DNA of 64,000 bases from Acidimicrobiia bacterium (GTDB lineage: Bacteria; Actinomycetota; Acidimicrobiia; IMCC26256; PALSA-610): positions 1-64,000 of the forward strand of contig DATBAK010000083.1 in the NCBI GenBank assembly GCA_036271555.1. The letters are read 5' to 3'. How positions within the stretch are numbered: position 1 is the stretch's first letter; each line of letters starts with the position of its first letter. This document shows positions 1 to 64,000 of the stretch, piece after piece. The translations under genes were made by a program, and so were the position numbers. The notes beneath the pieces are model-generated. The model saw nothing but the letters and a program-made list of their open reading frames with translations, was not told the origin of the DNA and did no database searches.

Positions 1-399
1 CGCAAGGCCGAGAGCATCGGCGCGTACGTGCTCGACGAGTTCGCCGACGCGGGTGCGGCTCTCGCGGCAACCGAGGTCCACTGGGAGACCATCGAGCGCA
101 ACCTCGACGCCGCGCTCGGCCTCGCCCAACACTTCGGCACCGCCTACAGCCGCGCCGGGCATCAGACCCGACGACACCTCAACCAAGCCATCTTCGATGC
201 CGTCTACGTCGACGTCGAAGGCGTCACCTACGCCCGCCTCGCTGACCCGTTCACCGACCTGCTCGCGGACGACCTCATGGCCAGGCTCGACCACGAACTG
301 GAACACCCCGTGCCGACGTCGTCGGCCCGGGGTGTGAAAGAGAACGTTTTGGTGGAGGTGATGGGACTTGAACCCACGACTTCTACGTTGCGAACGTAG
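1..399 (+). CDS. Large serine recombinase, C-terminal fragment (5' end outside window)
   Basis: The frame is open from base 1 to a TAG at 397-399, so the catalytic domain lies upstream. The visible part has a coiled-coil-like stretch followed by RRHLNQAIFDAVYVDVEGV and PFTDLL, which resembles the C-terminal region of large serine recombinases (integrases) of actinobacterial phages and integrative elements. Such enzymes cut and exchange attP and attB. The last 16 or so codons, including GLEPTTSTLRT, are antisense to the tRNA-Ala gene. That peptide is typical of an open frame read backwards through a tRNA, so the natural protein may end in a sequence altered by integration. The family call rests on the C-terminal fragment only; the adjoining tRNA supports it. 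Confidence 0.6.
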   Translation, partial: RKAESIGAYVLDEFADAGAALAATEVHWETIERNLDAALGLAQHFGTAYSRAGHQTRRHLNQAIFDAVYVDVEGVTYARLADPFTDLLADDLMARLDHELEHPVPTSSARGVKENVLVEVMGLEPTTSTLRT

Positions 400-426
400 C
401 GCTCTACCGGACTGAGCTACACCCCC
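350..426 (-). tRNA. tRNA-Ala, anticodon CGC, 3' CCA encoded
   Basis: Read on the minus strand, the acceptor strand GGGGGTG (426-420) pairs with CACCTCC (360-354), followed by discriminator A (353) and an encoded CCA (352-350). The anticodon arm is CTACG, loop TTCGCAA, CGTAG, giving anticodon CGC. The third acceptor pair is G3-U70, the classical alanine identity element. The D arm (AGCTCAG...) and T arm (GTGGGTTCAAGTCCCAT) are both standard. Its 3' end faces the recombinase gene, the usual geometry of a tRNA-embedded attachment site. Confidence 0.95.
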
Positions 427-482
427 GGAACGGTCCACGCTAGCAAAGCGGGGATCGGCGGCTTCGGCCGAGTTGCCCGGTC

Positions 483-1112
483 TCAGGCCCTCGCCGCGTC
501 GATCGCAGCCTGCAGGCGGGACGCGACGATCGTCGTCGTCAGATCGCCGCGCGTGCGCTCGAGCACCGCACGGAGCGCGTCAGTCGTGCGCCGCAGACCG
601 CCGGTCACCATGTCGGGATAGTCGATCGTCGCGAGCACGGAGTACACGTCGTCCATCGCGGCCATGAGCGTTTCGCCGCGCTCGAGATCACCGCGGCGCA
701 GGCAGTCGAGCACCTGGCGGCGCAGCTCGCTCGCGGCTTCGGCCATCCCGTTGAGGTACGCCGACGCGTCGACGCCGAGCTCGGCGCGCTCGGGGAGCGC
801 GTCACCGCGTACGAGCGCGAGCGTGAGCCACGCCTCGGCGACTTCCTTGCGCGCGTCGTGAACCGGTCCGCTGCCGCGCAGATCGGGTTGCGACGCGAGC
901 GCGGCGTCGGCCTCCGCAACGCGAGCACGCGCGTCGCGCGCCAGCTCCGCTGCGCTGTCGTACTCGCCGCGGTGCGTCGCACGGATCGACGCGGCCGACG
1001 ACTGGATCGCGAGTCGCGACGCGGCGAGCACGATCTCACGCGCGCGGTGCCGGTCCTCGAGCGTCTGCCGGCACTCCGCACCGATCGCCGCGATCTCCGC
1101 CGCCCGTTCCAT
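483..1112 (-). CDS. Translin-family protein
   Basis: About 209 residues, mostly helical. The C-terminal half carries the series AEAWLTLALVRG, ELGV, YLNGMAEAASELRRQ, MDDVYSVLATIDYPD and ending ERTRGDLT, which is the conserved pattern of the translin/TRAX family. In eukaryotes these form octameric nucleic-acid-binding shells; prokaryotic members are little studied. The N-terminal SRLAIQSSAASIRATHRGE segment matches the helix bearing the basic nucleic-acid-binding residues. The start is taken at the ATG at 1112; a TTG at 1148 would add 12 residues. It stands alone between the tRNA and the terminator of the giant exoprotein gene. The family call is firm; no role can be assigned. Confidence 0.8.
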   Translation of the reverse strand: MERAAEIAAIGAECRQTLEDRHRAREIVLAASRLAIQSSAASIRATHRGEYDSAAELARDARARVAEADAALASQPDLRGSGPVHDARKEVAEAWLTLALVRGDALPERAELGVDASAYLNGMAEAASELRRQVLDCLRRGDLERGETLMAAMDDVYSVLATIDYPDMVTGGLRRTTDALRAVLERTRGDLTTTIVASRLQAAIDAARA

Positions 1113-1164
1113 CGCCGCAGTCTGCGGCGTCGGTGCGCGCTCGATCAACCTCGCGCGCGAGCGA

Positions 1165-1205
1165 GGGTGACGCGCACGGCCAGCCTCGCCCCGTGCCCGT
1201 CACCC
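1165..1205 (-). terminator. Strong stem-loop just after the giant exoprotein gene
   Basis: GGGTGACG (1165-1172) pairs with CGTCACCC (1198-1205), and GCACGG (1174-1179) with CCGTGC (1191-1196). One C-C mismatch separates the two stem segments and the loop is 11 bases. It lies 15 bases beyond the stop codon of the minus-strand exoprotein gene. There is no T-tract, as is common for terminators of very GC-rich actinobacteria. Confidence 0.6.
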
Positions 1206-1219
1206 TGTCGAGCTCGCGC

Positions 1220-4200
1220 TCAGCCCGTGCAGACGCCCCCGTTGTCGGTGGAGCAGATCAGACCCCCGGCCCCGGTGGAGCCGGTGCTGCCCGCGGCACC
1301 CGACGAACCCGAGGTGCCCACCGCGCCGGGGTGCACGCCCGCACCGAAGACCGAGAAGGACGCGCCGCCACTGCCGCCACCACCGGCGCCGCCACCCGTT
1401 CCGCCGGTGCCACCCGCGCCGCCGGTCGACGCCGCCGCCGCGTGCGAGAGCGTCGTGCCGCCATTGGAGGTCGCCGTGCCGGTCCCGGCGTGGAACAGCG
1501 CGATCGACGGGCCCCCGGCACCGCCGCCGCCACCGCCACCACCGGCGCCGCCACCACCGCCGCCACCACCGCCACCGCCGCCGCCCTGGAGCGAGGTGTT
1601 GGCGGAGCCGCCGTCGCCGGCGCGGCCGCCCCCGGCCGCGTTGCCGCCCGTGGCGCCGTTCCCGCCCGTGCCGCCGACGTCGGAGATCAGCGCCGAAGCC
1701 GTCGCGGTCACCGAGGCGTTGAAGGCGTAGACCGCGAACGAGCCGCCGCCGAAGGAGCCGACGCCCGGCGCGCCGCCGCCGCCGTTGCCGCCCCCACCGC
1801 CGCTGCCACCGCCACCACCGAAGACGCTGGCGCAGGTGCCGCCGCCGCCACCGCCGCCACCGCCACCGCCACCGTTCCCGCCGGTACCGCCGGTGCCACC
1901 GTTGTGTCCGAGCCAGGTGCTCCCCGCGAGGTCGACCGCGCTGCCGCCGGCCCCGCCGGCCCCGCCCGGATTACCGGACGCGCCGCCGGTTCCGCCGCCA
2001 CCACCCGTCGCGCTGAAGGTGCAGTCACCCGCGCCCTTCGCACCGCCGGCCGCGCCCCCACCGCCCGCGGAACCGGCATTGCCGTCGGCACTCGAGAAGA
2101 TCGAGCCGTGGCCACCGTTGCCACCCGCGCCCGAGCCCTGCGGATTCCCACTGCCGCAGCTCGCGGCACCGGTCGCCCCGTCGGGACCGCTCTGACCAAC
2201 GACGCCGGTGCAGCCCGCGGAGGACGCGTCCGTCCCCGTGCTCGCCGACGACGCGCCCGCGATGCCCGCGGCCGCGTTCACCGCGTCGTTGCTGAGCGTC
2301 AGGTTGGCGCCGCTGATCGCGCGCACGCCGTAGACGCTGCTGCCCGCAGTCAGTCCGGTGTTGAGGCCGCGCAGGGTCAGGCCGTCGATCGTCGCGGTCG
2401 CACCGCTGACCGTCGCGGCCTGCGGGATGCCCTGCACCTGCGTGAGGTTGTTGTTGGCCGAGCCGGTCGTGCCCGCGGTTCCGGGCCGGCTGAAGGACGC
2501 GCCGCCGTCGAAGCCGCCGAGCACCGACACGTTGCTCGAGATCGACAGGCCGCTGCCCGCGTCGTAGGTGCCGTTGCCGACCGCGACCTGGGGCCGCGAC
2601 TGCGAGCTCGCCGTGTTGATGCCCGCTTGCAGCGTGAGCTTCGGCGCGGCCGCGCTGCCCGAGCTCGAGTCGCTGCCGAGCGGCGACACGAAGACCGCGT
2701 TGCGCACCTCGAAGGTCGTCGCCGGCGTCGTCGTCGCGTTCGCCGCCCAGTCGGTCTGCGACGCCTGCACCGTGTACACGCCGGGCGTGAGCGCGCTCGA
2801 CGCGGGCACGCTCCACAGACCGTTCGACGCGGTCGTCGTGAGCGTCTGCAGCGGCGCGATGTTCGTGCACGCGCACGCGTACACCTTCGCGGTGACGGTG
2901 CTGAGGTCACCCGACACCGCGCCCGAGTCGCCCGAGAAGGTCGTCGTGCTCATCGTGTCGATGTTGCCGCTCGCCACCGGGGCGCCGAGGACAGGCGCGG
3001 GCGCGTCCGTATCGGTCGAACCCGCCGCCGTCGCGGGATCACTCTCCACGCTGACGCCGAGCGCGTTGCGAGCGCGCAATTGGAACGTGCAGGTCGACGA
3101 CGTGCACGGCGCGAGGAACGTCGTGTCGACGCTGCCCGTCGCGGTCCACGCACCAAACGTGTTGCCGTGGTCGGTCGAGAGCTCGTACTCGTATCCGGTG
3201 ACGGCCCGGCCACCGTCGGAACCGGGAGGGCTCCACGCCAGGTTCACCGTGCCGAGCGCCGTCGTGCTCGACGCCGCGACGAGCGATTGCGGCGCGTCCG
3301 GTGTGGTGGCGCCGTGGCCGTTGCCGTAGATCGTGACCGTGCCGGTCGGCACCGCGACCGTCGCACCCGTGGCGCTGAGGATCGACACGGTGAACTGCTT
3401 CGAACCCAGCGGTTCGAGGCTCGCGGTCGGGATCTTCACCGACACCTGCGCGACGGACTTGCCCTGCTTGATCGTGACCGTCTTCGTGAGCGCGGCGTAG
3501 TCGTGCGGCGCGGTGGCCGTGCCGTTCGCGGTCGCGTAGGTGACCGTCACCGGCGCGGGCGCGGGCTCGTTCAGGTTGATCGAGGCGGTCGCCTTCATCG
3601 TCGGCCCGCCGAAGCTCTGGTAGACGGACGCGTTGCCGACCGTCAGCTTCGGTGTCGTGGCGGGATCGTCGTCGAGGATCGTCACCGTGCCCACCGAGTG
3701 CCCGAGCAGCGCGCCGGTCGCGCTCACGAGCTGGACGCTGAACTGCTCGTTGCTCTCGGGCACCGAGTCGCCGACGACGCTCACCGAGATCACCTTCTGC
3801 GTCTTACCGGCCGCCATCACGAACGACTTCGGGCCGGTGATCGCCTTGTAGTCCTTCGTCGCAGCCTTCGCGGTGCCGTCGACGGTCTGATAGCGCACCA
3901 CCACCGGTGAGCTGCTCTGCTTGTCGAGGCTGATCTCGAGCTTCGCGGGCGCATTCTTGCCACCCGAGCCTTCGCCGACGGTCGCGTCGGAGATGCTGAC
4001 GGTCGGCACGTTCGCGGGATCGAGGATCTCGCCCGTACCGGTCGCGTTCTGGCCGCTCGCGGCGACCGTCGCCTTGAGCGAGAAGAGCGCCTGGTCGTAG
4101 TCGGAGAGCGCCGTGTTCGCGACCGGCACGGTGACCGTCTTCGTCAACGCGTCGTCGGGATTGAACGTGAGCGAACCCGACGTCGCGGTGTAGTCGAGCC

Positions 4201-5566
4201 CCGCGGTCGCGTTCCCGTCGAGCGTCGTGTAGTTGACCGTGACCGGGTGGAACGCGTGGTCCGAGAGCGCGACCGTGAAGGTGACCGACGAGTCGGTTCC
4301 CTTCGTCGCCGTTCCCCCGGTGACGCTCACCGCCGGCGAGTCGTCGTCGACGATGCGACCGGTCGCGAACGTGTTGACGAACGCGGCGTTCGTCGGGTTC
4401 GACAGCTGCAGCGTGAAGTTCTCCGTCGACTCGAACGTCGAGTCGTTGAGAACGGGGACCGACACGGTCTGCACGTACGGCCCGGCGGGCGGGAAGCTCA
4501 ACGAGCCGCTCGTCGACGTGAAGTCGCTGCCCGCGGACGCGGTGCCGTTCTGCGTCGCGTACTGCAGGGTCGCGGTCGCCGTCGGCGGACGCGACAGCGA
4601 GACCTTGAAGTTGACGTGCGCGCTCGGGCCCTCGACGACGGTCCCGCCGGACACGGAGATGCCGGGCGCGGAGATGACGGTGTAGTTGTGGGTCAGCGTC
4701 GACGTGCCGGTGTGGTTGTTGTCGGTCGACGTGACGGTGAAGGCGTGCGAACCGGCCGTCGACGTGTCGATCGCGCCGGCGTTCGCGACGGGACCGGCGC
4801 AGGTCGCGACACCGGAGCCGAACGGACCGTCGTCGCACGAGTACGCGGCGAGCACGATCGAGCCCTGCGCGTAGATCGCACCCGCGGCCGGCGTCGCGAT
4901 CGTGATCGCGGGCGGCGTCGTGTCGCTCGGCACGATCGTCGTGCTCGCGATCGCGTTCGGCGGTGAGCCGTCGGCGACGCACGTCGTCGGGACGTCGCCC
5001 GCGATCTGCACGTTGGCCGTGAGACCGAACGACGGGTTCGAAGTCTCGTTGTACGGCGGGTTCCCGCCGGGTCGGATCGCGATCACGGAGAGCGCGGCAC
5101 CGGACGCCTGGTACGTGACGTTCACGATCGGCGGCGTGAGCGTCGACCCGCCCGAGGTCGACCCCGGATACGAAAGGTTCATCACGCCGCCGCTGTGCGT
5201 CAGCGACCAGCCCGACGTCTGCCCGCTCAGGAACGAGCTCACGTAGAAGGCGTTCGCGGGGTCGGGCAGCAGGAGGAAGATGTTGTGGACGTTGTTGACC
5301 GAGATCCCGCTCTCCGACGTCGGGATCACGAACGCGCCCATCGTGATCGTGTACGACGCCTGCTGGTTCTGCAGCACCGTCGACGGCCCCGTCGTGACGA
5401 ACGCCAGGTCCTGGTCGGCGTTCTGGATGCCGAAGCTGCCGGCGTTGGCCTGGCAGAGGTAGTGGTCGGTGACCGTCCCCGCCGACGCCGCGAGCGGCGT
5501 CGCGATGACGTATCCGAGCGGCAGCAGCAGACAGCCGAGCACCGCGGCGAAAACCTTGCGTCGCAT
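1220..5566 (-). CDS. Giant secreted protein: Calx-beta and FN3 domains, beta-helix-like module, glycine-rich tail
   Basis: 1448 residues. The start at 5566 (MRRKVFAAVLGC) is preceded by a GGGGGG ribosome site and gives a Sec signal peptide ending near ASA. In order: a unique N-terminal region; an Ig-like segment (PPAITIATP, about 225-300); four Calx-beta domains (about 300-745, with motifs such as NGTASAGSDFTSTSGSLSF and DGTAKAATKDY); one fibronectin III domain (about 755-855); a parallel beta-helix-type segment beginning FVSPLGSDSSSG (about 960-1150); and about 300 residues of Gly/Ala-rich repeats resembling mycobacterial PE_PGRS tails. No LPXTG motif or C-terminal membrane anchor was seen. 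It is probably a surface or matrix protein, possibly calcium-binding. It is paralogous to 6613-11706 in its last third. Confidence 0.85.
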   Translation of the reverse strand: MRRKVFAAVLGCLLLPLGYVIATPLAASAGTVTDHYLCQANAGSFGIQNADQDLAFVTTGPSTVLQNQQASYTITMGAFVIPTSESGISVNNVHNIFLLLPDPANAFYVSSFLSGQTSGWSLTHSGGVMNLSYPGSTSGGSTLTPPIVNVTYQASGAALSVIAIRPGGNPPYNETSNPSFGLTANVQIAGDVPTTCVADGSPPNAIASTTIVPSDTTPPAITIATPAAGAIYAQGSIVLAAYSCDDGPFGSGVATCAGPVANAGAIDTSTAGSHAFTVTSTDNNHTGTSTLTHNYTVISAPGISVSGGTVVEGPSAHVNFKVSLSRPPTATATLQYATQNGTASAGSDFTSTSGSLSFPPAGPYVQTVSVPVLNDSTFESTENFTLQLSNPTNAAFVNTFATGRIVDDDSPAVSVTGGTATKGTDSSVTFTVALSDHAFHPVTVNYTTLDGNATAGLDYTATSGSLTFNPDDALTKTVTVPVANTALSDYDQALFSLKATVAASGQNATGTGEILDPANVPTVSISDATVGEGSGGKNAPAKLEISLDKQSSSPVVVRYQTVDGTAKAATKDYKAITGPKSFVMAAGKTQKVISVSVVGDSVPESNEQFSVQLVSATGALLGHSVGTVTILDDDPATTPKLTVGNASVYQSFGGPTMKATASINLNEPAPAPVTVTYATANGTATAPHDYAALTKTVTIKQGKSVAQVSVKIPTASLEPLGSKQFTVSILSATGATVAVPTGTVTIYGNGHGATTPDAPQSLVAASSTTALGTVNLAWSPPGSDGGRAVTGYEYELSTDHGNTFGAWTATGSVDTTFLAPCTSSTCTFQLRARNALGVSVESDPATAAGSTDTDAPAPVLGAPVASGNIDTMSTTTFSGDSGAVSGDLSTVTAKVYACACTNIAPLQTLTTTASNGLWSVPASSALTPGVYTVQASQTDWAANATTTPATTFEVRNAVFVSPLGSDSSSGSAAAPKLTLQAGINTASSQSRPQVAVGNGTYDAGSGLSISSNVSVLGGFDGGASFSRPGTAGTTGSANNNLTQVQGIPQAATVSGATATIDGLTLRGLNTGLTAGSSVYGVRAISGANLTLSNDAVNAAAGIAGASSASTGTDASSAGCTGVVGQSGPDGATGAASCGSGNPQGSGAGGNGGHGSIFSSADGNAGSAGGGGAAGGAKGAGDCTFSATGGGGGTGGASGNPGGAGGAGGSAVDLAGSTWLGHNGGTGGTGGNGGGGGGGGGGGGTCASVFGGGGGSGGGGGNGGGGAPGVGSFGGGSFAVYAFNASVTATASALISDVGGTGGNGATGGNAAGGGRAGDGGSANTSLQGGGGGGGGGGGGGAGGGGGGGGAGGPSIALFHAGTGTATSNGGTTLSHAAAASTGGAGGTGGTGGGAGGGGSGGASFSVFGAGVHPGAVGTSGSSGAAGSTGSTGAGGLICSTDNGGVCTG

Positions 5567-5710
5567 ATCAAGACCCCCCGAAAATCCGCCCCGCGGCCAC
5601 GCCATACTGCGCCGGCGCACGACGGGCAGAGGTTACTGCGACGAAAGCCGTCCGCAAGGGCTCCGAAGGGTCAACGTCGCGCGTGCGGCGCCGAGTCCTT
5701 CGGGAGTCGT

Positions 5711-6520
5711 TCACGTCGTCCGACACAGTCCCTCGCACTTCGCAACCTTCGGATTGAAGGTCGAGAACAGACCCTCCGGATTCGCGTGACCCGCAGCGAC
5801 CCAGAGATGGAGCATCCAGATGTCGCCGGCCGGGACGAACGTGCAGAAGGACTGCGACCGCGCCGGCTGCGGATGCGCCTTGAAGTAACGCTGCAGCGCC
5901 GGGATCTCCTTCTGCGTCGCCACCGGCGCGTGGATCGTGTTGCTCGCCCATGCTTCGCAGGTCTTGAGGCACGCCGGCTCCAACAGGTTCTCGCCGACGA
6001 GGAAACCGCCCCCGTAACACGTGTCGAAGTGGCGGTGCCAACGATCGTTCGCGCCCGCGAAGCCCGCGGGCGGGGCGTCCGGGCTCCACTGGTAGTAGCT
6101 CAGGCCGACGAGGTGCGCGTTCGTGCCGTCGCCGTCGTACAGCAGCATCGCCGGGCGCGCGGGATCGAAGGGCTGCTTCACGAGCGACCAGTTGATCCAG
6201 TGCGTACCGAAGTTCGGGATGAAGTACGACGTGAGGACGTAGCCGTCGCGGGCCGCGGCGCTCGCGTTCGCGTACTTCTTCGCGGCGGCGCGCGCGGCCG
6301 CGAGCTGACGGCCGAACGTCTGCTTCGCGGACGAATCGCTGAAGCCGACCCACGGCGTCGTGACCGCGCTCATCAGGTCGGCCTGCGAGAGGTCGGGAAC
6401 CGTGACGATCGCCGTGCCCGAGAGCGCGTGCAACGCCCGCTCGGCCGACGCGTCGAGTCGCCGGCGGACGTCGAAGCGCACGACTCGAGGTGACGACGAA
6501 CCGCAGGCGCCCGCGAGCAC
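5711..6520 (-). CDS. Putative lipoprotein of unknown function
   Basis: The coding frame contains LLLTCTVLAGACGSS, a good lipoprotein signal and lipobox (LAGAC). The mature part (about 260 residues) includes GTHWINWSLVKQPFDP, AMLLYDGDG, LVGLSYYQWSP and several Cys and His residues, suggesting a folded extracytoplasmic domain. I do not recognise the family. The first GTG (6518-6520) falls inside the signal peptide, and no ATG, GTG or TTG occurs in frame between it and the stop codon of the upstream gene. The real start is therefore unresolved: a CTG at 6614-6616, or a frame error. It lies downstream of one giant exoprotein gene and upstream of the other, on the same strand, so it may belong to the same surface system. 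Confidence 0.65.
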   Translation of the reverse strand: MLAGACGSSSPRVVRFDVRRRLDASAERALHALSGTAIVTVPDLSQADLMSAVTTPWVGFSDSSAKQTFGRQLAAARAAAKKYANASAAARDGYVLTSYFIPNFGTHWINWSLVKQPFDPARPAMLLYDGDGTNAHLVGLSYYQWSPDAPPAGFAGANDRWHRHFDTCYGGGFLVGENLLEPACLKTCEAWASNTIHAPVATQKEIPALQRYFKAHPQPARSQSFCTFVPAGDIWMLHLWVAAGHANPEGLFSTFNPKVAKCEGLCRTT

Positions 6521-6612
6521 CGTGCACGTGAGGAGGAGCGCCGCCGCGCACGCGCGGCGTGCGGGGTGCCCCGGCCGAGCCGGACCACCCCGATCGCTCG
6601 CGCTCGTACGGT

Positions 6613-9600
6613 TCAGGCGACGGTCTTGGTCTTCACCGCGACGCCGGCGCCGCCAGTGGAGCCGCCGTTCCCGCCCGAGCCCGCGGTACCACCGCCACCA
6701 CCGCCGCCGGCCGCGCCGATGGTGACCTGCCCGGTGCCGAATGCGCCGGTGAAACCGCCGGTGCCCTTGGCGAGCAGACCGACGCTCGCGCCGCCCGCGC
6801 CGCCACCGCCACCGGCACCGGATCCGCCGCCGCCACCACCGCCACCGCTGGCACCGCTACCGCCGGAGCCGTTGCAGCAACCGCCGCCGTCGTTGCCGTC
6901 GTTGCCGTTGGGTCCGGCCGCGTTCACGGCGCCGCCGCCGACACCACCGGCACCGGACCGGCTGCCGACGGCACATCCGCCGGTGCAGTTGCCGTTCCCG
7001 CCGTTCCCGCTGCCGCCGCCGGCGCCGCCGGTCTGGCCGGAGCCACCCGTACCGCCGGACCCGCCGTTGCCGGTCGTGACCGACGTCTGGTTGTCGATGG
7101 TGACCGTCGAGTTCACGCTGTACACGCCGAAGGAACCGCCGCCGCCGAGGCCCGCGCCGCCGCCGATACCAGCGCCGCCGCCGCCACCACCGCCGCCGCC
7201 GGCGCCACCACTCAGCCAGTCACCGACGCAGGCGCCACCGTCGCAGCCGGCACCACCGGCGCCACCGCCGCCGCCACCACCACCGGCGCTGCCGTTCCCA
7301 CCGTTGGCGCCGTTGCCGACCGCGGCGTTGAAGCCGGTGGTCGAGTACGCGGAATCACCCGCGGCACCCGCAGCACCGGAGCTGCCCTTGCCACCGGCGG
7401 CCCCGCCGAAGCCGTGCGTGCCCTTGCAGCCGCCGTAGTAGCCGATGCACCCACCGGATCCGCCGCCGCCACCCGTGCCGCCGCCCGAAGCCGTCACTCC
7501 GGTGGCGCCGCCGTTGCCCGACTGGCGACCCGGGTTGCTGCCGCCGGCACCGCCGTTGGCGGCCGGCGAGCCGCCCGCGCCGCCGCCGGTGCTGCCGCAG
7601 TGGTCGCAGCCACCGGTGCCGCCGCCGCCGGTGCTGCCACCGGTCGCGGTGCCGGCGTTGTTCGTGCCCGCGCCGCCGGCGACACCGGCCGCCGCCGAGA
7701 TCGCGTCCCGCTGCAGCGAGACCCCGGCACCGCCGAGCGCCTGCAGGCCGTAGACGCTGCTACCGGCCGCGAGGCTCGTGTTGGTCGCGGAGATCGTGAG
7801 CTGCTGGAGCGTGATCCCGGTGTCGCCCGTCACGGTGAACGCGGTGCCCGCGGCGGAGACGGTCACGACGTTCGTGCCCGGCGCCGCGTGCTTCCACGCG
7901 GTCCCGGCGCTGAACCCGCCGCGAATCGTCTTGTTGTTGCCGTGCGTGCCGCTCGTCAGCGCGACCGCGCCGTACGAACCGCCCGCGACCACGACCCGGC
8001 TGCGGCTCGCGCCCTGCGCGGCTTGCACGCCCGCGGCGACCGTCGCCTTCGCGAGCGCCGGTGTGAGACCGCTGTTGGAATCGGAGCCGGTGGTCGCCAC
8101 GAACGTGGTGTCGCTCGGGTTGTAGTCGACGAAGAACGTCGTGCTCGACGACGAGTTGACGTTGCCGGCCGCGTCCGCAACCACGACGTGCACGATGTAC
8201 GAACCGCCGGCCGCGAAGTTGCTCATCGGCATCAACATGTTCCAGCTCGTGGTGCCGGTCGCGAGCGTGAACGACTCGGTCGGGCTGCCGAAGCTCGAGC
8301 CGTTCCAGTACTTGCCGTTGATCGTCGTGTTCGCGGTGCTCGACGCGAGGATCGACACGTTGACGCTCGCGACGCCGGAGCTCACGCCACCCGAGGTCGG
8401 GTCGGCCGCGGTGCCACAGACCTCGTGGTTGTTGGTGCAGCCGGACTGCGGCCACGAGCTGTCGAACGTGCCCGCGCTGTCGTAGATCGCGTTCGCGCTC
8501 GGGCCCGTGACGGTCGCCGTCGGGTTCGTGCGATCGATCGTGAACGGGTGCGAGACGCCGGTGTTGTCGACGTTGCCGCCGTTGTCCGCCGCGATGACGC
8601 GCGCGGTGTACGTGCCCTCCGCGGGGAAGTTCGTCGCGGTGAACGGCACGTTCCAGCTCACGCTCCCCGACGGTGAACCGGTCGGGCAGCTCGGCGTGCA
8701 GTTGGCGGTGACGAACACCTCCGACGCGCTGCCGAAGCTCGAGCCGTTCCAGTAGTTGCCGGTGCCCTGTTGGATCGAGACCTTCACGTAGTTCACGCCC
8801 GAGCCCGCGTCGTTCACCGTGCCGCAGAAGCCGACCGGTGAGCAGCTGTCGAACGTCGCGTTGCTGAAGACGTCGCCCGCGTGCGGCGTGTCGAACGTCA
8901 GCGTCGGCGGGTTGGTGTCGATCGTGATCGTGATCGATGCCGAGCCCGTGTTGCCGGCCCAGTCGGTCTGGCTCGCGGTGACGGTGTACGTGCCGTCCGG
9001 CAACGACGTCACGTAGTCGCTCGCCTGCACGGTCCAGTTGCCGCCCGAGATCGGCGCGCCGAACGACCCCGACGGTCCGAAGCCGTAGAGGTTGTTGAGG
9101 CCGTCGGTGATGCGCACGGTGACGGTCGAGGGATCACCCGTCGCCGTTCCCGCGGTGCCCGAGATCTGCGGCTTGTTCGTGCTCGGCGACGAGTTGTTCG
9201 CCGGCGCCGTGATCGTCACGGCCGGAGCCGCGAAGTCGGTGAGCGCGCTCGCGGTCGCGTCGGTGCTCGCCGGACCGCTGCCCAGCGAGTTCACCGCGCG
9301 CACTTCGTAGGTGCACGAGTTGGGCGGGTTGTGCTGATGGTTCGTGTCGCAGTTGCTGTCGGTGAACGTCGTGACGTTTCCGACCGACGTGTACGCGCTG
9401 AACGTTCCCGCGTTGATCTTCACGCGGTACTGGTAGTCGGTCACCGCGTGGCCGTCGCCGTCGGCCGCGCTCCAGCTCAACGTCACGCCGCCGAGCGAGG
9501 TCGCGGTCTGCGCGGTCACGACCGGCGCGGTCGGCACGTCCGCGCCGTTCGCGGTCGCGTTGTTGCTGAAGGGACCCTGGCCGATGTTGTTCGCGGCGGC

Positions 9601-11706
9601 GATGCGGTACGTGCACGGGACGCGCGCGCCACAACCGGTGTCGGTGTAGCTCGTGCCCACGCCGACCGTGAGCGTCGTCGGCCACGTGGAGCCGCCGTCG
9701 GTCGAACGCTGGAGCGAGTAGCTCGAAATCGCGTGGCCGCCGTTGCTGCTCGGCGCGGTCCACTGCAGGAACACCGAGCCGACACCCGCGCTCGGGGTCG
9801 ACGCGATGAGCGTTTGCGGTGCGGTCGGAACGTCGGAGCCGGTGGCCTGCGCGGTGTTGCCGAACGGGCCCTGCCCGACCGCGGTGACCGACGCGACGTG
9901 GTAGGTGCACAGCACGCTCGCGCCGCAAGCGTTGTCGGTGTACGAGGTGACATTGCCGAGGTTGATCGTCGTCGGCCAGGTCGAGCCGCCGTCGGTCGAA
10001 CGCTGGATCGTGTAGCCGTTGACCGGGAAGCCACCGGTGTCGCTCGGCGGCTGCCACGTGAGGTCGACCGCGCCGAGCGTCGTCGTCGCGCTCGTCACCG
10101 CGGCGAGGTTCTGCGGGGCGGTCGGGAGCGCGGCCGCGGTCGCGGTGCTGCTCGTCGACACCGTGCTCGTGTTGCCGTCGTTGTCGGTCTCGACGAGCCG
10201 GTACGAGCACTGCACCTCGGAGCCGCAGTGCTGCGTCGCGCTGTGCGCGCTCGTCGGGATCGACACACCGCTGTCGGTCCAGTTCGACACGCTGTTGCAG
10301 CTGGTCGTGCAGACGAGGAGCTTGATCGTCGCGAGTCCGGCCCCGCTCTCGGCGGGCCCGGACCACGTCACGCTGAGGTCGCCGTCCTCGGGGATCGGCG
10401 ACGCGGTGAAGTTACTGACCGCCCACGGCACCGTGTACGCCGGAACCGTCCAGCTGCTGACGCCGAACTCCGTGACGGCGCGCACGCGGTAGCTGCAGGT
10501 GTTGAGTCCGGACGCACAGGTCGGCGTCCACGTCGTCGAGCCCGCACCGAGCGACTCGATCGGTGCCGAGCTCCACGCGGTCGCCGAGCCCGCGCAGTAG
10601 CCCGCGCACTCCTGGCCCTGGTAGTTGGTGATCGGGCTGCCGCCGGTGTCGGTCGGCGGGTTCCAGTTCACCGTGATCGACGCGTCGCCGCTGCCGAGGT
10701 TGTCGGAGCCGACGACCGCGGTGATGGCCTGCGGATTCTTCGGTGCGGTGTACTGCGCGGTCTTCACGGCCGACGCCGCGCCGCTGCCCTTCGCGTTCAC
10801 GGCCTTGATCGAGTACGAGCAGTACGCGTTGGCGGTGCACGGAACCGACGCGCGAGTCGGAGACGCCGAGAGGTGATTCGGCGATTGTGTGAACGAACCA
10901 CCGTCGTTGCTGACCGAATAGACGTAGTACTGGATCGCGAGGCCGCCGTTGCTCGACGGCGCGGTCCAGTTCAGCGTCGCGGTGTCGGCCGCGGGACCGG
11001 CGGACACGATGCCGAGCGTCGGCGCGCCCGGCGTGCCGTAGGTGCCCGACTTCGCCGCGCTCACCGGCGACGTGCCGACCTGGTTCGCCGCGTACATGCG
11101 GTACGCGCAGCCACCGGTCGCGCTCGACGACGCGCACGGGAGCACCGCGGTCTTCGTCCCGGGCGTGGAGAACGGCCCGTTCCACGAACCCGCGCTGTCG
11201 ACCTGGACGTCGTAGAGGTAACCCGTGACGGGACGGCCGCCGAGGCTCTTGGGCGCCGACCACGCGACCGTCATCTGGTTCGCGCCCGGCCCACCCTTGG
11301 CGCTCTTGACCGTCGGCGCGCTCGGCGCCGCCCACGTGCCGGTGACGACGTCACCGTACGGACCGGTCCCCGCGGAGTTGATCGCGGCGAGCTCGAAGTC
11401 GCAGCTGTTCGTGCCGAGGCACGTCGCCTTGTACTTCGCGTTCCCGTTGTTCGTGACGATCGGCGCGGCGAACGCGCCGTGATCGGCCGCGATGCGGATC
11501 GAGTACCGGAACGTGTTGCCGCCGGTCGTGGGCGCGGCCCACGAGAGATCCATCTCGTTCGCCTTCTTGCCGGCGACGACCGCGAGATTGCGCGGCGCCG
11601 ACGGCAAGTCGACCGCGCTGGCCGGCACGGTCGCGACGAACGATCCGACCGCTGCGAGCGAGACGACGACTGCGATCGTCCCGCGACGACGCGCCCAGCC
11701 TTGCAT
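6613..11706 (-). CDS. Giant secreted protein: eight FN3 domains, Ig-like domains, beta-helix-like module, glycine-rich tail
   Basis: 1697 residues. The ATG at 11706 follows GGAGGGGGG. A Sec signal peptide ends near ASA. Then come about eight fibronectin III domains (each with a WTAPSSNGG- or WQPPSDTGG-like signature; about residues 33-825), of which the sixth and seventh are nearly identical (both contain QRSTDGGSTWPTT), implying recent duplication. Three bacterial Ig-like domains follow (about 825-1195), a beta-helix-type module starting FVATTGSDSNSG (about 1195-1340), and about 350 residues of Gly-rich sequence with Cys-containing patches such as CDHCGST. The tail resembles PE_PGRS proteins but has no PE domain. 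Secreted or surface location is inferred from the signal peptide; the function is unknown. Confidence 0.85.
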   Translation of the reverse strand: MQGWARRRGTIAVVVSLAAVGSFVATVPASAVDLPSAPRNLAVVAGKKANEMDLSWAAPTTGGNTFRYSIRIAADHGAFAAPIVTNNGNAKYKATCLGTNSCDFELAAINSAGTGPYGDVVTGTWAAPSAPTVKSAKGGPGANQMTVAWSAPKSLGGRPVTGYLYDVQVDSAGSWNGPFSTPGTKTAVLPCASSSATGGCAYRMYAANQVGTSPVSAAKSGTYGTPGAPTLGIVSAGPAADTATLNWTAPSSNGGLAIQYYVYSVSNDGGSFTQSPNHLSASPTRASVPCTANAYCSYSIKAVNAKGSGAASAVKTAQYTAPKNPQAITAVVGSDNLGSGDASITVNWNPPTDTGGSPITNYQGQECAGYCAGSATAWSSAPIESLGAGSTTWTPTCASGLNTCSYRVRAVTEFGVSSWTVPAYTVPWAVSNFTASPIPEDGDLSVTWSGPAESGAGLATIKLLVCTTSCNSVSNWTDSGVSIPTSAHSATQHCGSEVQCSYRLVETDNDGNTSTVSTSSTATAAALPTAPQNLAAVTSATTTLGAVDLTWQPPSDTGGFPVNGYTIQRSTDGGSTWPTTINLGNVTSYTDNACGASVLCTYHVASVTAVGQGPFGNTAQATGSDVPTAPQTLIASTPSAGVGSVFLQWTAPSSNGGHAISSYSLQRSTDGGSTWPTTLTVGVGTSYTDTGCGARVPCTYRIAAANNIGQGPFSNNATANGADVPTAPVVTAQTATSLGGVTLSWSAADGDGHAVTDYQYRVKINAGTFSAYTSVGNVTTFTDSNCDTNHQHNPPNSCTYEVRAVNSLGSGPASTDATASALTDFAAPAVTITAPANNSSPSTNKPQISGTAGTATGDPSTVTVRITDGLNNLYGFGPSGSFGAPISGGNWTVQASDYVTSLPDGTYTVTASQTDWAGNTGSASITITIDTNPPTLTFDTPHAGDVFSNATFDSCSPVGFCGTVNDAGSGVNYVKVSIQQGTGNYWNGSSFGSASEVFVTANCTPSCPTGSPSGSVSWNVPFTATNFPAEGTYTARVIAADNGGNVDNTGVSHPFTIDRTNPTATVTGPSANAIYDSAGTFDSSWPQSGCTNNHEVCGTAADPTSGGVSSGVASVNVSILASSTANTTINGKYWNGSSFGSPTESFTLATGTTSWNMLMPMSNFAAGGSYIVHVVVADAAGNVNSSSSTTFFVDYNPSDTTFVATTGSDSNSGLTPALAKATVAAGVQAAQGASRSRVVVAGGSYGAVALTSGTHGNNKTIRGGFSAGTAWKHAAPGTNVVTVSAAGTAFTVTGDTGITLQQLTISATNTSLAAGSSVYGLQALGGAGVSLQRDAISAAAGVAGGAGTNNAGTATGGSTGGGGTGGCDHCGSTGGGAGGSPAANGGAGGSNPGRQSGNGGATGVTASGGGTGGGGGSGGCIGYYGGCKGTHGFGGAAGGKGSSGAAGAAGDSAYSTTGFNAAVGNGANGGNGSAGGGGGGGGAGGAGCDGGACVGDWLSGGAGGGGGGGGGAGIGGGAGLGGGGSFGVYSVNSTVTIDNQTSVTTGNGGSGGTGGSGQTGGAGGGSGNGGNGNCTGGCAVGSRSGAGGVGGGAVNAAGPNGNDGNDGGGCCNGSGGSGASGGGGGGGGSGAGGGGGAGGASVGLLAKGTGGFTGAFGTGQVTIGAAGGGGGGGTAGSGGNGGSTGGAGVAVKTKTVA

Positions 11707-11845
11707 GCCCCTACCCCCCTCCGCGGGGGCAGAGCGCCCCGCGAAACTCAGGCGAAAGGCTAGTGCGCGCGTTTGATCGGGTCCACGTTCATCGGCGTCA
11801 ACTTGCCGCGACGCGCGCCGTGTGAACTCGGTGATGTCGGCGGAT

Positions 11846-12433
11846 CTACGAGGATCCGGTGCGCCTCAGCGCGTACGCGGGCACTGTACGTGGCCGAACC
11901 GGCGGCAGGTACCGCACGGTGCGCATGCGATTCGCCGCGGAGTTGCGGAACCACGCCATGCCCGCCACATAGCTCGCGAACGTGAGGTCGGTCGCGATCT
12001 GCAATCCCCACCAGATCGTTCCGCCGAGCGCGGCGGCGACGGCGGCCGAGAGGATCGTCGCGGTGAAGAGCGCGGTGACGACCTCACGGCGCCGGCGGGC
12101 CGAGCGCTCGGCCGCGCGCGTGCGCAGCGGTTCGACCGGACCGGTCAGTGGACGCGCGACCGTGGCCCGCACCGCGCGCATGGGCGGTGCCGTCACGGCG
12201 CGGTTCGGGACGCGACCGTTGCGTGCCGACGGCATCGCCGGCCAACCGCCGAGGTTGCGGGCACTGCGCGCGGCGCGCCGATTGGAGTGGCTGCGACCGA
12301 GGACACCGAGGCGATTCTGGAAGTCGCCGATGGAGTCGCCGCGGGACCTCGAGTCGTTCCGAGCCCGCAGCACGGGCGGGACGAGGACGACGAGCCACGC
12401 CAGCGCGAGCACTCCGAGTACCAACTTCGGCAA
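11846..12433 (-). CDS. Membrane protein resembling GlpR/SepX, receptor of the gephyrin-like Glp
   Basis: 195 residues: an N-terminal membrane helix (KLVLGVLALAWLVVLVPPVL) followed at once by a basic segment, a long Arg/Pro-rich linker, then a second hydrophobic stretch (about 122-155) and a basic tail. This architecture and the position downstream of galU-glp match the actinobacterial family called GlpR in Corynebacterium and SepX in Streptomyces. There the protein anchors the MoeA-like Glp to the membrane and acts in FtsZ-dependent division. The assignment rests on topology, the N-terminal pattern and synteny, not on a long sequence match. The last gene of the minus-strand cluster galU-glp-moaA-moaC. 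Confidence 0.6.
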   Translation of the reverse strand: MPKLVLGVLALAWLVVLVPPVLRARNDSRSRGDSIGDFQNRLGVLGRSHSNRRAARSARNLGGWPAMPSARNGRVPNRAVTAPPMRAVRATVARPLTGPVEPLRTRAAERSARRRREVVTALFTATILSAAVAAALGGTIWWGLQIATDLTFASYVAGMAWFRNSAANRMRTVRYLPPVRPRTVPAYALRRTGSS

Positions 12434-12609
12434 GCTCCTTCGACCCCTCTCCCGTCGGCGATGGTACGGCCGAGCGCGCCAAATGCGGTGGACCCCGGCG
12501 TCCGCAGTCTTGTGCCCTACGGTCCCCCGAAGTCAAACCCCTAGGCCCTGACCTGCACCTTCCGGTCGCGCGGGCTCGCGCACGAACCGAAGCGGGTCGC
12601 TTCCGACGC

Positions 12610-13113
12610 CTACAGATCGAAGTCGTCGGGGCCGGCTTTGGGACGACGCCACGAGCCGGAGCGGCCGCCGTTCTTCTCCCAGAGCTGGAGATCGCCGATC
12701 GTCATCGACCGGTCGATCGACTTGCACATGTCGTAGATCGTGAGCGCGGCGATCGAGCAGGCCGTCAACGCCTCCATCTCGACACCGGTGCGGTCGATGG
12801 TGTCGACCTGGGTCTCGATCTCGACGTGGGCGTCCTCGATGCGGAAGTTCACGTAGACCGAGCCGACCAGCAGCGGGTGGCACAGCGGCAGCAGGTTCGA
12901 GGTCTGCTTGGCGGCCTGGATGCCGGCCACCCGGGCGACCGCGAACACGTCGCCCTTGGTGATCGCGCCCGACGCGATCGCCGAGACCGTCGCGGGAAGC
13001 ATGTAGACCCGGCACCGGGCGACGGCTCGCCGGTGGGTCGCGTCCTTGGAGGTCACGTCGACCATCCGGGCGCGTCCGAGCGGGTCGAGGTGCGTGAACT
13101 CCGAGGCCGGCAT
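12610..13113 (-). CDS. moaC: Cyclic pyranopterin monophosphate synthase MoaC
   Basis: 167 residues. MoaC converts the product of MoaA (3',8-cyclo-7,8-dihydro-GTP) to cyclic pyranopterin monophosphate in molybdenum cofactor synthesis. Family hallmarks are visible: SNLLPLCHPL near residue 75, GVEMEALTA near 112, and IYDMCKSIDRSM near 127, which include the conserved active-site His, Glu, Asp and Lys. Length is usual. It starts with ATG at 13113, 40 bases after the moaA stop, so moaA and moaC are probably co-transcribed and act in consecutive steps. Confidence 0.95.
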   Translation of the reverse strand: MPASEFTHLDPLGRARMVDVTSKDATHRRAVARCRVYMLPATVSAIASGAITKGDVFAVARVAGIQAAKQTSNLLPLCHPLLVGSVYVNFRIEDAHVEIETQVDTIDRTGVEMEALTACSIAALTIYDMCKSIDRSMTIGDLQLWEKNGGRSGSWRRPKAGPDDFDL

Positions 13114-13152
13114 GGGCGGGAAGTCTACGACCGGCGGTTTGCGGCGGCCCGG

Positions 13153-14196
<1,044 letters not shown>

Positions 14197-14642
14197 CTGT
14201 TCAGCGTAGAACTCTCAACAAAGCCGCCTCGCAGGCGGTCGTGGCACCGGGGTCGGGTTCGCTCTGACTCCCCGCCGGCTCAGCGACCAACTGCTGCCTA
14301 GCGGATCATCGTCTCCCCGGGTGCGTACACGGTGGCCCCAGCCCGGCGACCGCTCGCACTTGCCACGCTTTGTCGCGCCTCCCTTGGTGTTGCATCCGCC
14401 CGCCCGGGCGGTTGTGGTGCGCTCGCATGTTGTACCACGCAGAGTGAAGTGCGTCCAGGGCCGATCGGCCCATCTGTTCACGGGCCGTGGCGAACGGGCG
14501 AACTGATCGGTCGAAGTGACGCGGGCGCGTCACCGAACTCGATCAGTTCGTCAGCACCTGAGGGCGGGTCGCGCCGCGGCCGGCCGACGGGTTCCGATCC
14601 CGCGTCGAGGCAGGCGGCAGCGTGCGAGCCCGACCGGAGCGC
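14197..14642. other. 446-base intergenic region between glp and moaA with strong secondary structure
   Basis: No convincing protein gene lies here. On the minus strand it is both the 3' region of glp and the leader of moaA. It holds the nested inverted repeat at 14499-14550 and, 28 bases before the moaA start, a small hairpin CCGCC/GGCGG (14224-14238) followed by CTTTGTT on the minus strand, which could be a weak terminator or attenuator. I looked for a molybdenum-cofactor riboswitch and could not recognise its conserved core. Confidence 0.5.
14499..14550. repeat. Nested perfect inverted repeats
   Basis: An outer 11-base repeat, CGAACTGATCG (14499-14509) and CGATCAGTTCG (14540-14550), encloses a perfect 8-base palindrome GTGACGCG-GG-CGCGTCAC (14516-14533). 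The right arm also forms a local 6-base hairpin, CGAACT/AGTTCG (14534-14550). Alternative pairing of the right arm is thus possible. It starts about 93 bases beyond the glp stop on the minus strand, and could be a terminator, operator or RNA switch. Confidence 0.7.
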
Positions 14643-15875
14643 TCAGGGCAGGTCGAGGACCATGACGTCGAGGTCGGTGCCGGCAGGCACGCCCTCGCCG
14701 TCGGGCAGCAGCGCGAGCCCGTTCGCGCGCGCCATCCCCGAGAGCACGTTGCTCGCCTGGATGCCCGAACGACTCACGACGAAGCCGCCGTCGCCGCCGC
14801 GCGCGAGCACGACCCGCTCGACGTAGAGCCGGCCGTCGGCGCGCCGGCCGAAGTCGTGCGCGGCGCGCGCACGGATACGCGGCCGGTGCACGTCGGCGTG
14901 GCCCATCAGCATGCGCAGCGCGGGTCGCGCGAAGAGCTCGAAGCTCACGTGCGACGACACCGGGTTGCCGGGCAGGCCGAACACCGGCACACGCCCGAGC
15001 CGTCCGAACGCGAGTGGCTTGGCCGGCTTGATCGCGACCTGGGCCCAGAGGTAGTCGCTGCCCGGACGGTCCCGCGCCACCGACTCGATCGCGGTCTTCA
15101 CGAAGTCGTAGTCGCCGACCGACACCGCGCCGCTCGTGACGAGTGCGTCGCACGTGTCCGCAGCGTGAGCGACGGCCTCGGTGATGATCGCCTCGTCGTC
15201 GCGCGCCATGCCGAGGTCGACCACCACCGCGCCCGTCTCCGCGACGAGCGCGCGCAGCATCGGCCGGTTCCCGTCGCGGATCTGCCCCGGCGCGAGCGGG
15301 CCGCGCTCGACGAGCTCGTCGCCGGTCGAGAGGACCGCGACCCGGGCACGCGGGAACACGTCGACCGAGTCGACGTCGAGGCTCGCGAGCACGCCGAGGT
15401 GTGCGGGCCGGACGACCGTCCCTGCGCCGAACACGACCGTGCCCGGCGCGATGTCGCCCGCGGCCTCGCGGACGTGATCCCGGACCTGTGCCGCGGCGTG
15501 GATGCGAACGGCGTCGTCGCCGTCGCGCGCGGTGCGCTCCACCATCACGATCGCGTCGGCGCCGTCGGGAATGGGCGCGCCGGTCATGATCCGGATGGCT
15601 TCGCCCGCGGCGACCGGCGTCGACGGTGCGCGCCCGGCCGGCAGCTCGCCGACGACGCGCAGCCGCACCGGCGCAGCCTCGGACGCGCCGGCCGTGTCGG
15701 CGGCTCGCACCGCGTAGCCGTCCATCGCGGTGTTCGCGAACGGCGGAACCGCTTCCGACGCGACGACGTCGGCCGCGAGCACGAGTCCGAGCGCCTCCGC
15801 CGGACGCATCGGCGCGGGCGCGAGCCGCTCGATGCCTTCGAGCACGCGCGCCTGCGCGTCGGTGAGCGAGATCAC
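14643..15875 (-). CDS. glp: Molybdopterin molybdotransferase MoeA / gephyrin-like Glp
   Basis: 410 residues from a GTG at 15875, one base after the galU stop, so translation is probably coupled. MoeA features are in order: PPFANTAMDGYAVR, then RIMTGAPIPDGADAIVMVE, the molybdopterin-binding VLSTGDELVERG, VTSGAVSVGDYDFV and GLPGNPVSSHVSFEL. MoeA inserts molybdate into adenylated molybdopterin. Next to galU and a GlpR/SepX-like gene it probably corresponds to actinobacterial Glp, which in Corynebacterium binds FtsZ and the membrane receptor GlpR. Catalysis is known for the family; the division role is inferred from synteny. A longer ORF starting at 15920 overlaps galU and is unlikely. Confidence 0.88.
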   Translation of the reverse strand: MISLTDAQARVLEGIERLAPAPMRPAEALGLVLAADVVASEAVPPFANTAMDGYAVRAADTAGASEAAPVRLRVVGELPAGRAPSTPVAAGEAIRIMTGAPIPDGADAIVMVERTARDGDDAVRIHAAAQVRDHVREAAGDIAPGTVVFGAGTVVRPAHLGVLASLDVDSVDVFPRARVAVLSTGDELVERGPLAPGQIRDGNRPMLRALVAETGAVVVDLGMARDDEAIITEAVAHAADTCDALVTSGAVSVGDYDFVKTAIESVARDRPGSDYLWAQVAIKPAKPLAFGRLGRVPVFGLPGNPVSSHVSFELFARPALRMLMGHADVHRPRIRARAAHDFGRRADGRLYVERVVLARGGDGGFVVSRSGIQASNVLSGMARANGLALLPDGEGVPAGTDLDVMVLDLP

Positions 15876-15876
15876 G

Positions 15877-16755
15877 TCAGAGGTGGTACTTGCGCGCGAC
15901 GTCGCGCAGCATCTCGGCAACCGCGGGGCCCATGTCGGGCCGATCGAGCGCGAGCTCGATGTTGGCGCGTAGGAAGCCGAGCTTCTGTCCGATGTCGTGG
16001 CGACCCTCGACGAAGAGTCGCCCGTAGACGCTCTGCTCGTCGAGCAGCAATGAGATCGCGTCGGTGAGCTGGAGCTCGCCGCCGCGGCCGGGCTGGATGC
16101 GATCGAGCGCGTCGAAGATCTCGGGTGTGAACACGTAGCGACCGAACACCGCGAGGTTCGACGGAGCCTCGTCGCGCGGCGGCTTCTCGACGATCGTCTT
16201 CACCTCGATGAGGTCGTCGTGCACGCCTTCACCCGCAGCGCAGCCGTACGACGAGATCTCCTCTTCGCTCACCTGCAGCAGCGCCATCACCGAGCGGCCG
16301 TAGCGATCGTGCACGTCGAGCATCGAGCGCAACAGCTCACCGTCGTCGACCATGATGTCGTCGGCGAGCAGCACCGCGAACGACTCGTTGCCGACGTGCG
16401 CACGCGCGACCGCGACCGCGTGACCGAGACCGTTCGGATCGCCCTGCCGCAAGTAGTGGATGTGCGCGAGCTCCGCCGACGCCTGCACGTCCTTCAGCGT
16501 CTCGTGCTTGCCTGCCTGCTCGAGGTAGTACTCGAGCTCGAAGTTGCGGTCGAAGTGGTCCTCGATCGCACGCTTGTTGCGGCCCGTGATGATGAGGATG
16601 TCGTCGAGCCCCGCGCGTACCGCCTCTTCGACGACGTACTGGATCGCGGGCTTGTCGACGACGGGCAGCATCTCCTTCGGCTGACTCTTCGTCGCCGGCA
16701 GGAACCGCGTGCCGAGACCGGCGGCGGGGATCACGGCCTTGCGCACCTTCGTCAC
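15877..16755 (-). CDS. galU: UTP-glucose-1-phosphate uridylyltransferase
   Basis: 292 residues, the usual size. The nucleotide-binding signature AAGLGTRFLPATKSQPKEML begins near residue 11, followed by LPVVDKPAIQYVVEEAV and the conserved LGHAVAVARAHVG and LFVEGRHDIGQKLGF segments. GalU makes UDP-glucose from UTP and glucose-1-phosphate for cell-envelope polysaccharides and glycolipids. First gene of the galU-glp-moaA-moaC-glpR cluster, an arrangement recurrent in actinobacteria. Confidence 0.95.
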   Translation of the reverse strand: MTKVRKAVIPAAGLGTRFLPATKSQPKEMLPVVDKPAIQYVVEEAVRAGLDDILIITGRNKRAIEDHFDRNFELEYYLEQAGKHETLKDVQASAELAHIHYLRQGDPNGLGHAVAVARAHVGNESFAVLLADDIMVDDGELLRSMLDVHDRYGRSVMALLQVSEEEISSYGCAAGEGVHDDLIEVKTIVEKPPRDEAPSNLAVFGRYVFTPEIFDALDRIQPGRGGELQLTDAISLLLDEQSVYGRLFVEGRHDIGQKLGFLRANIELALDRPDMGPAVAEMLRDVARKYHL

Positions 16756-16870
16756 CGCGGCGCTCCTCGTTCGCGAGAGACGGTCATGCTAGGGCCGACC
16801 GGAGCGTTCCGTTCGGGCCGCAGAGCGGACCGCCGATTCTGGCGCGAGCGACCCCGATCTGATCGGCGGG

Positions 16871-17470
16871 TCAGACGGCGGGTGGAGGCGTGACGTCGAT
16901 CTCCTGACGATGCACGAGGCGGCGGATGTTCGGCAGGTGCCGCAGCACAAGCAGCGCCGAGACGGCCGCGATGACGATGACCTCCCAGTCGTCGTAGCCG
17001 CGCAGCCAGACCGCGAACGGGAACGCGACGACGACGAGCAACGACGCGATCGAAGCCTTGTGCAGCAGCCGCGCGACGACGAACCACGAGAGCCCGAGCA
17101 CGAGCACGATGAGCGGGAACAGCACCACGAGCATCCCGCCCGCAGCGGCGACGCCCTTCCCGCCCTTCCGGCGGATCGGGTACGTGTGGCCGACGACGGC
17201 CGCGACGCCGAGGATGTACGCGCCCGGCCGGCCGGCCGCGGCCATGCCGATACCCGACGCCGCCGCGCCCTTCGCGAAATCGGCGATCAGCACGATCGCG
17301 CCGAAACGCCAGCCGAGCAGCCGTGCGACATTCGACGCGCCCGGGTTCCCGGATCCTTCGGACGTGACGTCGATGCCCTTGGCCCGCGCGACGAGCAGCG
17401 CGCTCGGGAACATGCCGAGCACGTATCCCACCGGAGCGAGGAGGACGACGTACCCCGACATCGCGGCCAT
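16871..17470 (-). CDS. plsY: Glycerol-3-phosphate acyltransferase PlsY
   Basis: 199 residues with five or so membrane helices. PlsY signatures are present: an FPSALLVARAKGIDV region near the N-terminus, GSGNPGASNVARLLG and GHTYPIRRKGGKGVA. PlsY transfers acyl from acyl-phosphate to glycerol-3-phosphate, the first step of phospholipid synthesis, in the cytoplasmic membrane. Start chosen at the ATG at 17470; another ATG lies at 17461, and the open frame upstream to 17539 runs across the CIRCE element and is unlikely to be translated. It is divergent from the FmdB-type gene. Confidence 0.9.
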   Translation of the reverse strand: MAAMSGYVVLLAPVGYVLGMFPSALLVARAKGIDVTSEGSGNPGASNVARLLGWRFGAIVLIADFAKGAAASGIGMAAAGRPGAYILGVAAVVGHTYPIRRKGGKGVAAAGGMLVVLFPLIVLVLGLSWFVVARLLHKASIASLLVVVAFPFAVWLRGYDDWEVIVIAAVSALLVLRHLPNIRRLVHRQEIDVTPPPAV

Positions 17471-17532
17471 CTTGACACCCGGTCGGTGCACGGGCCGCGC
17501 TCTGTGCCGTTCGAGCGCGGGCGCTGGTACGA

Positions 17533-17559
17533 TTAGCACTCAACCTTCGAGAGTGCCAA
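17533..17559. promoter_or_regulatory. CIRCE element (HrcA operator)
   Basis: TTAGCACTC (17533-17541), a 9-base spacer, then GAGTGCCAA (17551-17559). The CIRCE consensus is TTAGCACTC-N9-GAGTGCTAA, so there is one mismatch, and both arm and spacer lengths are exact. A plausible -10 hexamer TACGAT (17528-17533) overlaps its left edge. It lies between plsY and the FmdB-type gene, 44 bases before the latter's start, and should place one or both under heat-shock repressor HrcA. Confidence 0.9.
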
Positions 17560-17603
17560 CGGCGTCGCGACGACAGCCGCCCGGCACGGAGCAGGAACGA
17601 TCG

Positions 17604-17969
17604 ATGCCGACGTACCAGTACCGCTGCGCCAAGTGCGGTGAGGACCTCGAGGTGTTCCAGAGCTTCAGCGACAAGCCGCTGACGCGCCACGCGAAGTGCG
17701 GCGGCAAGCTCCAGAAGGTGCTCTCGTCGGTCGGGATCGTGCTGAAGGGATCGGGCTTCTACAAGACCGACAACCGCTCGAGCTCCAGCAAGCCCAAGCG
17801 CGACGAGCCCGCCTCCGCGAGCAGCGAGTCGAAGTCGTCGACGGAGTCGGGCTCCTCGGACACGAAGACCTCGGCGTCGTCGTCCTCCGACAGCGCGAAG
17901 AGCAGCAACGGGTCGTCCAACGGCTCGAAGTCGAAGAGCGACAAGAAGCCCGCCGCGAAGTCGGCCTGA
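17604..17969 (+). CDS. FmdB-family zinc ribbon protein with Ser/Lys-rich tail
   Basis: 121 residues. The N-terminal MPTYQYRCAKCGEDLEVFQS, followed by the second pair in HAKCGGKL, forms the CxxC...CxxG zinc ribbon of the FmdB/PSERP family; KVLSSVGIVLKGSGFYKTD completes the domain. The second knuckle keeps only one Cys visible (KCGG), as in many members. From about residue 65 the chain is low-complexity Ser, Lys, Thr and Asp, probably disordered. The start has AGGA upstream at suitable spacing. A CIRCE operator in front suggests heat-shock control. Members are often linked to translation or stress but have no agreed function. Confidence 0.85.
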   Translation: MPTYQYRCAKCGEDLEVFQSFSDKPLTRHAKCGGKLQKVLSSVGIVLKGSGFYKTDNRSSSSKPKRDEPASASSESKSSTESGSSDTKTSASSSSDSAKSSNGSSNGSKSKSDKKPAAKSA

Positions 17970-17982
17970 CCGCTCGGCGGTC
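17968..17982 (+). terminator. Hairpin overlapping the stop of the FmdB-type gene
   Basis: GACCGC-TCG-GCGGTC (17968-17982) followed by a pyrimidine-rich stretch. Short, without a proper T-run; a possible weak terminator that would separate the FmdB-type gene from the SAF gene. Confidence 0.3.
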
Positions 17983-18041
17983 GCGCAACCCCTTCCCCTG
18001 CCTTCCCCGGTTCCGATCGCCCGCGATCCCGGGGGTCTTCG

Positions 18042-18746
18042 ATGTCCCGTTTCGTTCGGCGGGCGCCGCGCGCCCGCGTCCTGCAGGTCGCGGCGATGCT
18101 CGCCGCGCTCATGACCGTGCGCTTGGTCGCCGGTGACCTCGGTGCGCTGCACCGCGGCGCGCGTACGTACGGCGCGATGCGCGCGGTCGTGCTCGCGCGC
18201 GCCGACCTCGACGTCGGCATGCGCGTCCGCGCGCACGATGTGCGCGTCGTCGAGCTGCCGGGAGCATCGCTGCCGCCGCACGCGCTCGCGGATGCGGGCG
18301 ACGCGGTCGGCCGCGTCGTGACCGTGCCCGTGCTCGCGGGCGCCGCGATCACGAGTCGGGCACTCGCGCCGAGCCGGCGCGACGGCGTGAGCGCGGTGGT
18401 GCCGCCCGATCGGCGCGCAGTACGCGTCGTCGGCACCGACGGACTCCGCCCGGATCCGGGCAGCGTCGTCGACGTGCTCGCGACCCTCGAGAGTCGTGAC
18501 GTCGGCGGCGACGTCGAGCCGACCGCGGTCGTCGCGCACGCGGCGCGCGTGTTGTCGGTCGACGCGGCGCCGTCGCACGACGAAGGTGCCGACGGCGGCG
18601 CGAACCGGCGGGTCGGTGTGGTCGTGCTCGTCACGATCGACGAAGCGAGCCACATCGCCGACGCGACCGCACGAGGCGCGCTGATGCTCGCGCTCGACCC
18701 GCCCGAGGCGGTGTGCGACGCGAGCCCGGTATCGTGCCGGCCGTGA
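18042..18746 (+). CDS. SAF-domain protein (CpaB/RcpC-like)
   Basis: 234 residues: a hydrophobic N-terminal segment (LQVAAMLAALMTVRLVAG), then a SAF domain (VVLARADLDVGMRVRAHDVRVVELP, with GRVVTVPVLAGAAITSRAL). A second region resembles the RcpC/CpaB domain of Flp pilus assembly (VRPDPGSVVDVLAT-like). In actinobacteria such proteins are commonly found beside galU and FmdB genes without other pilus genes, as here, so a pilus role is not supported by the context. It overlaps the following HAD gene by four bases (GTGA). Confidence 0.75.
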   Translation: MSRFVRRAPRARVLQVAAMLAALMTVRLVAGDLGALHRGARTYGAMRAVVLARADLDVGMRVRAHDVRVVELPGASLPPHALADAGDAVGRVVTVPVLAGAAITSRALAPSRRDGVSAVVPPDRRAVRVVGTDGLRPDPGSVVDVLATLESRDVGGDVEPTAVVAHAARVLSVDAAPSHDEGADGGANRRVGVVVLVTIDEASHIADATARGALMLALDPPEAVCDASPVSCRP

Positions 18747-19477
18747 TCGAGGCGGTGATCTTCGACTACGGCGGCGTGATCTCGAGCCCGCTGTTCCGCG
18801 GCATCGGTGAGTTCGAGGCGAACGAGGGCTTCCGCAAGGGCTCGCTGCTGCAGCTGCTGTTCGGCGAGGCGCACTACATCGGCGTGCACGGCCGTGAGGT
18901 CGCGGACGAGCTCGCGGCCGAAGACGCCGGCGGCGACCCCGACTCGCTCGAGACGGAGGGTGAGGCCGGCGACGCGCCCGCGTGGCACCGCCTCGAACGC
19001 GGCGAGATCGACATGGCCACGTACTACGAGACGATCATGGCGCGCGCGCCCGAAGTGCTCGGCCGGCCCATCGACTTCGACGCGTACGGCCGCTTCATGC
19101 GCTCGAGCGCACCGGGCGTGCACTGGGAAGTCGTGCACGCCATCCGCGAGCTGCGCGGCCGCGTGAAGCTCGGCCTCCTCACGAACAACGTCAAGGAGTT
19201 CGGCGAGCATTGGCGCGCGACGTTCCCGATCGAGGAGCTGTTCGAGGTCGTCGTCGACTCGAGCCACGTCGGCATGCGCAAGCCCGAACCCGAGATCTAC
19301 CTGCTGACGTGCGAGCAGCTCGCGATCGACCCGAACGCCGCGGTGTTCGTCGACGACAACGCCGACAACTGCGCGGCCGCTCGCGCGCTCGGCATGGAGA
19401 CCGTGCACTTCGGTGAGCACCCCGGCAGTGCGCTCACCGAGCTGTACTCGATCCTGGAGCGTCGCGGTTTGGCGTGA
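18743..19477 (+). CDS. HAD-family hydrolase (subclass IA)
   Basis: 244 residues starting with GTG inside the stop of the SAF gene. HAD motifs: motif I VIFDYGGVISSP, motif II LLTNN, motif III lysine in GMRKPEPEIY, and motif IV VFVDDNADN. In motif I the second catalytic Asp is replaced by Gly (DYGG), as in the epoxide-hydrolase N-terminal/YihX-like branch, which often act as sugar-phosphate or small-molecule phosphatases. The substrate cannot be read from the sequence. Probably co-translated with the SAF gene. Confidence 0.85.
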   Translation: MIEAVIFDYGGVISSPLFRGIGEFEANEGFRKGSLLQLLFGEAHYIGVHGREVADELAAEDAGGDPDSLETEGEAGDAPAWHRLERGEIDMATYYETIMARAPEVLGRPIDFDAYGRFMRSSAPGVHWEVVHAIRELRGRVKLGLLTNNVKEFGEHWRATFPIEELFEVVVDSSHVGMRKPEPEIYLLTCEQLAIDPNAAVFVDDNADNCAAARALGMETVHFGEHPGSALTELYSILERRGLA

Positions 19478-19630
19478 GCGCGCTCGCGTCCGCGCGCGCC
19501 CTGGACGACACGGGTGACGAAGTCGACGCTGATCGCGTCGCCGGTGCACGTGGTCGAAGCGCTCGCGCGGCTCGTCGCCCGGCGCGATCAGGTCGACGAG
19601 CACGACCCGACCCCCGGACACGCGCCTCCA

Positions 19631-20863
19631 TCAGCAGGGGCAGTCACCGATCGCGGGCGCGTCACCGAAGGGATCGACCCTCTCTTCGGCGAGCAGCACC
19701 CAGTACCCGTGTCCGGTCGTGGTGGCCGCGATCGCCGAACGCGCGGAGTCGCCCGACACGCTGCCGAGGTGAGAGCTACCTTCGAACGGCGCGCCGCCGA
19801 ACGAGAAGATGCCGCCGTCGGAAGCGAGCATCCAGTACCCGCCGTGGGGGGCGGCCGCGATCGCGACGGCCGGCGCGTTGAGCAGCACGGCACCCATCGA
19901 GCCGGCGAAGTGCGCGTCGCCGAACGCGAACACGCCACCGTCCGACGCGACCAACCAGTAACCACCGCCATCGGGCGTCGCGGCCATCCCGACCACCGGC
20001 GCGTTCAGATGCAACGCGCCGAGCGAACCGTGGAAGCCCGCGTCGCCGAACGCGAACACGCCACCGTCCGACGCGACGAGCCAGTAACCACCGCCGTCGG
20101 GCGTCGCGGCCATCCCGACCACCGGCGCGTTCAGATGCAACGCGCCGAGCGAACCGTGGAAGTGCGCGCTCCCGTACGCGAAGACGCCACCGTCGGACGC
20201 CGCGGTCCACACCCCGTTGCCGGTCGGCGCGGACGCGATCGCCACGATCGGCGCGTTCGACGGCGCCCCGACGATCGCCGTCGCGTCACCCTCGGAGGTG
20301 ATGACGCCCCGCTCGTCGACGGTGCGGAAGCCGTGGTCGTCAGGCGTCGGCGCGATCCCCACGTGGCTCGCCACGCGGACGGGGAACGACGCGAGCGACG
20401 AGCCCGGCCCGCCCCCGCACGTCGTCGGCGACTCGGGGAACGGCGTGATGTAGCCGGCGACGTCGATCGTGATCTTTCCGGGACCCGCCGGATCCGCACA
20501 GTGCAGGCCGCCCCAGCTCACCCCGACGAACGGTGCGACGCGACCGGGCGCGAACGAAACCGTCTGCGTCGCGGTGAGCGGGTCGTGCGCGATGTTCGTG
20601 TACGCCGCGCCCGTCGCGCTCACCGTCGTCGTGAACGTGACCGCGGTCGTGCACCGCTGTGCCTCGTTGTTCGGCAGCAGCTTGACCGTGTAATAGAGCG
20701 TCCCGGCCGCGCCCTGCTCGAAGGCGTCGCCGACTTGGAACGAGCAGCCGACAACCGGTCGCAACGCGGCCCCTGCGGGCATCGCGCCGAGCACGGCCGA
20801 CGCCGAGCATGCGAGTCCCGCGCTCAACAGAGCTGCACCGGCTCGTGCGGTCCAACGACGCAT
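19631..20863 (-). CDS. Secreted YWLVASDGG-repeat protein
   Basis: 410 residues with a Sec signal peptide (ending near AGA). The N-terminal domain (about 35-170) contains four Cys and looks beta-rich. The C-terminal half is made of tandem repeats of about 42 residues with the core GGYWLVASDGGVFAFGDA and HGSLGALHLNAPVVGMAAT, five or so copies, the middle ones almost identical. Repeats with this core are widespread in secreted proteins of Acidimicrobiia, where they may form beta-propeller-like folds. Function unknown. The DNA repeats are listed separately. Confidence 0.8.
   Translation of the reverse strand: MRRWTARAGAALLSAGLACSASAVLGAMPAGAALRPVVGCSFQVGDAFEQGAAGTLYYTVKLLPNNEAQRCTTAVTFTTTVSATGAAYTNIAHDPLTATQTVSFAPGRVAPFVGVSWGGLHCADPAGPGKITIDVAGYITPFPESPTTCGGGPGSSLASFPVRVASHVGIAPTPDDHGFRTVDERGVITSEGDATAIVGAPSNAPIVAIASAPTGNGVWTAASDGGVFAYGSAHFHGSLGALHLNAPVVGMAATPDGGGYWLVASDGGVFAFGDAGFHGSLGALHLNAPVVGMAATPDGGGYWLVASDGGVFAFGDAHFAGSMGAVLLNAPAVAIAAAPHGGYWMLASDGGIFSFGGAPFEGSSHLGSVSGDSARSAIAATTTGHGYWVLLAEERVDPFGDAPAIGDCPC
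19855..20232. repeat. Tandem 126-base repeats inside the YWLVASDGG-repeat gene
   Basis: The block beginning CGGCCATCCCGACCACCGGC recurs at 19981 and 20107, exactly 126 bases (42 codons) apart, with few differences over most of the unit; a more diverged copy precedes it from about 19855. The near identity suggests recent duplication or gene conversion. Confidence 0.8.
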
Positions 20864-20919
20864 GGCTCCCCCAATCCGTCAACGACGGGCCACCGACGGC
20901 GGGACTGTATCCCGAGCGC

Positions 20920-22278
20920 TCAGGCCCCGCTCATCGTCATCTCGGAGACGACGAGGGTGACGCCGGCGGTGCTGCCGCCGAGCGTCGTGAGATCGGAGCC
21001 GATCTCGGAGACGTCGAGCAGCATGCGCGGCAGCGTCGACGCGACCGTCACCTCGCGCACGGGCTCGGCGAGCGCGCCGTCGCGTACGACGAGTCCTTCG
21101 GCGCCGACCGAGAAGTCGCCACTGATCGGGTTCGTGCCCGAGTGCAGCCCGCTGACCGACTGGACGTAGAGCGCGTCGGGCATCGACGCGACGATCTCGT
21201 CGAAGCTGCGCGTGCCCGGCTTCAGGCTGAGCGCGCGCACGCCGACGCCCGGCGTCGACGTGTAACCCGCGCGGGTCGCCGAGCCCGTCGTCCGCGTGCC
21301 CGCGCGACGCGCGGTCGCGCTGTTGTGCAGGAAGCCTTGCAGCACGCCATCGGTGACGAGCGCGTTCCGCCGGCAGGGCACGCCCTCGGAGTCGTGCATC
21401 GTCGCGCCGGGCATCGCGGCATCGGTCGGGTCGTCGCCGAGCTGAACGAACGGCGCGGCCACCGCCTCGCCGACACGGTCGAGGAACAACGAGCGGCCCT
21501 TCAGCATGGACTCACCGTTGAACGCGGCCGCGAGCACGCCGAGGAACTGCGCGGTGACGAGCGGGTCGAGCACGACCGGCAGGCGCCGGCTCTTCAGCGG
21601 CCGCGCACCCAGCAGTCGCAGCACGCGCTCGGTCGCCATCGAGACGATGAAGTCGGCGTCGAGCTCGGTGAAACTCCGGCCGAGGCTGAAGCCGAAGCCC
21701 GACTGTGTCTGCCCGTCGGCCTCGGCGAGCGCGCTCGACGACGCCGAGCAGACCGTCCGTCGCACCGACGCCTCGACGCCTTCGGAGCTTGCGATCGCGG
21801 ACTCGACGAGACCGTCGCCGTAGCTCGTCGACTCGACCTCGCGGATGCGCGGGTCCGCGTTCGAGACGCGCGCGTCGAGGTCGATCGCAAAGCGCACCTT
21901 CTCGTCGGTCGAGACGGACAGAAAGTCTTCGCGCCACAGGTCGAGCCGCGCGACGGGCACGCTCGCGGCGTCGGCTGCGGTTGCGAGGCCGCTCCACTCG
22001 TCGGGTTCCGCGAACGACGCGTTGTCGCGCGCTTCGGCGAGCGTCTCCGCGACGACGTCGGCGTCGAACGTGCCCGCCCACGCGAAGCCCTGCCGGTGAT
22101 CCGTGACCACGCGGATCCCGACACCCGACACACCCGCGACCGACAACGACTCGACCTCGCCGCGGAAGACCTCGATGTCGGTCTCGCGCGTGCGGGCCGC
22201 GTACGCCTCGATCTGCTCGCCCGGCTGCGCCGAACCCGCAACGCTGCGCGCGAGCTCCAGCAGGTCGACCGCGGTCAT
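20920..22278 (-). CDS. pmbA: TldD/PmbA family protein, PmbA (TldE) member
   Basis: 452 residues. It lacks the HExxxH metal motif and carries PmbA-type segments: VESLSVAGVSGVGIRVVTD, LFLDRVGEAVAAPFVQLGDD, MHDSEGVPCRRNALVTDG, and SGTNPISGDFSVGAEG near the C-terminus. TldD and TldE form a heterodimeric metalloprotease in which TldD carries zinc; known substrates are unfolded peptides and antibiotic or redox-cofactor precursors. The ATG at 22278 overlaps the tldD stop by four bases (ATGA), so the two subunits are translationally coupled. Confidence 0.92.
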   Translation of the reverse strand: MTAVDLLELARSVAGSAQPGEQIEAYAARTRETDIEVFRGEVESLSVAGVSGVGIRVVTDHRQGFAWAGTFDADVVAETLAEARDNASFAEPDEWSGLATAADAASVPVARLDLWREDFLSVSTDEKVRFAIDLDARVSNADPRIREVESTSYGDGLVESAIASSEGVEASVRRTVCSASSSALAEADGQTQSGFGFSLGRSFTELDADFIVSMATERVLRLLGARPLKSRRLPVVLDPLVTAQFLGVLAAAFNGESMLKGRSLFLDRVGEAVAAPFVQLGDDPTDAAMPGATMHDSEGVPCRRNALVTDGVLQGFLHNSATARRAGTRTTGSATRAGYTSTPGVGVRALSLKPGTRSFDEIVASMPDALYVQSVSGLHSGTNPISGDFSVGAEGLVVRDGALAEPVREVTVASTLPRMLLDVSEIGSDLTTLGGSTAGVTLVVSEMTMSGA

Positions 22279-23675
22279 GCCGCGGTGCCGCCGACCGTGA
22301 TGCCGGTGACGCGCAGCGTCGGCTGGCCCGACGACACGGGCACGCTCTGCCCGTTCTTGCCGCACATGCCCGTCCACGTGTCGAAGTCGTTGCCGACGAC
22401 GTCGATGCGATGCAGGATCTCGGGCCCGTTGCCGATCAGCTGCGCGGCGCGGATCGGGTGCGTGATCTTGCCGTGCTCGATCATGTACGCCTCGGTGATC
22501 CCGAACACGAAGTCGCCGGTCGCGGTGTCGACCTGCCCGCCACCGAGCTGCACGCAGTAGATGCCGTGCTCGGTGTCGCGCACGATGTCGTCGGGATCGG
22601 TCGTGCCGGGCTCGAGGTACGTGTTCGTCATGCGGACCATCGGCAGCACCTGGTAGCTCTCGCGCCGTCCGTTCCCGCTCGACGCGCGCCCTTCCTTGCG
22701 GGCGCGCAGGTAGTCCCACATGTAGTCGTTGAGCACGCCGTTCTCGATGAGCACGTTGCGCTGCGCGGGGTGGCCCTCGTCGTCGATCGCGAACGTGCCC
22801 CACTCGCGCGCGTACGCACCCTGGTCGACCAGCGTGACGAGCGGCGACGCGACCTGCTCGCCGCGCTTCCCTTCGAACACCGACGCCGCGCGCTGCACGA
22901 GATCGGCCTCGAGCCCGTGACCACACGCCTCGTGGAAGAGCACCGAGCCCGCGCCCTTCGCGAGCACGACCGTGAGCGAACCGCTCGGCGCGGGCTGCGC
23001 GTCGAGCATCGTGATCGCGCGGCGCGCCGACTTGCGGGCGATCTCCTCGACGTCGAACTGGTCGAAGAACTCGAAGCCGAGCGTGCGGCCGGGCGCTTCG
23101 TAACCCGTCTGCATCCCGGTGTCGCCCGCCGCGACGGTCTGCACGCCGAAGCGGGTGCGGACCTGTTCGTCGCCGGTCAGCAAGCCGTCGGAGTTGGCGA
23201 CGACGATGCGCCGTCGCGAGTCGGCGAACGACGCGGTGACCGATCGGATCGCGCCGCCCTCGCCGCGCGCGGCGGCGTCGGCGACCCGCAGCAATTCGAC
23301 CTTGCGTGCCTTCGGCACCGATTCCGGCGCGATCTCGGGCTCGTACGGCGTCGAGGGCCGGGCTTCGAGCGCGATCTCGCGCACGCCGCCGCCGCCCGTA
23401 CGGGCCGCGGCCGCGGCCGCCTCCGCAGCCTCGACCAGACCCGTCGCCGACAGGTCCGCGGTGTGGGCGAACCCGGTCGTGTCGCCGCGCACGACTCGGA
23501 TACCGGCGCCTCGCGAACGTCCCGAGGTGAGCTCCTCGACGCGGCCGTCGTCGAATCGGCCACTGCTCCCGCGCCGGTCTTCTCCGAACACCTCGGCGAA
23601 GTCGCCGCCGGCCCGCAATGCGGCCTGCAGCGTGCGCTCGAGCACGGGCGTCTCGATCAGGTTCGTCACTGCCAT
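22275..23675 (-). CDS. tldD: Metalloprotease TldD
   Basis: 466 residues. The zinc motif HEACGH is present near residue 250 in VLFHEACGHGLEAD, with downstream conserved segments GTFAIDDEGHPAQRNVLIE, TNTYLEPGT and a metal-binding cysteine region near WTGMCGKNGQ. With PmbA/TldE it forms the active heterodimer. It is the first gene of the pair. No precursor-peptide gene was recognised nearby, so a housekeeping peptide-degradation role is as likely as maturation of a specific peptide. Confidence 0.93.
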   Translation of the reverse strand: MAVTNLIETPVLERTLQAALRAGGDFAEVFGEDRRGSSGRFDDGRVEELTSGRSRGAGIRVVRGDTTGFAHTADLSATGLVEAAEAAAAAARTGGGGVREIALEARPSTPYEPEIAPESVPKARKVELLRVADAAARGEGGAIRSVTASFADSRRRIVVANSDGLLTGDEQVRTRFGVQTVAAGDTGMQTGYEAPGRTLGFEFFDQFDVEEIARKSARRAITMLDAQPAPSGSLTVVLAKGAGSVLFHEACGHGLEADLVQRAASVFEGKRGEQVASPLVTLVDQGAYAREWGTFAIDDEGHPAQRNVLIENGVLNDYMWDYLRARKEGRASSGNGRRESYQVLPMVRMTNTYLEPGTTDPDDIVRDTEHGIYCVQLGGGQVDTATGDFVFGITEAYMIEHGKITHPIRAAQLIGNGPEILHRIDVVGNDFDTWTGMCGKNGQSVPVSSGQPTLRVTGITVGGTAA

Positions 23676-23731
23676 CAGGCTGGCCTCCGGCGCTTCCCAC
23701 CGGAACGGGCGGGGTTGCCTATCGTACGCGG

Positions 23732-24118
23732 GTGACCCTGACCGTCGGGATGGCCGCGAGCGTGACGTTGGTCGTCGACACTGCCGACACCGCGACGGCG
23801 ATCGGGAGCGGCGACGTGCCCGTGCTCGCCACCCCGCGGGTGGTCGCGCTCGCCGAGCAGGCGACGCTCGAGGCCGTGGCCGGCGCGTTGCCGGAAGGCC
23901 ACACGACCGTCGGCTACCGGGTGCAGCTCACGCACGTCGCGCCGAGCCCGGTCGGCGACACCGTGCGCGCCGACGTCGTGCTCGACTCGGTCGAGGGTCG
24001 CCGGCTGGTCTTCCGCGTGTCGGTCACCGACGGGCGCGGTCTCGTCGCCGCGGGCTACGTCACGCGCGTCGTCGTCGAGCGCGACCGCTTCCTGGAGAAG
24101 GCCCGCGACGGCGCTTGA
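23732..24118 (+). CDS. Thioesterase of the hotdog fold (FlK-like)
   Basis: 128 residues starting with GTG at 23732. The pattern VPVLATPRVVALAEQATLEAV, GHTTVGYRVQLTHVAPSPVG and VLDSVEGRRLVFRVSVTDGRGLVAAG is that of single-domain hotdog thioesterases related to fluoroacetyl-CoA thioesterase; the family's Glu in the helix (AEQATLEA), Thr and His (QLTHVAP) can be placed. The substrate is unknown. It is transcribed away from tldD and converges on the IlvG-like gene, with a repeat-rich spacer after its stop. Confidence 0.75.
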   Translation: MTLTVGMAASVTLVVDTADTATAIGSGDVPVLATPRVVALAEQATLEAVAGALPEGHTTVGYRVQLTHVAPSPVGDTVRADVVLDSVEGRRLVFRVSVTDGRGLVAAGYVTRVVVERDRFLEKARDGA

Positions 24119-24158
24119 TCGATCGCGCGTGATCGGTCGCGCGTGATTGGTCGCGCTC
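24117..24158. repeat. Three tandem 14-base repeats
   Basis: GATCGATCGCGCGT (24117-24130), GATCGGTCGCGCGT (24131-24144) and GATTGGTCGCGCTC (24145-24158). The first overlaps the thioesterase stop codon. The third runs into the dispersed intergenic repeat that begins at 24149. Confidence 0.7.
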
Positions 24159-24246
24159 GCTCCGCTCGCCGCTCCGTGACGCGGGATGCGAGCGGGCGTG
24201 GCGGCCCTGCTCGGTCCGCTCGCGGGCGTGGCCGCTCACGGCGGTC
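24149..24246. repeat. Intergenic repeat, copy 1 (between convergent genes)
   Basis: About 98 bases beginning GGTCGCGCTCGCT and ending CCGCTCACGGC. It is clearly similar over its whole length, with one small indel, to 58421-58520, including CGCTCGCCGCTCCG, GGCCCTGCTCG and CCGCTCGCGGGC. It fills the gap between the 3' ends of the thioesterase and IlvG-like genes. It may act as a two-way terminator. Confidence 0.7.
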
Positions 24247-25888
24247 ATGCCAGGTTGCTTGACCTCGGGTACGCGTCCGCGGGATCGGTCAGCACGTTGA
24301 CGAGCGACGGGCCGGGCGTCGCGAACGCGCGCGTGAGCGCGGGTCGCAACTCGTTCGGCTCGCGCACGAGCTCGCCGTGCCCACCGAGCGATTCCATGAC
24401 ACGGTCGTAGCGCGTCTCCGGTCGCAGGTCGGCGACGACGTCGTACCCGAACAGCGCCTGCATCGGGTGCTTCTCGAGACCCCAGATCCCGTTGTTGCCG
24501 ACGACGATCGTGACGTCGACCTGGTGGCGCACGAGCGTGTCGAAGTCGCCGAGCGCGAAGCCCGCCGCGCCGTCGCCGAGCATGAGCACGATCTGGCGAC
24601 CGGGGCGCCCGCGCGCCGCGCCGAGCGCGTAGCCCGGGCCCGTGCCGAGGCAGCCATAGGGCCCGGGGTCGAGGAACGAACCGGCGACGTAGGTATCGAC
24701 GTACTTGCCCGCGTAGGACACGAAGTCGCCGCCGTCGCCGATGACGATCGCGTCGCGGTCGAGCAGCGCGCGCAACTCGCCGTAGACGCGTGAGGGCACG
24801 ATCGGCGTGGCGCCCGACTCGAGGCGCGCGCGCTCGCCCTCTCGGACGCGCTGCTCCTCGGCGCGCAGCGTCTCGACCGCGCGCTCGTGTTCCTTCCGTT
24901 CGCCGTTCGTCGCCGCGACGGCATCGGCGAGCGCGGCGAAGGTCACGCGCAGGTCGGCGCCGATCGCTTCGGCCGGCTCGGCGTGCGCGCCGATCTCGGT
25001 GGCCGTGTCGGCGAGGTGGACGACGCGCGCGTCACCGAACGAACCGAACGCGAGGCGGAAGTCGAGCGGCGTACCGGCGACCACGACGAGGTCGGCACCC
25101 TTCAGCGCGACGCCGCGCGCGCGTGAGAACGCGAGTCGGTGGTCCGCCGCGAGCACACCGCGCCCGAGCCCGTTCGCGAAGACGGGTACCTCGGCCCGCT
25201 CGACGAAGGCGCGCAACTCCTCGCCCGCGCCCGCCCAGTACACGTCTCCGCCGACGACGAGCACCGGACGCTTCGCCGCGGCGACCATCGCAGCGACGCG
25301 CGCGATCGCGTCGGGCTCCGGATCCGCGCCGCGCGCCGACGCCGCGTCGAACGGCGGGACGTCGACCGCCGCGGGACCGAACGCGTCGAGCGGCATGTCG
25401 ACGAATGTCGGGCCGCGGTGCGGCGTTCGCGCGGCGCGCAGCGCGCCGTCGACCGCGGCGACGATGCCCGCGCCCGGTGTCGCGGTGACGGCCGACTTCG
25501 TGACCGACGCGACGATCGGCACGTGGTCGAGCTCCTGGAGCGAGCCGCGGCCCCAGCGACCCTGCGGCGCGCGGCCGCCGAGCACGACGAGCGGCGAACC
25601 CGCGAGCCGCGCCGACGCGATCGCGCTCACGCCGTTCGTGACGCCCGGTCCGGCGGTCAGCGCCGCACAACCCGGACGCCCGGTGACCTTCGCGAAGCCC
25701 TCGGCTGCGAAGGCCGCGGTCTGCTCGTGACGGGTGTCGACGAGATCGATCCCGACCTGCACGCACCCGTCGTAGAGCACGAAGAGATGCCCACCCGACA
25801 GCGTGAACACGACGTCGACGCCGTGCTCGCGCAGCACCTCGGCCGCGAGCCGACCGCCGTGACCTTCGACGCGACGTCCGCTCGTCAC
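24245..25888 (-). CDS. ThDP-dependent enzyme of the acetolactate synthase family, IlvG-like
   Basis: 547 residues with the three domains of the acetohydroxyacid synthase/oxalyl-CoA decarboxylase family. The N-terminal pyrimidine-binding domain has VFTLSGGHLFVLYDG, DTRHEQTAAFAAEGFAKVTG (catalytic Glu) and LTAGPGVTNG. The C-terminal diphosphate-binding domain has GDGAAGFALGDFDTLV and NNGIWGLEKHPM. It is very close in pattern to mycobacterial IlvG (Rv1820 type), including the ending AYPRSSNLA. True acetolactate synthase activity is not established for this branch; 2-hydroxyacyl-CoA lyase-like chemistry is an alternative. No small subunit gene is nearby. Confidence 0.85.
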   Translation of the reverse strand: MTSGRRVEGHGGRLAAEVLREHGVDVVFTLSGGHLFVLYDGCVQVGIDLVDTRHEQTAAFAAEGFAKVTGRPGCAALTAGPGVTNGVSAIASARLAGSPLVVLGGRAPQGRWGRGSLQELDHVPIVASVTKSAVTATPGAGIVAAVDGALRAARTPHRGPTFVDMPLDAFGPAAVDVPPFDAASARGADPEPDAIARVAAMVAAAKRPVLVVGGDVYWAGAGEELRAFVERAEVPVFANGLGRGVLAADHRLAFSRARGVALKGADLVVVAGTPLDFRLAFGSFGDARVVHLADTATEIGAHAEPAEAIGADLRVTFAALADAVAATNGERKEHERAVETLRAEEQRVREGERARLESGATPIVPSRVYGELRALLDRDAIVIGDGGDFVSYAGKYVDTYVAGSFLDPGPYGCLGTGPGYALGAARGRPGRQIVLMLGDGAAGFALGDFDTLVRHQVDVTIVVGNNGIWGLEKHPMQALFGYDVVADLRPETRYDRVMESLGGHGELVREPNELRPALTRAFATPGPSLVNVLTDPADAYPRSSNLA

Positions 25889-25900
25889 GCGGTCACCCGC

Positions 25901-26725
25901 TCAGGCGACCGGAGCCGGCAACCCGGCCAGGAAACCGTCGAGCGCGGCGGCCCACGCGTCCGGTGCCTCGAACTGCGGGGAGTGTCCGGCGTTCGGCAGC
26001 ATCGCGAGCTGCGCACCCGGGATCGTCGCGGCCATCGAGCGCGACGCGTCGAGGAACGCGTCGTCCTGCGCGCCGACGATCACGAGGGTCGGACAGCTCA
26101 CACCGCGCAACCGCGACAGGTCGTCGTCCTGGTTCGCGATCTCGACCGCCAGCGTCCCCCACGCCACGATCGAGGTGTCGGCCCACTTCCGCGCGTCGAA
26201 CTCGGCGTAGCCGGGGCGGTCGGCGAGCATGCGCTTGTACGCAGGTGTGTCGAGCGTGCCCGCGGCCACGAGCATCTCGTGCAACACGTCCTTGCCCTGC
26301 GTGAAACCGATCTCGGCGGCGGCCTCGACGAGCTCGGGCACGAGCACCGGAATCCGGGCCGCGCTCGTGTCCATCAGCACGAGCGCCTCGACGCGCTCGG
26401 GATGCTCGAGCGGCATGCGGCGCACGACCATGCCGCCCATGGAGTGGCCGAGCACGCGGAAGCGATCGAGACCGACCGCGTCGGCGACCGCCCACGTGTC
26501 GGCGCGCAGGCGCGCGAGCGAGTACGACTCGGCGGACGGCGGGTGGCCGCTCGCACCGTGACCGCGGTGGTCGAAGACGACGACCGTGTGACGGCGCGCG
26601 AGCCGCTCGACGTGATCGGCGAAGTCCTCCTTCGCGCCGCCGTGGCCGTGCACGAGCAGCAGCCCGGGGCCCGAGCCCGCGACTTCCACCGCGAGCTCGA
26701 CGCCGTCATCGGTCGTGATCTTCAA
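25901..26725 (-). CDS. Alpha/beta hydrolase
   Basis: 274 residues of the single-domain alpha/beta-hydrolase fold. The oxyanion region LLVHGHGGAKEDF, nucleophile elbow GHSMGG (Ser near residue 95), acid in VIVGAQDDAF and catalytic His in LPNAGHSPQFEAP are all present. The substrate cannot be predicted; esterase, lactonase or C-C hydrolase are possible. It lies 12 bases upstream of the IlvG-like gene on the same strand, so the two are probably an operon. Confidence 0.9.
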   Translation of the reverse strand: MKITTDDGVELAVEVAGSGPGLLLVHGHGGAKEDFADHVERLARRHTVVVFDHRGHGASGHPPSAESYSLARLRADTWAVADAVGLDRFRVLGHSMGGMVVRRMPLEHPERVEALVLMDTSAARIPVLVPELVEAAAEIGFTQGKDVLHEMLVAAGTLDTPAYKRMLADRPGYAEFDARKWADTSIVAWGTLAVEIANQDDDLSRLRGVSCPTLVIVGAQDDAFLDASRSMAATIPGAQLAMLPNAGHSPQFEAPDAWAAALDGFLAGLPAPVA

Positions 26726-26811
26726 GGTTCGCCACCTCCCGAATCGACCTCATCATCGTCGCCCGTGGAACCCGCAGACCGCCACCCCGGCGCCCGTAGT
26801 CTGGACTCGCC

Positions 26812-27825
26812 ATGCCGCCGACCGCCCCGCCCGACCCGATCGCTCCCGAGGGTGTCGCGGCGCCGTCGGGCCGGTGGAAGGTGGTCGTGCGCATCCTCGT
26901 GAGCGCGATCGTGCTCACGATCCTCGTGCTGAAGACGCCGCACTTCGGCGACGTGCTCCCCCATCACGACCACGGGCGCACGGTGCTGCTGCTCACCGTG
27001 GCGCTGCTGCTGATCTTCTCGGGGATCGTGCTGCAGGCGTGGCGCTGGCAGCAGGTGCTGAACGCGTTCGGCCGTCACGTGGGCATCGTGCGCCTGACCG
27101 CGTACACGCTCGCGGGTCAGTTCGTCGGCAACGTGCTGCCCTCGACGATCGGCGGCGATGTCGTGCGCATCAGCCGCGTCGGCGCCACGATCGACTCGAC
27201 CGAGACCGCGTTCGCATCGGTCGCGATCGAGCGGCTCACGGGCTTCATCGCGCTGCCCGCGCTCGTGCTCGTCGGGTTCGTCGTGCACCCGTCGCTCTTC
27301 CACACGCGCCACGCGCCGCTCGCGCTCGTCATCGCCGCGGTGACGCTCGGCGCGCTCGGTCTCATCCTCGCGGCCGCCGCGCACCGCCGGCTCGCGGGCC
27401 GCTTCGCGGAGAACCAGAGCTGGACCCGCTTCATCGGCGCGGTACACGTCGGCGTCGATCGCTTGCGCCGCTATCCGCGCCAGGCGCTCGGTGTCATCGG
27501 CACGTCGTTCGCCTACCAGATCTCCGTGATCGTCGCGATCGTCTGCATCGTGCGGACGCTCGAGCTGCCGGTGCCGACCGGCGCGGTGATCGCGTTCGTG
27601 CCCGCGGTCGCGATGGCGCAAGCGGTGCCGATCTCGATCGGCGGGCTCGGGGTACGCGAGGGAATGCTCGTGCTGTTCCTGCACCCGTTCGGCGTTCGCA
27701 ACGCGCAGGCGATCGCGGTCGGACTGCTCTGGTACGCGGGCGTCCTCATCGTGAGCATGATCGGCGCGCCCGCGTTCGCGGTCGGCAAGCGCCGCCCGCC
27801 CGTCGTCGCGGGACGCGCCTCATGA
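26812..27825 (+). CDS. Lysylphosphatidylglycerol synthase transmembrane/flippase-like membrane protein (UPF0104)
   Basis: 337 residues with about eight membrane helices. Conserved family segments are AWRWQQVLNAFG, YTLAGQFVGNVLPSTIGGDVVRISRVG, AIERLTGFIALPALV and the C-terminal PISIGGLGVREGMLVLFL. The family covers MprF-like flippases and lipid or polyprenol-linked transporters (YbhN, AglD-like). It overlaps the PAP2 gene by four bases (ATGA), which suggests a joint role in membrane lipid or glycolipid handling. Confidence 0.85.
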   Translation: MPPTAPPDPIAPEGVAAPSGRWKVVVRILVSAIVLTILVLKTPHFGDVLPHHDHGRTVLLLTVALLLIFSGIVLQAWRWQQVLNAFGRHVGIVRLTAYTLAGQFVGNVLPSTIGGDVVRISRVGATIDSTETAFASVAIERLTGFIALPALVLVGFVVHPSLFHTRHAPLALVIAAVTLGALGLILAAAAHRRLAGRFAENQSWTRFIGAVHVGVDRLRRYPRQALGVIGTSFAYQISVIVAIVCIVRTLELPVPTGAVIAFVPAVAMAQAVPISIGGLGVREGMLVLFLHPFGVRNAQAIAVGLLWYAGVLIVSMIGAPAFAVGKRRPPVVAGRAS

Positions 27826-28616
27826 GCACCAGCACCGATACCGACGCGATCGCGCGACCGAAGCGCGGCGGCCGCCGGCTGAGCGACGGCGCGGTGATCT
27901 ACTGGTGGGTCGAAGTCCTGATGATCCTCGCGTTCTACTTCGTGTATTCCGCGATCCGGAACGCGAACAAGAGCGACCCATCGGAGGCGCTCCACAACGC
28001 GCGCACGATCATCGACTGGGAGCAGCACCTCTCGATCTTCCACGAGGCGCGGCTCGAGCACTGGGCGCTACACGCGAAGTGGCTCGTGATCGCGTGCAAC
28101 TACTACTACGGATCGTTGCACTTCGTCGTCACCATCGGTGTCGCCATCGTGCTGTTCCGCAAGTGGTCGGACGACTACCCGCGTTGGCGCAACACGCTCG
28201 GTGTGTCGACGGCCCTCGCGCTCGTCGGCTTCATCTCGTACCCGCTCATGCCGCCGCGCCTGCTCGGGCAGTTCGGGCTGTCGCACTACCACTTCGTCGA
28301 CACGCTCGACCGCTACCCCACGTTCTGGTCGTTCGACTCCGGCGCGGTGAGCAAGATCTCGAACCAGTTCGCGGCGATGCCGAGCGTGCACTGCTGCTGG
28401 GCGCTGTGGTGCGCGTGCGTGATGATCTCGCACGCGAAGAAGCCGATCGCGCGCGCCGCCGCCGCGCTGTATCCGGTTGCGACGGTCTCGGTGATCGTGC
28501 TCACCGCGAACCACTACTTCCTCGACGCAGTCGGCGGCTTCACGATCCTCGGCATCGGCTACGTCGTCGCGCAGCTCACGACGCGCGCGGGTCGGCGAGA
28601 ACGGGCGCCCGCATGA
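27822..28616 (+). CDS. PAP2-family integral membrane phosphatase/transferase
   Basis: 264 residues with about six helices. A PAP2 triad is visible: a central AAMPSVHCCWALW motif with the catalytic His region, and the distal NHYFLDAVGGF with the second His and Asp; WSFDSGAVSKISNQFAAMPS is typical of the inositol-phosphorylceramide-synthase-like (PAP2_3) group. It may dephosphorylate a lipid or transfer a headgroup. Its start overlaps the preceding gene (ATGA). Its own stop is again part of an ATGA, from which a chain of four micro-ORFs begins, and its last residues GRRERAPA recur at the end of the third micro-ORF. Confidence 0.85.
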   Translation: MSTSTDTDAIARPKRGGRRLSDGAVIYWWVEVLMILAFYFVYSAIRNANKSDPSEALHNARTIIDWEQHLSIFHEARLEHWALHAKWLVIACNYYYGSLHFVVTIGVAIVLFRKWSDDYPRWRNTLGVSTALALVGFISYPLMPPRLLGQFGLSHYHFVDTLDRYPTFWSFDSGAVSKISNQFAAMPSVHCCWALWCACVMISHAKKPIARAAAALYPVATVSVIVLTANHYFLDAVGGFTILGIGYVVAQLTTRAGRRERAPA

Positions 28617-28702
28617 GCAGCGAGGCGCAGACCAAGCGAGCGGAGGGTCCTGCGATCGACCCTCACCGTCCGGTTCGAGCGAGCGAGGTCGGAGCCGCAT
28701 GA
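28613..28702 (+). CDS. Micro-ORF 1 of the ATGA-linked array
   Basis: 29 residues, starting MSSEAQTKRAEGPAI and ending RASEVGAA. The ATG overlaps the PAP2 stop, and its TGA overlaps the start of micro-ORF 2. No known domain. Whether the peptide itself matters, or only ribosome passage, cannot be told from the sequence. Confidence 0.35.
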   Translation: MSSEAQTKRAEGPAIDPHRPVRASEVGAA

Positions 28703-28788
28703 GCAACGAGGCGCAGACCGAGCGAGCGGAGGGTCCTGCGATCGACCCTCACGGTCCGGTTCGAGCAAGCGAGGTCGGAGCCGCATGA
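28699..28788 (+). CDS. Micro-ORF 2 of the ATGA-linked array
   Basis: 29 residues, starting MSNEAQTERAEGPAI and ending RASEVGAA; differs from micro-ORF 1 at three or so positions. Linked on both sides by ATGA overlaps. Confidence 0.35.
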   Translation: MSNEAQTERAEGPAIDPHGPVRASEVGAA

Positions 28789-28871
28789 GCAACGAGGCGC
28801 AGACCGAGCGAGCGGAGGGTCCTGCGATCGACCCTCACGGTCCGGGTCGGCGAGAACGGGCACCCGCATGA
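28785..28871 (+). CDS. Micro-ORF 3 of the ATGA-linked array
   Basis: 28 residues. The first 20 match micro-ORF 2, but the end is GRRERAPA, identical to the C-terminus of the upstream PAP2 protein. The unit is 83 bases rather than 86, and the ATGA junction is still kept. Confidence 0.35.
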   Translation: MSNEAQTERAEGPAIDPHGPGRRERAPA

Positions 28872-28957
28872 GCAGCGAGGCGCAGACCGAGCGAGCGGAG
28901 GGTCGCGCGATCGACCCTCACGGTCCGGTTCGAGCAAGCCAGGTCGGAGCCGCATGA
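28868..28957 (+). CDS. Micro-ORF 4 of the ATGA-linked array
   Basis: 29 residues, starting MSSEAQTERAEGRAI and ending RASQVGAA. Its hairpin arm is one base pair longer than in the other copies (GAGGGTCG/CGACCCTC). Its TGA overlaps the ATG of the VOC gene, whose first six residues MSNEAQ repeat the micro-ORF start. Confidence 0.35.
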   Translation: MSSEAQTERAEGRAIDPHGPVRASQVGAA

Positions 28958-29718
28958 GCAACGAGGCGCAGATCGATCTCGATCACATCGCGATCGCGGC
29001 GGCCGACACCGCGCCCGGTCTGCGGTTCCTCACCGGCACCCTCGGCGGCACGGTGCTGTCGGGCGGCCAGGCGATCGGCTTCCGTCCGATGCAGGTGCTC
29101 GTCGGCGATCGCGACGGCGGCATGAAGGTCGAGCTGCTCGAACCGTGGGAGACCGAGCGCAACGACTTCCTCGCGCGCTTCGTCGCGCACACCGGCGCCG
29201 GACCGCACCACCTCACGTTCAAGGTGCCCGACTTCGACGACGCGCTCGACGCGGCGCGCGCCGCGGGCTTCACGCCGGTCGGGATCGACCGCTCCGACCC
29301 CCGCTGGCACGAAGCGTTCCTGCACCCCCGTGAAGCGCACGGCACCGTCGTGCAGCTCGCGCAGGCGAGCGACGCCGCGGACCGGGCCTCGTGGCTCGCC
29401 TACGTCGCGCAGCACGGGCCGTCGGGCGAGCCCATCTGGTGGGTCGACCCCGAGCCGCCGACCGAGGGCACCACGTACCTGCGGCGCGTCGTGCTCGGCG
29501 CGCCCGACCCTGCGGTCGTGCTGCCGCTCTACCGCGACCTGCTCGGCGGCGAGGTCGTCGCGAAGGACGACGGCGCGACCGAGCTCGCGTGGCCGGGTGG
29601 TGGACGCATCCGCGTCGAGACCCGCGCCGATCGCGCGCCCGGCGTCGACCGCCTCGAGGTCGAGGGGCTCGGCGCGCCGACCAACGTGCTCGGCACCTGG
29701 TTCACACCTTCGTCGTAG
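28954..29718 (+). CDS. VOC-superfamily protein (glyoxalase/methylmalonyl-CoA epimerase-like)
   Basis: 254 residues with two beta-alpha-beta-beta-beta modules. The first (LDHIAIAAAD, HHLTFKVPDFDDALDAARAAGF, HGTVVQL) keeps His and Glu positions typical of VOC metal sites and resembles methylmalonyl-CoA epimerase; the second (LRRVVLGAPDPAVVLPLYRDLLGGEV) is more degenerate. The substrate is unknown. The start at 28954 is fixed by the ATGA junction with micro-ORF 4. Its 3' end overlaps the convergent LysR gene by 17 bases. Confidence 0.8.
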   Translation: MSNEAQIDLDHIAIAAADTAPGLRFLTGTLGGTVLSGGQAIGFRPMQVLVGDRDGGMKVELLEPWETERNDFLARFVAHTGAGPHHLTFKVPDFDDALDAARAAGFTPVGIDRSDPRWHEAFLHPREAHGTVVQLAQASDAADRASWLAYVAQHGPSGEPIWWVDPEPPTEGTTYLRRVVLGAPDPAVVLPLYRDLLGGEVVAKDDGATELAWPGGGRIRVETRADRAPGVDRLEVEGLGAPTNVLGTWFTPSS

Positions 29719-30607
29719 CGCCTCGGCGCTGCGATCGCACGAGGCGGACGACCGCGTCGCGCACCGCGGCGTCGGCGAGCGAGAGTCGCACGCCGCGCGC
29801 GGTCACGAGCGCGAGCCGGCGCGGCGGCATGTCGGCGATCGCGACCGAGCGCATGCCGGGATCCCCCGGCGGCACCGCGGTCTCGGGGATGATCGACACG
29901 CCCGCGCCCGCGGCGACGAGGTCGCCGATGAGCCGCACGCCCTCGATCTCGATCGGGACCGACAACGTCAGGCCCTGATCGTGCGCCGCGCCCTCGACCT
30001 CGGAGCGCAGCGGGTTACCGAGCGGTGGCAGGATCATCGTGTGCGCGGCGAGCACCGCGAGCGGCACCGGCTCCTTGGCACCGAGATCGACCGAGTTCGG
30101 TACGAGCCCGACGAGGTCCTCGTCGAGCAGGTGCTCGACGACGAGCCGCGAGTCGCTCACCGGTTCGGTGACGACGGCCTGCGACAGCTCTCGTTCGGCC
30201 ACCTCACCCGCGAGCCGCTCCGACGCGCCTTCCGTCACGCGCAGCGAGAGCGCGGGCGCCTGCATGCGGAGGTCGGCGACGAGCGCGGGCACGAGCCACC
30301 GGCTGATCGTGCCGACCGCGCCGAACGTGGCGTGGCCGGTCTGCAGGCCCTGGAGCATCGAGAGGTCGGCGCGCAGGTCGTCGAGTTCGCGGCGCACGTG
30401 GCGGGCGCGCTCGAGCACGATCGTGCCGAACTCGGTGGGCACCGCGCCCCGGCGGCCCCGGCTGAAGAGGCTCACGCCGAGCTCGTCCTCGAGCTGGCGG
30501 ATCTGCTCGGACACGTTCGACTGGACCGTGTGCAGCTGATCGGCCGCGCCCGTGAACGATCCGGCGTCGGCCACGGCCTGCAGGGTCTCGAGATGGCGCA
30601 GCTCCAT
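29702..30607 (-). CDS. LysR-family transcriptional regulator
   Basis: 301 residues. The N-terminal winged helix-turn-helix MELRHLETLQAVADAGSFTGAADQLHTVQSNVSEQIRQLE (written here as the span of residues 1-40) is typical: residues 1-20 MELRHLETLQAVADAGSFTG precede the recognition helix around VQSNVSEQI. The effector domain follows (GAVGTISRWLVPALVADLR, DLVAAGAGVSIIPE). The target is not evident, but it is divergent from whiB and convergent with the VOC gene. A palindrome at 30668-30682 in its own upstream region is a candidate operator. Confidence 0.93.
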   Translation of the reverse strand: MELRHLETLQAVADAGSFTGAADQLHTVQSNVSEQIRQLEDELGVSLFSRGRRGAVPTEFGTIVLERARHVRRELDDLRADLSMLQGLQTGHATFGAVGTISRWLVPALVADLRMQAPALSLRVTEGASERLAGEVAERELSQAVVTEPVSDSRLVVEHLLDEDLVGLVPNSVDLGAKEPVPLAVLAAHTMILPPLGNPLRSEVEGAAHDQGLTLSVPIEIEGVRLIGDLVAAGAGVSIIPETAVPPGDPGMRSVAIADMPPRRLALVTARGVRLSLADAAVRDAVVRLVRSQRRGATTKV

Positions 30608-30667
30608 CGGTCGCTCCGGGCGTCAGGACGGGCGTGTGGGCCCGTCGCATGTGAAAATCTCCACAAG

Positions 30668-30682
30668 CGATGTATAGCATCG
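30668..30682. promoter_or_regulatory. Palindrome CGATG-TATAG-CATCG, candidate LysR operator/promoter
   Basis: Perfect 5-base arms around a TATAG centre, 61 bases upstream of the lysR start. On the minus strand the centre gives TATACA-like sequence (GCTATACATCGC) that could be a -10 box, which would put the operator on the promoter. The form fits the T-N11-A sites of LysR regulators. Confidence 0.4.
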
Positions 30683-30740
30683 TTTTCAGCCGTTTGACAG
30701 ATTGCACGATCGCCGGTTGACTCTCGGGTACTGGATGACT

Positions 30741-30773
30741 CGGAGAGCCGGCCTCCCCCCGGCCGGCTCTCCG
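30741..30773 (+). other. 13-base-pair stem-loop in the whiB leader
   Basis: CGGAGAGCCGGCC (30741-30753) and GGCCGGCTCTCCG (30761-30773) are perfect complements around a 7-base loop TCCCCCC. It lies 58 bases before the whiB start and 133 bases upstream of lysR. There is no T-run, so it is more likely an mRNA leader structure, or a terminator of the actinobacterial type, than a classical terminator. Confidence 0.65.
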
Positions 30774-30831
30774 ATCTCCGGTTCGGTACCGCCCCATCGC
30801 CCCGGCTCGCACGGGCGGAAGGATTCTGCAC

Positions 30832-31179
30832 ATGCCCACTGACACCGTCTCGAGCATCGTGTTCACGGGGGTCCTCGAGTGGACCGCCGACTCGGCCTGC
30901 AGCGGTCGGACCGAGCTCTTCTTCGCCCCAGCCGGCGAGCGACCCGAAGCCCGGGTCGTGCGCGAGGCCGACGCCCGCGCCATCTGTCGTGAGTGCCCCG
31001 TGCTGCTCGAGTGCCGCGACTGGGCGCGCGAGCACCGCGAGTACGGCTTCTGGGGCGGCGAGTCCGAGGAAGAGCGGGCCGCAGCCGGTTATCGGGTCGA
31101 CATGCCCGTCGGTCGCGTGGCGCGCTACCCCCGCGGCAACGGCACGCCCGTCGAGCCGCGCATCTCCAGGATCGCGTAG
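30832..31179 (+). CDS. WhiB-family transcriptional regulator
   Basis: 115 residues. The four cluster-binding cysteines are at 23 and in CRECPVLLEC (52, 55, 61), followed by the family turn GFWGGESEEER and a basic C-terminal stretch. WhiB proteins bind a 4Fe-4S cluster and usually act with the principal sigma factor. The subfamily cannot be fixed; the layout resembles WhiB1/WhiB2-like proteins. ATG start at 30832 with GGAAGG upstream. A TTGACA at 30694-30699 lies upstream, without a clear matching -10. Confidence 0.93.
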   Translation: MPTDTVSSIVFTGVLEWTADSACSGRTELFFAPAGERPEARVVREADARAICRECPVLLECRDWAREHREYGFWGGESEEERAAAGYRVDMPVGRVARYPRGNGTPVEPRISRIA

Positions 31180-31209
31180 GCGCTCAGAACTCGCTACCGT
31201 GCCGCTCTC

Positions 31210-32268
31210 GTGAGCGAGCACGACACGACCCTCGACGGGGTCGACCTCGAAGCCCTGCGGCCCTGGTTCGCGCGTGAAGTCGCGGACGCGACCGGCGCAC
31301 CGCTGCAGGCGTCGCTGATCTCCGGCGGACGGTCGAACCTCACGTACGCGATCGGTGACGGCGCGCACGAGTGGGTGCTGCGGCGGCCGCCGCTCGGGCA
31401 CGTGCTCCCGACCGCGCACGACATGGCCCGCGAGTACACGGTCATCCGCGCGCTCGCGGGGACCGCAGTTCCGGTCCCCGAGGCCTACGCGTTCTGCGAC
31501 GACGCGAGCGTGAACGGTGCGCCCTTCTACGTGATGTCGCGCGTCGACGGTCAGATCCTGCGGACGCCCGACGACATGGCGACGCTCACGAACGACGAAG
31601 CCCGCCGCGGTTCCGAGGCGCTCGTCGACGTGCTCGCCGCGATCCACGGCGTCGACTACACGGCCGTCGGACTCGGCGACTTCGGTCATCCCGACGGCTT
31701 CCTCGCGCGCCAGGTTCGTCGGTGGGGCGAGCAGTGGGAACGCTCGAAGGTCAACGAGATCCCTTCCATCGAGGAGCTCGCCCGCCGGCTGCGCGCCGCG
31801 CTCCCGACGTCACCGCCGCCGACGATCGTGCACGGCGACTACCGGCTCGACAACACGATGCTCGCGGCCGACGATCCGGGGCGCGTGGTCGCCGTGCTCG
31901 ACTGGGAGATGTCGACGCTGGGCGACCCGCTCGCCGACCTCGGACTGTTCCTCCTCTACTGGGGTCAGGCCGATGCGCAGGTGATCGCGACCGGCGCGGG
32001 CATCGACCCCTCGAAGGGTTTCCTGTCGCGCGCCGACGTCGTCGACCGCTACGCGGCGGCGACCGGCACACCGCTCGACGCGCTCGAGTGGTACGAGGCG
32101 TTCGCGGCGTTCAAGCTCGCGATCATCGTCGCCGGCATCCACGCTCGGTACCTCATGGGCAAGACCCTCGGCGAGGGCTTCGACAGCATGGGCGAGATGG
32201 TCGCCCGGCTCGCCGATGCCGCGCTCGAGCGCGCGAACCACTCGTCGATCGCCGCGCTGCGAGGCTGA
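31210..32268 (+). CDS. Phosphotransferase-family protein (aminoglycoside phosphotransferase fold)
   Basis: 352 residues from a GTG. Kinase-like motifs: SGGRSNLTYAI near 40, EWVLRRPP (nucleotide-binding Lys replaced by Arg), catalytic loop IVHGDYRLDNTML and metal motif VLDWEMSTLGDPLADLG. This is the branch often linked with acyl-CoA dehydrogenases (ACAD10/11-like), which phosphorylate hydroxyacyl compounds. Here the neighbours are crcB genes and a CoA-transferase gene, so a role in acyl-CoA metabolism is only a suggestion. The stop overlaps the crcB start by one base. Confidence 0.85.
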   Translation: MSEHDTTLDGVDLEALRPWFAREVADATGAPLQASLISGGRSNLTYAIGDGAHEWVLRRPPLGHVLPTAHDMAREYTVIRALAGTAVPVPEAYAFCDDASVNGAPFYVMSRVDGQILRTPDDMATLTNDEARRGSEALVDVLAAIHGVDYTAVGLGDFGHPDGFLARQVRRWGEQWERSKVNEIPSIEELARRLRAALPTSPPPTIVHGDYRLDNTMLAADDPGRVVAVLDWEMSTLGDPLADLGLFLLYWGQADAQVIATGAGIDPSKGFLSRADVVDRYAAATGTPLDALEWYEAFAAFKLAIIVAGIHARYLMGKTLGEGFDSMGEMVARLADAALERANHSSIAALRG

Positions 32269-32684
32269 TGCGCGATCGCGCGCGCGAGGTCGCGGTCATC
32301 GCGATCGGCGGCGCACTCGGCGCGTCCGCACGCTACGGCGTCGCGCGTGCCGAACCGGTGAAGGCCGGCACGTTTCCGTTGTCGACCTTCGGCATCAACG
32401 TCGTCGGTGCACTCGTGCTCGCAGTGCTGCTCGAGACGCTCGCGCGCCGCGGCGTGCCGCCGTGGTGGATCCGCCCGTTCGGCGCGATCGGTGTGCTCGG
32501 GGGATTCACGACCTTCTCGACGATGTGCGTCGAGGCCATGCTTCTCGGGCGCGACGGACACGTGCCGCTCGCGATTCTGTACGCGCTCGTGAGCATCGCG
32601 ACGGGTGTGATCGTCGTGGTCGCGGGGCTACGGCTCGCGGGGCTGGGACCGCGCGTCGTGCCGCCCGAGGAAGGCGAGTCGTGA
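32268..32684 (+). CDS. crcB: Fluoride channel CrcB (Fluc), first of a pair
   Basis: 138 residues with four membrane helices. Fluc signatures are GGALGASARYGV, TFGINVVGAL (pore Asn) and GVLGGFTTFSTMCVEA (Phe-box and Na+-site Thr). These channels let fluoride leave the cell. The ATG overlaps the previous stop (TGATG), and the gene overlaps the second crcB by four bases (GTGA). Paired Fluc genes in Gram-positive bacteria usually encode the two halves of a heterodimer. Confidence 0.92.
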   Translation: MRDRAREVAVIAIGGALGASARYGVARAEPVKAGTFPLSTFGINVVGALVLAVLLETLARRGVPPWWIRPFGAIGVLGGFTTFSTMCVEAMLLGRDGHVPLAILYALVSIATGVIVVVAGLRLAGLGPRVVPPEEGES

Positions 32685-33046
32685 CGCTGCTCGGCGTCGC
32701 GATCGCGGGCGCGCTCGGTGCACCCGCGCGCTATCTCGTCGAGCTGGCGATCAGCGCGCGCACGGGCCGGCGCTTTCCGTGGGGCACGTTCGTCGTGAAC
32801 GTGACGGGTTCGTTCACGCTCGGCTTCATCACCGGGCTGGCGCTGTACCACGGGCTCGCAACCGCGCCGAAGGCGGTCGTCGGCACCGGCTTCGTCGGCG
32901 CGTACACGACGTATTCCACGTACGCGTACGAGAGCGTCGACGTCGCGGCGCGTCGGTCGACGCGGCTCGCGAGCGCGTACGCGATCGGCTCGGTCGTCGC
33001 AGGAGTGGCCGCCGCGACGCTGGGGCTCATCATCGCGGCCGTGTGA
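32681..33046 (+). CDS. crcB: Fluoride channel CrcB (Fluc), second of a pair
   Basis: 121 residues from a GTG inside the stop of the first crcB. It keeps GALGAPARYLVE, WGTFVVNVTGSF (pore Asn) and GFVGAYTTYSTYAYES, where the Phe-box residues seen in the partner are Tyr. The difference fits a heterodimeric channel in which one subunit supplies one functional pore. No fluoride riboswitch was recognised upstream of the pair. Confidence 0.92.
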   Translation: MTLLGVAIAGALGAPARYLVELAISARTGRRFPWGTFVVNVTGSFTLGFITGLALYHGLATAPKAVVGTGFVGAYTTYSTYAYESVDVAARRSTRLASAYAIGSVVAGVAAATLGLIIAAV

Positions 33047-33076
33047 TACTGCCCGCGGCTTTCGAGGAGGACGCAC

Positions 33077-34276
33077 ATGGGTGTGATGGACGGCATCAAG
33101 GTCGTCGAGGTCGCGGAGCACGGATTCGTGCCGTCGGCGGCGGCGATCCTCGCCGATTGGGGAGCCGATGTCGTGAAGGTCGAGCGCGCGACCGGTGATC
33201 CGCTGCGCGGGATCATGGGCGCGGGCTTCGTCGCCGACACCGGCGACTTCAACTTCTTGTTCGAGCAGTTCAACCGCAACAAGCGCGGCGTCTCGATCGA
33301 CCTGCGCTCCGACGACGGGCGCGCCGCGCTCGACAAGCTGCTCGAGTGGGCCGACGTGTTCATCACGAACTTCTTGCCGTCGGCGCGCACGAAGCTGCGC
33401 CTCCAACCCGAGGACGTGTGGGCCGTGAATCCGCGCCTCGTGTACGCGCGTGGGCACGGGCAGGGCCAGCGCGGACCCGACGCCGACCTCGGCGGCTTCG
33501 ACTCCGTGTCGTACTGGTCGCGCGGCGGGATCGGGCACATGCTCACGCCGCCCGAGGGGCCGTTCATCATGCAGCGGGGCGCGATGGGCGACGGTCCGTC
33601 GGGCGCGTTCCTCGCGGGCGGCATCGGCACCGCGCTGTTCCAGCGCGAGCGCACCGGCAAGGGCGTGCTCGTCGACGTCGCGCTGCTCGGCGCCGCGGTG
33701 TGGACGCTCGCGGTCGACCTCGTGCCGACGTCGATCCTCGAGCGCGACCCCGACAAGTTCGGCGCGACCGTGCTGTCGAGTCCGCTCGTCGGCCCGTACG
33801 CGACGGCCGACGGCCGCTGGCTCGTCCTCAACATGCTCGATGCCGACCGGCACTGGGCACCCGCGTGCCGCGCGCTCGGGCTCGCGCATGTCATCGACGA
33901 TCCTTCGTACGCGACGACCGAGGCGCGCGCCGAGAACCGGGTCGCGCTGCGCCAGTTGTTCATCGAGTGCATCGGCAGCCAGACGCTCGCCGACCTGCGC
34001 GCCGCGCTCAGTGCCGAGGACACCGTGTTCTCCGCGCTCGCGTCGCCGATCGAGGTGATCGCGGACCATCAGGTCGTCGAGAACGGGTACATGCCCGCGC
34101 ACCCCGCGCACGAGAAGGCGCGCGTCGCGTCGGGTCCGGTGCAGTTCGACATGGAGACGACGACCGTCCGCCGACCCGCACCGAAGGTCGGCGAGCACAC
34201 CGACGAAGTGCTCGGCGCCCTCGGCTTCTCGGCCGCCGACATCGAACGCCTGCGAGCCAGCGGCGCCATCGCGTAG
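33077..34276 (+). CDS. Family III CoA-transferase (CaiB/BaiF)
   Basis: 399 residues. Opens with the family pattern GIKVVEVAEHGFVPSAAAILADWGADVVKVE, split here as GIKVVEVAEHG and LADWGADVVKVERATGDPLR; KRGVSIDLRS, ADVFITNF and the GGF-D region around DADLGGFDSVSYWSRGG (catalytic Asp expected near residue 140-180) follow, with VDVALLGAAVW. The enzyme moves CoA between an acyl-CoA and a carboxylic acid; the substrate is unknown. It has a good GGAGG site before the ATG. Confidence 0.9.
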   Translation: MGVMDGIKVVEVAEHGFVPSAAAILADWGADVVKVERATGDPLRGIMGAGFVADTGDFNFLFEQFNRNKRGVSIDLRSDDGRAALDKLLEWADVFITNFLPSARTKLRLQPEDVWAVNPRLVYARGHGQGQRGPDADLGGFDSVSYWSRGGIGHMLTPPEGPFIMQRGAMGDGPSGAFLAGGIGTALFQRERTGKGVLVDVALLGAAVWTLAVDLVPTSILERDPDKFGATVLSSPLVGPYATADGRWLVLNMLDADRHWAPACRALGLAHVIDDPSYATTEARAENRVALRQLFIECIGSQTLADLRAALSAEDTVFSALASPIEVIADHQVVENGYMPAHPAHEKARVASGPVQFDMETTTVRRPAPKVGEHTDEVLGALGFSAADIERLRASGAIA

Positions 34277-34318
34277 GAGCGCGTCAACCTCGCTGCGGAC
34301 TCGTGCGTTGACCCGTTG

Positions 34319-34825
34319 ATGGGTGCGCGGCGCGAGGCCGACGACGGGTTCGAGGAGGCGTTCGACGGGTTGCTCGCGTCGGCGCGCGCCGTCGCCCGGC
34401 GACTGGTCGGCGGTGGTGCCGCGGCGGACGACGTCGCCGCGGAAGCTCTGGCTCGCGCGTACGCACGCTGGCCGAAGGTGCGCGACCTCGACTACCGCGA
34501 CGCGTGGGTGATGCGCGTGACCGCGAACGTCGCGCTCGACACGCTGCGGCGCGCGCGACGTATGGCACCCGTCGACGCGCGTCACGTGACCGATCCGCAG
34601 GCCGACGCGGTCACGCGCCTCGCGCTCGCGGAGGCGTTGCGGCGGTTGCCGCGCCGTCAGCGCGATGTCGTCGTGCTGCGCTACCTCGCCGATCTGAGCG
34701 AGGCCGACGTCGCCGAGTCGCTCGGTGTGTCGGCGGGCACGGTCAAGCAGCACGCGCACCGCGCGCTCGGCGCGCTGCGACGCGCGCTCGGACCCGGGTT
34801 CCTCACCGGACAGGAGTCGACGTGA
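34319..34825 (+). CDS. ECF-type RNA polymerase sigma factor
   Basis: 168 residues. Region 2 (ARAVARRLVGGGAAADDVAAEALARAYARW, about 20-50) and region 4 (ALRRLPRRQRDVVVLRYLADLSEADVAESLGVSAGTVKQ, about 105-145, with the helix-turn-helix VAESLGVSAGTVKQHAHRAL) are present; the layout resembles the SigE-like actinobacterial group. The ATG at 34319 was chosen over a TTG three bases upstream. It overlaps the next gene by GTGA, which encodes a single-pass membrane protein that is probably its regulator or partner. Confidence 0.88.
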   Translation: MGARREADDGFEEAFDGLLASARAVARRLVGGGAAADDVAAEALARAYARWPKVRDLDYRDAWVMRVTANVALDTLRRARRMAPVDARHVTDPQADAVTRLALAEALRRLPRRQRDVVVLRYLADLSEADVAESLGVSAGTVKQHAHRALGALRRALGPGFLTGQEST

Positions 34826-35853
34826 ACGACGACCCGAACATCGAAGGCGTTCAACCCGTCGATCTTTCGCCGACGCGCGCCGAGCTGATCACGCGCGTGC
34901 GGGCGCGTGGTCGACGGATTCGCGCGCGACGGCGGCTCGCGATCACCGGCATCGCCGCGCTGATCGTCGTCGCGATCGCGGTTCCTGCAATCGCGATCGG
35001 TTCGGGTTCGTCGACGCACTCGAGCCCGCCCGCGGCGACGGCGTCCACCGGTCACGGCGACTTCCGCGTCTCACGCGTGCTCGGCGTCCGCCCGATGCAT
35101 CCACAGGAGCCCGGCGCGCTGTGCATCAGCTCCGTCGACGGGCAGGACTGCTACGTCCTGGGCAAGACCCTGATCACCGCGCGCGATGTCGTGAGCGCTC
35201 AGGTCGTGCACAACCCGCCGGCCGGCTGGGACGTGCAGGTCAAGATCACACGCGCGGCAGGCGAGCAACTCCTCACGCTCGTGAATCATCGAGCGGCGAT
35301 CGTCGTCGGCGGTCTCGTGATCAGCGCCCCCACCCTCGAACCCGGAGTGATCCCGACGACCGTCGAGGTCTCCAACCACCTCACGCGCCCGGACGCAGAA
35401 AACCTCGCCCTGGACATCACTGGTCGCGTGTCCACGCGGCCGGTCACGGCGCGCATCGACCTTCCCGGCGACCACACGTACGTCACCGGCACCGCGGTCG
35501 AAGGCGCGTTGGTCATCGACAGCGAGACCGGCAAGTGGTGGCGCGAGCCGCTCCTGAACGGCTGCCCGGTGGCGTGGCGGGTCGAGCTCAGCAGGCCCGG
35601 GATGAAGACGGCCGCGCCGATCTCGCACGGCTGCATCTTGAACCTCAAGGAATGGAAGGGCGTCGTGCGGTTCCCGTTCGCGATGCGTACGGTCACCGGC
35701 AGCTGCGAGGACGCGCCGGTCGCGGCGTCGTGCGTTCCCGGACCGCCGCTGCCACCGGGCCACTACACCGCAGTGCTCGTCACCGCTGGCGCCGGCTGGC
35801 CGCAACCGCGCGGTGTTCCCGTCACGCTGGTCGCCGCGCAGCCGTCACGCTGA
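34822..35853 (+). CDS. Single-pass membrane protein, probable partner of the sigma factor
   Basis: 343 residues from a GTG inside the sigma-factor stop. A cytoplasmic N-terminus of about 45 residues (SPTRAELITRVRARGRRIRARRR) is followed by one membrane helix (about 45-65) and an extracytoplasmic domain with several Cys and a SecDF-P1-like stretch (VQVKITRAAGEQLLTLVNHRAAIVVGGLVISAP). That pattern is reminiscent of proteins that are co-encoded with ECF factors, but the N-terminus has no clear anti-sigma zinc motif. The function is inferred from coupling only. Confidence 0.6.
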   Translation: MNDDPNIEGVQPVDLSPTRAELITRVRARGRRIRARRRLAITGIAALIVVAIAVPAIAIGSGSSTHSSPPAATASTGHGDFRVSRVLGVRPMHPQEPGALCISSVDGQDCYVLGKTLITARDVVSAQVVHNPPAGWDVQVKITRAAGEQLLTLVNHRAAIVVGGLVISAPTLEPGVIPTTVEVSNHLTRPDAENLALDITGRVSTRPVTARIDLPGDHTYVTGTAVEGALVIDSETGKWWREPLLNGCPVAWRVELSRPGMKTAAPISHGCILNLKEWKGVVRFPFAMRTVTGSCEDAPVAASCVPGPPLPPGHYTAVLVTAGAGWPQPRGVPVTLVAAQPSR

Positions 35854-35872
35854 GGCGTGACATCATGCGCGG

Positions 35873-36715
35873 ATGCGGCTCGTCTCCATCGAAGGCAAGA
35901 TGCACGCGCTCGCCGCGTCCGGCTCGGGCGCGATCGATCTCGCGGCGCTGACGGGTCTGCCGTCGGGACCGTGCAAGTTCCTCGAAGCCGGGGGCATCGA
36001 CGCGGCGCGTGATCGCATGGCCGACGCGCCGGAGTCGGTGTCGTTGCTGCACGCGAAGCTCGACCCGGTGATCCCGAAGCCGCGCATGATCTGGGCGGTC
36101 GGGCTCAACTACCGCGACCATGCGGCCGAGAGCGGACGCGACGTGCCGACCGCGCCCACCCTCTTCGCCAAGTCGCCGGGCGCGCTCATCGCGCACGAGG
36201 ACCCGATCGTCATTCCGCGCCACGTCGCCCAACCCGACTACGAGGGCGAGGTCGCGGTCGTGATCGGACGAACGGCGCGCGACGTCTCCGAGACCGACGC
36301 GCTCTCCTACGTCGCGGGAGTCACGTGCGCGCACGACGTCTCGTCGCGCGACCACCAGTACACGACCGGCCAGTTCACGTGGTCGAAGTCGTTCGACACC
36401 TTCTGCCCGCTCGGTCCGGTGCTCGTGAGCATCGACGAGGTCGACGTCGGCAACCTGTCGATCGAGACGCGCCTCAACGGCGACGTCGTGCAGTCGGCGA
36501 ACACGCGCGACCTCGTGTTCTCGATCCCGACGCTCGTCGCGTGGATCAGCCAGGGCACGACGCTCCTCGCCGGCGACGTGATCCTCACGGGCACGCCCGC
36601 GGGCGTCGGCGCCGGGCGCACGCCACCACGCTGGCTGCTCGACGGCGACGTCGTCGAGATCACGGTCGAGGGCGTGGGCACGCTCCGCAACCGCGTCACC
36701 CGGAAGGACGCATGA
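35873..36715 (+). CDS. Fumarylacetoacetate hydrolase (FAH) family protein
   Basis: 280 residues. The FAH core is clear: IWAVGLNYRDHAAESG, PTLFAKSPGALIAHEDPI, metal ligands in DYEGEVAVVIG, AHDVSSRDHQ, SKSFDTFCPLGPVLV and VILTGTPAGVGAG. Members hydrolyse or decarboxylate acylpyruvates and related beta-diketones. A short N-terminal domain of about 65 residues matches the 2-hydroxyhepta-2,4-diene-1,7-dioate isomerase-like branch. It overlaps the PAC2 gene by ATGA. Confidence 0.9.
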   Translation: MRLVSIEGKMHALAASGSGAIDLAALTGLPSGPCKFLEAGGIDAARDRMADAPESVSLLHAKLDPVIPKPRMIWAVGLNYRDHAAESGRDVPTAPTLFAKSPGALIAHEDPIVIPRHVAQPDYEGEVAVVIGRTARDVSETDALSYVAGVTCAHDVSSRDHQYTTGQFTWSKSFDTFCPLGPVLVSIDEVDVGNLSIETRLNGDVVQSANTRDLVFSIPTLVAWISQGTTLLAGDVILTGTPAGVGAGRTPPRWLLDGDVVEITVEGVGTLRNRVTRKDA

Positions 36716-37629
36716 CGGTCAACTGGGCGAACAAGCCGCAGCTCGACCGGCCCGTGTTCGTCGCCGCGTTCGAAGGTTGGAACGACGCCGGCAACGCGGC
36801 GTCGGACGCGGTGCGATTCCTCGGCCGCTCGGCGAGCGCGGTCGAGCTCGCGACACTGGACCCGCAGGAATGGCTCGACTTCCAGGCCGCGCGGCCCGTC
36901 GTCACGATCGCCGACGGCGTCGTGCGCACGACGACATGGCCGAGCATCAAGTTCCTCGCGTCACCCGCAGCGGTCTCGGGCTTCGGGCGCGACCTCGTGC
37001 TGCTCGTCGGACCCGAACCGAACCTGCGCTGGCCGGCGTTCTGCGACGAGGTCGTCGGCGTCGCCCGCGAGCTGGGGTCCTCGCTCGCGATCACGCTCGG
37101 TGCGTTGCTCGCCGACGTGCCCCACACGCGTGCGATCCAAGTGACGGGCACCGCGAGCGATCCCGAGACGGTCGCGAGCCTGAACCTCACCCGCTCGCGT
37201 TACGAGGGTCCGACCGGGATCGTCGGCGTGCTCTCCGACGCCTTCCGGCGCGCGGGTATGCCGTCGGCGTCGTTGTGGGCGTCGGTCCCGCACTACGTGG
37301 CAACGCCGCCGAACCCGCGTGCGACGCACGCGCTGCTCGAACGGTTGGCCGAGCTCGTCGACGTGAACCTGCCGCTGCGGTCGCTCGAGATCGCCGGCGC
37401 GGCGTGGGTGCGGCAGGTCGACGAGGTCGCCGCGGGCGACGAGGACATCGGGCGCTACGTCCAGGAGCTCGAGACCCGTCACGACGCGACCGACGAAGCC
37501 GACGAGGACGACGACGACGGAACCGACGACGCGCTCGGCGCGCTGCGCGAGGAAGATCTCCCGACGGGTGACAGCCTCGCGGCCGACTTCGAGCAGTTCC
37601 TTCGCGACCAGTCCGAAGACGACGAGTAG
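36712..37629 (+). CDS. PAC2-family protein (proteasome assembly chaperone-like)
   Basis: 305 residues. FVAAFEGWNDAGNAASDAVRFL, LVGPEPNLRWPAF, ITLGALLADVPHTR and the PNPRATHALLERLAELVDV region are typical of actinobacterial PAC2 proteins, related to archaeal and eukaryotic proteasome assembly chaperones. The C-terminal 70 residues are acidic (DEADEDDDDGTDDA) and probably disordered, with a conserved-looking DSLAADFEQFLRDQ end. Its target is unknown; no proteasome gene is in the window. Confidence 0.88.
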   Translation: MTVNWANKPQLDRPVFVAAFEGWNDAGNAASDAVRFLGRSASAVELATLDPQEWLDFQAARPVVTIADGVVRTTTWPSIKFLASPAAVSGFGRDLVLLVGPEPNLRWPAFCDEVVGVARELGSSLAITLGALLADVPHTRAIQVTGTASDPETVASLNLTRSRYEGPTGIVGVLSDAFRRAGMPSASLWASVPHYVATPPNPRATHALLERLAELVDVNLPLRSLEIAGAAWVRQVDEVAAGDEDIGRYVQELETRHDATDEADEDDDDGTDDALGALREEDLPTGDSLAADFEQFLRDQSEDDE

Positions 37630-37631
37630 CG

Positions 37632-38432
37632 CTACGAGAACCTGATCGCGGCGTCGGGCACCGCGAGCCCGGAGATCGCGGTCGTCCAGGTCTGCCCCGG
37701 CGCGATCGGCATCGCGTTCGTGAGGGTGCCGGTCGTGACGACCTCGCCGGCGGCAACCGGCTCTTCGCCCTGCGCCACGAGCACACCCGCGAGGTGCGCG
37801 AACGCGAGCAGCGGGCTGTCGAGCACATCGGCGCCGCCACCGGTCGCGGCGACTTCGCCGTCGCACGACAGCACGATCGTGAAGTCGCGCAACCGCGCGA
37901 CGCATTCGGCCGCGTCGCTCACGGCGACCCGCGGACCGACGACCAGCTTGCCGTGCAGCACGCACGCGGCGACCGAGTCGGCGAGTCGGAAACGCCAACC
38001 CGGATACGGGCACTGCACGATCTCGAAGCCGTGCGCGATCCAGTCGACACAGTCGAGGATGGCGAGCTCGTCGGCAGCGGCCGGCGGTGTGCGCGCGAAG
38101 TGCAGCTGGATCTCGGGTTCGATGCGCGGCTGGATCAGGCGCGCGAGGTCGAGTTGCCACGGACCCGCACCGAGGTCGGGCGTCGTCGAGTCGTAGACCC
38201 AGCTCCACACCGGTCGGTCGATCCCGAACAGCGGCCAGACCGTGCGGTTCGTGAAGCCGATCTTGCGACCGACAGGGTGTTCGCCGCGCGCGACCCGCAA
38301 CGCGTGCGCCGCAGCGCCGATCGCGTACCCGTCCGGCTCGTCGAGCGCCGGGTCGTCGTCGGTGAGCGGGGCGATCGTCGTGCCCGAATCGAACGCGTCG
38401 AGCACGCGGCGCGCCGCGGCTTCCGGCGTCAC
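37632..38432 (-). CDS. 2-keto-4-pentenoate hydratase / oxalocrotonate decarboxylase family protein
   Basis: 266 residues from a GTG at 38432 that overlaps the M20 peptidase stop (GTGA). Motifs include GYAIGAAAHALRVARGEHPVG, RKIGFTNRTVW, IEPEIQLHF, and a C-terminal VVTTGTLTNAMPIAPGQTW with the usual metal-binding Glu residues in IEPEIQ. Members hydrate 2-hydroxydienoates or decarboxylate 4-oxalocrotonate in aromatic meta-cleavage pathways. The rest of such a pathway is not in the window, although the FAH gene nearby belongs to a chemically related family. Confidence 0.85.
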   Translation of the reverse strand: MTPEAAARRVLDAFDSGTTIAPLTDDDPALDEPDGYAIGAAAHALRVARGEHPVGRKIGFTNRTVWPLFGIDRPVWSWVYDSTTPDLGAGPWQLDLARLIQPRIEPEIQLHFARTPPAAADELAILDCVDWIAHGFEIVQCPYPGWRFRLADSVAACVLHGKLVVGPRVAVSDAAECVARLRDFTIVLSCDGEVAATGGGADVLDSPLLAFAHLAGVLVAQGEEPVAAGEVVTTGTLTNAMPIAPGQTWTTAISGLAVPDAAIRFS

Positions 38433-39763
38433 CCGAGGAGGTCGCGCGCCGTCGCGTCCCAGAGCTGTGTCGAGAGCTCGAGCGAATCGACGTCGACGCG
38501 CTCGTCGTTGCCATGGAACATCGTCGAGTAGTCCTCGAACGACAGCCGTTTGCTGAACAGGCCGTAGCCGTACGCGACCGAGCCGACCCGACGGAAGAAC
38601 CGCGCGTCGGTCGCGCCGACCGTGAGGAACGGCACGATCGCGGAGTCCTGCACCAACCGGCCGCTCACGCGTTGCAGCGTCTCCCACAACGGCGTGTCAC
38701 TCGGTGATGCGGTCGACTCGTTGTCGTCGAACGGTGTGATGTCGACACGCGACACGAGGTCGCCGAGCGCGGTCTCGATCATCTTGTGCACGTCGGCGCC
38801 CTTCTGACCGGGCAGCGTGCGGATGTCGACCTCGATCGAGACCTCGTCCGGAATGACGTTCGTCTTCGTGCCGCCGTGGATGATCGTCGGCGCGAAGGTG
38901 GTGTGCGTGCACGCGTGCGCTTCGCGCGCGAGACCGAGCGGCAGGATCTCGCAGAGCTCGTCGATGCGATCCGCGTCGAGCAGCGGCTCGGAGATCTCGG
39001 GCGGGAACTCGACGCCGCCGATGAAATCGCGCCAGATGTTGTGGATCTGCGCGGGCGGCCGGTAGTCGGCGAGTCGGCGGACGACGTCGGCCGCGGTGAC
39101 GAGCGCATTGTCGGTGCGGAGCGGCTGCGACGCGTGGCCGGGCGTGCCCTTCACCGTGATGCGGCACCAGTACGAGCCCTTCTCGCCGACGAGCACCGGC
39201 AGCTTCGGCCCACTCGGCGCGGGCATCTGGAATCCGCCCGACTCGGTGATCACGTAGTCGGCCGCGACCGCGTCGCGCTGTTGCTCGACGAGGTGCTCCG
39301 CACCCCACGTGCCGAGGCTCTCCTCGTCGGCGACCGCGAGATACACCAGCGTGCCCTTCGGCTTGAACCCCGACTTCGCCAGGCCTTTGAACGCGACCGC
39401 CATCGACGCAGTGAGGTTGAGCATGTCGACCGCGCCGCGCCCCCACACCTCGCCGTCGACGAGCTCGCCACCGAACGGATCGCGCCGCCAGCTCTCGGGC
39501 GTCACCGGCACGACGTCGGTGTGGCCCATCAGCAACAGCGTCGGCGCGTTCGGGTCGCTGCCCTCGATGCGCGCGACGAGGTTCTCGCGCCCCGGCTTCG
39601 GCTCGTACCGTTCGAGGTCGAGCCCGGTGTCGCCGAGGTACTGCGCGAGCACGTCGACGCTGCGGCTCTCCTGCCCCGACTCGTCCGTGCCGTCGTTCAC
39701 ACACGCGTTCCGGATCAGGTGCTGGAGTAGATCCGTCACTTCATTGCGAACGTCGTTCGTCAT
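38429..39763 (-). CDS. M20-family metallopeptidase
   Basis: 444 residues. Di-zinc site residues are visible: LLMGHTDVVPV (His, Asp), WGRGAVDML (bridging Asp), ADEESLGTWG (catalytic and ligand Glu), ESGGF and the C-terminal FHGNDERV (His). The dimerisation domain starts around VKGTPGHASQP. Related enzymes include ArgE/DapE and carboxypeptidase G2-like peptidases; specificity cannot be set. Start is the ATG at 39763; the frame upstream is antisense shadow of sufC. A palindrome at 39800-39814 lies 37 bases upstream. Confidence 0.9.
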   Translation of the reverse strand: MTNDVRNEVTDLLQHLIRNACVNDGTDESGQESRSVDVLAQYLGDTGLDLERYEPKPGRENLVARIEGSDPNAPTLLLMGHTDVVPVTPESWRRDPFGGELVDGEVWGRGAVDMLNLTASMAVAFKGLAKSGFKPKGTLVYLAVADEESLGTWGAEHLVEQQRDAVAADYVITESGGFQMPAPSGPKLPVLVGEKGSYWCRITVKGTPGHASQPLRTDNALVTAADVVRRLADYRPPAQIHNIWRDFIGGVEFPPEISEPLLDADRIDELCEILPLGLAREAHACTHTTFAPTIIHGGTKTNVIPDEVSIEVDIRTLPGQKGADVHKMIETALGDLVSRVDITPFDDNESTASPSDTPLWETLQRVSGRLVQDSAIVPFLTVGATDARFFRRVGSVAYGYGLFSKRLSFEDYSTMFHGNDERVDVDSLELSTQLWDATARDLLG

Positions 39764-40113
39764 GGTGTCGACCTTCCGGCGCGTTTGGATAGCCGTGGAT
39801 ACCGCTGAGCGGTACTCAATGCTCGCGAAAGCGACGCTATCCGGACGACCTCCGCTTGGCGTCCCACGATTCGTCGCGCTTCCCGCAAAGGGACCGAGCG
39901 CGCGCATCTTCGAGCCCGTGTGCGTGCCAGGAGGTGATTTCGACGCCCGACCCCCCGAAGGAGCCCCGCGCATCCTCACGACCGCCAACTGGCTCAGTAG
40001 GCCGACGGCGACCGCGGCCCAAACCCCTCGACTCCTCGGAGTGCGCCTTCTGGTCCCGTCAATTTCCCTGAGGGGAACTCGCGCGCCGGAAACAGCTCGC
40101 CGGCCGAGTGCAG
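39764..40113. other. 350-base intergenic region between sufC and the M20 peptidase gene
   Basis: No convincing gene. It contains the palindrome at 39800-39814 and short GC-rich inverted stretches, but no clear terminator for sufC. Transcription of the M20 gene must start here or read through from the suf operon. Confidence 0.5.
39800..39814. promoter_or_regulatory. Palindrome TACCGC-TGA-GCGGTA upstream of the M20 peptidase gene
   Basis: Perfect 6-base arms with a 3-base centre, 37 bases before the ATG, the right place for an operator of a TetR- or GntR-type repressor. No matching second copy was noticed in the window. Confidence 0.35.
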
Positions 40114-40908
40114 CTAGAACGGATCGGCGAAGGGATCTTCGGGAACGGTGACGGCCGGGGCGAGGTCGTCGACGCCGAACGACTTCGCCACCTCCTCGTA
40201 CCCCTCGGCCTCGAGCCGGTCGGCGAGCTCGGGACCGCCGCTGCCGATCACGCGGCCGCGCACGAGCACGTGGACGCGATCCGGTCGCAGCTCGGTGAGC
40301 AGCCGCGGGTAGTGCGTGATCGCGAGCACGCCGAGCCCGCGCGTCGCAGCCATGTCGGCGACGGCGCGCGCGACATCGCGCATTGCGTCGACGTCGAGGC
40401 CCGAGTCGATCTCGTCGAGGATCGCAAACTTCGGTTCGAGCAGCGCGAGCTGCAGCGTCTCGAGCCGCTTCTTCTCCCCGCCCGAGAACTCGTCGTTGAT
40501 GCCGCGGGTGAGGAACTCGTCGCGTACACCGAGTCGCTCGGCCTCGCTCGCGAGCCGCGTGCCGAGGTCCGAGGCGTCGCCGCCCCGACCGCGCACCGCC
40601 GCGACCATGAAGTCCTCGAGCCGCACGCCCGGCACCTCGACCGGATACTGCATCGCGACGAACAACCCGTGCGCGGCGCGCTGCCAGGTCGGCATGCCGA
40701 GCAGCTCGTCGCCGTCGATGGTGACGGAACCGGCGGTCACCGCGTAGTCGGCGCGCCCCATGAGCGTGTGCGAGAGCGTCGACTTCCCGGAGCCGTTCGG
40801 GCCCATGAGCGCGTGCACCTCGCCCGAGGCGACCTCGAGGTCGACACCGCGCAGGATCTCGTGGCCCGCGATGCCCGCGTGGAGGTTCGAGACGACGAGG
40901 GTGCTCAC
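40114..40908 (-). CDS. sufC: Fe-S assembly ATPase SufC
   Basis: 264 residues starting GTG. ABC ATPase motifs: Walker A MGPNGSGKSTL, SufC-type AMQYPVEVPGV, signature NDEFSGGEKKRLE, Walker B FAILDEIDSGLDVDA and the H-loop ITHYPRLL. SufC drives the SufBC2D scaffold complex. It overlaps the Rieske gene by GTGA and ends the sufB-sufD-Rieske-sufC operon; sufS, sufU and a SufR-type regulator are not seen in the window. Confidence 0.95.
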   Translation of the reverse strand: MSTLVVSNLHAGIAGHEILRGVDLEVASGEVHALMGPNGSGKSTLSHTLMGRADYAVTAGSVTIDGDELLGMPTWQRAAHGLFVAMQYPVEVPGVRLEDFMVAAVRGRGGDASDLGTRLASEAERLGVRDEFLTRGINDEFSGGEKKRLETLQLALLEPKFAILDEIDSGLDVDAMRDVARAVADMAATRGLGVLAITHYPRLLTELRPDRVHVLVRGRVIGSGGPELADRLEAEGYEEVAKSFGVDDLAPAVTVPEDPFADPF

Positions 40909-41237
40909 GCGACGTCCTCGCCGGGCACGACGAGCAGCACGTCGTCGCCCTCGACGCGCACCTCGTACACCGGAACCGCGCGCGTCGCCGGCAGCGTCTG
41001 CGGCTCACCGTCGAGCAACGAGAACGTCGAGCCGTGCTTCGGGCACTCGAGCTCGCGCTCGTCGCTCCACACGTCGCCTTCCGAGAGCGACTCGTCGGCG
41101 TGCGAGCAGCGGTCGGCGATCGCGTACCAGTCGTCGCCGATGCGCACGACCGCGATGCGCAGCCCGGCGACGTCGACGCGCGTCGCGGAATCGGGCTTCA
41201 AGTCGTTCACCCCGAGCAAGCGCATCACGTCGCTCAC
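40905..41237 (-). CDS. Rieske 2Fe-2S ferredoxin-like protein of the suf operon
   Basis: 110 residues. The Rieske motifs CSHADESL (C-x-H) and CPKHGSTFSL (C-x2-H) bind a 2Fe-2S cluster, and the domain resembles ferredoxin subunits of non-heme iron oxygenases. GTG at 41237 has GGAG seven bases upstream and was preferred over a GTG at 41276. A Rieske gene between sufD and sufC is a recurrent actinobacterial arrangement; it may supply electrons or take part in cluster transfer, which is not proven. Confidence 0.88.
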   Translation of the reverse strand: MSDVMRLLGVNDLKPDSATRVDVAGLRIAVVRIGDDWYAIADRCSHADESLSEGDVWSDERELECPKHGSTFSLLDGEPQTLPATRAVPVYEVRVEGDDVLLVVPGEDVA

Positions 41238-41319
41238 GATGCGGCTCCGATCTTCGGCGCTCGAAGCGGACGGCACAGCGTCGTCCCGAGGCCGACCGCG
41301 CCTTCGGTCTGCGCCCGGC

Positions 41320-42621
41320 TCACGCGCGCGCCCTCCGGTGCTCGATCTTGTCGACGATCGCGCGGCGTAGCGACGCGGTGAGCGCGTGCAGCGGCAGGCG
41401 GTCGAGCACGTCGTCGAAGAAGCCGAGCACGATGAGCCGTTCGGCCTCCTCGGGCGGCACGCCGCGGCTCTCGAGGTAGTAGCGCTGGTCGGCGTCGATC
41501 GAGCCGACGGCGGACGCGTGCGAGCACTTCACGTCGTTGTTGAGGATCTCGAGATTCGGGATCGACTCCGCGCCCGCGCCTTCGGTCAGCACGAGGTTGC
41601 GGTTCGTCTGGTACGCCTCGGTCTTGCGCGCGTCCTCGCCGATCCGGATGAAGCCCGAGTACACCGAACGCGCCTCGTCCTCGACCGCGCCCTTGAACAG
41701 CAGGTTGCTGCGCGTGCTCGGCGCGGTGTGCTCCTGCAGGGTGCGGAAGTCGAGCATCTGCTTGCCGTCGCCGAAGTAGACGGCGAGGAGGTCGCTCTCG
41801 GCGCCGCTCCCCGCGAGCACCGACTCGCTGCGCAGGCGCGCGTAGTCGCCGCCGAGCGCGATCGCGGCGGAGCTGAGCGTCGCGTCGGCGCCGAGGTGTG
41901 CGCGTTGCGTCGCGATGCTCCACGTGCGCGCGCCGTGCTGCTGCACCGAGAGGTAGCCGACGCGCGCGGCGTCGCCGACCAGGAGCTCGACCGCGCCGAC
42001 GACGAGATGCGACGTCGCGGGCGAGCCGGTGCGCTCGAGGACCGTGACCTCGCTGTTCTCACCGGCGATCACGAGCGTGTGCGGGAAGCTCGCCTGACCG
42101 TCGCCCTCGCACCAGTGCAAGACGACGATCGGGTGCGGCACGACGACGTTGCGGGGCACCACGACGACCGCGGCGCCCGCGAGGAACGCGTCGTGCAGCA
42201 CCGTGAACGCGTCCTCGGACTCCGACGTCGCGGAGCCGAGGTGCGCGCGCACCTCGTCGTCGATCCCGCAGGTCGCGAGCTCGCAGACGCGCACGCCCTT
42301 CGCCTCGACGTCGGCGTCGAGCTCGCGGTGCACGACCCGGCCGTCGCGCACGACGACCATCCCCGAGACCGTGCCGACCTCCGCCGCCCACGGTCCTCCA
42401 CCCGGCGCGCGCTCGGCGCCGACGGGTCCGATCTCGTCGGAGGTGAACGGCCGGTAGCGGTCGAGGTCGAACTCGTCGACCCGGCTGTAGCGCCAGATCT
42501 CCTCGGCCGGTGTCGGCCACGTGATGTCGGCGAGGCGCTCGGCCGCCTGCACGCGTCGCTCGACGAGCCAGTCGGGCCCGCCGAGGGCGCGCGCGGCGTC
42601 GGGACTGAACGCGGCGGTCAT
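41320..42621 (-). CDS. sufD: Fe-S cluster assembly protein SufD
   Basis: 433 residues. The helical N-terminus (EIWRYSRVDEFDLDRYRPF) leads into the right-handed beta-helix and the conserved C-terminal block KTEAYQTNRNLVLTEGA, PNLEILNNDVKCSHASAVGSID and YYLESRGVPPEEAERLIVLGF, which contains the Cys and His used at the SufB-SufD interface. Its length is normal. It follows sufB by 19 bases. Confidence 0.95.
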   Translation of the reverse strand: MTAAFSPDAARALGGPDWLVERRVQAAERLADITWPTPAEEIWRYSRVDEFDLDRYRPFTSDEIGPVGAERAPGGGPWAAEVGTVSGMVVVRDGRVVHRELDADVEAKGVRVCELATCGIDDEVRAHLGSATSESEDAFTVLHDAFLAGAAVVVVPRNVVVPHPIVVLHWCEGDGQASFPHTLVIAGENSEVTVLERTGSPATSHLVVGAVELLVGDAARVGYLSVQQHGARTWSIATQRAHLGADATLSSAAIALGGDYARLRSESVLAGSGAESDLLAVYFGDGKQMLDFRTLQEHTAPSTRSNLLFKGAVEDEARSVYSGFIRIGEDARKTEAYQTNRNLVLTEGAGAESIPNLEILNNDVKCSHASAVGSIDADQRYYLESRGVPPEEAERLIVLGFFDDVLDRLPLHALTASLRRAIVDKIEHRRARA

Positions 42622-42640
42622 CGTGCGCGGTGACCGGCTC

Positions 42641-44035
42641 TCAGCCGACCGCGCCTTCCATGTTGAGCTCGATCAGCCGCGACAGCTCGACCGCGTACTC
42701 CATCGGCAGCGTCTTGGTGATCGGCTCGATGAAGCCGTTGACGATCATCGCGGTCGCCTGCTGCTCGGTGAGACCGCGCGACATCAGGTAGAAGACCTGG
42801 TCGTCGCCGACCTTCGACACCGTCGCCTCGTGACCGATCTGCGCGTCGCGCTCGTCGATCTCCATGTACGGATACGTGTCGGAGCGTGATTCGTCGTCGA
42901 GGATCAGCGCGTCGCAGCGAACGTGGCTCTTCACGCCGTGCGCGCCCTCTTCGACCTTGACGAGGCCTCGGTACGTGGTGCGGCCGCCGTCCTTCGAGAT
43001 CGACTTCGAGTCGATGATCGACGTGGTCTCGGGCGCGACGTGCGTCATCTTGGCGCCCGCGTCCTGGTGCTGACCCGCGCCCGCGTACGCGACCGACAGC
43101 ACCTCGCCGTGCGCCTTCGGACCCGTGAGCACGACCGCGGGGTACTTCATCGTGAGCTTCGAGCCGAGGTTGCCGTCGATCCACTCGACCGTCGCTTCCG
43201 TCTCCGCCTTCGCCCGCTTGGTGACGAGGTTGTAGACGTTGGGCGACCAGTTCTGGATCGTCGTGTACCGGATGCGCGCGCCGGGCTTCGCGATGAGCTC
43301 GACGACTGCGGAGTGCAGCGAATCCGACGACCAGATCGGCGCGGAGCAGCCCTCGACGTAGTGAACCGACGCACCCTCGTCGGCGATGATCAGCGTGCGC
43401 TCGAACTGGCCCGCGTTCTCGGCGTTGATGCGGAAGTACGCCTGCAGCGGCATGTCGACGTGCACGCCGGGCGGCACGTAGATGAACGAGCCACCCGACC
43501 ACACTGCGCTGTTCAGCGCCGCGAACTTGTTGTCGCCGGGCGGGATGACCGTGCCGAGGTACTCGCGCACGATGTCGGGGTACTCGCGCAGCGCGGTGTC
43601 CATGTCGCTGAACAGCACGCCCATCTGCGCGAGGTCCTCGCGGTTCTTGTGGTAGACGACTTCGCTCTCGTACTGCGCGGTGACGCCGGCGAGGAACTTG
43701 CGCTCGGCTTCGGGGATGCCGAGACGCTCGTACGTCGTCTTCATCTCCTCCGGGAGCATGTCCCAGTCGGAGACCTGCTCCGTCGTCGGCTTCAGGTAGT
43801 AGTAGATGTCGTCGAAGTCGAGGTCGGGCATGTTCGCCGAGAACCACGGGAGCATGGGCTTGCGCTCGAACCGCTTCAGGGCGTTGAGCCGGAACTTCGT
43901 CATCCACTCGGGTTCGGACTTGGCGTGCGAGATCTCGCGGACGACGTCCTCGTTGACACCCTTTTTGGGGGTGTTGACGTAGGTCGACGTGTTGTCGTGC
44001 CAGCCGAGCTTGTACTTACCGAGGTCGATCGTCAT
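42641..44035 (-). CDS. sufB: Fe-S cluster assembly protein SufB
   Basis: 464 residues. Opens with YVNTPKKGVNEDVVREISHAK (residues about 19-39, quoted in part) and carries SGGSFIYVPPGVHVDMPLQA, EGCSAPIWSSDSLHSAVVEL, HQDAGAKMTHVAPETTS and the C-terminal YLMSRGLTEQQATAMIVNGF. SufB is the scaffold on which clusters are built. First gene of the operon, with a promoter at 44108-44136 and a GGAGG site before ATG 44035. A helix-linked intein is absent. Confidence 0.96.
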   Translation of the reverse strand: MTIDLGKYKLGWHDNTSTYVNTPKKGVNEDVVREISHAKSEPEWMTKFRLNALKRFERKPMLPWFSANMPDLDFDDIYYYLKPTTEQVSDWDMLPEEMKTTYERLGIPEAERKFLAGVTAQYESEVVYHKNREDLAQMGVLFSDMDTALREYPDIVREYLGTVIPPGDNKFAALNSAVWSGGSFIYVPPGVHVDMPLQAYFRINAENAGQFERTLIIADEGASVHYVEGCSAPIWSSDSLHSAVVELIAKPGARIRYTTIQNWSPNVYNLVTKRAKAETEATVEWIDGNLGSKLTMKYPAVVLTGPKAHGEVLSVAYAGAGQHQDAGAKMTHVAPETTSIIDSKSISKDGGRTTYRGLVKVEEGAHGVKSHVRCDALILDDESRSDTYPYMEIDERDAQIGHEATVSKVGDDQVFYLMSRGLTEQQATAMIVNGFIEPITKTLPMEYAVELSRLIELNMEGAVG

Positions 44036-44107
44036 CGGCTCGTCCTCCTCGTTCCCGGGCGGAGGGGGCGTCGCAGAGGTCGCGGCCCGGGAATTTCCAC
44101 TACGGCG

Positions 44108-44136
44108 ATAGTAACAAACCCTCCTCCACCCACCAA
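44108..44136 (-). promoter_or_regulatory. Promoter of the suf operon
   Basis: On the minus strand TTGGTG (44136-44131), a 17-base spacer and TACTAT (44113-44108), 73 bases upstream of the sufB start. The -10 has five of six consensus bases and the spacing is ideal. No clear SufR- or IscR-type inverted repeat was seen over it. Confidence 0.6.
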
Positions 44137-44168
44137 ACGGCGTGGAGACGGGCGCGCGCGGTGCGGCG

Positions 44169-47150
44169 CTACGCCGGCGGCAGGGTCGTCGTGGTCGTCG
44201 TCGAGGACGTCGTGCCGCCCGCCGACGTCGTGGGCGACGTCGATCCCGGCGTCGTCGTCGCGGTCGACGACTCCGCGTCGAGCGCGACCACCGCCTGGTC
44301 CACGAGCGTCTCGGCGGCCTGGATGTCCTTCGCGTACGTGTCGAGGTGCCCGGCCTTCAGCGCGGTGGTCGCCGCGCTGAACTTCGTCTGCGCCTGCGCG
44401 AGGAGCTCCGCGACCGTCCCGGTCGCGGCTGGTGGCGGCGGGTTCTCGTTGCCGGTACCCGGGTTCTGCGCGGTGTTCTTGCCGAAGAGCTGGTTGAGCG
44501 CGTCCGGCATCGACGTCGCGAGCACGGCCTTCTCTCCGTACGCGACCGCGACGTACCGGAAGCGCGGGAACGTCGCGCCCTCGGTCGTCGAGACGTAGAC
44601 GGGACGCACGTAGAGAATCGAGTCGCCGACCGGGATCAGCTGCACGTCGCCGCGCACGACCGAGGAGCCGCGCTGGTCGAGCAGCGTCAGCTGTTTGGAG
44701 ATGTCCGGGTTCGAGTCGATGTTCGTCGCGGCCTTCGACGGCGACGGGATGTCCTTGTTGTCGGGCGTGTCGTACAGCACGAGCTGGCCGTAGTGCTTGC
44801 CGTCGGAGCGGGCCATGATGAACGCGGTGAGCACGTTCGCGTTCGCGGCCGGCACGTAGCTGCGTTCGAGCACGAACTCCTGTTTCTGCTCCTCGCCGAG
44901 CTTCCCGGGGAGCTGCATCATCAGGTAGAGCGGATCGATGCGCGGTCCGGTCGTCGCGAGCTGCGTGCTGCGCCCGCCGTTGTTGCCGCTCGACGCCGCG
45001 GTCACCGGCGTCGTCGAACCGTCGTCGGTGCCGTTCGGCGCGGGAGCGACCGACCAGAGGTTGCCGGCGCGGTAGAAGTCCGACGCGCTCGTGAGGTGGT
45101 AGCGCTGGTACTGCTCGGTCTGCGCGCGGAACATGTCCTCGGGGTACCGGAAGTGGTCACGCAATGCCTGCGGGACCTTCGAACCGGACGTGAACATGTC
45201 GGGGAACGCCTTCTCGTAGGCGCGGATGATCGGGTCCTTGCTGTCGATCACGTAGAAGGTGATCGTGCCGTTGTACGCGTCGACGGTCGCTTTCACGGAG
45301 TTGCGCACGTAGTTGAACGTGCTGTCGAGACCGCTCTTGCCGCTCACGCCGTCGGGGTGCAGTGACTGCGAGTACGGGAAGCGGTTCGTCGTCGTGTAGC
45401 CGTCGACGACCCACTCCACGCGTCCGTTGATCACGACCGGATACGGATCGGCGTCGAGCTTGAGGAAGGGCGCGGCCTTCTGCACGCGCGCCGACACGTC
45501 ACGCAGGAACATCACGCGCGAATGCGAGTCGACCTGGTGCGAGATGAAGAGGTCCCAGCTGCCGAAGTTGAGCGCGAGCGCAGCCTTGCGCAGGAAGCTC
45601 GAGACGACGACGCCACCCGAGCCGTCGTAGCGAACCGTCGAGTCGTCCTGGCTCGCGGTCGGCTGGTTCTCGCGCTGCTTGCTGTCGACGATGCTGAAGC
45701 CGTGCAGCCCTTCGCCGTAGTAGACGCTCGGCTGGTCGATCCGGAGCTCGTCGGACTCACCGGTCGGCGGGATGTCGGAGAGCAGGTAGTCGGGTGACGT
45801 CCCGTCGCTGCCGACCGCGTTGCCCGCGACCGCGGCGGCGCCGTAACCGTGCGTGTACACGAGGTGCTGGTTCAGCCACGTCGAGTTCGGCACCTGCGAC
45901 GAGTTGAGCTCGCGCACGGAGATCTCGGTCTCGAGCTCCTGATCGCCGATCGGGTAGCGGTCGAGGTCGAGGTCGGAGAACGTGAAGTAGGGCCGGAACT
46001 CCTGGTTCTGCTGGAAGTTCGGCCTGAGCTGGTCGGGATCCCAGAGCCGCGTGTTGTCGAGCGTCTGCGCGCTCGCCTGGACGACCTTCGGAGTGAGGTT
46101 CTCCTGGTAGTCGTACTTCTGGGTGACGATGTGATCGATCCCGAACGCGTATCGCGTCGCCGCGATGTTGCGGCTGATGTACGTCTGTTCCTTCGTGAAC
46201 TCGTTGGGCTTGACCTCGAAGCGTTGGATGTACGCGGGGTACGCGGTGCCGACGACGATCGAGATGAAGCCCCAGAGCCCCACCGCGATCACGGGCAGCA
46301 CCCAGCCGCGCCGGCGGATGTTCACGATGAACAAGACCGCGGCGGCGACCGAGATCACCATCAGGAAGTTCAGCGCCGGAAGCTGCGCCTTCACGTCGGT
46401 GTAGGTCGCGCCGTCGACCGCGCCGCGCGCCGAGAACACGAGCTGGTAGCGCGCGAGGTAGTACTGCGCGGTCTTGATGAACGCCATGAGGGCGAGGATC
46501 ACCGACAGGTGCATCTTCACCTGCGCGGTGACGCGCTGGAACGGCGTCTGCAACCGGATGCCGCCGTTCACGTAATGGAACACCGCGGTGACGAGCAGCA
46601 CGAGCACGAACGTGACGAAGAGCCACTGCGACACGAAGCGCAGGAACGGCAGCTGGAAGACGTAGAACCCGATGTCCTTGTGGAACTGCGGGTCCTTCAT
46701 GTGGAACGACACGTGGTTGCGGAAGAGGATCCACTCCGACCACTGCGACGAGACGCCGCTGCCGACGATCAGCGCGAAGAAGGCCGAGATGACGACGCGG
46801 ATGCGCCCCGCGTACGGCGCGACGTACGAGCGGTAGCGCTCGACGATCTCGTCCTCCGGGCCCATCGCGCGCGTTCGTGGCGCGAGGCGGTCGGCGATGA
46901 TCAGGTTCACGAGCATCAGCACGAAGAAGAACAGCGTGAAGACGATCGAGGGCACGAGCTTCGCGGCGATCAGACCGCGCCAGGTCGGGGAGAACCCGAC
47001 CTCGTGGAACCAGAGGTAGTTCGTGTAAAAGCCCGCGAGCCCGCGCAGGCTCGCCAGGATGATGATGATCAGGACGACGGCGGCGATCAGCCACACGCGG
47101 AAACCGAGCGTGCGCCGTCGACGCCCTTCCTCAGCCGGGGGTACCCGCAT
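44169..47150 (-). CDS. UPF0182-family membrane protein
   Basis: 993 residues. About seven membrane helices lie in the first 330 residues (starting VWLIAAVVLIIIILASLRG), with the family sequence FYTNYLWFHEVGFSPTW. The large remainder is extracytoplasmic, with conserved stretches YISRNIAATRYAFGIDHI, NTRLWDPDQLRPNFQQNQ, YTHGYGAAAV and RFPYSQSLHPDGV. The end is Thr/Ser-rich (TSSTTTTTTLPPA). The family is nearly universal in actinobacteria and of unknown function. The stop lies 133 bases before the sufB start on the same strand. Confidence 0.93.
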   Translation of the reverse strand: MRVPPAEEGRRRRTLGFRVWLIAAVVLIIIILASLRGLAGFYTNYLWFHEVGFSPTWRGLIAAKLVPSIVFTLFFFVLMLVNLIIADRLAPRTRAMGPEDEIVERYRSYVAPYAGRIRVVISAFFALIVGSGVSSQWSEWILFRNHVSFHMKDPQFHKDIGFYVFQLPFLRFVSQWLFVTFVLVLLVTAVFHYVNGGIRLQTPFQRVTAQVKMHLSVILALMAFIKTAQYYLARYQLVFSARGAVDGATYTDVKAQLPALNFLMVISVAAAVLFIVNIRRRGWVLPVIAVGLWGFISIVVGTAYPAYIQRFEVKPNEFTKEQTYISRNIAATRYAFGIDHIVTQKYDYQENLTPKVVQASAQTLDNTRLWDPDQLRPNFQQNQEFRPYFTFSDLDLDRYPIGDQELETEISVRELNSSQVPNSTWLNQHLVYTHGYGAAAVAGNAVGSDGTSPDYLLSDIPPTGESDELRIDQPSVYYGEGLHGFSIVDSKQRENQPTASQDDSTVRYDGSGGVVVSSFLRKAALALNFGSWDLFISHQVDSHSRVMFLRDVSARVQKAAPFLKLDADPYPVVINGRVEWVVDGYTTTNRFPYSQSLHPDGVSGKSGLDSTFNYVRNSVKATVDAYNGTITFYVIDSKDPIIRAYEKAFPDMFTSGSKVPQALRDHFRYPEDMFRAQTEQYQRYHLTSASDFYRAGNLWSVAPAPNGTDDGSTTPVTAASSGNNGGRSTQLATTGPRIDPLYLMMQLPGKLGEEQKQEFVLERSYVPAANANVLTAFIMARSDGKHYGQLVLYDTPDNKDIPSPSKAATNIDSNPDISKQLTLLDQRGSSVVRGDVQLIPVGDSILYVRPVYVSTTEGATFPRFRYVAVAYGEKAVLATSMPDALNQLFGKNTAQNPGTGNENPPPPAATGTVAELLAQAQTKFSAATTALKAGHLDTYAKDIQAAETLVDQAVVALDAESSTATTTPGSTSPTTSAGGTTSSTTTTTTLPPA

Positions 47151-47207
47151 TGCGGCGCATGCTATGCGGCCGCGCGCGCGCGACCGTGTCGGCGACCGAG
47201 AAGCCGA

Positions 47208-49274
47208 TCAGACGCTCGAGTCGGCCTCGGCGGCCGCGAGGTCGACGGTGTCCTCGGCCGCGCCGGTCACACCGCAGCGACAGCCCGCGTGCGCGGGCGG
47301 ATGCACCTGCCCGGTCGGGAAGCCCTCACCCTTCGCGGTCGGCTCGAGCGCGTTGTCGGCACAGTCGGGGCAGCACCCCGCCGGCGGTGTGCGCCACGTG
47401 AGCTGCGTGCCCTCGGGCGCGGCGTCGTAGTGGCCGCGTGAATAAGCCGCGACGAGCACGTCGTCACTCGATGCCTCCGCGGCGCGGTTCTTCCACTCGC
47501 GGTAGCGCGCTCCGATCCGCTCGGCGACCTGCGCCGACGTCTCACCGGGCTCGTGCGCGGTGTCGATCGCGGCGACGAGGCGTTCGCGGAGCGGCTCGAT
47601 CATCGTGCGCGCCAGCTCGGTCGCGAGGTCGTCCGGAACTGCGAGACCGGGCTGCTCACCGTGCTCGTTGCGCGCGGCACGGTACGCCTCGGACGCCGCG
47701 CTCGTGATGACCGCGGCCCAAGAGCTCACCTGCGCGTCGACCTCGGGCAGCACCGCCGTCGCGGCGGGACGACCCTTCTGCCGGCGGATCTTGTCGAGGA
47801 CCTCGTTCTGCTCGTTGCCGACCGCGAGCTTGAGCTGACGGACGAGCCGGGGTCGCAACGGCGCGAGCGCGGTATCGCGCGCCGCGAGCCAGTCGGGAAG
47901 GTCGGCGGTGACGTCCTCGGCGCTCGGCGGCACGGCGGGGACCAGCGCGGCCTGATCGATCGGCGTCGGCGTCGGCGTCGCCGCCTCCGGCTTCGCAGCC
48001 TTCGCAGGCGGCTCGGCGGCTGCGGCGGCGGTGCCGTTGGCCTCGGCCTCGGCCGCTCCGGCCCGGAGCCGGGCGAAGACGTCGTCGACGTCGGGGAGCG
48101 TGGGCACGGGCTCGGGCTCGGCGACCGCCTCGGTCTCGGCGTCCGCGGCCTCGTGCGCCGGGGCCTCGTGCGCCGGGGCCTCGTGCTCCGGGGCCTCGTG
48201 CTCCGGGGCCTCGGTCTCGGCGGCCGGCGCGACCGGGTCGACCTCGGGCTCCGTATCGGCCTCGGCTTCCGGGGCCGCGGCTTCGGCCTCCGGCGCGGGC
48301 GCCTCGGTCTCCGCGACCGGCTCGGGCTCGGACACGAGGTCGGGTCCGGAGTCGGTCGCGGCCTCCGAGCCGGACTCCGCGGCGGCTTCGTCACCGATAC
48401 CGGCGGCGCGCGCTTCCTCGGCTTCGCCCGCGAGCGTCTCGGCGAGGTCGGTCGGGTCGGGGCCGGTCGCCGTGCGCCCCGCGCTCGCGTGCGCCTCGAC
48501 GCGAGCCAGCGCGTCGGTCGCCTCGACGAACGTGCGCTTCACGACGCGATACGCGTCGAGCAGCCCGTCGCGTCCCGCGCGCAGCTCTTCGAGCTGACCG
48601 GTGAGCAACTCGCGCCGGCGCGCGAGGTCGTCGATGATGCGCTCGCGCAGCGCGGTCGCCTCTTCGACGAGCCGCGTCCCGCGGGCGCGCGTCGCTTCGA
48701 GCTCGGAGCGCGCTTCGCGCTCGACCCGCGCGCGCAGCTCCTGCGCGAACCGCTCCGCCGAGTCGCGCACTTCGATCGATCGCTCGTCGGCGACGCGCAG
48801 CAGGTCGGTCGCGCGCACCTCGGCCTCTTCGAGCAGACCCTGCGCGACACCTTCGGCCTCGTTCGTCTTCACGCCGAGCACGTCGTCGGCATCCTGACGG
48901 ATGCGGCGCGCGACTTCGTTCGCGTCGTGCACGACGCGCGTCGCGCGCTCCTCGGCCTTCTGGCGGATGTCGGCCGCGGCCTCACGCGCCGAGCGCAGCA
49001 ACCGCGTCGTCTCCTCGCCGAGCACCTCGAGCAGCTGTGCCTCGTCGAGCGGCGGGGGTGTGCGCAGGCGCGCCTCGAGCTGCTCGATCTTCTCCGTGAG
49101 CTCGTGCTCGCGCTCGCGGCCCGCGACGAGATCCTCCGACACGCGCTTGAGGAACGAACGGACGTCGTTCTCCGAGACACCGCGGAAGGCCGTCGGGAAC
49201 GCGCGCGTCGCGACTTCGTCCGGTGTCAGCCGGGGGGTGCTCGAGATGCGTTGCCGGCGTTCGTTCTCACTCAC
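47208..49274 (-). CDS. DivIVA-domain protein with phage head-protein-like C-terminal cysteine domain
   Basis: 688 residues from a GTG at 49274. Residues about 10-50 (LTPDEVATRAFPTAFRGVSE, DVRSFLKRVSEDL) match the DivIVA N-terminal domain that binds curved membrane; a coiled coil of some 230 residues follows, then an acidic Ala/Glu/Pro repeat region (EAPEHEAPEHEAPAHEAPAH). The last 200 residues are different: an alpha-helical domain ending CCPDCADN, FPTGQVHPPAHAGCRC, the cysteine pattern of Mu gpF/SPP1 gp7-type minor head proteins. The first part suggests a polar or septal scaffold. The origin of the C-terminal part is inferred from pattern. Own promoter at 49434-49462. Confidence 0.75.
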   Translation of the reverse strand: MSENERRQRISSTPRLTPDEVATRAFPTAFRGVSENDVRSFLKRVSEDLVAGREREHELTEKIEQLEARLRTPPPLDEAQLLEVLGEETTRLLRSAREAAADIRQKAEERATRVVHDANEVARRIRQDADDVLGVKTNEAEGVAQGLLEEAEVRATDLLRVADERSIEVRDSAERFAQELRARVEREARSELEATRARGTRLVEEATALRERIIDDLARRRELLTGQLEELRAGRDGLLDAYRVVKRTFVEATDALARVEAHASAGRTATGPDPTDLAETLAGEAEEARAAGIGDEAAAESGSEAATDSGPDLVSEPEPVAETEAPAPEAEAAAPEAEADTEPEVDPVAPAAETEAPEHEAPEHEAPAHEAPAHEAADAETEAVAEPEPVPTLPDVDDVFARLRAGAAEAEANGTAAAAAEPPAKAAKPEAATPTPTPIDQAALVPAVPPSAEDVTADLPDWLAARDTALAPLRPRLVRQLKLAVGNEQNEVLDKIRRQKGRPAATAVLPEVDAQVSSWAAVITSAASEAYRAARNEHGEQPGLAVPDDLATELARTMIEPLRERLVAAIDTAHEPGETSAQVAERIGARYREWKNRAAEASSDDVLVAAYSRGHYDAAPEGTQLTWRTPPAGCCPDCADNALEPTAKGEGFPTGQVHPPAHAGCRCGVTGAAEDTVDLAAAEADSSV

Positions 49275-49433
49275 GGTGCTCGAGTCCCTTCGTCGCGGCG
49301 GCCGCCCGTCGCTCGCTCGCGTGCAATCCACCGTTGCCCGCCCGCGAGTACCCGGTCGCAATGCTCGCTCGTCGCGGCACGGCGCGGCGACCGAGTGCGT
49401 CGCTGAACGCTCACCTGCTCTATCACCCGCCTC

Positions 49434-49462
49434 AGTATCGCCAACGAGGCGACATCTGTCAC
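49434..49462 (-). promoter_or_regulatory. Promoter of the DivIVA-domain gene
   Basis: On the minus strand GTGACA (49462-49457), a 17-base spacer and GATACT (49439-49434), 160 bases upstream of the GTG. It overlaps the last codons of the upstream PDZ protease gene. Confidence 0.55.
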
Positions 49463-50628
49463 GCAGAGATGCCGGCCTTCGGCGGCGCCGGCAAGGGATC
49501 GCCGCCCGCCTTGCGCAGGGCCGCGAGCGCGTCGTTCAGGGTCTTCACCCCGACCACCGGCATCGAACCGGCGCGTGACCGGGCGTCTTTCACCTCGTCG
49601 GACGGCACGATGAACAACGCGGCGCCCCGGTGACGCGCCGCGACGGCCTTCTGCCCGACGCCGCCGACATCGTCGACCTTCCCGTTGATCTCGATCTCGC
49701 CGGTGACCGCGACCATCTTCCCGCCGGTGAGGTTGCCGGGCGTGAGCTCGTCGAGGACCGACAGGGTCATCGCGAGGCCCGCCGACGGGCCGCCGATGTC
49801 GCGCGTGTCGATGTTCACGTCGATCGGGAACTTCAGCGGCTCCGCGAGGAAGACACCGATCACCGCGTGACCCTTGTTGTCGGTCCCGGCCCGCAACGTC
49901 GCGGTGTGGTGCGCGCCCGAGCGCGTGTACCCGACGGTGAGGTCGTCGCCGGGATGCACCGACTTCATGATCGTCTCGAGCGAGTCGGGCGTCGTGACCT
50001 TCTTCTTGCCGACGCTCGTGATGATGTCGCCGGCCTGGAGCACGCCGGCCGCGGGCCGCCCGCCGATCACGGCCAGCACCCGCGTCTGCGGCTCCGGCGT
50101 GACGCGATAGCCGAGCCGCCTGAGCGCCACGTACTTGGCCGCATTCTGGGAGTTCGCCATGTCGGCGACCGCTTCGGCATCGACCTCCGCGGGATCGACG
50201 CCCGGGCCGGCGAACTGCTTCGACTTCACGAGGTCGATGTCGGAGTCGAGCGAAGCCTGGAGCCAGCGCCACGCATTGATCTCCGAGCGCTCGCGCACGA
50301 AGAGCAACATGACCGAGCCCTTGGGCGGATAGCGGCGCGCGCCGTGCACGGTCACGAGGCCGTTGACGTCGAGCGCGTCACCCGGCGCGATCGTGTAGTA
50401 CGGCAGCCGGACGAACGACGCCACGACGCTCGCGATCACGAGGATCGTGCCGATCGTCCCGAGGATCCACGGCAGCTTCCGGCGCCGGTGCGGGGGCGGC
50501 AGCGGCCACGGCGGAGACTCGGGGGGCGCCGAGTACGGCGACGGCGGCGGCGAGTACGGCTCGGCCGCCGGCGCATACGGGGACGGCGGGACGGGCGGCA
50601 CCTCGCCCGTTGATTCGTCGTCGTTCAC
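49459..50628 (-). CDS. PDZ/Lon-like serine protease (YlbL type)
   Basis: 389 residues from a GTG at 50628. A Pro/Tyr/Ser-rich cytoplasmic N-terminus (about 50 residues) precedes one membrane helix (WILGTIGTILVIASVVASFV). Outside is a PDZ domain (about 190-265; GVLQAGDIITSVGKKKV) and an S16 Lon-type protease domain with the catalytic Ser in DIGGPSAGLAMTL and Lys in VGGVGQKAVAA. YlbL-like proteases act in the envelope; Bacillus YlbL helps degrade the checkpoint protein YneA. The frame upstream to 50925 is a shadow of the divergent methyltransferase gene. Confidence 0.88.
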   Translation of the reverse strand: MNDDESTGEVPPVPPSPYAPAAEPYSPPPSPYSAPPESPPWPLPPPHRRRKLPWILGTIGTILVIASVVASFVRLPYYTIAPGDALDVNGLVTVHGARRYPPKGSVMLLFVRERSEINAWRWLQASLDSDIDLVKSKQFAGPGVDPAEVDAEAVADMANSQNAAKYVALRRLGYRVTPEPQTRVLAVIGGRPAAGVLQAGDIITSVGKKKVTTPDSLETIMKSVHPGDDLTVGYTRSGAHHTATLRAGTDNKGHAVIGVFLAEPLKFPIDVNIDTRDIGGPSAGLAMTLSVLDELTPGNLTGGKMVAVTGEIEINGKVDDVGGVGQKAVAARHRGAALFIVPSDEVKDARSRAGSMPVVGVKTLNDALAALRKAGGDPLPAPPKAGISA

Positions 50629-50854
50629 GCTGCGAGCCGTCTCCGTTGTGCCGGTCCGCGCCGGCGCGGGCCGCCGAGGGGACGACCAGATTGGCACGTC
50701 TCGCGGCGAACGCGGCCGCGGCGGCCGCACACAACGGCCGATCAACGGGCCCGAAGCTCCAGCATCGAAGCCTGCGGCGTCGGTATCGTTCGCACGCGCG
50801 ACGGGCGGGCGAGACCGAGGACCACGACCGACGACCGATTCGCAGGAGCGTTCC

Positions 50855-51907
50855 GTGACGATCGAGCCCGAAGCGGCTTCGTATTCCGTCGAACGCTTCG
50901 TGCCGGGCGACGGCGGCCCGATCATCGCCTACGAGCACGTGCATCGCTACGCCGCGTGTGCCGACGTGGTGCGCGGCCGGCGGGTCCTCGACGTCGCCTC
51001 GGGCGAGGGCTACGGCGCCGCCCTCCTCGCGCGCACGGCTGCGTCGGTGACGGGAGTCGACATCGACGACGCCGCGGTGAGCGCGGCCCGGGCGCGCTAC
51101 GGCGGCGACGGCCTCGAGTTCTCGCGGGCCGACATGTACGAGCTGCCGTTCGGCGATGGCTCGTTCGACGTCGTGACCTGCTTCGAGGCCATCGAGCACG
51201 TCGACGCACCGGGTCGCGCGCTCGACGAGATCGCGCGCGTCCTCTCGGAAGACGGCACCGTCGTCATCTCGACGCCCGACAAGGCGGTGTACTCCGACGC
51301 CGCCGACTACGAGAACGAGTTCCATCTGCACGAGTTCTACCGGGACGAGTTCTGCACCGAGCTGAACAAGCGGTTCGCGTTCGTGACCTTGCTCGGCCAG
51401 CGCACGCGCGCGGGATCGGAGCTCGTCGTCGTCGATCCGCGCGTCGCGGACGCGCCGCCGACCGTCGACTACTTCCCCGACGCCGGAACGACGGTCTCGC
51501 CTCCGCTGTATCTCATCGCGGTGTGCCGCAACCGCGAACTTCGACGGGGCGCGCCGGACGTCCGTCCGGGTGTGCTCCTCGACGGCACCGACGAGCTCGT
51601 CGACGGATACATCGCGGCCGTGCACGCCGCGATGGCGCCCGACGCGCAGGCCGCCGCGCGGCTCGAGCAGCGCGACCGCGACGTCGCCGACTTGAACATC
51701 GAGCTCGTCGGCGCGCGCGCCTACGCCGCGGAGATGAGCCGGCAGTACGAGATCGCCGCCGCAAAGGGACAGGCGTTGAGCGACGAGCTCCTGCGCGTGA
51801 CGCGGGAGTCCGAGCAACGAGCCGTGCACCTGCTCGCGGCCGAGGACCAGCTCACCGCGCTCGGGCACGGCGCGCGGGAGCCGGACCCGACCAATCCGTC
51901 GTCATGA
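50855..51907 (+). CDS. Class I SAM-dependent methyltransferase with C-terminal coiled coil
   Basis: 350 residues from GTG 50855, with AGGAG seven bases upstream. SAM motif I is VLDVASGEGYGAALLA, acidic motif II VTGVDIDDAA, and FDVVTCFEAIEHVDAPGRAL follows (Methyltransf_11 pattern). From about 250 the chain becomes a helical, Glu/Arg-rich coiled coil. It starts a plus-strand glycan locus and overlaps the following glycosyltransferase gene by ATGA, so it may methylate a sugar or lipid-linked intermediate. Confidence 0.85.
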   Translation: MTIEPEAASYSVERFVPGDGGPIIAYEHVHRYAACADVVRGRRVLDVASGEGYGAALLARTAASVTGVDIDDAAVSAARARYGGDGLEFSRADMYELPFGDGSFDVVTCFEAIEHVDAPGRALDEIARVLSEDGTVVISTPDKAVYSDAADYENEFHLHEFYRDEFCTELNKRFAFVTLLGQRTRAGSELVVVDPRVADAPPTVDYFPDAGTTVSPPLYLIAVCRNRELRRGAPDVRPGVLLDGTDELVDGYIAAVHAAMAPDAQAAARLEQRDRDVADLNIELVGARAYAAEMSRQYEIAAAKGQALSDELLRVTRESEQRAVHLLAAEDQLTALGHGAREPDPTNPSS

Positions 51908-53799
51908 TCACGCGGGCGCGCGTGTTCGCGCACCATCGCGGCAACGTCTACATGCGCGAGATCGCGACCTGGATCGTCGACGGTCTGCGCGCGCTCGACG
52001 TCGAAGCCGAGCTCGAGAACCTGGGGCTCCCCGGCCAACGCCACGACGCGCTCGACATCGTCGTCGCGCCGCACGAGTACTTCCACTTCGAGTCCGCAGG
52101 CGCGGCGTTGCTGCGCAGCACCCTGGCGCGCTGCGCGCTCGTCAACACGGAGCAACCCGGAAGTCAATGGTTCGACGGCGCACTGCCGTATCTCGCGATG
52201 GCGGGCGTGGCGTGCGACATGAACCCCGTCGGCGCCGAGGCACAGCGCGCGCACGGCATCGACGCGATCGAGCTGCGACTCGGACTCGTCGCCGGCCACG
52301 AATCGTCCCTCGGTTCCGACGGCGACAAACCGATCGACGTCGTCTTCATGGGCTCGTCGACGCCGCGGCGCGAGGCGATCCTCGCCGGCATGGCCGATGT
52401 GCTCTCGACGCTCGAGTGCCGGCTGCTGCTGTTCGACGCCGCGAAGCCGGTCGAGACGAACGGCGACGCCCACTTCGTCAGCGGGGACGAGAAGTCCGAT
52501 CTCCTTGCGCGCACGCGTGTGATGCTCAACATCCATCGCAGCGACGGCACCGGCTACTTCGAGTGGCACCGCGCGCTCCCCGCGGTCGCGAACGGCGCGG
52601 TGATCCTCACCGAGCCGAGCGAGGACACGAAGCCATTGCGGCACGGTCTGCACATCGTCGAGGCGCCGACCGCCGATCTGTCGGCGTACCTCGTCGGTCT
52701 CCTGAGCGACGAGGACAAGCGGCGTTCGATCGCGCAGGCCGCGCGTTCGCTCCTGCGCGCCGACACGTCGTTCGCGCGCGGCCTCGAGCAGACGCTCGCG
52801 CGCCTCCGTTCGTTGCAACCCACGACGGCCGACACGGTTCCGGCAACCGCGCGCTCGCATGGTCACGTCGTCGTGATGGAACGTGTTCGCCGGCACCTGC
52901 AACCGCGGTCGGGCAGCGCGGTGCCGATGGTGCCGCCGCTCGACGAGCAGGACCGCGTGCGATTCGCGCTCAAGCGGTCGCTGCTGCAGCAACGGCAGCT
53001 GATCAACCTCGTCGCACGCGACGCGCCGCGTCCGGAGTCGGCGGGCGTCGGCGCGACGATCGCGACGCCGTCGGCAACGCACGGCCCGGCTCCCGACGTG
53101 ACCGTCGTCGTGCCGCTCTACAACCACGCGGGTTGGGTCGGCAACGCGATCCGCTCGGCCGCGAGCTCGGTCGGCGTGCACGCCGAGATCGTCGTCGTCG
53201 ACGACGGCTCGACCGACGAGTCGGCCGCGGCCGTGCAGAGGCTCATGGACGAGCATCCGGCGATGGCCGTGCGCCTGCTCCGCCACACCGAGAACCGCGG
53301 CCTCGCGGCGGCGCGCAACACCGGCTTCGCACACGCGCGCGCCGATCTCGTGTTCCTGCTCGACGCCGACAACGAGCTCAACGCTCACGGCCTCGCGCGA
53401 TTGGTTCGTGGCGCGAACGACACGGAATGCGGCTTCGCCTACGGCGTGCTCGCCGCGTTCGGCGACGAATCACGGCTCGTGAGCTCGCTCCCGTGGGACG
53501 TCGAGCGGTTGTGTGCCGCGCCGTACATCGACGCGATGGCGTTGATCCGGCGGGCGACGTGGGAGCGCGTCGGCGGTTATTCGAGCGGCCCGGCCGACGT
53601 CGCGTACGGCTGGGAGGACTACAAGTTCTGGCTCGGCTGCGCGGCCGCGGGAATCACGGGCACGTTCGTGCCCGAGCTCGTCGGCCGGTATCGAGTGCGG
53701 CACGGCTCGATGCTGTCGGTGACGAACGTCGACACTCGCGAGATCATGCATTACTTCCGTCACGCCCATCCGGAGCTCCCGTGGCCCCGGATCTCCTGA
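51904..53799 (+). CDS. Two-domain glycosyltransferase: CgeB-like GT-B half plus GT2 half
   Basis: 631 residues. The first part (about 1-320; NVYMREIATWIVDGL, VVAPHEYFHFE, NTEQPGSQWF, VMLNIHRSDGTGYFEWHR, GAVILTEPSEDTKPL) resembles CgeB/spore-maturation-type GT-B proteins. The second (about 395-631) is a GT2 domain with TVVVPLYNHAGW, VVVDDGSTDES, LLDADNELN (DxD) and a catalytic-base region GWEDYKFWLGC. Probably adds two sugars, or one domain is regulatory. Coupled to the methyltransferase by ATGA. Confidence 0.82.
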   Translation: MITRARVFAHHRGNVYMREIATWIVDGLRALDVEAELENLGLPGQRHDALDIVVAPHEYFHFESAGAALLRSTLARCALVNTEQPGSQWFDGALPYLAMAGVACDMNPVGAEAQRAHGIDAIELRLGLVAGHESSLGSDGDKPIDVVFMGSSTPRREAILAGMADVLSTLECRLLLFDAAKPVETNGDAHFVSGDEKSDLLARTRVMLNIHRSDGTGYFEWHRALPAVANGAVILTEPSEDTKPLRHGLHIVEAPTADLSAYLVGLLSDEDKRRSIAQAARSLLRADTSFARGLEQTLARLRSLQPTTADTVPATARSHGHVVVMERVRRHLQPRSGSAVPMVPPLDEQDRVRFALKRSLLQQRQLINLVARDAPRPESAGVGATIATPSATHGPAPDVTVVVPLYNHAGWVGNAIRSAASSVGVHAEIVVVDDGSTDESAAAVQRLMDEHPAMAVRLLRHTENRGLAAARNTGFAHARADLVFLLDADNELNAHGLARLVRGANDTECGFAYGVLAAFGDESRLVSSLPWDVERLCAAPYIDAMALIRRATWERVGGYSSGPADVAYGWEDYKFWLGCAAAGITGTFVPELVGRYRVRHGSMLSVTNVDTREIMHYFRHAHPELPWPRIS

Positions 53800-53810
53800 A
53801 GGACGCGTCG

Positions 53811-54197
53811 ATGACGACCACCGACTCCGACGTCACGACCGCGCCCGTCGACATCGAGCAGTGTCTGCTCGAGAACTCGGCGCTGCGCGGCGAGAACGCG
53901 GCGTTGCGCCAGGCGCTGCGCGTGAACGAAGCCGCGGCGAGCTCGTTGTTCGCGCGGCTGCTCGAAGCCGAGACGGAGCACCCGTGGATCGCCGACGCGC
54001 TGCGCCGCTCCGAGCAACGCGCGTCGGATCTCGAGTCGCAGCTCGCGAGCAGTGGATCGATCGCCGACCTCGAGCGGCAGACCGTCGCGCTCCAGCAGGA
54101 GATCGACCGGATCTACCGCACGCGCACGATGCGCACGGTCGCACCCGCGCGTCGGGTGTGGGGCACGCTGCGCCGGCTCGCCGGACGCACCGCGTAG
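53811..54197 (+). CDS. Small coiled-coil protein of the glycan locus
   Basis: 128 residues: a heptad-like stretch (CLLENSALRGENAALRQALRV), a second coil (LERQTVALQQEIDRIYRTRT) and a basic tail RTVAPARRVWGTLRRLAG. The ending resembles tails of glycosyltransferase-associated proteins that begin with a coil before TRTMR. It starts 12 bases after the glycosyltransferase stop, so it is probably co-expressed. Unknown function; possibly chain-length or complex scaffold. Confidence 0.65.
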   Translation: MTTTDSDVTTAPVDIEQCLLENSALRGENAALRQALRVNEAAASSLFARLLEAETEHPWIADALRRSEQRASDLESQLASSGSIADLERQTVALQQEIDRIYRTRTMRTVAPARRVWGTLRRLAGRTA

Positions 54198-54206
54198 CGC
54201 CGCGCC

Positions 54207-54917
54207 TTACCAGGGCGTCGTGTAGAGCCCCGATGTGGGGCGCTGATGGCTCCAGTGCGCGGGATTCGCGCGCACGCGCTCCGCGACGAAGCCCTTCCAA
54301 CTCCACCTCTCGGTGAGGTCGGGGTGGTCGAGCGTGCGCTCGTCGGTGATCTCGAATCCTTCTCCGAGCAGCGCGCGCCGGATGAACGACGGCGTCATCG
54401 CCCAGATCCAGTGCGACTGGTTCACCTCGTTGACGTCGAACACGCGGTACTCGACCGAGTCGGTCTTCAGCGGGTACAGGTCGTGGTCGTTCGACCCCGG
54501 GAGATAGACGAGCAGGTTCTCGCGGTCGCCTTCGTCGAGACACGGCTGCGCGATGCACACCGCGCGCTCGACCTTCGACAGCATCAGGTTCAGCGTGTGC
54601 AGCAGCGGCGGTTGGTGCAGCAGGATGTCGAACACCACACCGACGTCGAACTGCTCGCGGATCGAGCCCATGAGGAATGGGTCGCCGAAGTCGCCCTTCA
54701 CGAAGTCGAGCTGCGGGTTCGCCAGCCGGTGCTCCTGCCAGCGGGGCGTCTCGAGGCTGTCGACGAGCAGGGAGCGCTTCGAACCCCGCTCGAGCGTCGC
54801 GACCGTGTACAGACCGTCGACGCGATAGGTGTCGCCGAACACGATCGCGCTCGACATCGGCGCGACCGCGTCGAGCAGTGCGAGCTTGAACTTCACGAGC
54901 GGGTCGGACGGGTCCAC
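54207..54917 (-). CDS. Methyltransferase-like protein of unknown activity
   Basis: 236 residues. The order of elements (VFGDTYRVDGLYTVATLERG, SLLVDSLETPRW, FVKGDFGDPFLMGSI, FDVGVVFDILLHQPPLLHTL, AVCIAQPCLD) follows a Rossmann methyltransferase, but motif I lacks the usual GxGxG, so SAM binding is uncertain. A late WSWKGFVAERV segment is typical of small methyltransferases. It lies on the opposite strand to the glycan genes, nine bases from the coiled-coil gene end. Confidence 0.65.
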   Translation of the reverse strand: MDPSDPLVKFKLALLDAVAPMSSAIVFGDTYRVDGLYTVATLERGSKRSLLVDSLETPRWQEHRLANPQLDFVKGDFGDPFLMGSIREQFDVGVVFDILLHQPPLLHTLNLMLSKVERAVCIAQPCLDEGDRENLLVYLPGSNDHDLYPLKTDSVEYRVFDVNEVNQSHWIWAMTPSFIRRALLGEGFEITDERTLDHPDLTERWSWKGFVAERVRANPAHWSHQRPTSGLYTTPW

Positions 54918-55027
54918 GCGCGATCTCCCACGTCGTCGGCGCCGCCTTCCTAGTCGACCAACCGCGCGCTCGCACGCATCTCGATCCCACGGCCGCGGGC
55001 TCGGGCCGCGATACGGTCGGGCCTCCT

Positions 55028-56353
55028 GTGGTGGAGTCCCGTCTCGAGCCCTCGCCGCGGGCGACGGTCATCGTCGTCGGCCTGCGCGACGCGCCGCAGC
55101 TTCCGGCGTGCCTCGATTCGATCGCCGCGAGCGCGAACGACGTCGCGTTCGAGGTGATCGTCGTTCTCAACGACCCGCCGCCGGCGATCGCGACGGCGAT
55201 CGAAGCGCACCGCGTCGGCGCGCGCACGTTCACGTTCCGCGCCAATCTCGGCTTCGGCGGTGCGGTGAACTTCGCCGCCGAGCGCGCACGCGGCGCGTAC
55301 ATCGTCCTGCTCAACGACGACTGCGTCGTCTCCGACCATTGGCTCGACCTGCTGGTCGAGACCGAGCAACTGCACGTCCGGTGCGCCGCGGTCGGGAGCA
55401 CGCTCCTCGACCCGGACGGCACGCTGCAGGAGGCCGGCGCCGTGTTGTGGTCGAACGGCAGCACCTTCGCACTGGGCGGCGAGCACGACGCGCACGGCAT
55501 GCGGTTCGAGCGGCGGGTCGACTACTGCTCGGGCGGTTCGTTGCTCGTGCGCAAGGACGTCTGGGATCGCCTCGGCGGGTTCGACGACGCCTTCTATCCC
55601 GCCTATTTCGAGGACGTCGACTTCTGCCTCCGCCTCGCGGCGGCCGGCTGGGAGGTCTGGTACCAACCCCGTTCGATCGTGTCGCACGCGCGCTGGGGCA
55701 GCAGCGAGCCGACGCTGCGCGAGCTGCTCTGGCGGCGGGCGCACGCCGCGTTCGTCGAGCGGTGGTCGACGCTGCTCGCCACGCGCGAAGCGGAGGGCGA
55801 CGTCGAGCGCGCGGTGTGGAAGGCGATGGGCGAGCCGTTCCGCGTCCTCGTGATCGGCGACCGCCTTCCGAACGACGGCGCGGGGCCGGCGCGTCCGCGA
55901 ACGCGCGACGTGTTGACCGCGTTGGCGCGTGGTCGCGCACGTCACGTCACCTTCTGCGCGACGGTGCCGGCGGCCGCGCCGCGGTGTGGCTCGGACGTTC
56001 GCGTCGTCCACGATCTGGAAGCGCACGTGTCGACGCCGGGTGTCGAGTTCGATGCGGTCGTCGTGACCCACCCGCACGCCGGTGACGCGATCCGCGCCGT
56101 CATCGACCGGCACGTCCCCGACGCGCATCGTGTCTACGAAGCATCAACGCTCTATCACCTGCGGCTCGGATCGCGCATCGAGACCGAGCCGGACGCGCCG
56201 CGGCGGGCGACGCTGCTGCGGGAGCTCGCCGTGCTGGAGCGACTCGAGCTCTCACTGCTCCAGTGGGCCGACACGGTCGTGAGCGGTCCCGACGTCGACG
56301 ATCAGCAGGCGGAGCAGATCCGCCGACTCGCGCTCGCCGCGTCGCGCGCCTGA
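55028..56353 (+). CDS. GT2 glycosyltransferase with an extra C-terminal domain
   Basis: 441 residues. The GT2 domain (about 10-265) has VIVVGLRDAPQLPACLDSI, FRANLGFGGAVNFAAERARG, VLLNDDCVV (DxD-like), GSLLVRKDVWDRLGGFDDAF and YFEDVDFCLRLAAAGWEVWY, as in rhamnosyl- or galactofuranosyl-type enzymes. The last 170 residues (FRVLVIGDRLPNDGAGPARPRTRDVL) look like a truncated GT-B start. GTG start at 55028, or GTG 55031. Part of the same surface-glycan locus. Confidence 0.85.
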   Translation: MVESRLEPSPRATVIVVGLRDAPQLPACLDSIAASANDVAFEVIVVLNDPPPAIATAIEAHRVGARTFTFRANLGFGGAVNFAAERARGAYIVLLNDDCVVSDHWLDLLVETEQLHVRCAAVGSTLLDPDGTLQEAGAVLWSNGSTFALGGEHDAHGMRFERRVDYCSGGSLLVRKDVWDRLGGFDDAFYPAYFEDVDFCLRLAAAGWEVWYQPRSIVSHARWGSSEPTLRELLWRRAHAAFVERWSTLLATREAEGDVERAVWKAMGEPFRVLVIGDRLPNDGAGPARPRTRDVLTALARGRARHVTFCATVPAAAPRCGSDVRVVHDLEAHVSTPGVEFDAVVVTHPHAGDAIRAVIDRHVPDAHRVYEASTLYHLRLGSRIETEPDAPRRATLLRELAVLERLELSLLQWADTVVSGPDVDDQQAEQIRRLALAASRA

Positions 56354-56417
56354 CACGCGATCGCGCGCCGGGGCTCTGGCACGCCGACCACGGGACGAGC
56401 CGATAACGTGGCCCCGC

Positions 56418-56915
56418 GTGGGAGCGCGTGACGATGTGGGAATCTGGCAACCCGCGGGCGCGCAGAGCGAAGCCGAGCTTCGCGACGCCGTCGCGCTTCT
56501 CCAGACCGAGCTCGCCGAACGCCTCGAGCGCGAGCACGTCCACGAGGTCGAGATCGGCTACCAACGCCGCGAGCTCGCGCTGCGGTTCGAGTACCAGGCG
56601 TCGCTCGAGGAGCGGTTGCGCGAGTGCGGCGAGCAGATCCGTCAGCAGGACGAGGCCGGGCTGATCAGCGCGGATCGCCGACGTTTGGCCGGCGAGCTCG
56701 CCGACGCGCAGCAGGAAGCCACGGTTGCGTGGGCGGCGCGCGATCAGGTCCAGGCGCAGCTCGACGCCGAGCGGTGCCGCGTCTCCCATCGCGCGGTGCA
56801 GCGGGCCGTCGCCTGGCTCGAGCGGCACCGGGTCGTTCGGGCCGCCGTCAAGGGAGCGGTGCGGGTCGTCACGACGCGCAGCAACGTTTCCGGGACTCCA
56901 CCCGCGGGCTCCTGA
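56418..56915 (+). CDS. Coiled-coil protein
   Basis: 165 residues, predicted mostly alpha-helical with long Glu/Arg/Gln-rich heptads (ALLQTELAERLEREHVHEVE, RLAGELADAQQEATVAWAAR). The C-terminus is basic (WLERHRVVRAAVKGAVRVV) as in the small protein at 53811-54197. GTG start. It lies 64 bases after the GT2 gene. Function unknown; both coiled-coil proteins may organise the glycosyltransferases. Confidence 0.6.
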   Translation: MGARDDVGIWQPAGAQSEAELRDAVALLQTELAERLEREHVHEVEIGYQRRELALRFEYQASLEERLRECGEQIRQQDEAGLISADRRRLAGELADAQQEATVAWAARDQVQAQLDAERCRVSHRAVQRAVAWLERHRVVRAAVKGAVRVVTTRSNVSGTPPAGS

Positions 56916-56927
56916 TCCGCAGCGGGG

Positions 56928-57683
56928 TCAGGTCGTCGCGACGATGCGGTCGAGCACGCCGGTGGTGACGAGCCGCGAGGTCGCGCTGCCCTTCGGGTTG
57001 CAGGTGAACAGCGTCACCGTGCGACCGGCACCCTGGTTCTTGATCCAGAGCGCGTCGTCGCCCACCACGAAGACGCGGGCGACCTTGTACACGTAGGTCC
57101 AGCCGTTGAGCATGGCGAAGTCGATCTCGTCGCCCGCGTGCAGACGGTCGGTGTCGAGGAACGGGTGGGTCTGCGTCGTGCGGTGCCCGCCGAACACGGC
57201 GTTGCCCCAACCGCCCGGCATCGCGGTGCCGGGCCAGTGCCCGGGACCGTGCGCGAAGGCGGCCTGATCGACCCCTTCGAAGATCGGCGAGCTGAGCCGG
57301 AGCGCGGGGATCCCGATCGTGCCGATCTGCGCGACCGCGCGCCGCGCCCACGGGTTGTTCGGCACGGCCGCCGGAACCGGCAGCTGCGCGCCGACGGGCA
57401 GATAGCGCGCCGGCAACATCTTCGGGAGCACGACGTGCTTGCGCGCCGCACGGCGCGTGTGCTGTGCACGCGCGACCGGCAACGGGTCGTCGCCGTTCAG
57501 CGACGCGTGGGCGGCGACGATCTGCGCGCGATCCGCGCCGACCGTCGTCAACGACGACGCGTGCGAAGTGTGGTGAAACGCGGGCGCGCCGTCCCACTCG
57601 GCACCCGCCGCACCGACCAGCGACGCGGTCCCGGCAACCAAGACGATCACCGAGAACGTGCGCAGGGCCCGGTCGCGAATCAT
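56928..57683 (-). CDS. Class E sortase
   Basis: 251 residues from the ATG at 57683, with GGAGGAGG upstream. One N-terminal membrane helix (TFSVIVLVAGTASLVG), then a variable linker and the sortase domain: IGTIGIPALRLSSPIFEG, GHWPGTAMPGGWGNAVFGGH (catalytic His), VTLFTCNP (catalytic Cys) and a downstream SRLVTTG (Arg). Class E sortases anchor proteins with LAXTG-type signals; none was identified in the window's secreted proteins, so its substrates lie elsewhere. Confidence 0.92.
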   Translation of the reverse strand: MIRDRALRTFSVIVLVAGTASLVGAAGAEWDGAPAFHHTSHASSLTTVGADRAQIVAAHASLNGDDPLPVARAQHTRRAARKHVVLPKMLPARYLPVGAQLPVPAAVPNNPWARRAVAQIGTIGIPALRLSSPIFEGVDQAAFAHGPGHWPGTAMPGGWGNAVFGGHRTTQTHPFLDTDRLHAGDEIDFAMLNGWTYVYKVARVFVVGDDALWIKNQGAGRTVTLFTCNPKGSATSRLVTTGVLDRIVATT

Positions 57684-57734
57684 CATCCTCCTCCATCGAC
57701 AGCTCGGGCTGCGGCTGTAGGTTTCAGGGGCACG

Positions 57735-58418
57735 ATGGCCGTTCCACCGGAAGACGGTGTTGAAACGCACGCGTCACACGACAACGCGCGAGAACGAGCG
57801 GCCGAAGCGGCGTCGAAGGGACTGGGACCCCGCCTCGACACCAACGGTACGCGCGCGTTGCTCGAGGCTGTCGAGTCGGACCCCGACGCGCGCGTGCGCG
57901 CGACCGCGCTCGCGGCGCTCGTTCGACGCGCGCCGAAGCCGCGCGCGCGGGTCGCGTGGCAACACGCGGCGCGGGACGACGACGCGTCCGTTCGATTGCG
58001 CGCGGTTGAGCTTGCCCCACTGCTCTCCACACCGTCCACGCGCGCAACATTGACGGCCGTCGTGCTCGTGTTGCTCGACGACCACGCACCGCTCGTCGCG
58101 GAGGCGGCGGCGTTCGCGCTCGGCGAGCTCGGTGCCGCGCGCGCGTCAGACGTCGACGTCGTCGACGCGCTCGCGCGCGTCACCACTGGCCACGACGATC
58201 CGCTGGTGCGTGAGGCCGCGGTCGCCGCACTCGGCTCGATCGGCGACGACCGCGCCCTACCCGCGGTGCTCGCGGCGACGCGCGACCGTCCCGCGATCCG
58301 CCGGCGCGCGGTGCTCGCGCTCGCGGCCTTCGACGGTCCCGAAGTCGAGGCCGCGCTCACACGCGCCCTCGAAGACACCGACTGGCAGGTCCGTCAAGCC
58401 GCCGAGGACCTGTCCTGA
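57735..58418 (+). CDS. HEAT-repeat protein
   Basis: 227 residues composed of tandem HEAT (PBS-lyase-like) helices: DPDARVRATALAALVRRAP, DDASVRLRAVELAPLL, LVAEAAAFALGELGAA, DPLVREAAVAALGSIGDDRA, RPAIRRRAVLALAAFDG and DTDWQVRQAAEDL. Such solenoids bind proteins or serve phycobilin-lyase-like chemistry; here a scaffold role is more likely. It is divergent from the sortase gene and converges on mreB across an intergenic repeat. Confidence 0.85.
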   Translation: MAVPPEDGVETHASHDNARERAAEAASKGLGPRLDTNGTRALLEAVESDPDARVRATALAALVRRAPKPRARVAWQHAARDDDASVRLRAVELAPLLSTPSTRATLTAVVLVLLDDHAPLVAEAAAFALGELGAARASDVDVVDALARVTTGHDDPLVREAAVAALGSIGDDRALPAVLAATRDRPAIRRRAVLALAAFDGPEVEAALTRALEDTDWQVRQAAEDLS

Positions 58419-58420
58419 TG

Positions 58421-58520
58421 GTCGCGCTCGCTGCGCTCGCCGCTCCGAGGCGCGAGATGGGAGCAACACGAGGCCGCCCTGCTCGCTCCGCTCGCGGGCT
58501 CAGCCGCTCACGGCTGCCGG
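58421..58520. repeat. Intergenic repeat, copy 2 (between convergent genes)
   Basis: About 100 bases beginning GGTCGCGCTCGCTGCGCTCG and ending at the stop region of mreB (CCGCTCACGGCTGCC), matching 24149-24246. It again occupies the gap between two convergent genes (HEAT-repeat gene and mreB). Confidence 0.7.
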
Positions 58521-58526
58521 CGCGTC

Positions 58527-59540
58527 TTACGTCCTCGCGTCCGACCGGGCCATGAACATCTCCTTGAGGCTGTCGAAGCTCTCGAGGCAACGGCCGGCGC
58601 CGAGGACCACGCACTCGAGCGGCGCGTCGACGAGGTGCACGGGCAGATCGGTCTCCTGCGCGATGCGCCGGTCGAGACCCTTCAACATCCCACCGCCGCC
58701 GACGAGGTGCACGCCGTTCGCGATGAGGTCCTGCGCGAGCTCGGGCGGCGTGCGCGCGAGACACGCGACGACCGCATCGCAGATCGCGCGCACCTGCTCC
58801 TCGATCGCGGCGCGCACTTCTTCGGGCACGAGCATGATCGTCTTCGGCAACCCGGTCATGAGATCGCGACCGCGCACTTCGGCCTTCCACTCCTCCTCGA
58901 CCGGATACGCGGACGCGATCGCGAGCTTGATCTCCTCCGCGGTGCGCTCACCGATCGCCATGCCGTACTCGCGTCGCACGTAGGCCTGGATCGCGGAGTC
59001 GATGTCGAACGAGCCGACGCGCACGGCTTCGAGCGCGACGACGCCGCCGAGCGAGATCACGGCGACCTCGGTCGTGCCGCCGCCGACGTCGACGACCATG
59101 TTGCCGAGCGGCTCGTGGATCGGCAGCGACGCGCCGATCGCCGCCGCCATCGGCTGCTCGATCAGGTACGTCTGCGCCGCACCCGCGCGGCGCGCCGCCT
59201 CGAGCACCGCGCGCTGCTCGACGTGCGTGATCGCCGACGGCACGCAGATGAGCACGCGCGCCCGGTACAAGCGGTTGACGCCGGCGCGCTGGAACAGCAG
59301 ACGGATCAGGCGCTGCGTGATCTCGAAGTCGGTGATCGCGCCGCCGCGCAGGGGCCGCACCGCGACGATGTAGCCCGGCGTGCGCCCGATCATCTGCCAC
59401 GCGTCGTGCCCCATCGCGAGCACTTCCTGGCTGCGACTGTTCAGCGCGATGACGGTCGGTTCGTTGAGGATGATCCCCTGGCCGCGCGCGTACACGAGCG
59501 TGTTGGCGGTACCGAGGTCGATGGCGAGGTCCCTAGCCAG
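58527..59540 (-). CDS. mreB: Rod-shape actin homologue MreB
   Basis: 337 residues if started at a CTG (59540), giving (M)ARDLAIDLGTANTLVYARG, which is the usual MreB N-terminus with the phosphate-1 loop. The nearest GTG (59495) would cut the ATP site away, so it is unlikely. Other actin motifs: VVDVGGGTTEVAVISLGG (phosphate 2), RREYGMAIGERTAEEIKLAI and GVHLVGGGGMLKGLDRRI (adenosine). MreB guides lateral wall synthesis. mreC, mreD and RodA genes are not adjacent. The CTG overlaps the stop of the small ORF upstream, so translation may be coupled. Confidence 0.93.
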   Translation of the reverse strand: MARDLAIDLGTANTLVYARGQGIILNEPTVIALNSRSQEVLAMGHDAWQMIGRTPGYIVAVRPLRGGAITDFEITQRLIRLLFQRAGVNRLYRARVLICVPSAITHVEQRAVLEAARRAGAAQTYLIEQPMAAAIGASLPIHEPLGNMVVDVGGGTTEVAVISLGGVVALEAVRVGSFDIDSAIQAYVRREYGMAIGERTAEEIKLAIASAYPVEEEWKAEVRGRDLMTGLPKTIMLVPEEVRAAIEEQVRAICDAVVACLARTPPELAQDLIANGVHLVGGGGMLKGLDRRIAQETDLPVHLVDAPLECVVLGAGRCLESFDSLKEMFMARSDART

Positions 59541-59724
59541 ACCGGCGCGCTCCCCGACCGTCGGGACCTTCGGGTCCCGAGTCCTCCGGTCGCGGCGCGA
59601 CCGCGCGCAACCCGCGTTGGAACTCGTCGATGCTCGCGTCCATCCCGGTGCGCGGACGGTTGCGCAGGACGACGACGGTGATGCCCACCGCGCTCGCGAC
59701 GAGCACGAAGATCAGGAACTGCAT
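59533..59724 (-). CDS. Small single-pass membrane protein
   Basis: 63 residues: a membrane helix at the very start (FLIFVLVASAVGITVVVL) and a charged tail (DASIDEFQRGLRAVAPRPED). ATG at 59724 lies inside the end of moaE (13-base overlap), and its TAG overlaps the proposed mreB start. It is too short for many gene callers. The hydrophobic-then-basic pattern and tight spacing support it as a real gene; function unknown. Confidence 0.6.
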   Translation of the reverse strand: MQFLIFVLVASAVGITVVVLRNRPRTGMDASIDEFQRGLRAVAPRPEDSGPEGPDGRGARRSG

Positions 59725-60212
59725 CCGACGTCCCCTGCGAGCGCGCGGATCGGTTCCGCGTCCGTGCCCCAGTCGGAGCCTGCGGACCAGTGCTCTTGCT
59801 TCCAGATCGGCACGCTCGCCTTCACGCGGTCGATCGCGGCGTGCGCGGCCGCGAACGCCTCGGCGCGATGCGGGCTCGACACGACGACTGCGACCGCGGT
59901 GTCGCTGAGCGCGAGCCGCCCCAGGCGGTGCACGATCGCCACCCGGTCGATCACCGGCCACTCCTGCCGAAGCTGCGCGACGAGCTCGGCGAGTCGCCGA
60001 CGCGCGGGCTCCTCGTACGCCTCGTAGGTCAGCGCGACCACGTCGCTGCGGCCTTCGGCGTGATCGCGCACGACGCCGAGGAACGCGACGACCGCGCCAC
60101 AACCGGGCGTGGTCGCCCACGAAACCAGCGCGTCGAGCGGAATCGGCGCCTCGTCGAGGCCGATCCACTCGCGCGCGTCGGCAACCGGAGGCAGGACGGG
60201 CACGAAGGCCAT
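59712..60212 (-). CDS. moaE: Molybdopterin synthase catalytic subunit MoaE
   Basis: 166 residues. MoaE hallmarks: CGAVVAFLGVVRDHAEGR, VVALTYEAYEEPARRRL, VIDRVAIVHRLGRLALSD, VVVSSPHRAEAFAAAHAAID (SPHR core) and VKASVPIWKQEHW, which bears the two catalytic Lys positions. With MoaD it inserts the dithiolene sulfurs. moaD is not nearby. The N-terminus is about 20 residues longer than in E. coli. Confidence 0.93.
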   Translation of the reverse strand: MAFVPVLPPVADAREWIGLDEAPIPLDALVSWATTPGCGAVVAFLGVVRDHAEGRSDVVALTYEAYEEPARRRLAELVAQLRQEWPVIDRVAIVHRLGRLALSDTAVAVVVSSPHRAEAFAAAHAAIDRVKASVPIWKQEHWSAGSDWGTDAEPIRALAGDVGCSS

Positions 60213-60345
60213 TGTACGAACGAAGGGCTCGGAAACATCCAGCCCGACATGAAAGCGACCTCACGCGTCGAGCCGCGGTCTCCGGGAAACAAGCCGTCGT
60301 TACACTCCGGCCGGTGAATCCGGGTCGTCCCGACACCGCGGCGCC

Positions 60346-61539
60346 GTGAGCGTGCCGCCCCTCGACGACGGCGGAGTCGGCGACGACGATCCCGATTCCG
60401 CGCCGCCCGGCCCGCCACCGCACCCGATGGATCGCGTGTGGCGGCACCCGAGCGAGCTACCCGCGGACCCAGCGCCACCCCGCTCGGGCGCGGGCGCCTC
60501 GGTCGGCTCGACGTTGCGGCGCTCGATCCTGCTCTGCGTCGGCGCGGGCGCGGTCGGCGCGCTCGTCGCGGTCGGGATCCTCGCCGCCGCCGGGGCCTTC
60601 GACCAGCAGAGCGGGCCGGGCCCTGCGACCGCGAACTCGCCGCGCCCGACCGATGCCGTTGCCGCGGTCACGGCGCGCGTCGCCCCGGCGATCGTCGCGG
60701 TCCGGGTGACCACGAAGGACGGCAGCCGCACGGGATCCGGGGTCTGCATCCGCCACGGCGGTCAGGTCCTGACCAGCTACCGCCTGCTCGGCGGCTCGCG
60801 CTCCGTCGCGATCGTCACCTCCAGCGGCGCCACGCGCACCGCCCACGTGATCGGCGCCGACCCGTCGAGCGACCTGGCCCTGCTCTCGACGAAGGGCGAC
60901 CTCGACACCGCCGACCTCGCAGCCGACCCGCTGCGGATCGGCGACCCGGTCTACGCCGTCGGCACCGACTCCGCGGGCTCGCCGTGGGTGAGCTCGGGCA
61001 TCGTGTCGTCGCTCGACGGGCGGGTCACCGGTGACGGCACCACGATGAGCGGGCTCATCGAGATCGACTCGATCGCGGAGTCGTTCGCCGCGGGCGGCGC
61101 GCTCCTCGACGGCGGCGGCAACGTCGCCGGCATCCTCATGACCCCCGTGACCGGGCACCCGACCGCGGTCGCGGTGCCGATCGGGTTCGCGAGCAAGGTC
61201 GCCGACGGCCTGCGCGCCGACGGCCACGTCGACCACGGCTGGCTCGGTGTCGCGGGCCGGGTCGCCGGTGGTCACCTCGTGATCACGCAGCTCGCGAAGG
61301 GCGGACCCTCACAACGGGCGGGGATCAAGGTCGGCGACGTGATCGTCGCCGTGGACGCGGCGCCGATCGGCGACATGGGCGACCTGATGGCGGCCGCGCG
61401 CGGTCACTGGCCGGGCCAGCACCTCGAAGTCGTCGTCTCGCGCGATCGCAGCGATCTCTCGCTCTCGGTCAAGCTCTCGCGCATGCCGGTCCCGGCGACC
61501 ACCGTCGCTGCCGCGACCACGACGACCAGCACCCCCTGA
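60346..61539 (+). CDS. HtrA-like membrane protein with degenerate protease domain and PDZ
   Basis: 397 residues from a GTG. Cytoplasmic N-terminus (about 60 residues, DRVWRHPSELP), one membrane helix (ILLCVGAGAVGALVAVGIL), trypsin-like domain (about 100-285) and a PDZ domain (about 285-375; GGPSQRAGIKVGDVIVAVDA). The His motif (normally LTNAHVV) reads LTSYRLL, and the Ser motif (normally GNSGGPL) reads SFAAGGALLDGG; only the Asp (SSDLALL) is kept. It should be proteolytically inactive, so a binding or sensing role is likely. Tail rich in Thr. Confidence 0.85.
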   Translation: MSVPPLDDGGVGDDDPDSAPPGPPPHPMDRVWRHPSELPADPAPPRSGAGASVGSTLRRSILLCVGAGAVGALVAVGILAAAGAFDQQSGPGPATANSPRPTDAVAAVTARVAPAIVAVRVTTKDGSRTGSGVCIRHGGQVLTSYRLLGGSRSVAIVTSSGATRTAHVIGADPSSDLALLSTKGDLDTADLAADPLRIGDPVYAVGTDSAGSPWVSSGIVSSLDGRVTGDGTTMSGLIEIDSIAESFAAGGALLDGGGNVAGILMTPVTGHPTAVAVPIGFASKVADGLRADGHVDHGWLGVAGRVAGGHLVITQLAKGGPSQRAGIKVGDVIVAVDAAPIGDMGDLMAAARGHWPGQHLEVVVSRDRSDLSLSVKLSRMPVPATTVAAATTTTSTP

Positions 61540-61568
61540 ATCGTCGGGGGCGTCCTCAGCGCGCGACC

Positions 61569-62627
61569 ATGGGACCGATGGCCGAGCTCGAAGACCTCGA
61601 CAAGGAATTGCTGAACGCGGTCCAGTGGGACTTCCCGCTGGTGGCCGCGCCGTTCGCAGCATTGGGCGAGCGCCTCGGGATCTCGGAAGCCGACGTGATG
61701 GACCGGCTTCGGGCCGCGAAGGCCGCCGGTGTGCTCCGGCAGCTCTCGGCGATCTTCGACACCCGCGCCCTCGGCTACCAGTCGGCACTCGTCGCCGCGA
61801 AGGTCGATCCCGACCGCGTCGACGAGGCGGCCGCGGTGATCAGCGAGCACCCGGGCGTGAGCCACAACTACAAGCGCAACCACGCCTACAACCTCTGGTA
61901 CACGCTCGCGGTGCCGCCCGGTGACGACATCGACGAGCACCTCGCAGTGCTGCACCACGACTCCGGCTCGCTCGTCACCCGCAAGCTCCCGACGCTCACG
62001 CTCTACAAGATCGGCGTGAAGCTCGACATGACCGGCGCGACCGCGGCCGACGCGCGCACCGAGGTGCTCGAGCACGAACGACCCGAGCGCAGAGCCGAGA
62101 TGCCCGCGCCCGACCTCAGCGACCTCGAGCGCGCCGCGATCGAGATCGTGCAGCAGGATCTGCCCGACGATCCGCGACCGTTCGCGGTGATGGGTGCGAC
62201 GCTCGGCATCGACGAGGACGCGATGCTCGCGCTGCTCGAGCGGTTCAAGGCGCGCAAGCTCATGCGCCGCTTCGCGGCGGTGATGAACCACCGCACCGCC
62301 GGTTTCAAGGCGAACGCGATGGGCGTGTGGGCGGTGCCCGAAGCGCGACTCGAGGAGATCGGTCCGCAGATGGCGAGCTTCGCGGCGGTGAGCCACTGCT
62401 ACCGCCGCCCGACCTACGAGGACTGGCCCTACACCGTCTTCACGATGGTCCACGGCCAGAGCGCGCGCGACTGCGAGGCGACGATCGAGGCGATCCGCGA
62501 CGACACCGGCATCGCCGAGTACGCGCTGCTGTGGTCGATCAAGGAGTACAAGAAGGTGCGGTTGCGCTACTACACGCCCGAGTGGCAGGCGTGGAGCGAC
62601 CGGCACCTCACGCCCGCGTCCGCCTGA
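61569..62627 (+). CDS. Siroheme decarboxylase, AhbA-AhbB fusion (AsnC/Lrp-like fold)
   Basis: 352 residues formed by two related halves, each an AsnC-like helix-turn-helix plus an alpha-beta domain. The first has LDKELLNAVQWDFPLVAAPF and VSHNYKRNHAYNLWYTLAV; the second LERAAIEIVQQDLPDDPRPF and VSHCYRRPTYEDWPYTVFTM. The His-containing H-N-Y and HCYRRP signatures are those of AhbA and AhbB, which remove two carboxyls from siroheme in the alternative heme pathway. Automatic annotation often calls it a Lrp regulator. Start could also be the ATG 61578. Confidence 0.85.
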   Translation: MGPMAELEDLDKELLNAVQWDFPLVAAPFAALGERLGISEADVMDRLRAAKAAGVLRQLSAIFDTRALGYQSALVAAKVDPDRVDEAAAVISEHPGVSHNYKRNHAYNLWYTLAVPPGDDIDEHLAVLHHDSGSLVTRKLPTLTLYKIGVKLDMTGATAADARTEVLEHERPERRAEMPAPDLSDLERAAIEIVQQDLPDDPRPFAVMGATLGIDEDAMLALLERFKARKLMRRFAAVMNHRTAGFKANAMGVWAVPEARLEEIGPQMASFAAVSHCYRRPTYEDWPYTVFTMVHGQSARDCEATIEAIRDDTGIAEYALLWSIKEYKKVRLRYYTPEWQAWSDRHLTPASA

Positions 62628-63663
62628 CGTGCACGCGCCGCGCGACTCGCGTGGCACCGATACCGGCACCTACGGTGCCGACGAGTGCCGCGGTTGCAAA
62701 CGCGACGCGCTTCGGCGTGACGGCCGGCGCGGCGAGCCGCGGTGACGTGAGGATCGCCGACTCGTTCGTGTGCTCCGGTCGCCAGCCCGCGGCGCGCATG
62801 CGGTCGTTCGCGACGACCCACGAGTGACGGAGATACGGCAACAGCTCGGGTGACGCCTCACCCAGCCCGCTCGACGAGAGCGCGCGCAGGACGCGGCGCG
62901 CGAGGTCGTCGGGCAGCGCGGGCGCGCCCGCACCGACGAGGCCTCGCACCGAGTCGGCAGAGAGCCAGCCGTCGGCCGCGACGTTGCACGCGCCGTCGAC
63001 CTCGCCGCGCACCGCGAGCGCGAGCGCGCTCGCGACATCGTCGACGTGCACGACCTGGATCTGGCGGTCGACACCGCGCACCGAGACGGGAGGGCGCCCG
63101 AGCGCGGCGCGGGCGAAGACACCGTGCGCGCCGGGACCGACGACCGGGGCGAGCCGCAGCGTCGTCGCGCGCGCTCCCGGATGTTCCTCGCACCAGCGCG
63201 CGACGCGGCGCTCGTTCTCCGCGTCGTGGAGCGCGGGCAGGAAGCCGGGGTTCGGCCGCAGGGGCGCCGCCTCGGTGATGGGCACCGGATTGTTCGGCCA
63301 CGCGCCGTACACCGCGGCGCTCGACGTCTGCACGAAGCGGCGCACCCCGACGGTTCCCGCCGCCGCGAGCACGCGCCGCGTGCCGTCGAGGTCGACGTGC
63401 CGCAGCAGGGCACGGTCGGACGTGCTCTCGACGACGCCCGCGAGGTGCACGACCGTGTCGACGCCGTCGAGCAGCGGCGCGAGGTCGTGTGACGCGATGT
63501 CGACGCGATGGAACTCGAAGCCGCGGATCCGGCGCGCCGGCTCGCGTACGTCGAGACCGACGACACGCGTCACGTCGTGCATCGCGTCGATCTGCAGCAA
63601 CAGCCGTTGCGCGAGCAGACCGGCGACGCCGGTGACGGCGATTGCGGCGGGGGGCACGTCCAT
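62608..63663 (-). CDS. NAD(P)-dependent epimerase/dehydratase (extended SDR)
   Basis: 351 residues. The N-terminal nucleotide-binding motif is AVTGVAGLLAQRLLL (GxxGxxx, a slightly relaxed GxxGxxG), followed by VVHLAGVVES, FVQTSSAAVYGAW (Ser and Tyr; the Tyr-x3-Lys motif is incomplete, the expected Lys being displaced) and VVHVDDVASALALAV. The C-terminus ends with a hydrophobic helix and basic residues (AFATAALVGTVGAGIGATRV), so it may be membrane-associated. Start taken at ATG 63663; overlaps the siroheme decarboxylase gene tail to tail by 20 bases. Confidence 0.8.
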   Translation of the reverse strand: MDVPPAAIAVTGVAGLLAQRLLLQIDAMHDVTRVVGLDVREPARRIRGFEFHRVDIASHDLAPLLDGVDTVVHLAGVVESTSDRALLRHVDLDGTRRVLAAAGTVGVRRFVQTSSAAVYGAWPNNPVPITEAAPLRPNPGFLPALHDAENERRVARWCEEHPGARATTLRLAPVVGPGAHGVFARAALGRPPVSVRGVDRQIQVVHVDDVASALALAVRGEVDGACNVAADGWLSADSVRGLVGAGAPALPDDLARRVLRALSSSGLGEASPELLPYLRHSWVVANDRMRAAGWRPEHTNESAILTSPRLAAPAVTPKRVAFATAALVGTVGAGIGATRVARRVHVRRTRA

Positions 63664-63668
63664 AGACT
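63663..63668 (+). promoter_or_regulatory. -10 box of a leaderless promoter
   Basis: TAGACT, six bases before the GTG at 63675. A TANNNT box six to seven bases in front of the start codon is the typical form of leaderless actinobacterial genes. The box overlaps the ATG of the divergent epimerase gene. Confidence 0.45.
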
Positions 63669-63674
63669 GATCGG

Positions 63675-64000
63675 GTGAGCGACGATCCACAAATGGGCCC
63701 CGCGGGGTGGCCGTTCGGGCCCGGTTTCGACTTCAACGAGCTCATGCGCATGCTCCAGACGCCCGGTCCCGTGAACTGGGAGCTGGCCCGGCGCGTCGCC
63801 GCGGAGACGAGCACGACCGACCGCGAGACGCACCAACCGATGATCGAAGCACCCGTCGACGCGTCCGAGCGCGCGCAGATCCTCGACCTCGTGCGCGCCG
63901 CGCAGACGCACGTCGCCGGCGCGACCGCGTTGAGCCACGCGCTCACGCTGCCCGCCGATGTCGTCGACCGCACCGGTTGGGCGCACCGCACGCTCGACGG
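63675..64000 (+). CDS. Zinc-dependent metalloprotease-like protein (zincin, DUF2342 type), N-terminal part
   Basis: Open from GTG 63675 to the window end, about 108 codons. It begins MSDDPQMGPAGWPFG and continues FDFNELMRMLQTPGPVNWELARRVA (quoted in two pieces, residues about 18-42), then QILDLVRAAQTHVAGATAL and WAHRTLD. The N-P/PGPVNWxLA pattern is that of actinobacterial putative hydrolases with a zincin fold. The HExxH site lies beyond the window, so the enzymatic call is unverified. Confidence 0.7.
   Translation, partial: MSDDPQMGPAGWPFGPGFDFNELMRMLQTPGPVNWELARRVAAETSTTDRETHQPMIEAPVDASERAQILDLVRAAQTHVAGATALSHALTLPADVVDRTGWAHRTLD

Follow-up and report, generated by a model that had tools for sequence, protein, structure and literature searches.

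Our target is an array of short tandem repeats in the genome of an Acidimicrobiia bacterium (labelled G000 in our comparisons). It lies within a stretch of 64,000 nucleotides that was analysed as a whole and that we call the window. Three genes on one strand, encoding a membrane protein, a PAP2 protein and a glyoxalase-type VOC protein, form the setting of the array, which occupies the space between the second and the third (Table 1). Its repeat units are four in number and measure 86, 86, 83 and 86 bp; each holds a micro-ORF (29, 29, 28 and 29 amino acids) whose TGA overlaps the next ATG as ATGA. The sequence and the list of open reading frames agree with an earlier note on this DNA as to the lengths, joints and positions of the units; the micro-ORF of unit 1 was read from its own ATG, the list showing only a longer ORF that contains it. 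Tandem Repeats Finder describes the array with a period of 86, 4.3 copies, 89% matches and a score of 603. With up to 3 mismatches allowed, a 30-base core was counted 4 times in the window, and 100 shuffles gave a mean of 0.00, so the array repeat is not a product of chance.

Table 1. Features at the array and a further copy of the repeat within the window
Feature	Position	Strand	Details
LPG_synthase_TM membrane protein gene, first of the trio	26812..27825	+	Pfam PF03706, E 3.5e-39
PAP2 gene	27822..28616	+	Pfam PF14378, E 9.7e-47; its stop, TGA at 28614-28616, forms the 5' junction with the array
PAP2 3' end, copied in the tail of unit 3	28588..28612	+	25 bases, one mismatch against 28843-28867
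Unit 1, 86 bp	28613..28698	+	micro-ORF 28613-28702; arms within 28623-28698; family-model match 67.2 bits
Unit 2, 86 bp	28699..28784	+	micro-ORF 28699-28788; arms within 28709-28784; family-model match 65.3 bits
Unit 3, 83 bp	28785..28867	+	micro-ORF 28785-28871; 3' arm replaced by the PAP2-end copy 28843-28867; 41.9 bits
Unit 4, 86 bp	28868..28953	+	micro-ORF 28868-28957; arms within 28878-28953; family-model match 62.4 bits
Putative partial fifth unit	28954..28972	+	first 19 bases of the VOC gene, as at the start of units 2 and 3
VOC (glyoxalase-type) gene, 3' of the array	28954..29718	+	Pfam PF13669, E 3.3e-10; PF00903, E 2e-9
Further single copy (L039)	41235-41326	-	between two codirectional ORFs; relay length 86, ends at GTGA

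The tail of unit 3 was thought to copy the end of the PAP2 gene, and the match of 25 bases with a single mismatch bears this out and shows that local duplication helped to shape the array. The VOC gene was likewise said to share the start of the unit (MSNEAQ), and its first 19 bases are indeed identical to those of units 2 and 3; we believe that these bases are better read as a partial fifth unit that runs into the VOC gene. The GAGGGTC/GACCCTC hairpin ascribed to every unit is present in the predicted folds of units 1, 2 and 4 (unit 3 was left out). It sits in the variable centre of the unit and is not conserved among the dispersed copies described below, so we regard it as local to this array and have rejected it as a feature of the family. 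Elsewhere in the window, at 19789-20258, a strong tandem repeat (score 528) runs through about 3 copies with a period of 126 bp; this is a whole number of codons, and the stretch possibly encodes a repeat protein.

The unit is found at many other places in the same genome. Utilizing the 349-bp array as the query, we obtained at least 32 matches in G000 among the best 40 of 103 candidates scored. A search model built from sequence only, out of an alignment of 32 copies, gave at least 65 matches at E ≤ 0.01 among the best 150 of 21891 candidates scored, the weakest of them being partial copies; with arrays merged these amount to at least 57 places in G000, or, stated cautiously, no fewer than 50. 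Most places hold one copy, and the arrays contain 4, 4 (one partial), 2 and 2 copies. The typical copy consists of a 5' box, ATGAGCAGCCAGGCGCAGACCGCAGGCGCGGTC, a variable centre of about 30 bases and a 3' box, GATCGAGCGCCGGAGGTCGGAGCCGC, followed by ATGA. That the array unit is a real dispersed gene-junction repeat is well supported. Individual copies depart from this plan in several ways. The further copy in the window has ATC in place of the final ATG, with the start 3 bases further on at GTGA and the relay frame (defined below) intact; by eye, its neighbours are SufD-like upstream and Rieske ferredoxin-like downstream. Three copies (L054, L055 and L056) carry an additional GC-rich insert of about 12 bases within the 3' arm, and L054 keeps the relay frame at 101 bp. 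At L071 the element ends in part of a second unit, and this part is continuous with the beginning of the downstream gene, which suggests that the repeat may donate N-terminal residues, apparently also to the VOC protein (MSNEAQ).

The dispersed copies bear on the simplest account of the array, in which the VOC start region was duplicated in tandem on the spot and nothing of wider meaning is involved. The 19 bases that the VOC gene shares with the unit start and the copy of the PAP2 end in unit 3 are what such an account would draw on. The same unit, however, precedes unrelated genes at dozens of other places, which contradicts the proposal of the earlier note that a duplicated VOC start was the origin of the array, and the unit is absent from all 11 relatives' LPG-PAP2-VOC loci examined, each with the trio on one strand. 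We therefore give this account hardly any credence.

The placement analysis covered 53 copies in G000, tested in the orientation of the element itself, with 12 copies over the mismatch limit excluded. Unit 3 stands outside the counts of placement and length, and outside the alignment of arms, having lost its 3' arm; with a length of 83 it is in frame. Taking away 6 inner array units and 1 spurious row leaves 46 copies whose 3' end could be related to a gene. In 42 of these the closing start codon meets an ORF of at least 100 codons, 39 of them exactly and 3 within 1-3 bases; 2 more run through an 8-codon ORF that ends in ATGA, and 2 are without a clear gene. On the other side, an upstream ORF of at least 100 codons ends between -30 and +10 bases from the 5' arm in 44 of the 53 copies, and its end is most often the TGA of the element's first ATGA or GTGA. 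The flanking ORFs are recognizable genes, since Pfam matches at E ≤ 1e-8 were obtained for 12/12 downstream and 7/8 upstream ORFs tested. By Pfam name the flanking genes include IlvB, IlvN, CcmB, CcmC, NuoC, NuoD, MurG, Era and transaldolase, among others, and the flanking pairs also include a class-V aminotransferase behind an ABC ATPase. The single upstream ORF without a Pfam match adjoins MurG on its 5' side, and from its place and sequence we take it to be FtsW.

Because each micro-ORF must begin at one ATG and end at the TGA overlapping the next, the distance from start to start has to leave a remainder of 2 when divided by 3, and we refer to this as the relay frame. The start-to-start lengths extend from 53 to 101 with a mode of 86. 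A remainder of 2 is found for 58 of 65 copies and, in a set enlarged by further loci, for 63 of 72, so that 9 of 72 break the relay frame (copies over the mismatch limits, 10 in the 65-copy set and 9 in the 72-copy set, were excluded). The lengths that keep the frame are 53, 71, 77, 80, 83, 86, 89 and 101, and of 77 located copies 12 are missing one of the two codons. When copies of the modal length are set aside, the frame is kept by 9 of 13 copies from G000 and by 10 of 15 from its relatives, where 1/3 would be expected (P 0.009 each; 2e-4 pooled), although these P values, like all others given here, overstate independence because the copies are related. Internal stop codons are also missing: the 63 in-frame copies have 0, and the other two frames of the centre would lead one to expect 6.3. 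Within the centre itself the relay frame has 0 stops in 709 codons and the other frames have 12 in 1358 (5 and 7 respectively), a modest difference (Fisher P 0.011). Base composition predicts 14.6 internal stops (P 4e-7), a comparison that is too favourable, since the other two frames are likewise poorer in stops than their composition would have them.

The frame appears to be kept in ways that are indifferent to the amino acids encoded. In nine copies (L009, L031, L042, L047, L079, L080, L081, L180 and L183) the 5' arm is read in a different frame, and yet, through compensating indels, the total length is in frame and the correct TGA is reached. Next to L080 and L081 there are two truncated relics which, read by hand, still run from an ATG to the next ATGA. 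The GC content of the centre by codon position is 0.77/0.62/0.65, compared with a GC3 of 0.93-0.94 in three neighbouring genes. Five orthologous pairs of copies were compared. In 3 of them both members are in frame, with changes of 0 or 3 bases between them, and two have a frame-broken member (L179, of 82, against L173, of 83; and L176, of 87 or 96, against L178, of 89 or 98). The lengths and the lack of stops are thus conserved and the centre varies without a coding-type GC3, from which we conclude that the relay frame is mostly kept and the peptide is not. A functional 29-residue peptide made from the micro-ORFs and amplified by the tandem copies, the small-peptide factory of the earlier note, is accordingly very improbable. 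Its appeal lies in an open frame in 63/63 in-frame copies and in the start MSxxAQT..GAV and the end RAPEVGAA, or similar, that most copies share. These shared ends are explained by the conservation of the DNA arms, whereas the middle third differs between copies, its GC by codon position is not that of a gene, and the nine copies listed above put the 5' arm in another frame altogether.

The conservation of the arms follows a pattern of pairing. We aligned 77 copies from eight genomes (alignment A2), after dropping one spurious entry, L049:222-274, from 78 copies with located arms. The 5' and 3' boxes form three helices in which 94.7% of the cells are paired, and 8 of 12 pairs have changed on both sides. 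There are 46 compensated cells, against 8.8 +/- 2.5 in shuffles and no more than 15 in slid versions of the alignment. As an example, GGCGC/GCGCC is found in G000 and GGCCC/GGGCC mostly in relatives of another genus. On the mRNA strand G.U cells number 24 and A.C cells 10 (13 and 6 distinct combinations of pair and type), a weak sign that RNA is the selected form. Judged from the sequences, the paired ends could be either a hairpin in the mRNA or the inverted ends of a mobile DNA element. A local hairpin within the 5' arm was considered in place of the long pairing; 81.4% of its cells are paired and its covariation score exceeds that of all 500 shuffles. It was rejected, its both-side changes and pair types being no better than in shuffles (469 and 427 of 500).

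If the selected form were RNA, the element could act as a regulatory hairpin in which the 5' arm keeps the ribosome site of the 3' arm masked until translation of the micro-ORF takes place, and so sets how strongly the downstream gene is coupled. The compensated pairing, the excess of G.U over A.C and the slow change of the 3' arm would all suit such a device. When the five orthologous pairs are compared, the 3' arm, which includes the ribosome site, proves the slowest to change (3/110 sites), as a ribosome site should be; the centre changed at 22/138 sites, the 5' arm at 10/104 and the upstream gene at 56/736, so that the 5' arm is not slower than the neighbouring gene, contrary to what a masking arm would suggest. 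In this comparison the value for the downstream flank is inflated by the second copy in L074. A mobile DNA element would have inverted ends just as readily, and Rfam gave 0 matches at E ≤ 1 in 27500-29800, the array region. The computed folds of 52 copies predict no masking, and masking by the 5' arm was rejected on these grounds: in the full element the ribosome site is predicted to be unpaired to a share of 0.40, and this value becomes 0.44 when the 5' arm is blocked and 0.41 when that arm is shuffled; the site was more open than in the full element in 30/52 copies when the arm was blocked and in 25/52 when it was shuffled. We consider a regulatory hairpin of this kind to be rather unlikely.

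In a draw of relatives, which listed no genome of the same genus, 9 of 61 genomes had a match to the family model at 1e-5, as did 9 of 58 genomes of the order at 1e-6, G000 being included in both. At 1e-6 there were 58 matches in G000, 12 in G008, 8 in G007, 7 in G013, 3 in G011 and one each in G001, G004, G036 and G049; the single copies in G036 and G049, which are outside the family and on draft contigs of less than 6 kb, may be contamination. In a draw of 396 genomes of the phylum, made without family relatives, the exact pattern matched only in G000 and was absent from the other 395. A contig collection held 16 stretches with the exact pattern, 15 of them from the MAGs RYN_51, RYN_52, BP_119 and BP_122, which are labelled only Actinomycetes or Actinomycetota. 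The remaining stretch, on a Hydrogenophilales contig, was taken as chance and by eye resembles the end of a coding sequence. No mycobacterium was found by name among the contig matches of this exact pattern, distant kinship being outside its reach. Copy number was compared among relatives, as the earlier note had proposed, and does differ: orthologous loci of G008 and G013, which belong to one genus, include a pair with 1 copy against 2 (L072/L074), and show small indels as well. The genomes are multi-contig drafts, because of which the copy number of an array may be wrong.

A rival reading is a selfish palindromic repeat of the MITE or REP type that survives at stop/start junctions because in other places it would break genes or uncouple operons, with the relay frame as a by-product of filtering and no benefit to the host. 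REP and BIME palindromic repeats are mobilised by RAYT (Y1) transposases, are extragenic and are not known to be tied to start codons. Our element resembles them in being dispersed and an imperfect palindrome, and the inverted ends, the truncated or differing copies at orthologous loci and the copies with a broken frame are all as a selfish repeat would have them. It differs from the REP/RAYT system in that a search for mobilisers of the Y1 type (PF01797) gave 0 matches in G000, which speaks against mobilisation of that kind; among 14 family genomes only G002, itself without a match to the element, has a Y1 transposase. Against a purely selfish repeat, 44 of the 46 copies in G000 lead into an ORF of the same orientation, directly or through the 8 codons, which suggests targeting besides filtering. 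A purely selfish repeat is in our opinion possible and on the doubtful side. Our confidence in it overlaps with that in a relay, because the two are compatible and differ in who benefits.

Relatives without the element show what the junctions look like when it is absent. For ccmB-ccmC, where G000 has the element, all 12 family relatives examined have a bare 4-base overlap. For nuoC-nuoD the element was found in 0 of 11 relatives examined, and an ATGA lies at the nuoC stop in all 11; the nuoD start is assigned to it in 7. In 3 of the other 4 the frame beginning at that ATG is by eye open, and in the fourth (L204) it ends after five codons. For ilvB-ilvN, of the 52 genomes with a match we took 30 loci, G000 included; the element is in 0 of the 29 relatives' loci, and 6 of 11 family relatives have the bare 4-base overlap. 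For ftsW-murG, where G000 has two units, the element is in 0 of 28 readable relatives' loci (a mislocated row, L151, was left out to give 28, and L135 has no assigned upstream stop), and 6 of 8 family relatives have the bare overlap. Finally, for PAP2-VOC the bare ATGA overlap is present in 2 of the 11 relatives (L161 and L163), and there is a gap in the others. Insertion at the TGA of a stop/start overlap would be the simplest reading of these element-free sites.

A different dispersed palindromic repeat, with a core near GTGCTCGGACGAGCGGGACGGCGGAGCGGAGTCGACC, was encountered in other families of the order (L189-L200, in G014, G041, G050, G055 and G057). It was found in 5 of 6 genomes searched and was not found in G000. 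Several of its copies begin at or near a stop codon, and it is present at ilvB-ilvN in G014 and G055. Of 12 loci inspected none ends at a start codon except the ilvN copy of G014, which served as the query. We have taken it for another kind of repeat and rejected it as a member of the same family, since it ends away from start codons.

The elements to which our repeat can be compared most closely are the mycobacterial interspersed repetitive units (MIRUs), reportedly described by Supply et al. in 1997. MIRUs are used as strain-typing markers. MIRUs are not known to have dyad symmetry, and the covarying inverted ends of the repeat in G000 set it apart from them, a difference that may not be defining. 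According to a 2025 review, MIRUs appear mobile, insert at start codons and have an internal ORF coupled to the gene at -4 nt, a coupling that likely limits the effect of the insertion on the gene (PMC12548453). A class I unit measures 77 nt (PMC4128351), a length that is also 2 mod 3, and copy number varies (PMC3635867). The repeat in G000 is likewise short, dispersed, partly tandem and variable in copy number, and it too lies at the start codon in the orientation of the gene, which its internal ORF overlaps by 4 nt. The earlier note knew of no described system of this form; MIRUs, however, had been described with the same architecture (PMC12548453). The host group, as far as we have searched, is not mycobacterial. 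We call the repeat MIRU-like and not a MIRU, because the likeness is one of architecture alone and because the paired ends are a feature that MIRUs are not known to have; in this sense, and not by kinship of sequence, we would call it a MIRU-like element outside mycobacteria. In our searches of the open literature in PMC we found no MIRU-like family outside mycobacteria. Coupling by termination and reinitiation at ATGA overlaps is known (PMC12548453). The joints of the array have the same 4-base stop/start overlap, and they differ from known cases in that a repeat, in series, would take the place of the second protein gene in the coupling.

Our preferred reading, to which we assign a probability of roughly 0.7, is that a dispersed MIRU-like repeat, about 86 bp long, stands here four times in tandem and that its micro-ORFs relay ribosomes from the PAP2 gene to the VOC gene. 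Copies of the repeat would have inserted at the TGA where a stop and a start codon overlap by 4 bases, each of them supplying a ribosome site as well as the A of the new ATGA. The array would then have grown by tandem duplication, with units 3 and 4 probably joined through a copy of the junction between the PAP2 end and unit 1. Ribosomes translating PAP2 would stop at its TGA, which the ATG of unit 1 overlaps; the same ribosome, or a new one recruited by the ribosome site of the unit, would restart at unit 1, and the cycle of stopping and restarting would be repeated through units 2, 3 and 4 until the VOC gene is reached. Selection would presumably act on translation of the downstream gene and not on the peptide. 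A relay towards VOC was among the proposals of the earlier note, and what speaks for it is the placement at junctions, the frame kept in 63/72 copies, the lack of internal stops and the bare overlaps in relatives; that the micro-ORFs are translated we infer.

It is conceivable, though we hold it tentatively and would sooner bet against it, that the family represents a second class of relay element, independent of MIRUs, which is palindromic-ended and mobile, targets the TGA of 4-base overlaps in core operons and is selected for its relay frame alone, and whose arrays set the dose of the downstream protein. If this were true, a ribosome would terminate and restart as many as five times in succession between two genes. 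For MIRUs, a role of the internal ORF as a ribosome relay is described only as likely (PMC12548453). The repeat family described here has dozens of copies, orthologous pairs and, in another lineage, element-free sites, and in it the reading frame and not the peptide seems to be what is kept. It would therefore offer a test case for how a repeat can lie inside core gene pairs, including those of respiratory complex I, the cell wall, branched-chain amino acids and cytochrome maturation, without uncoupling them, and for whether termination and reinitiation can be chained.
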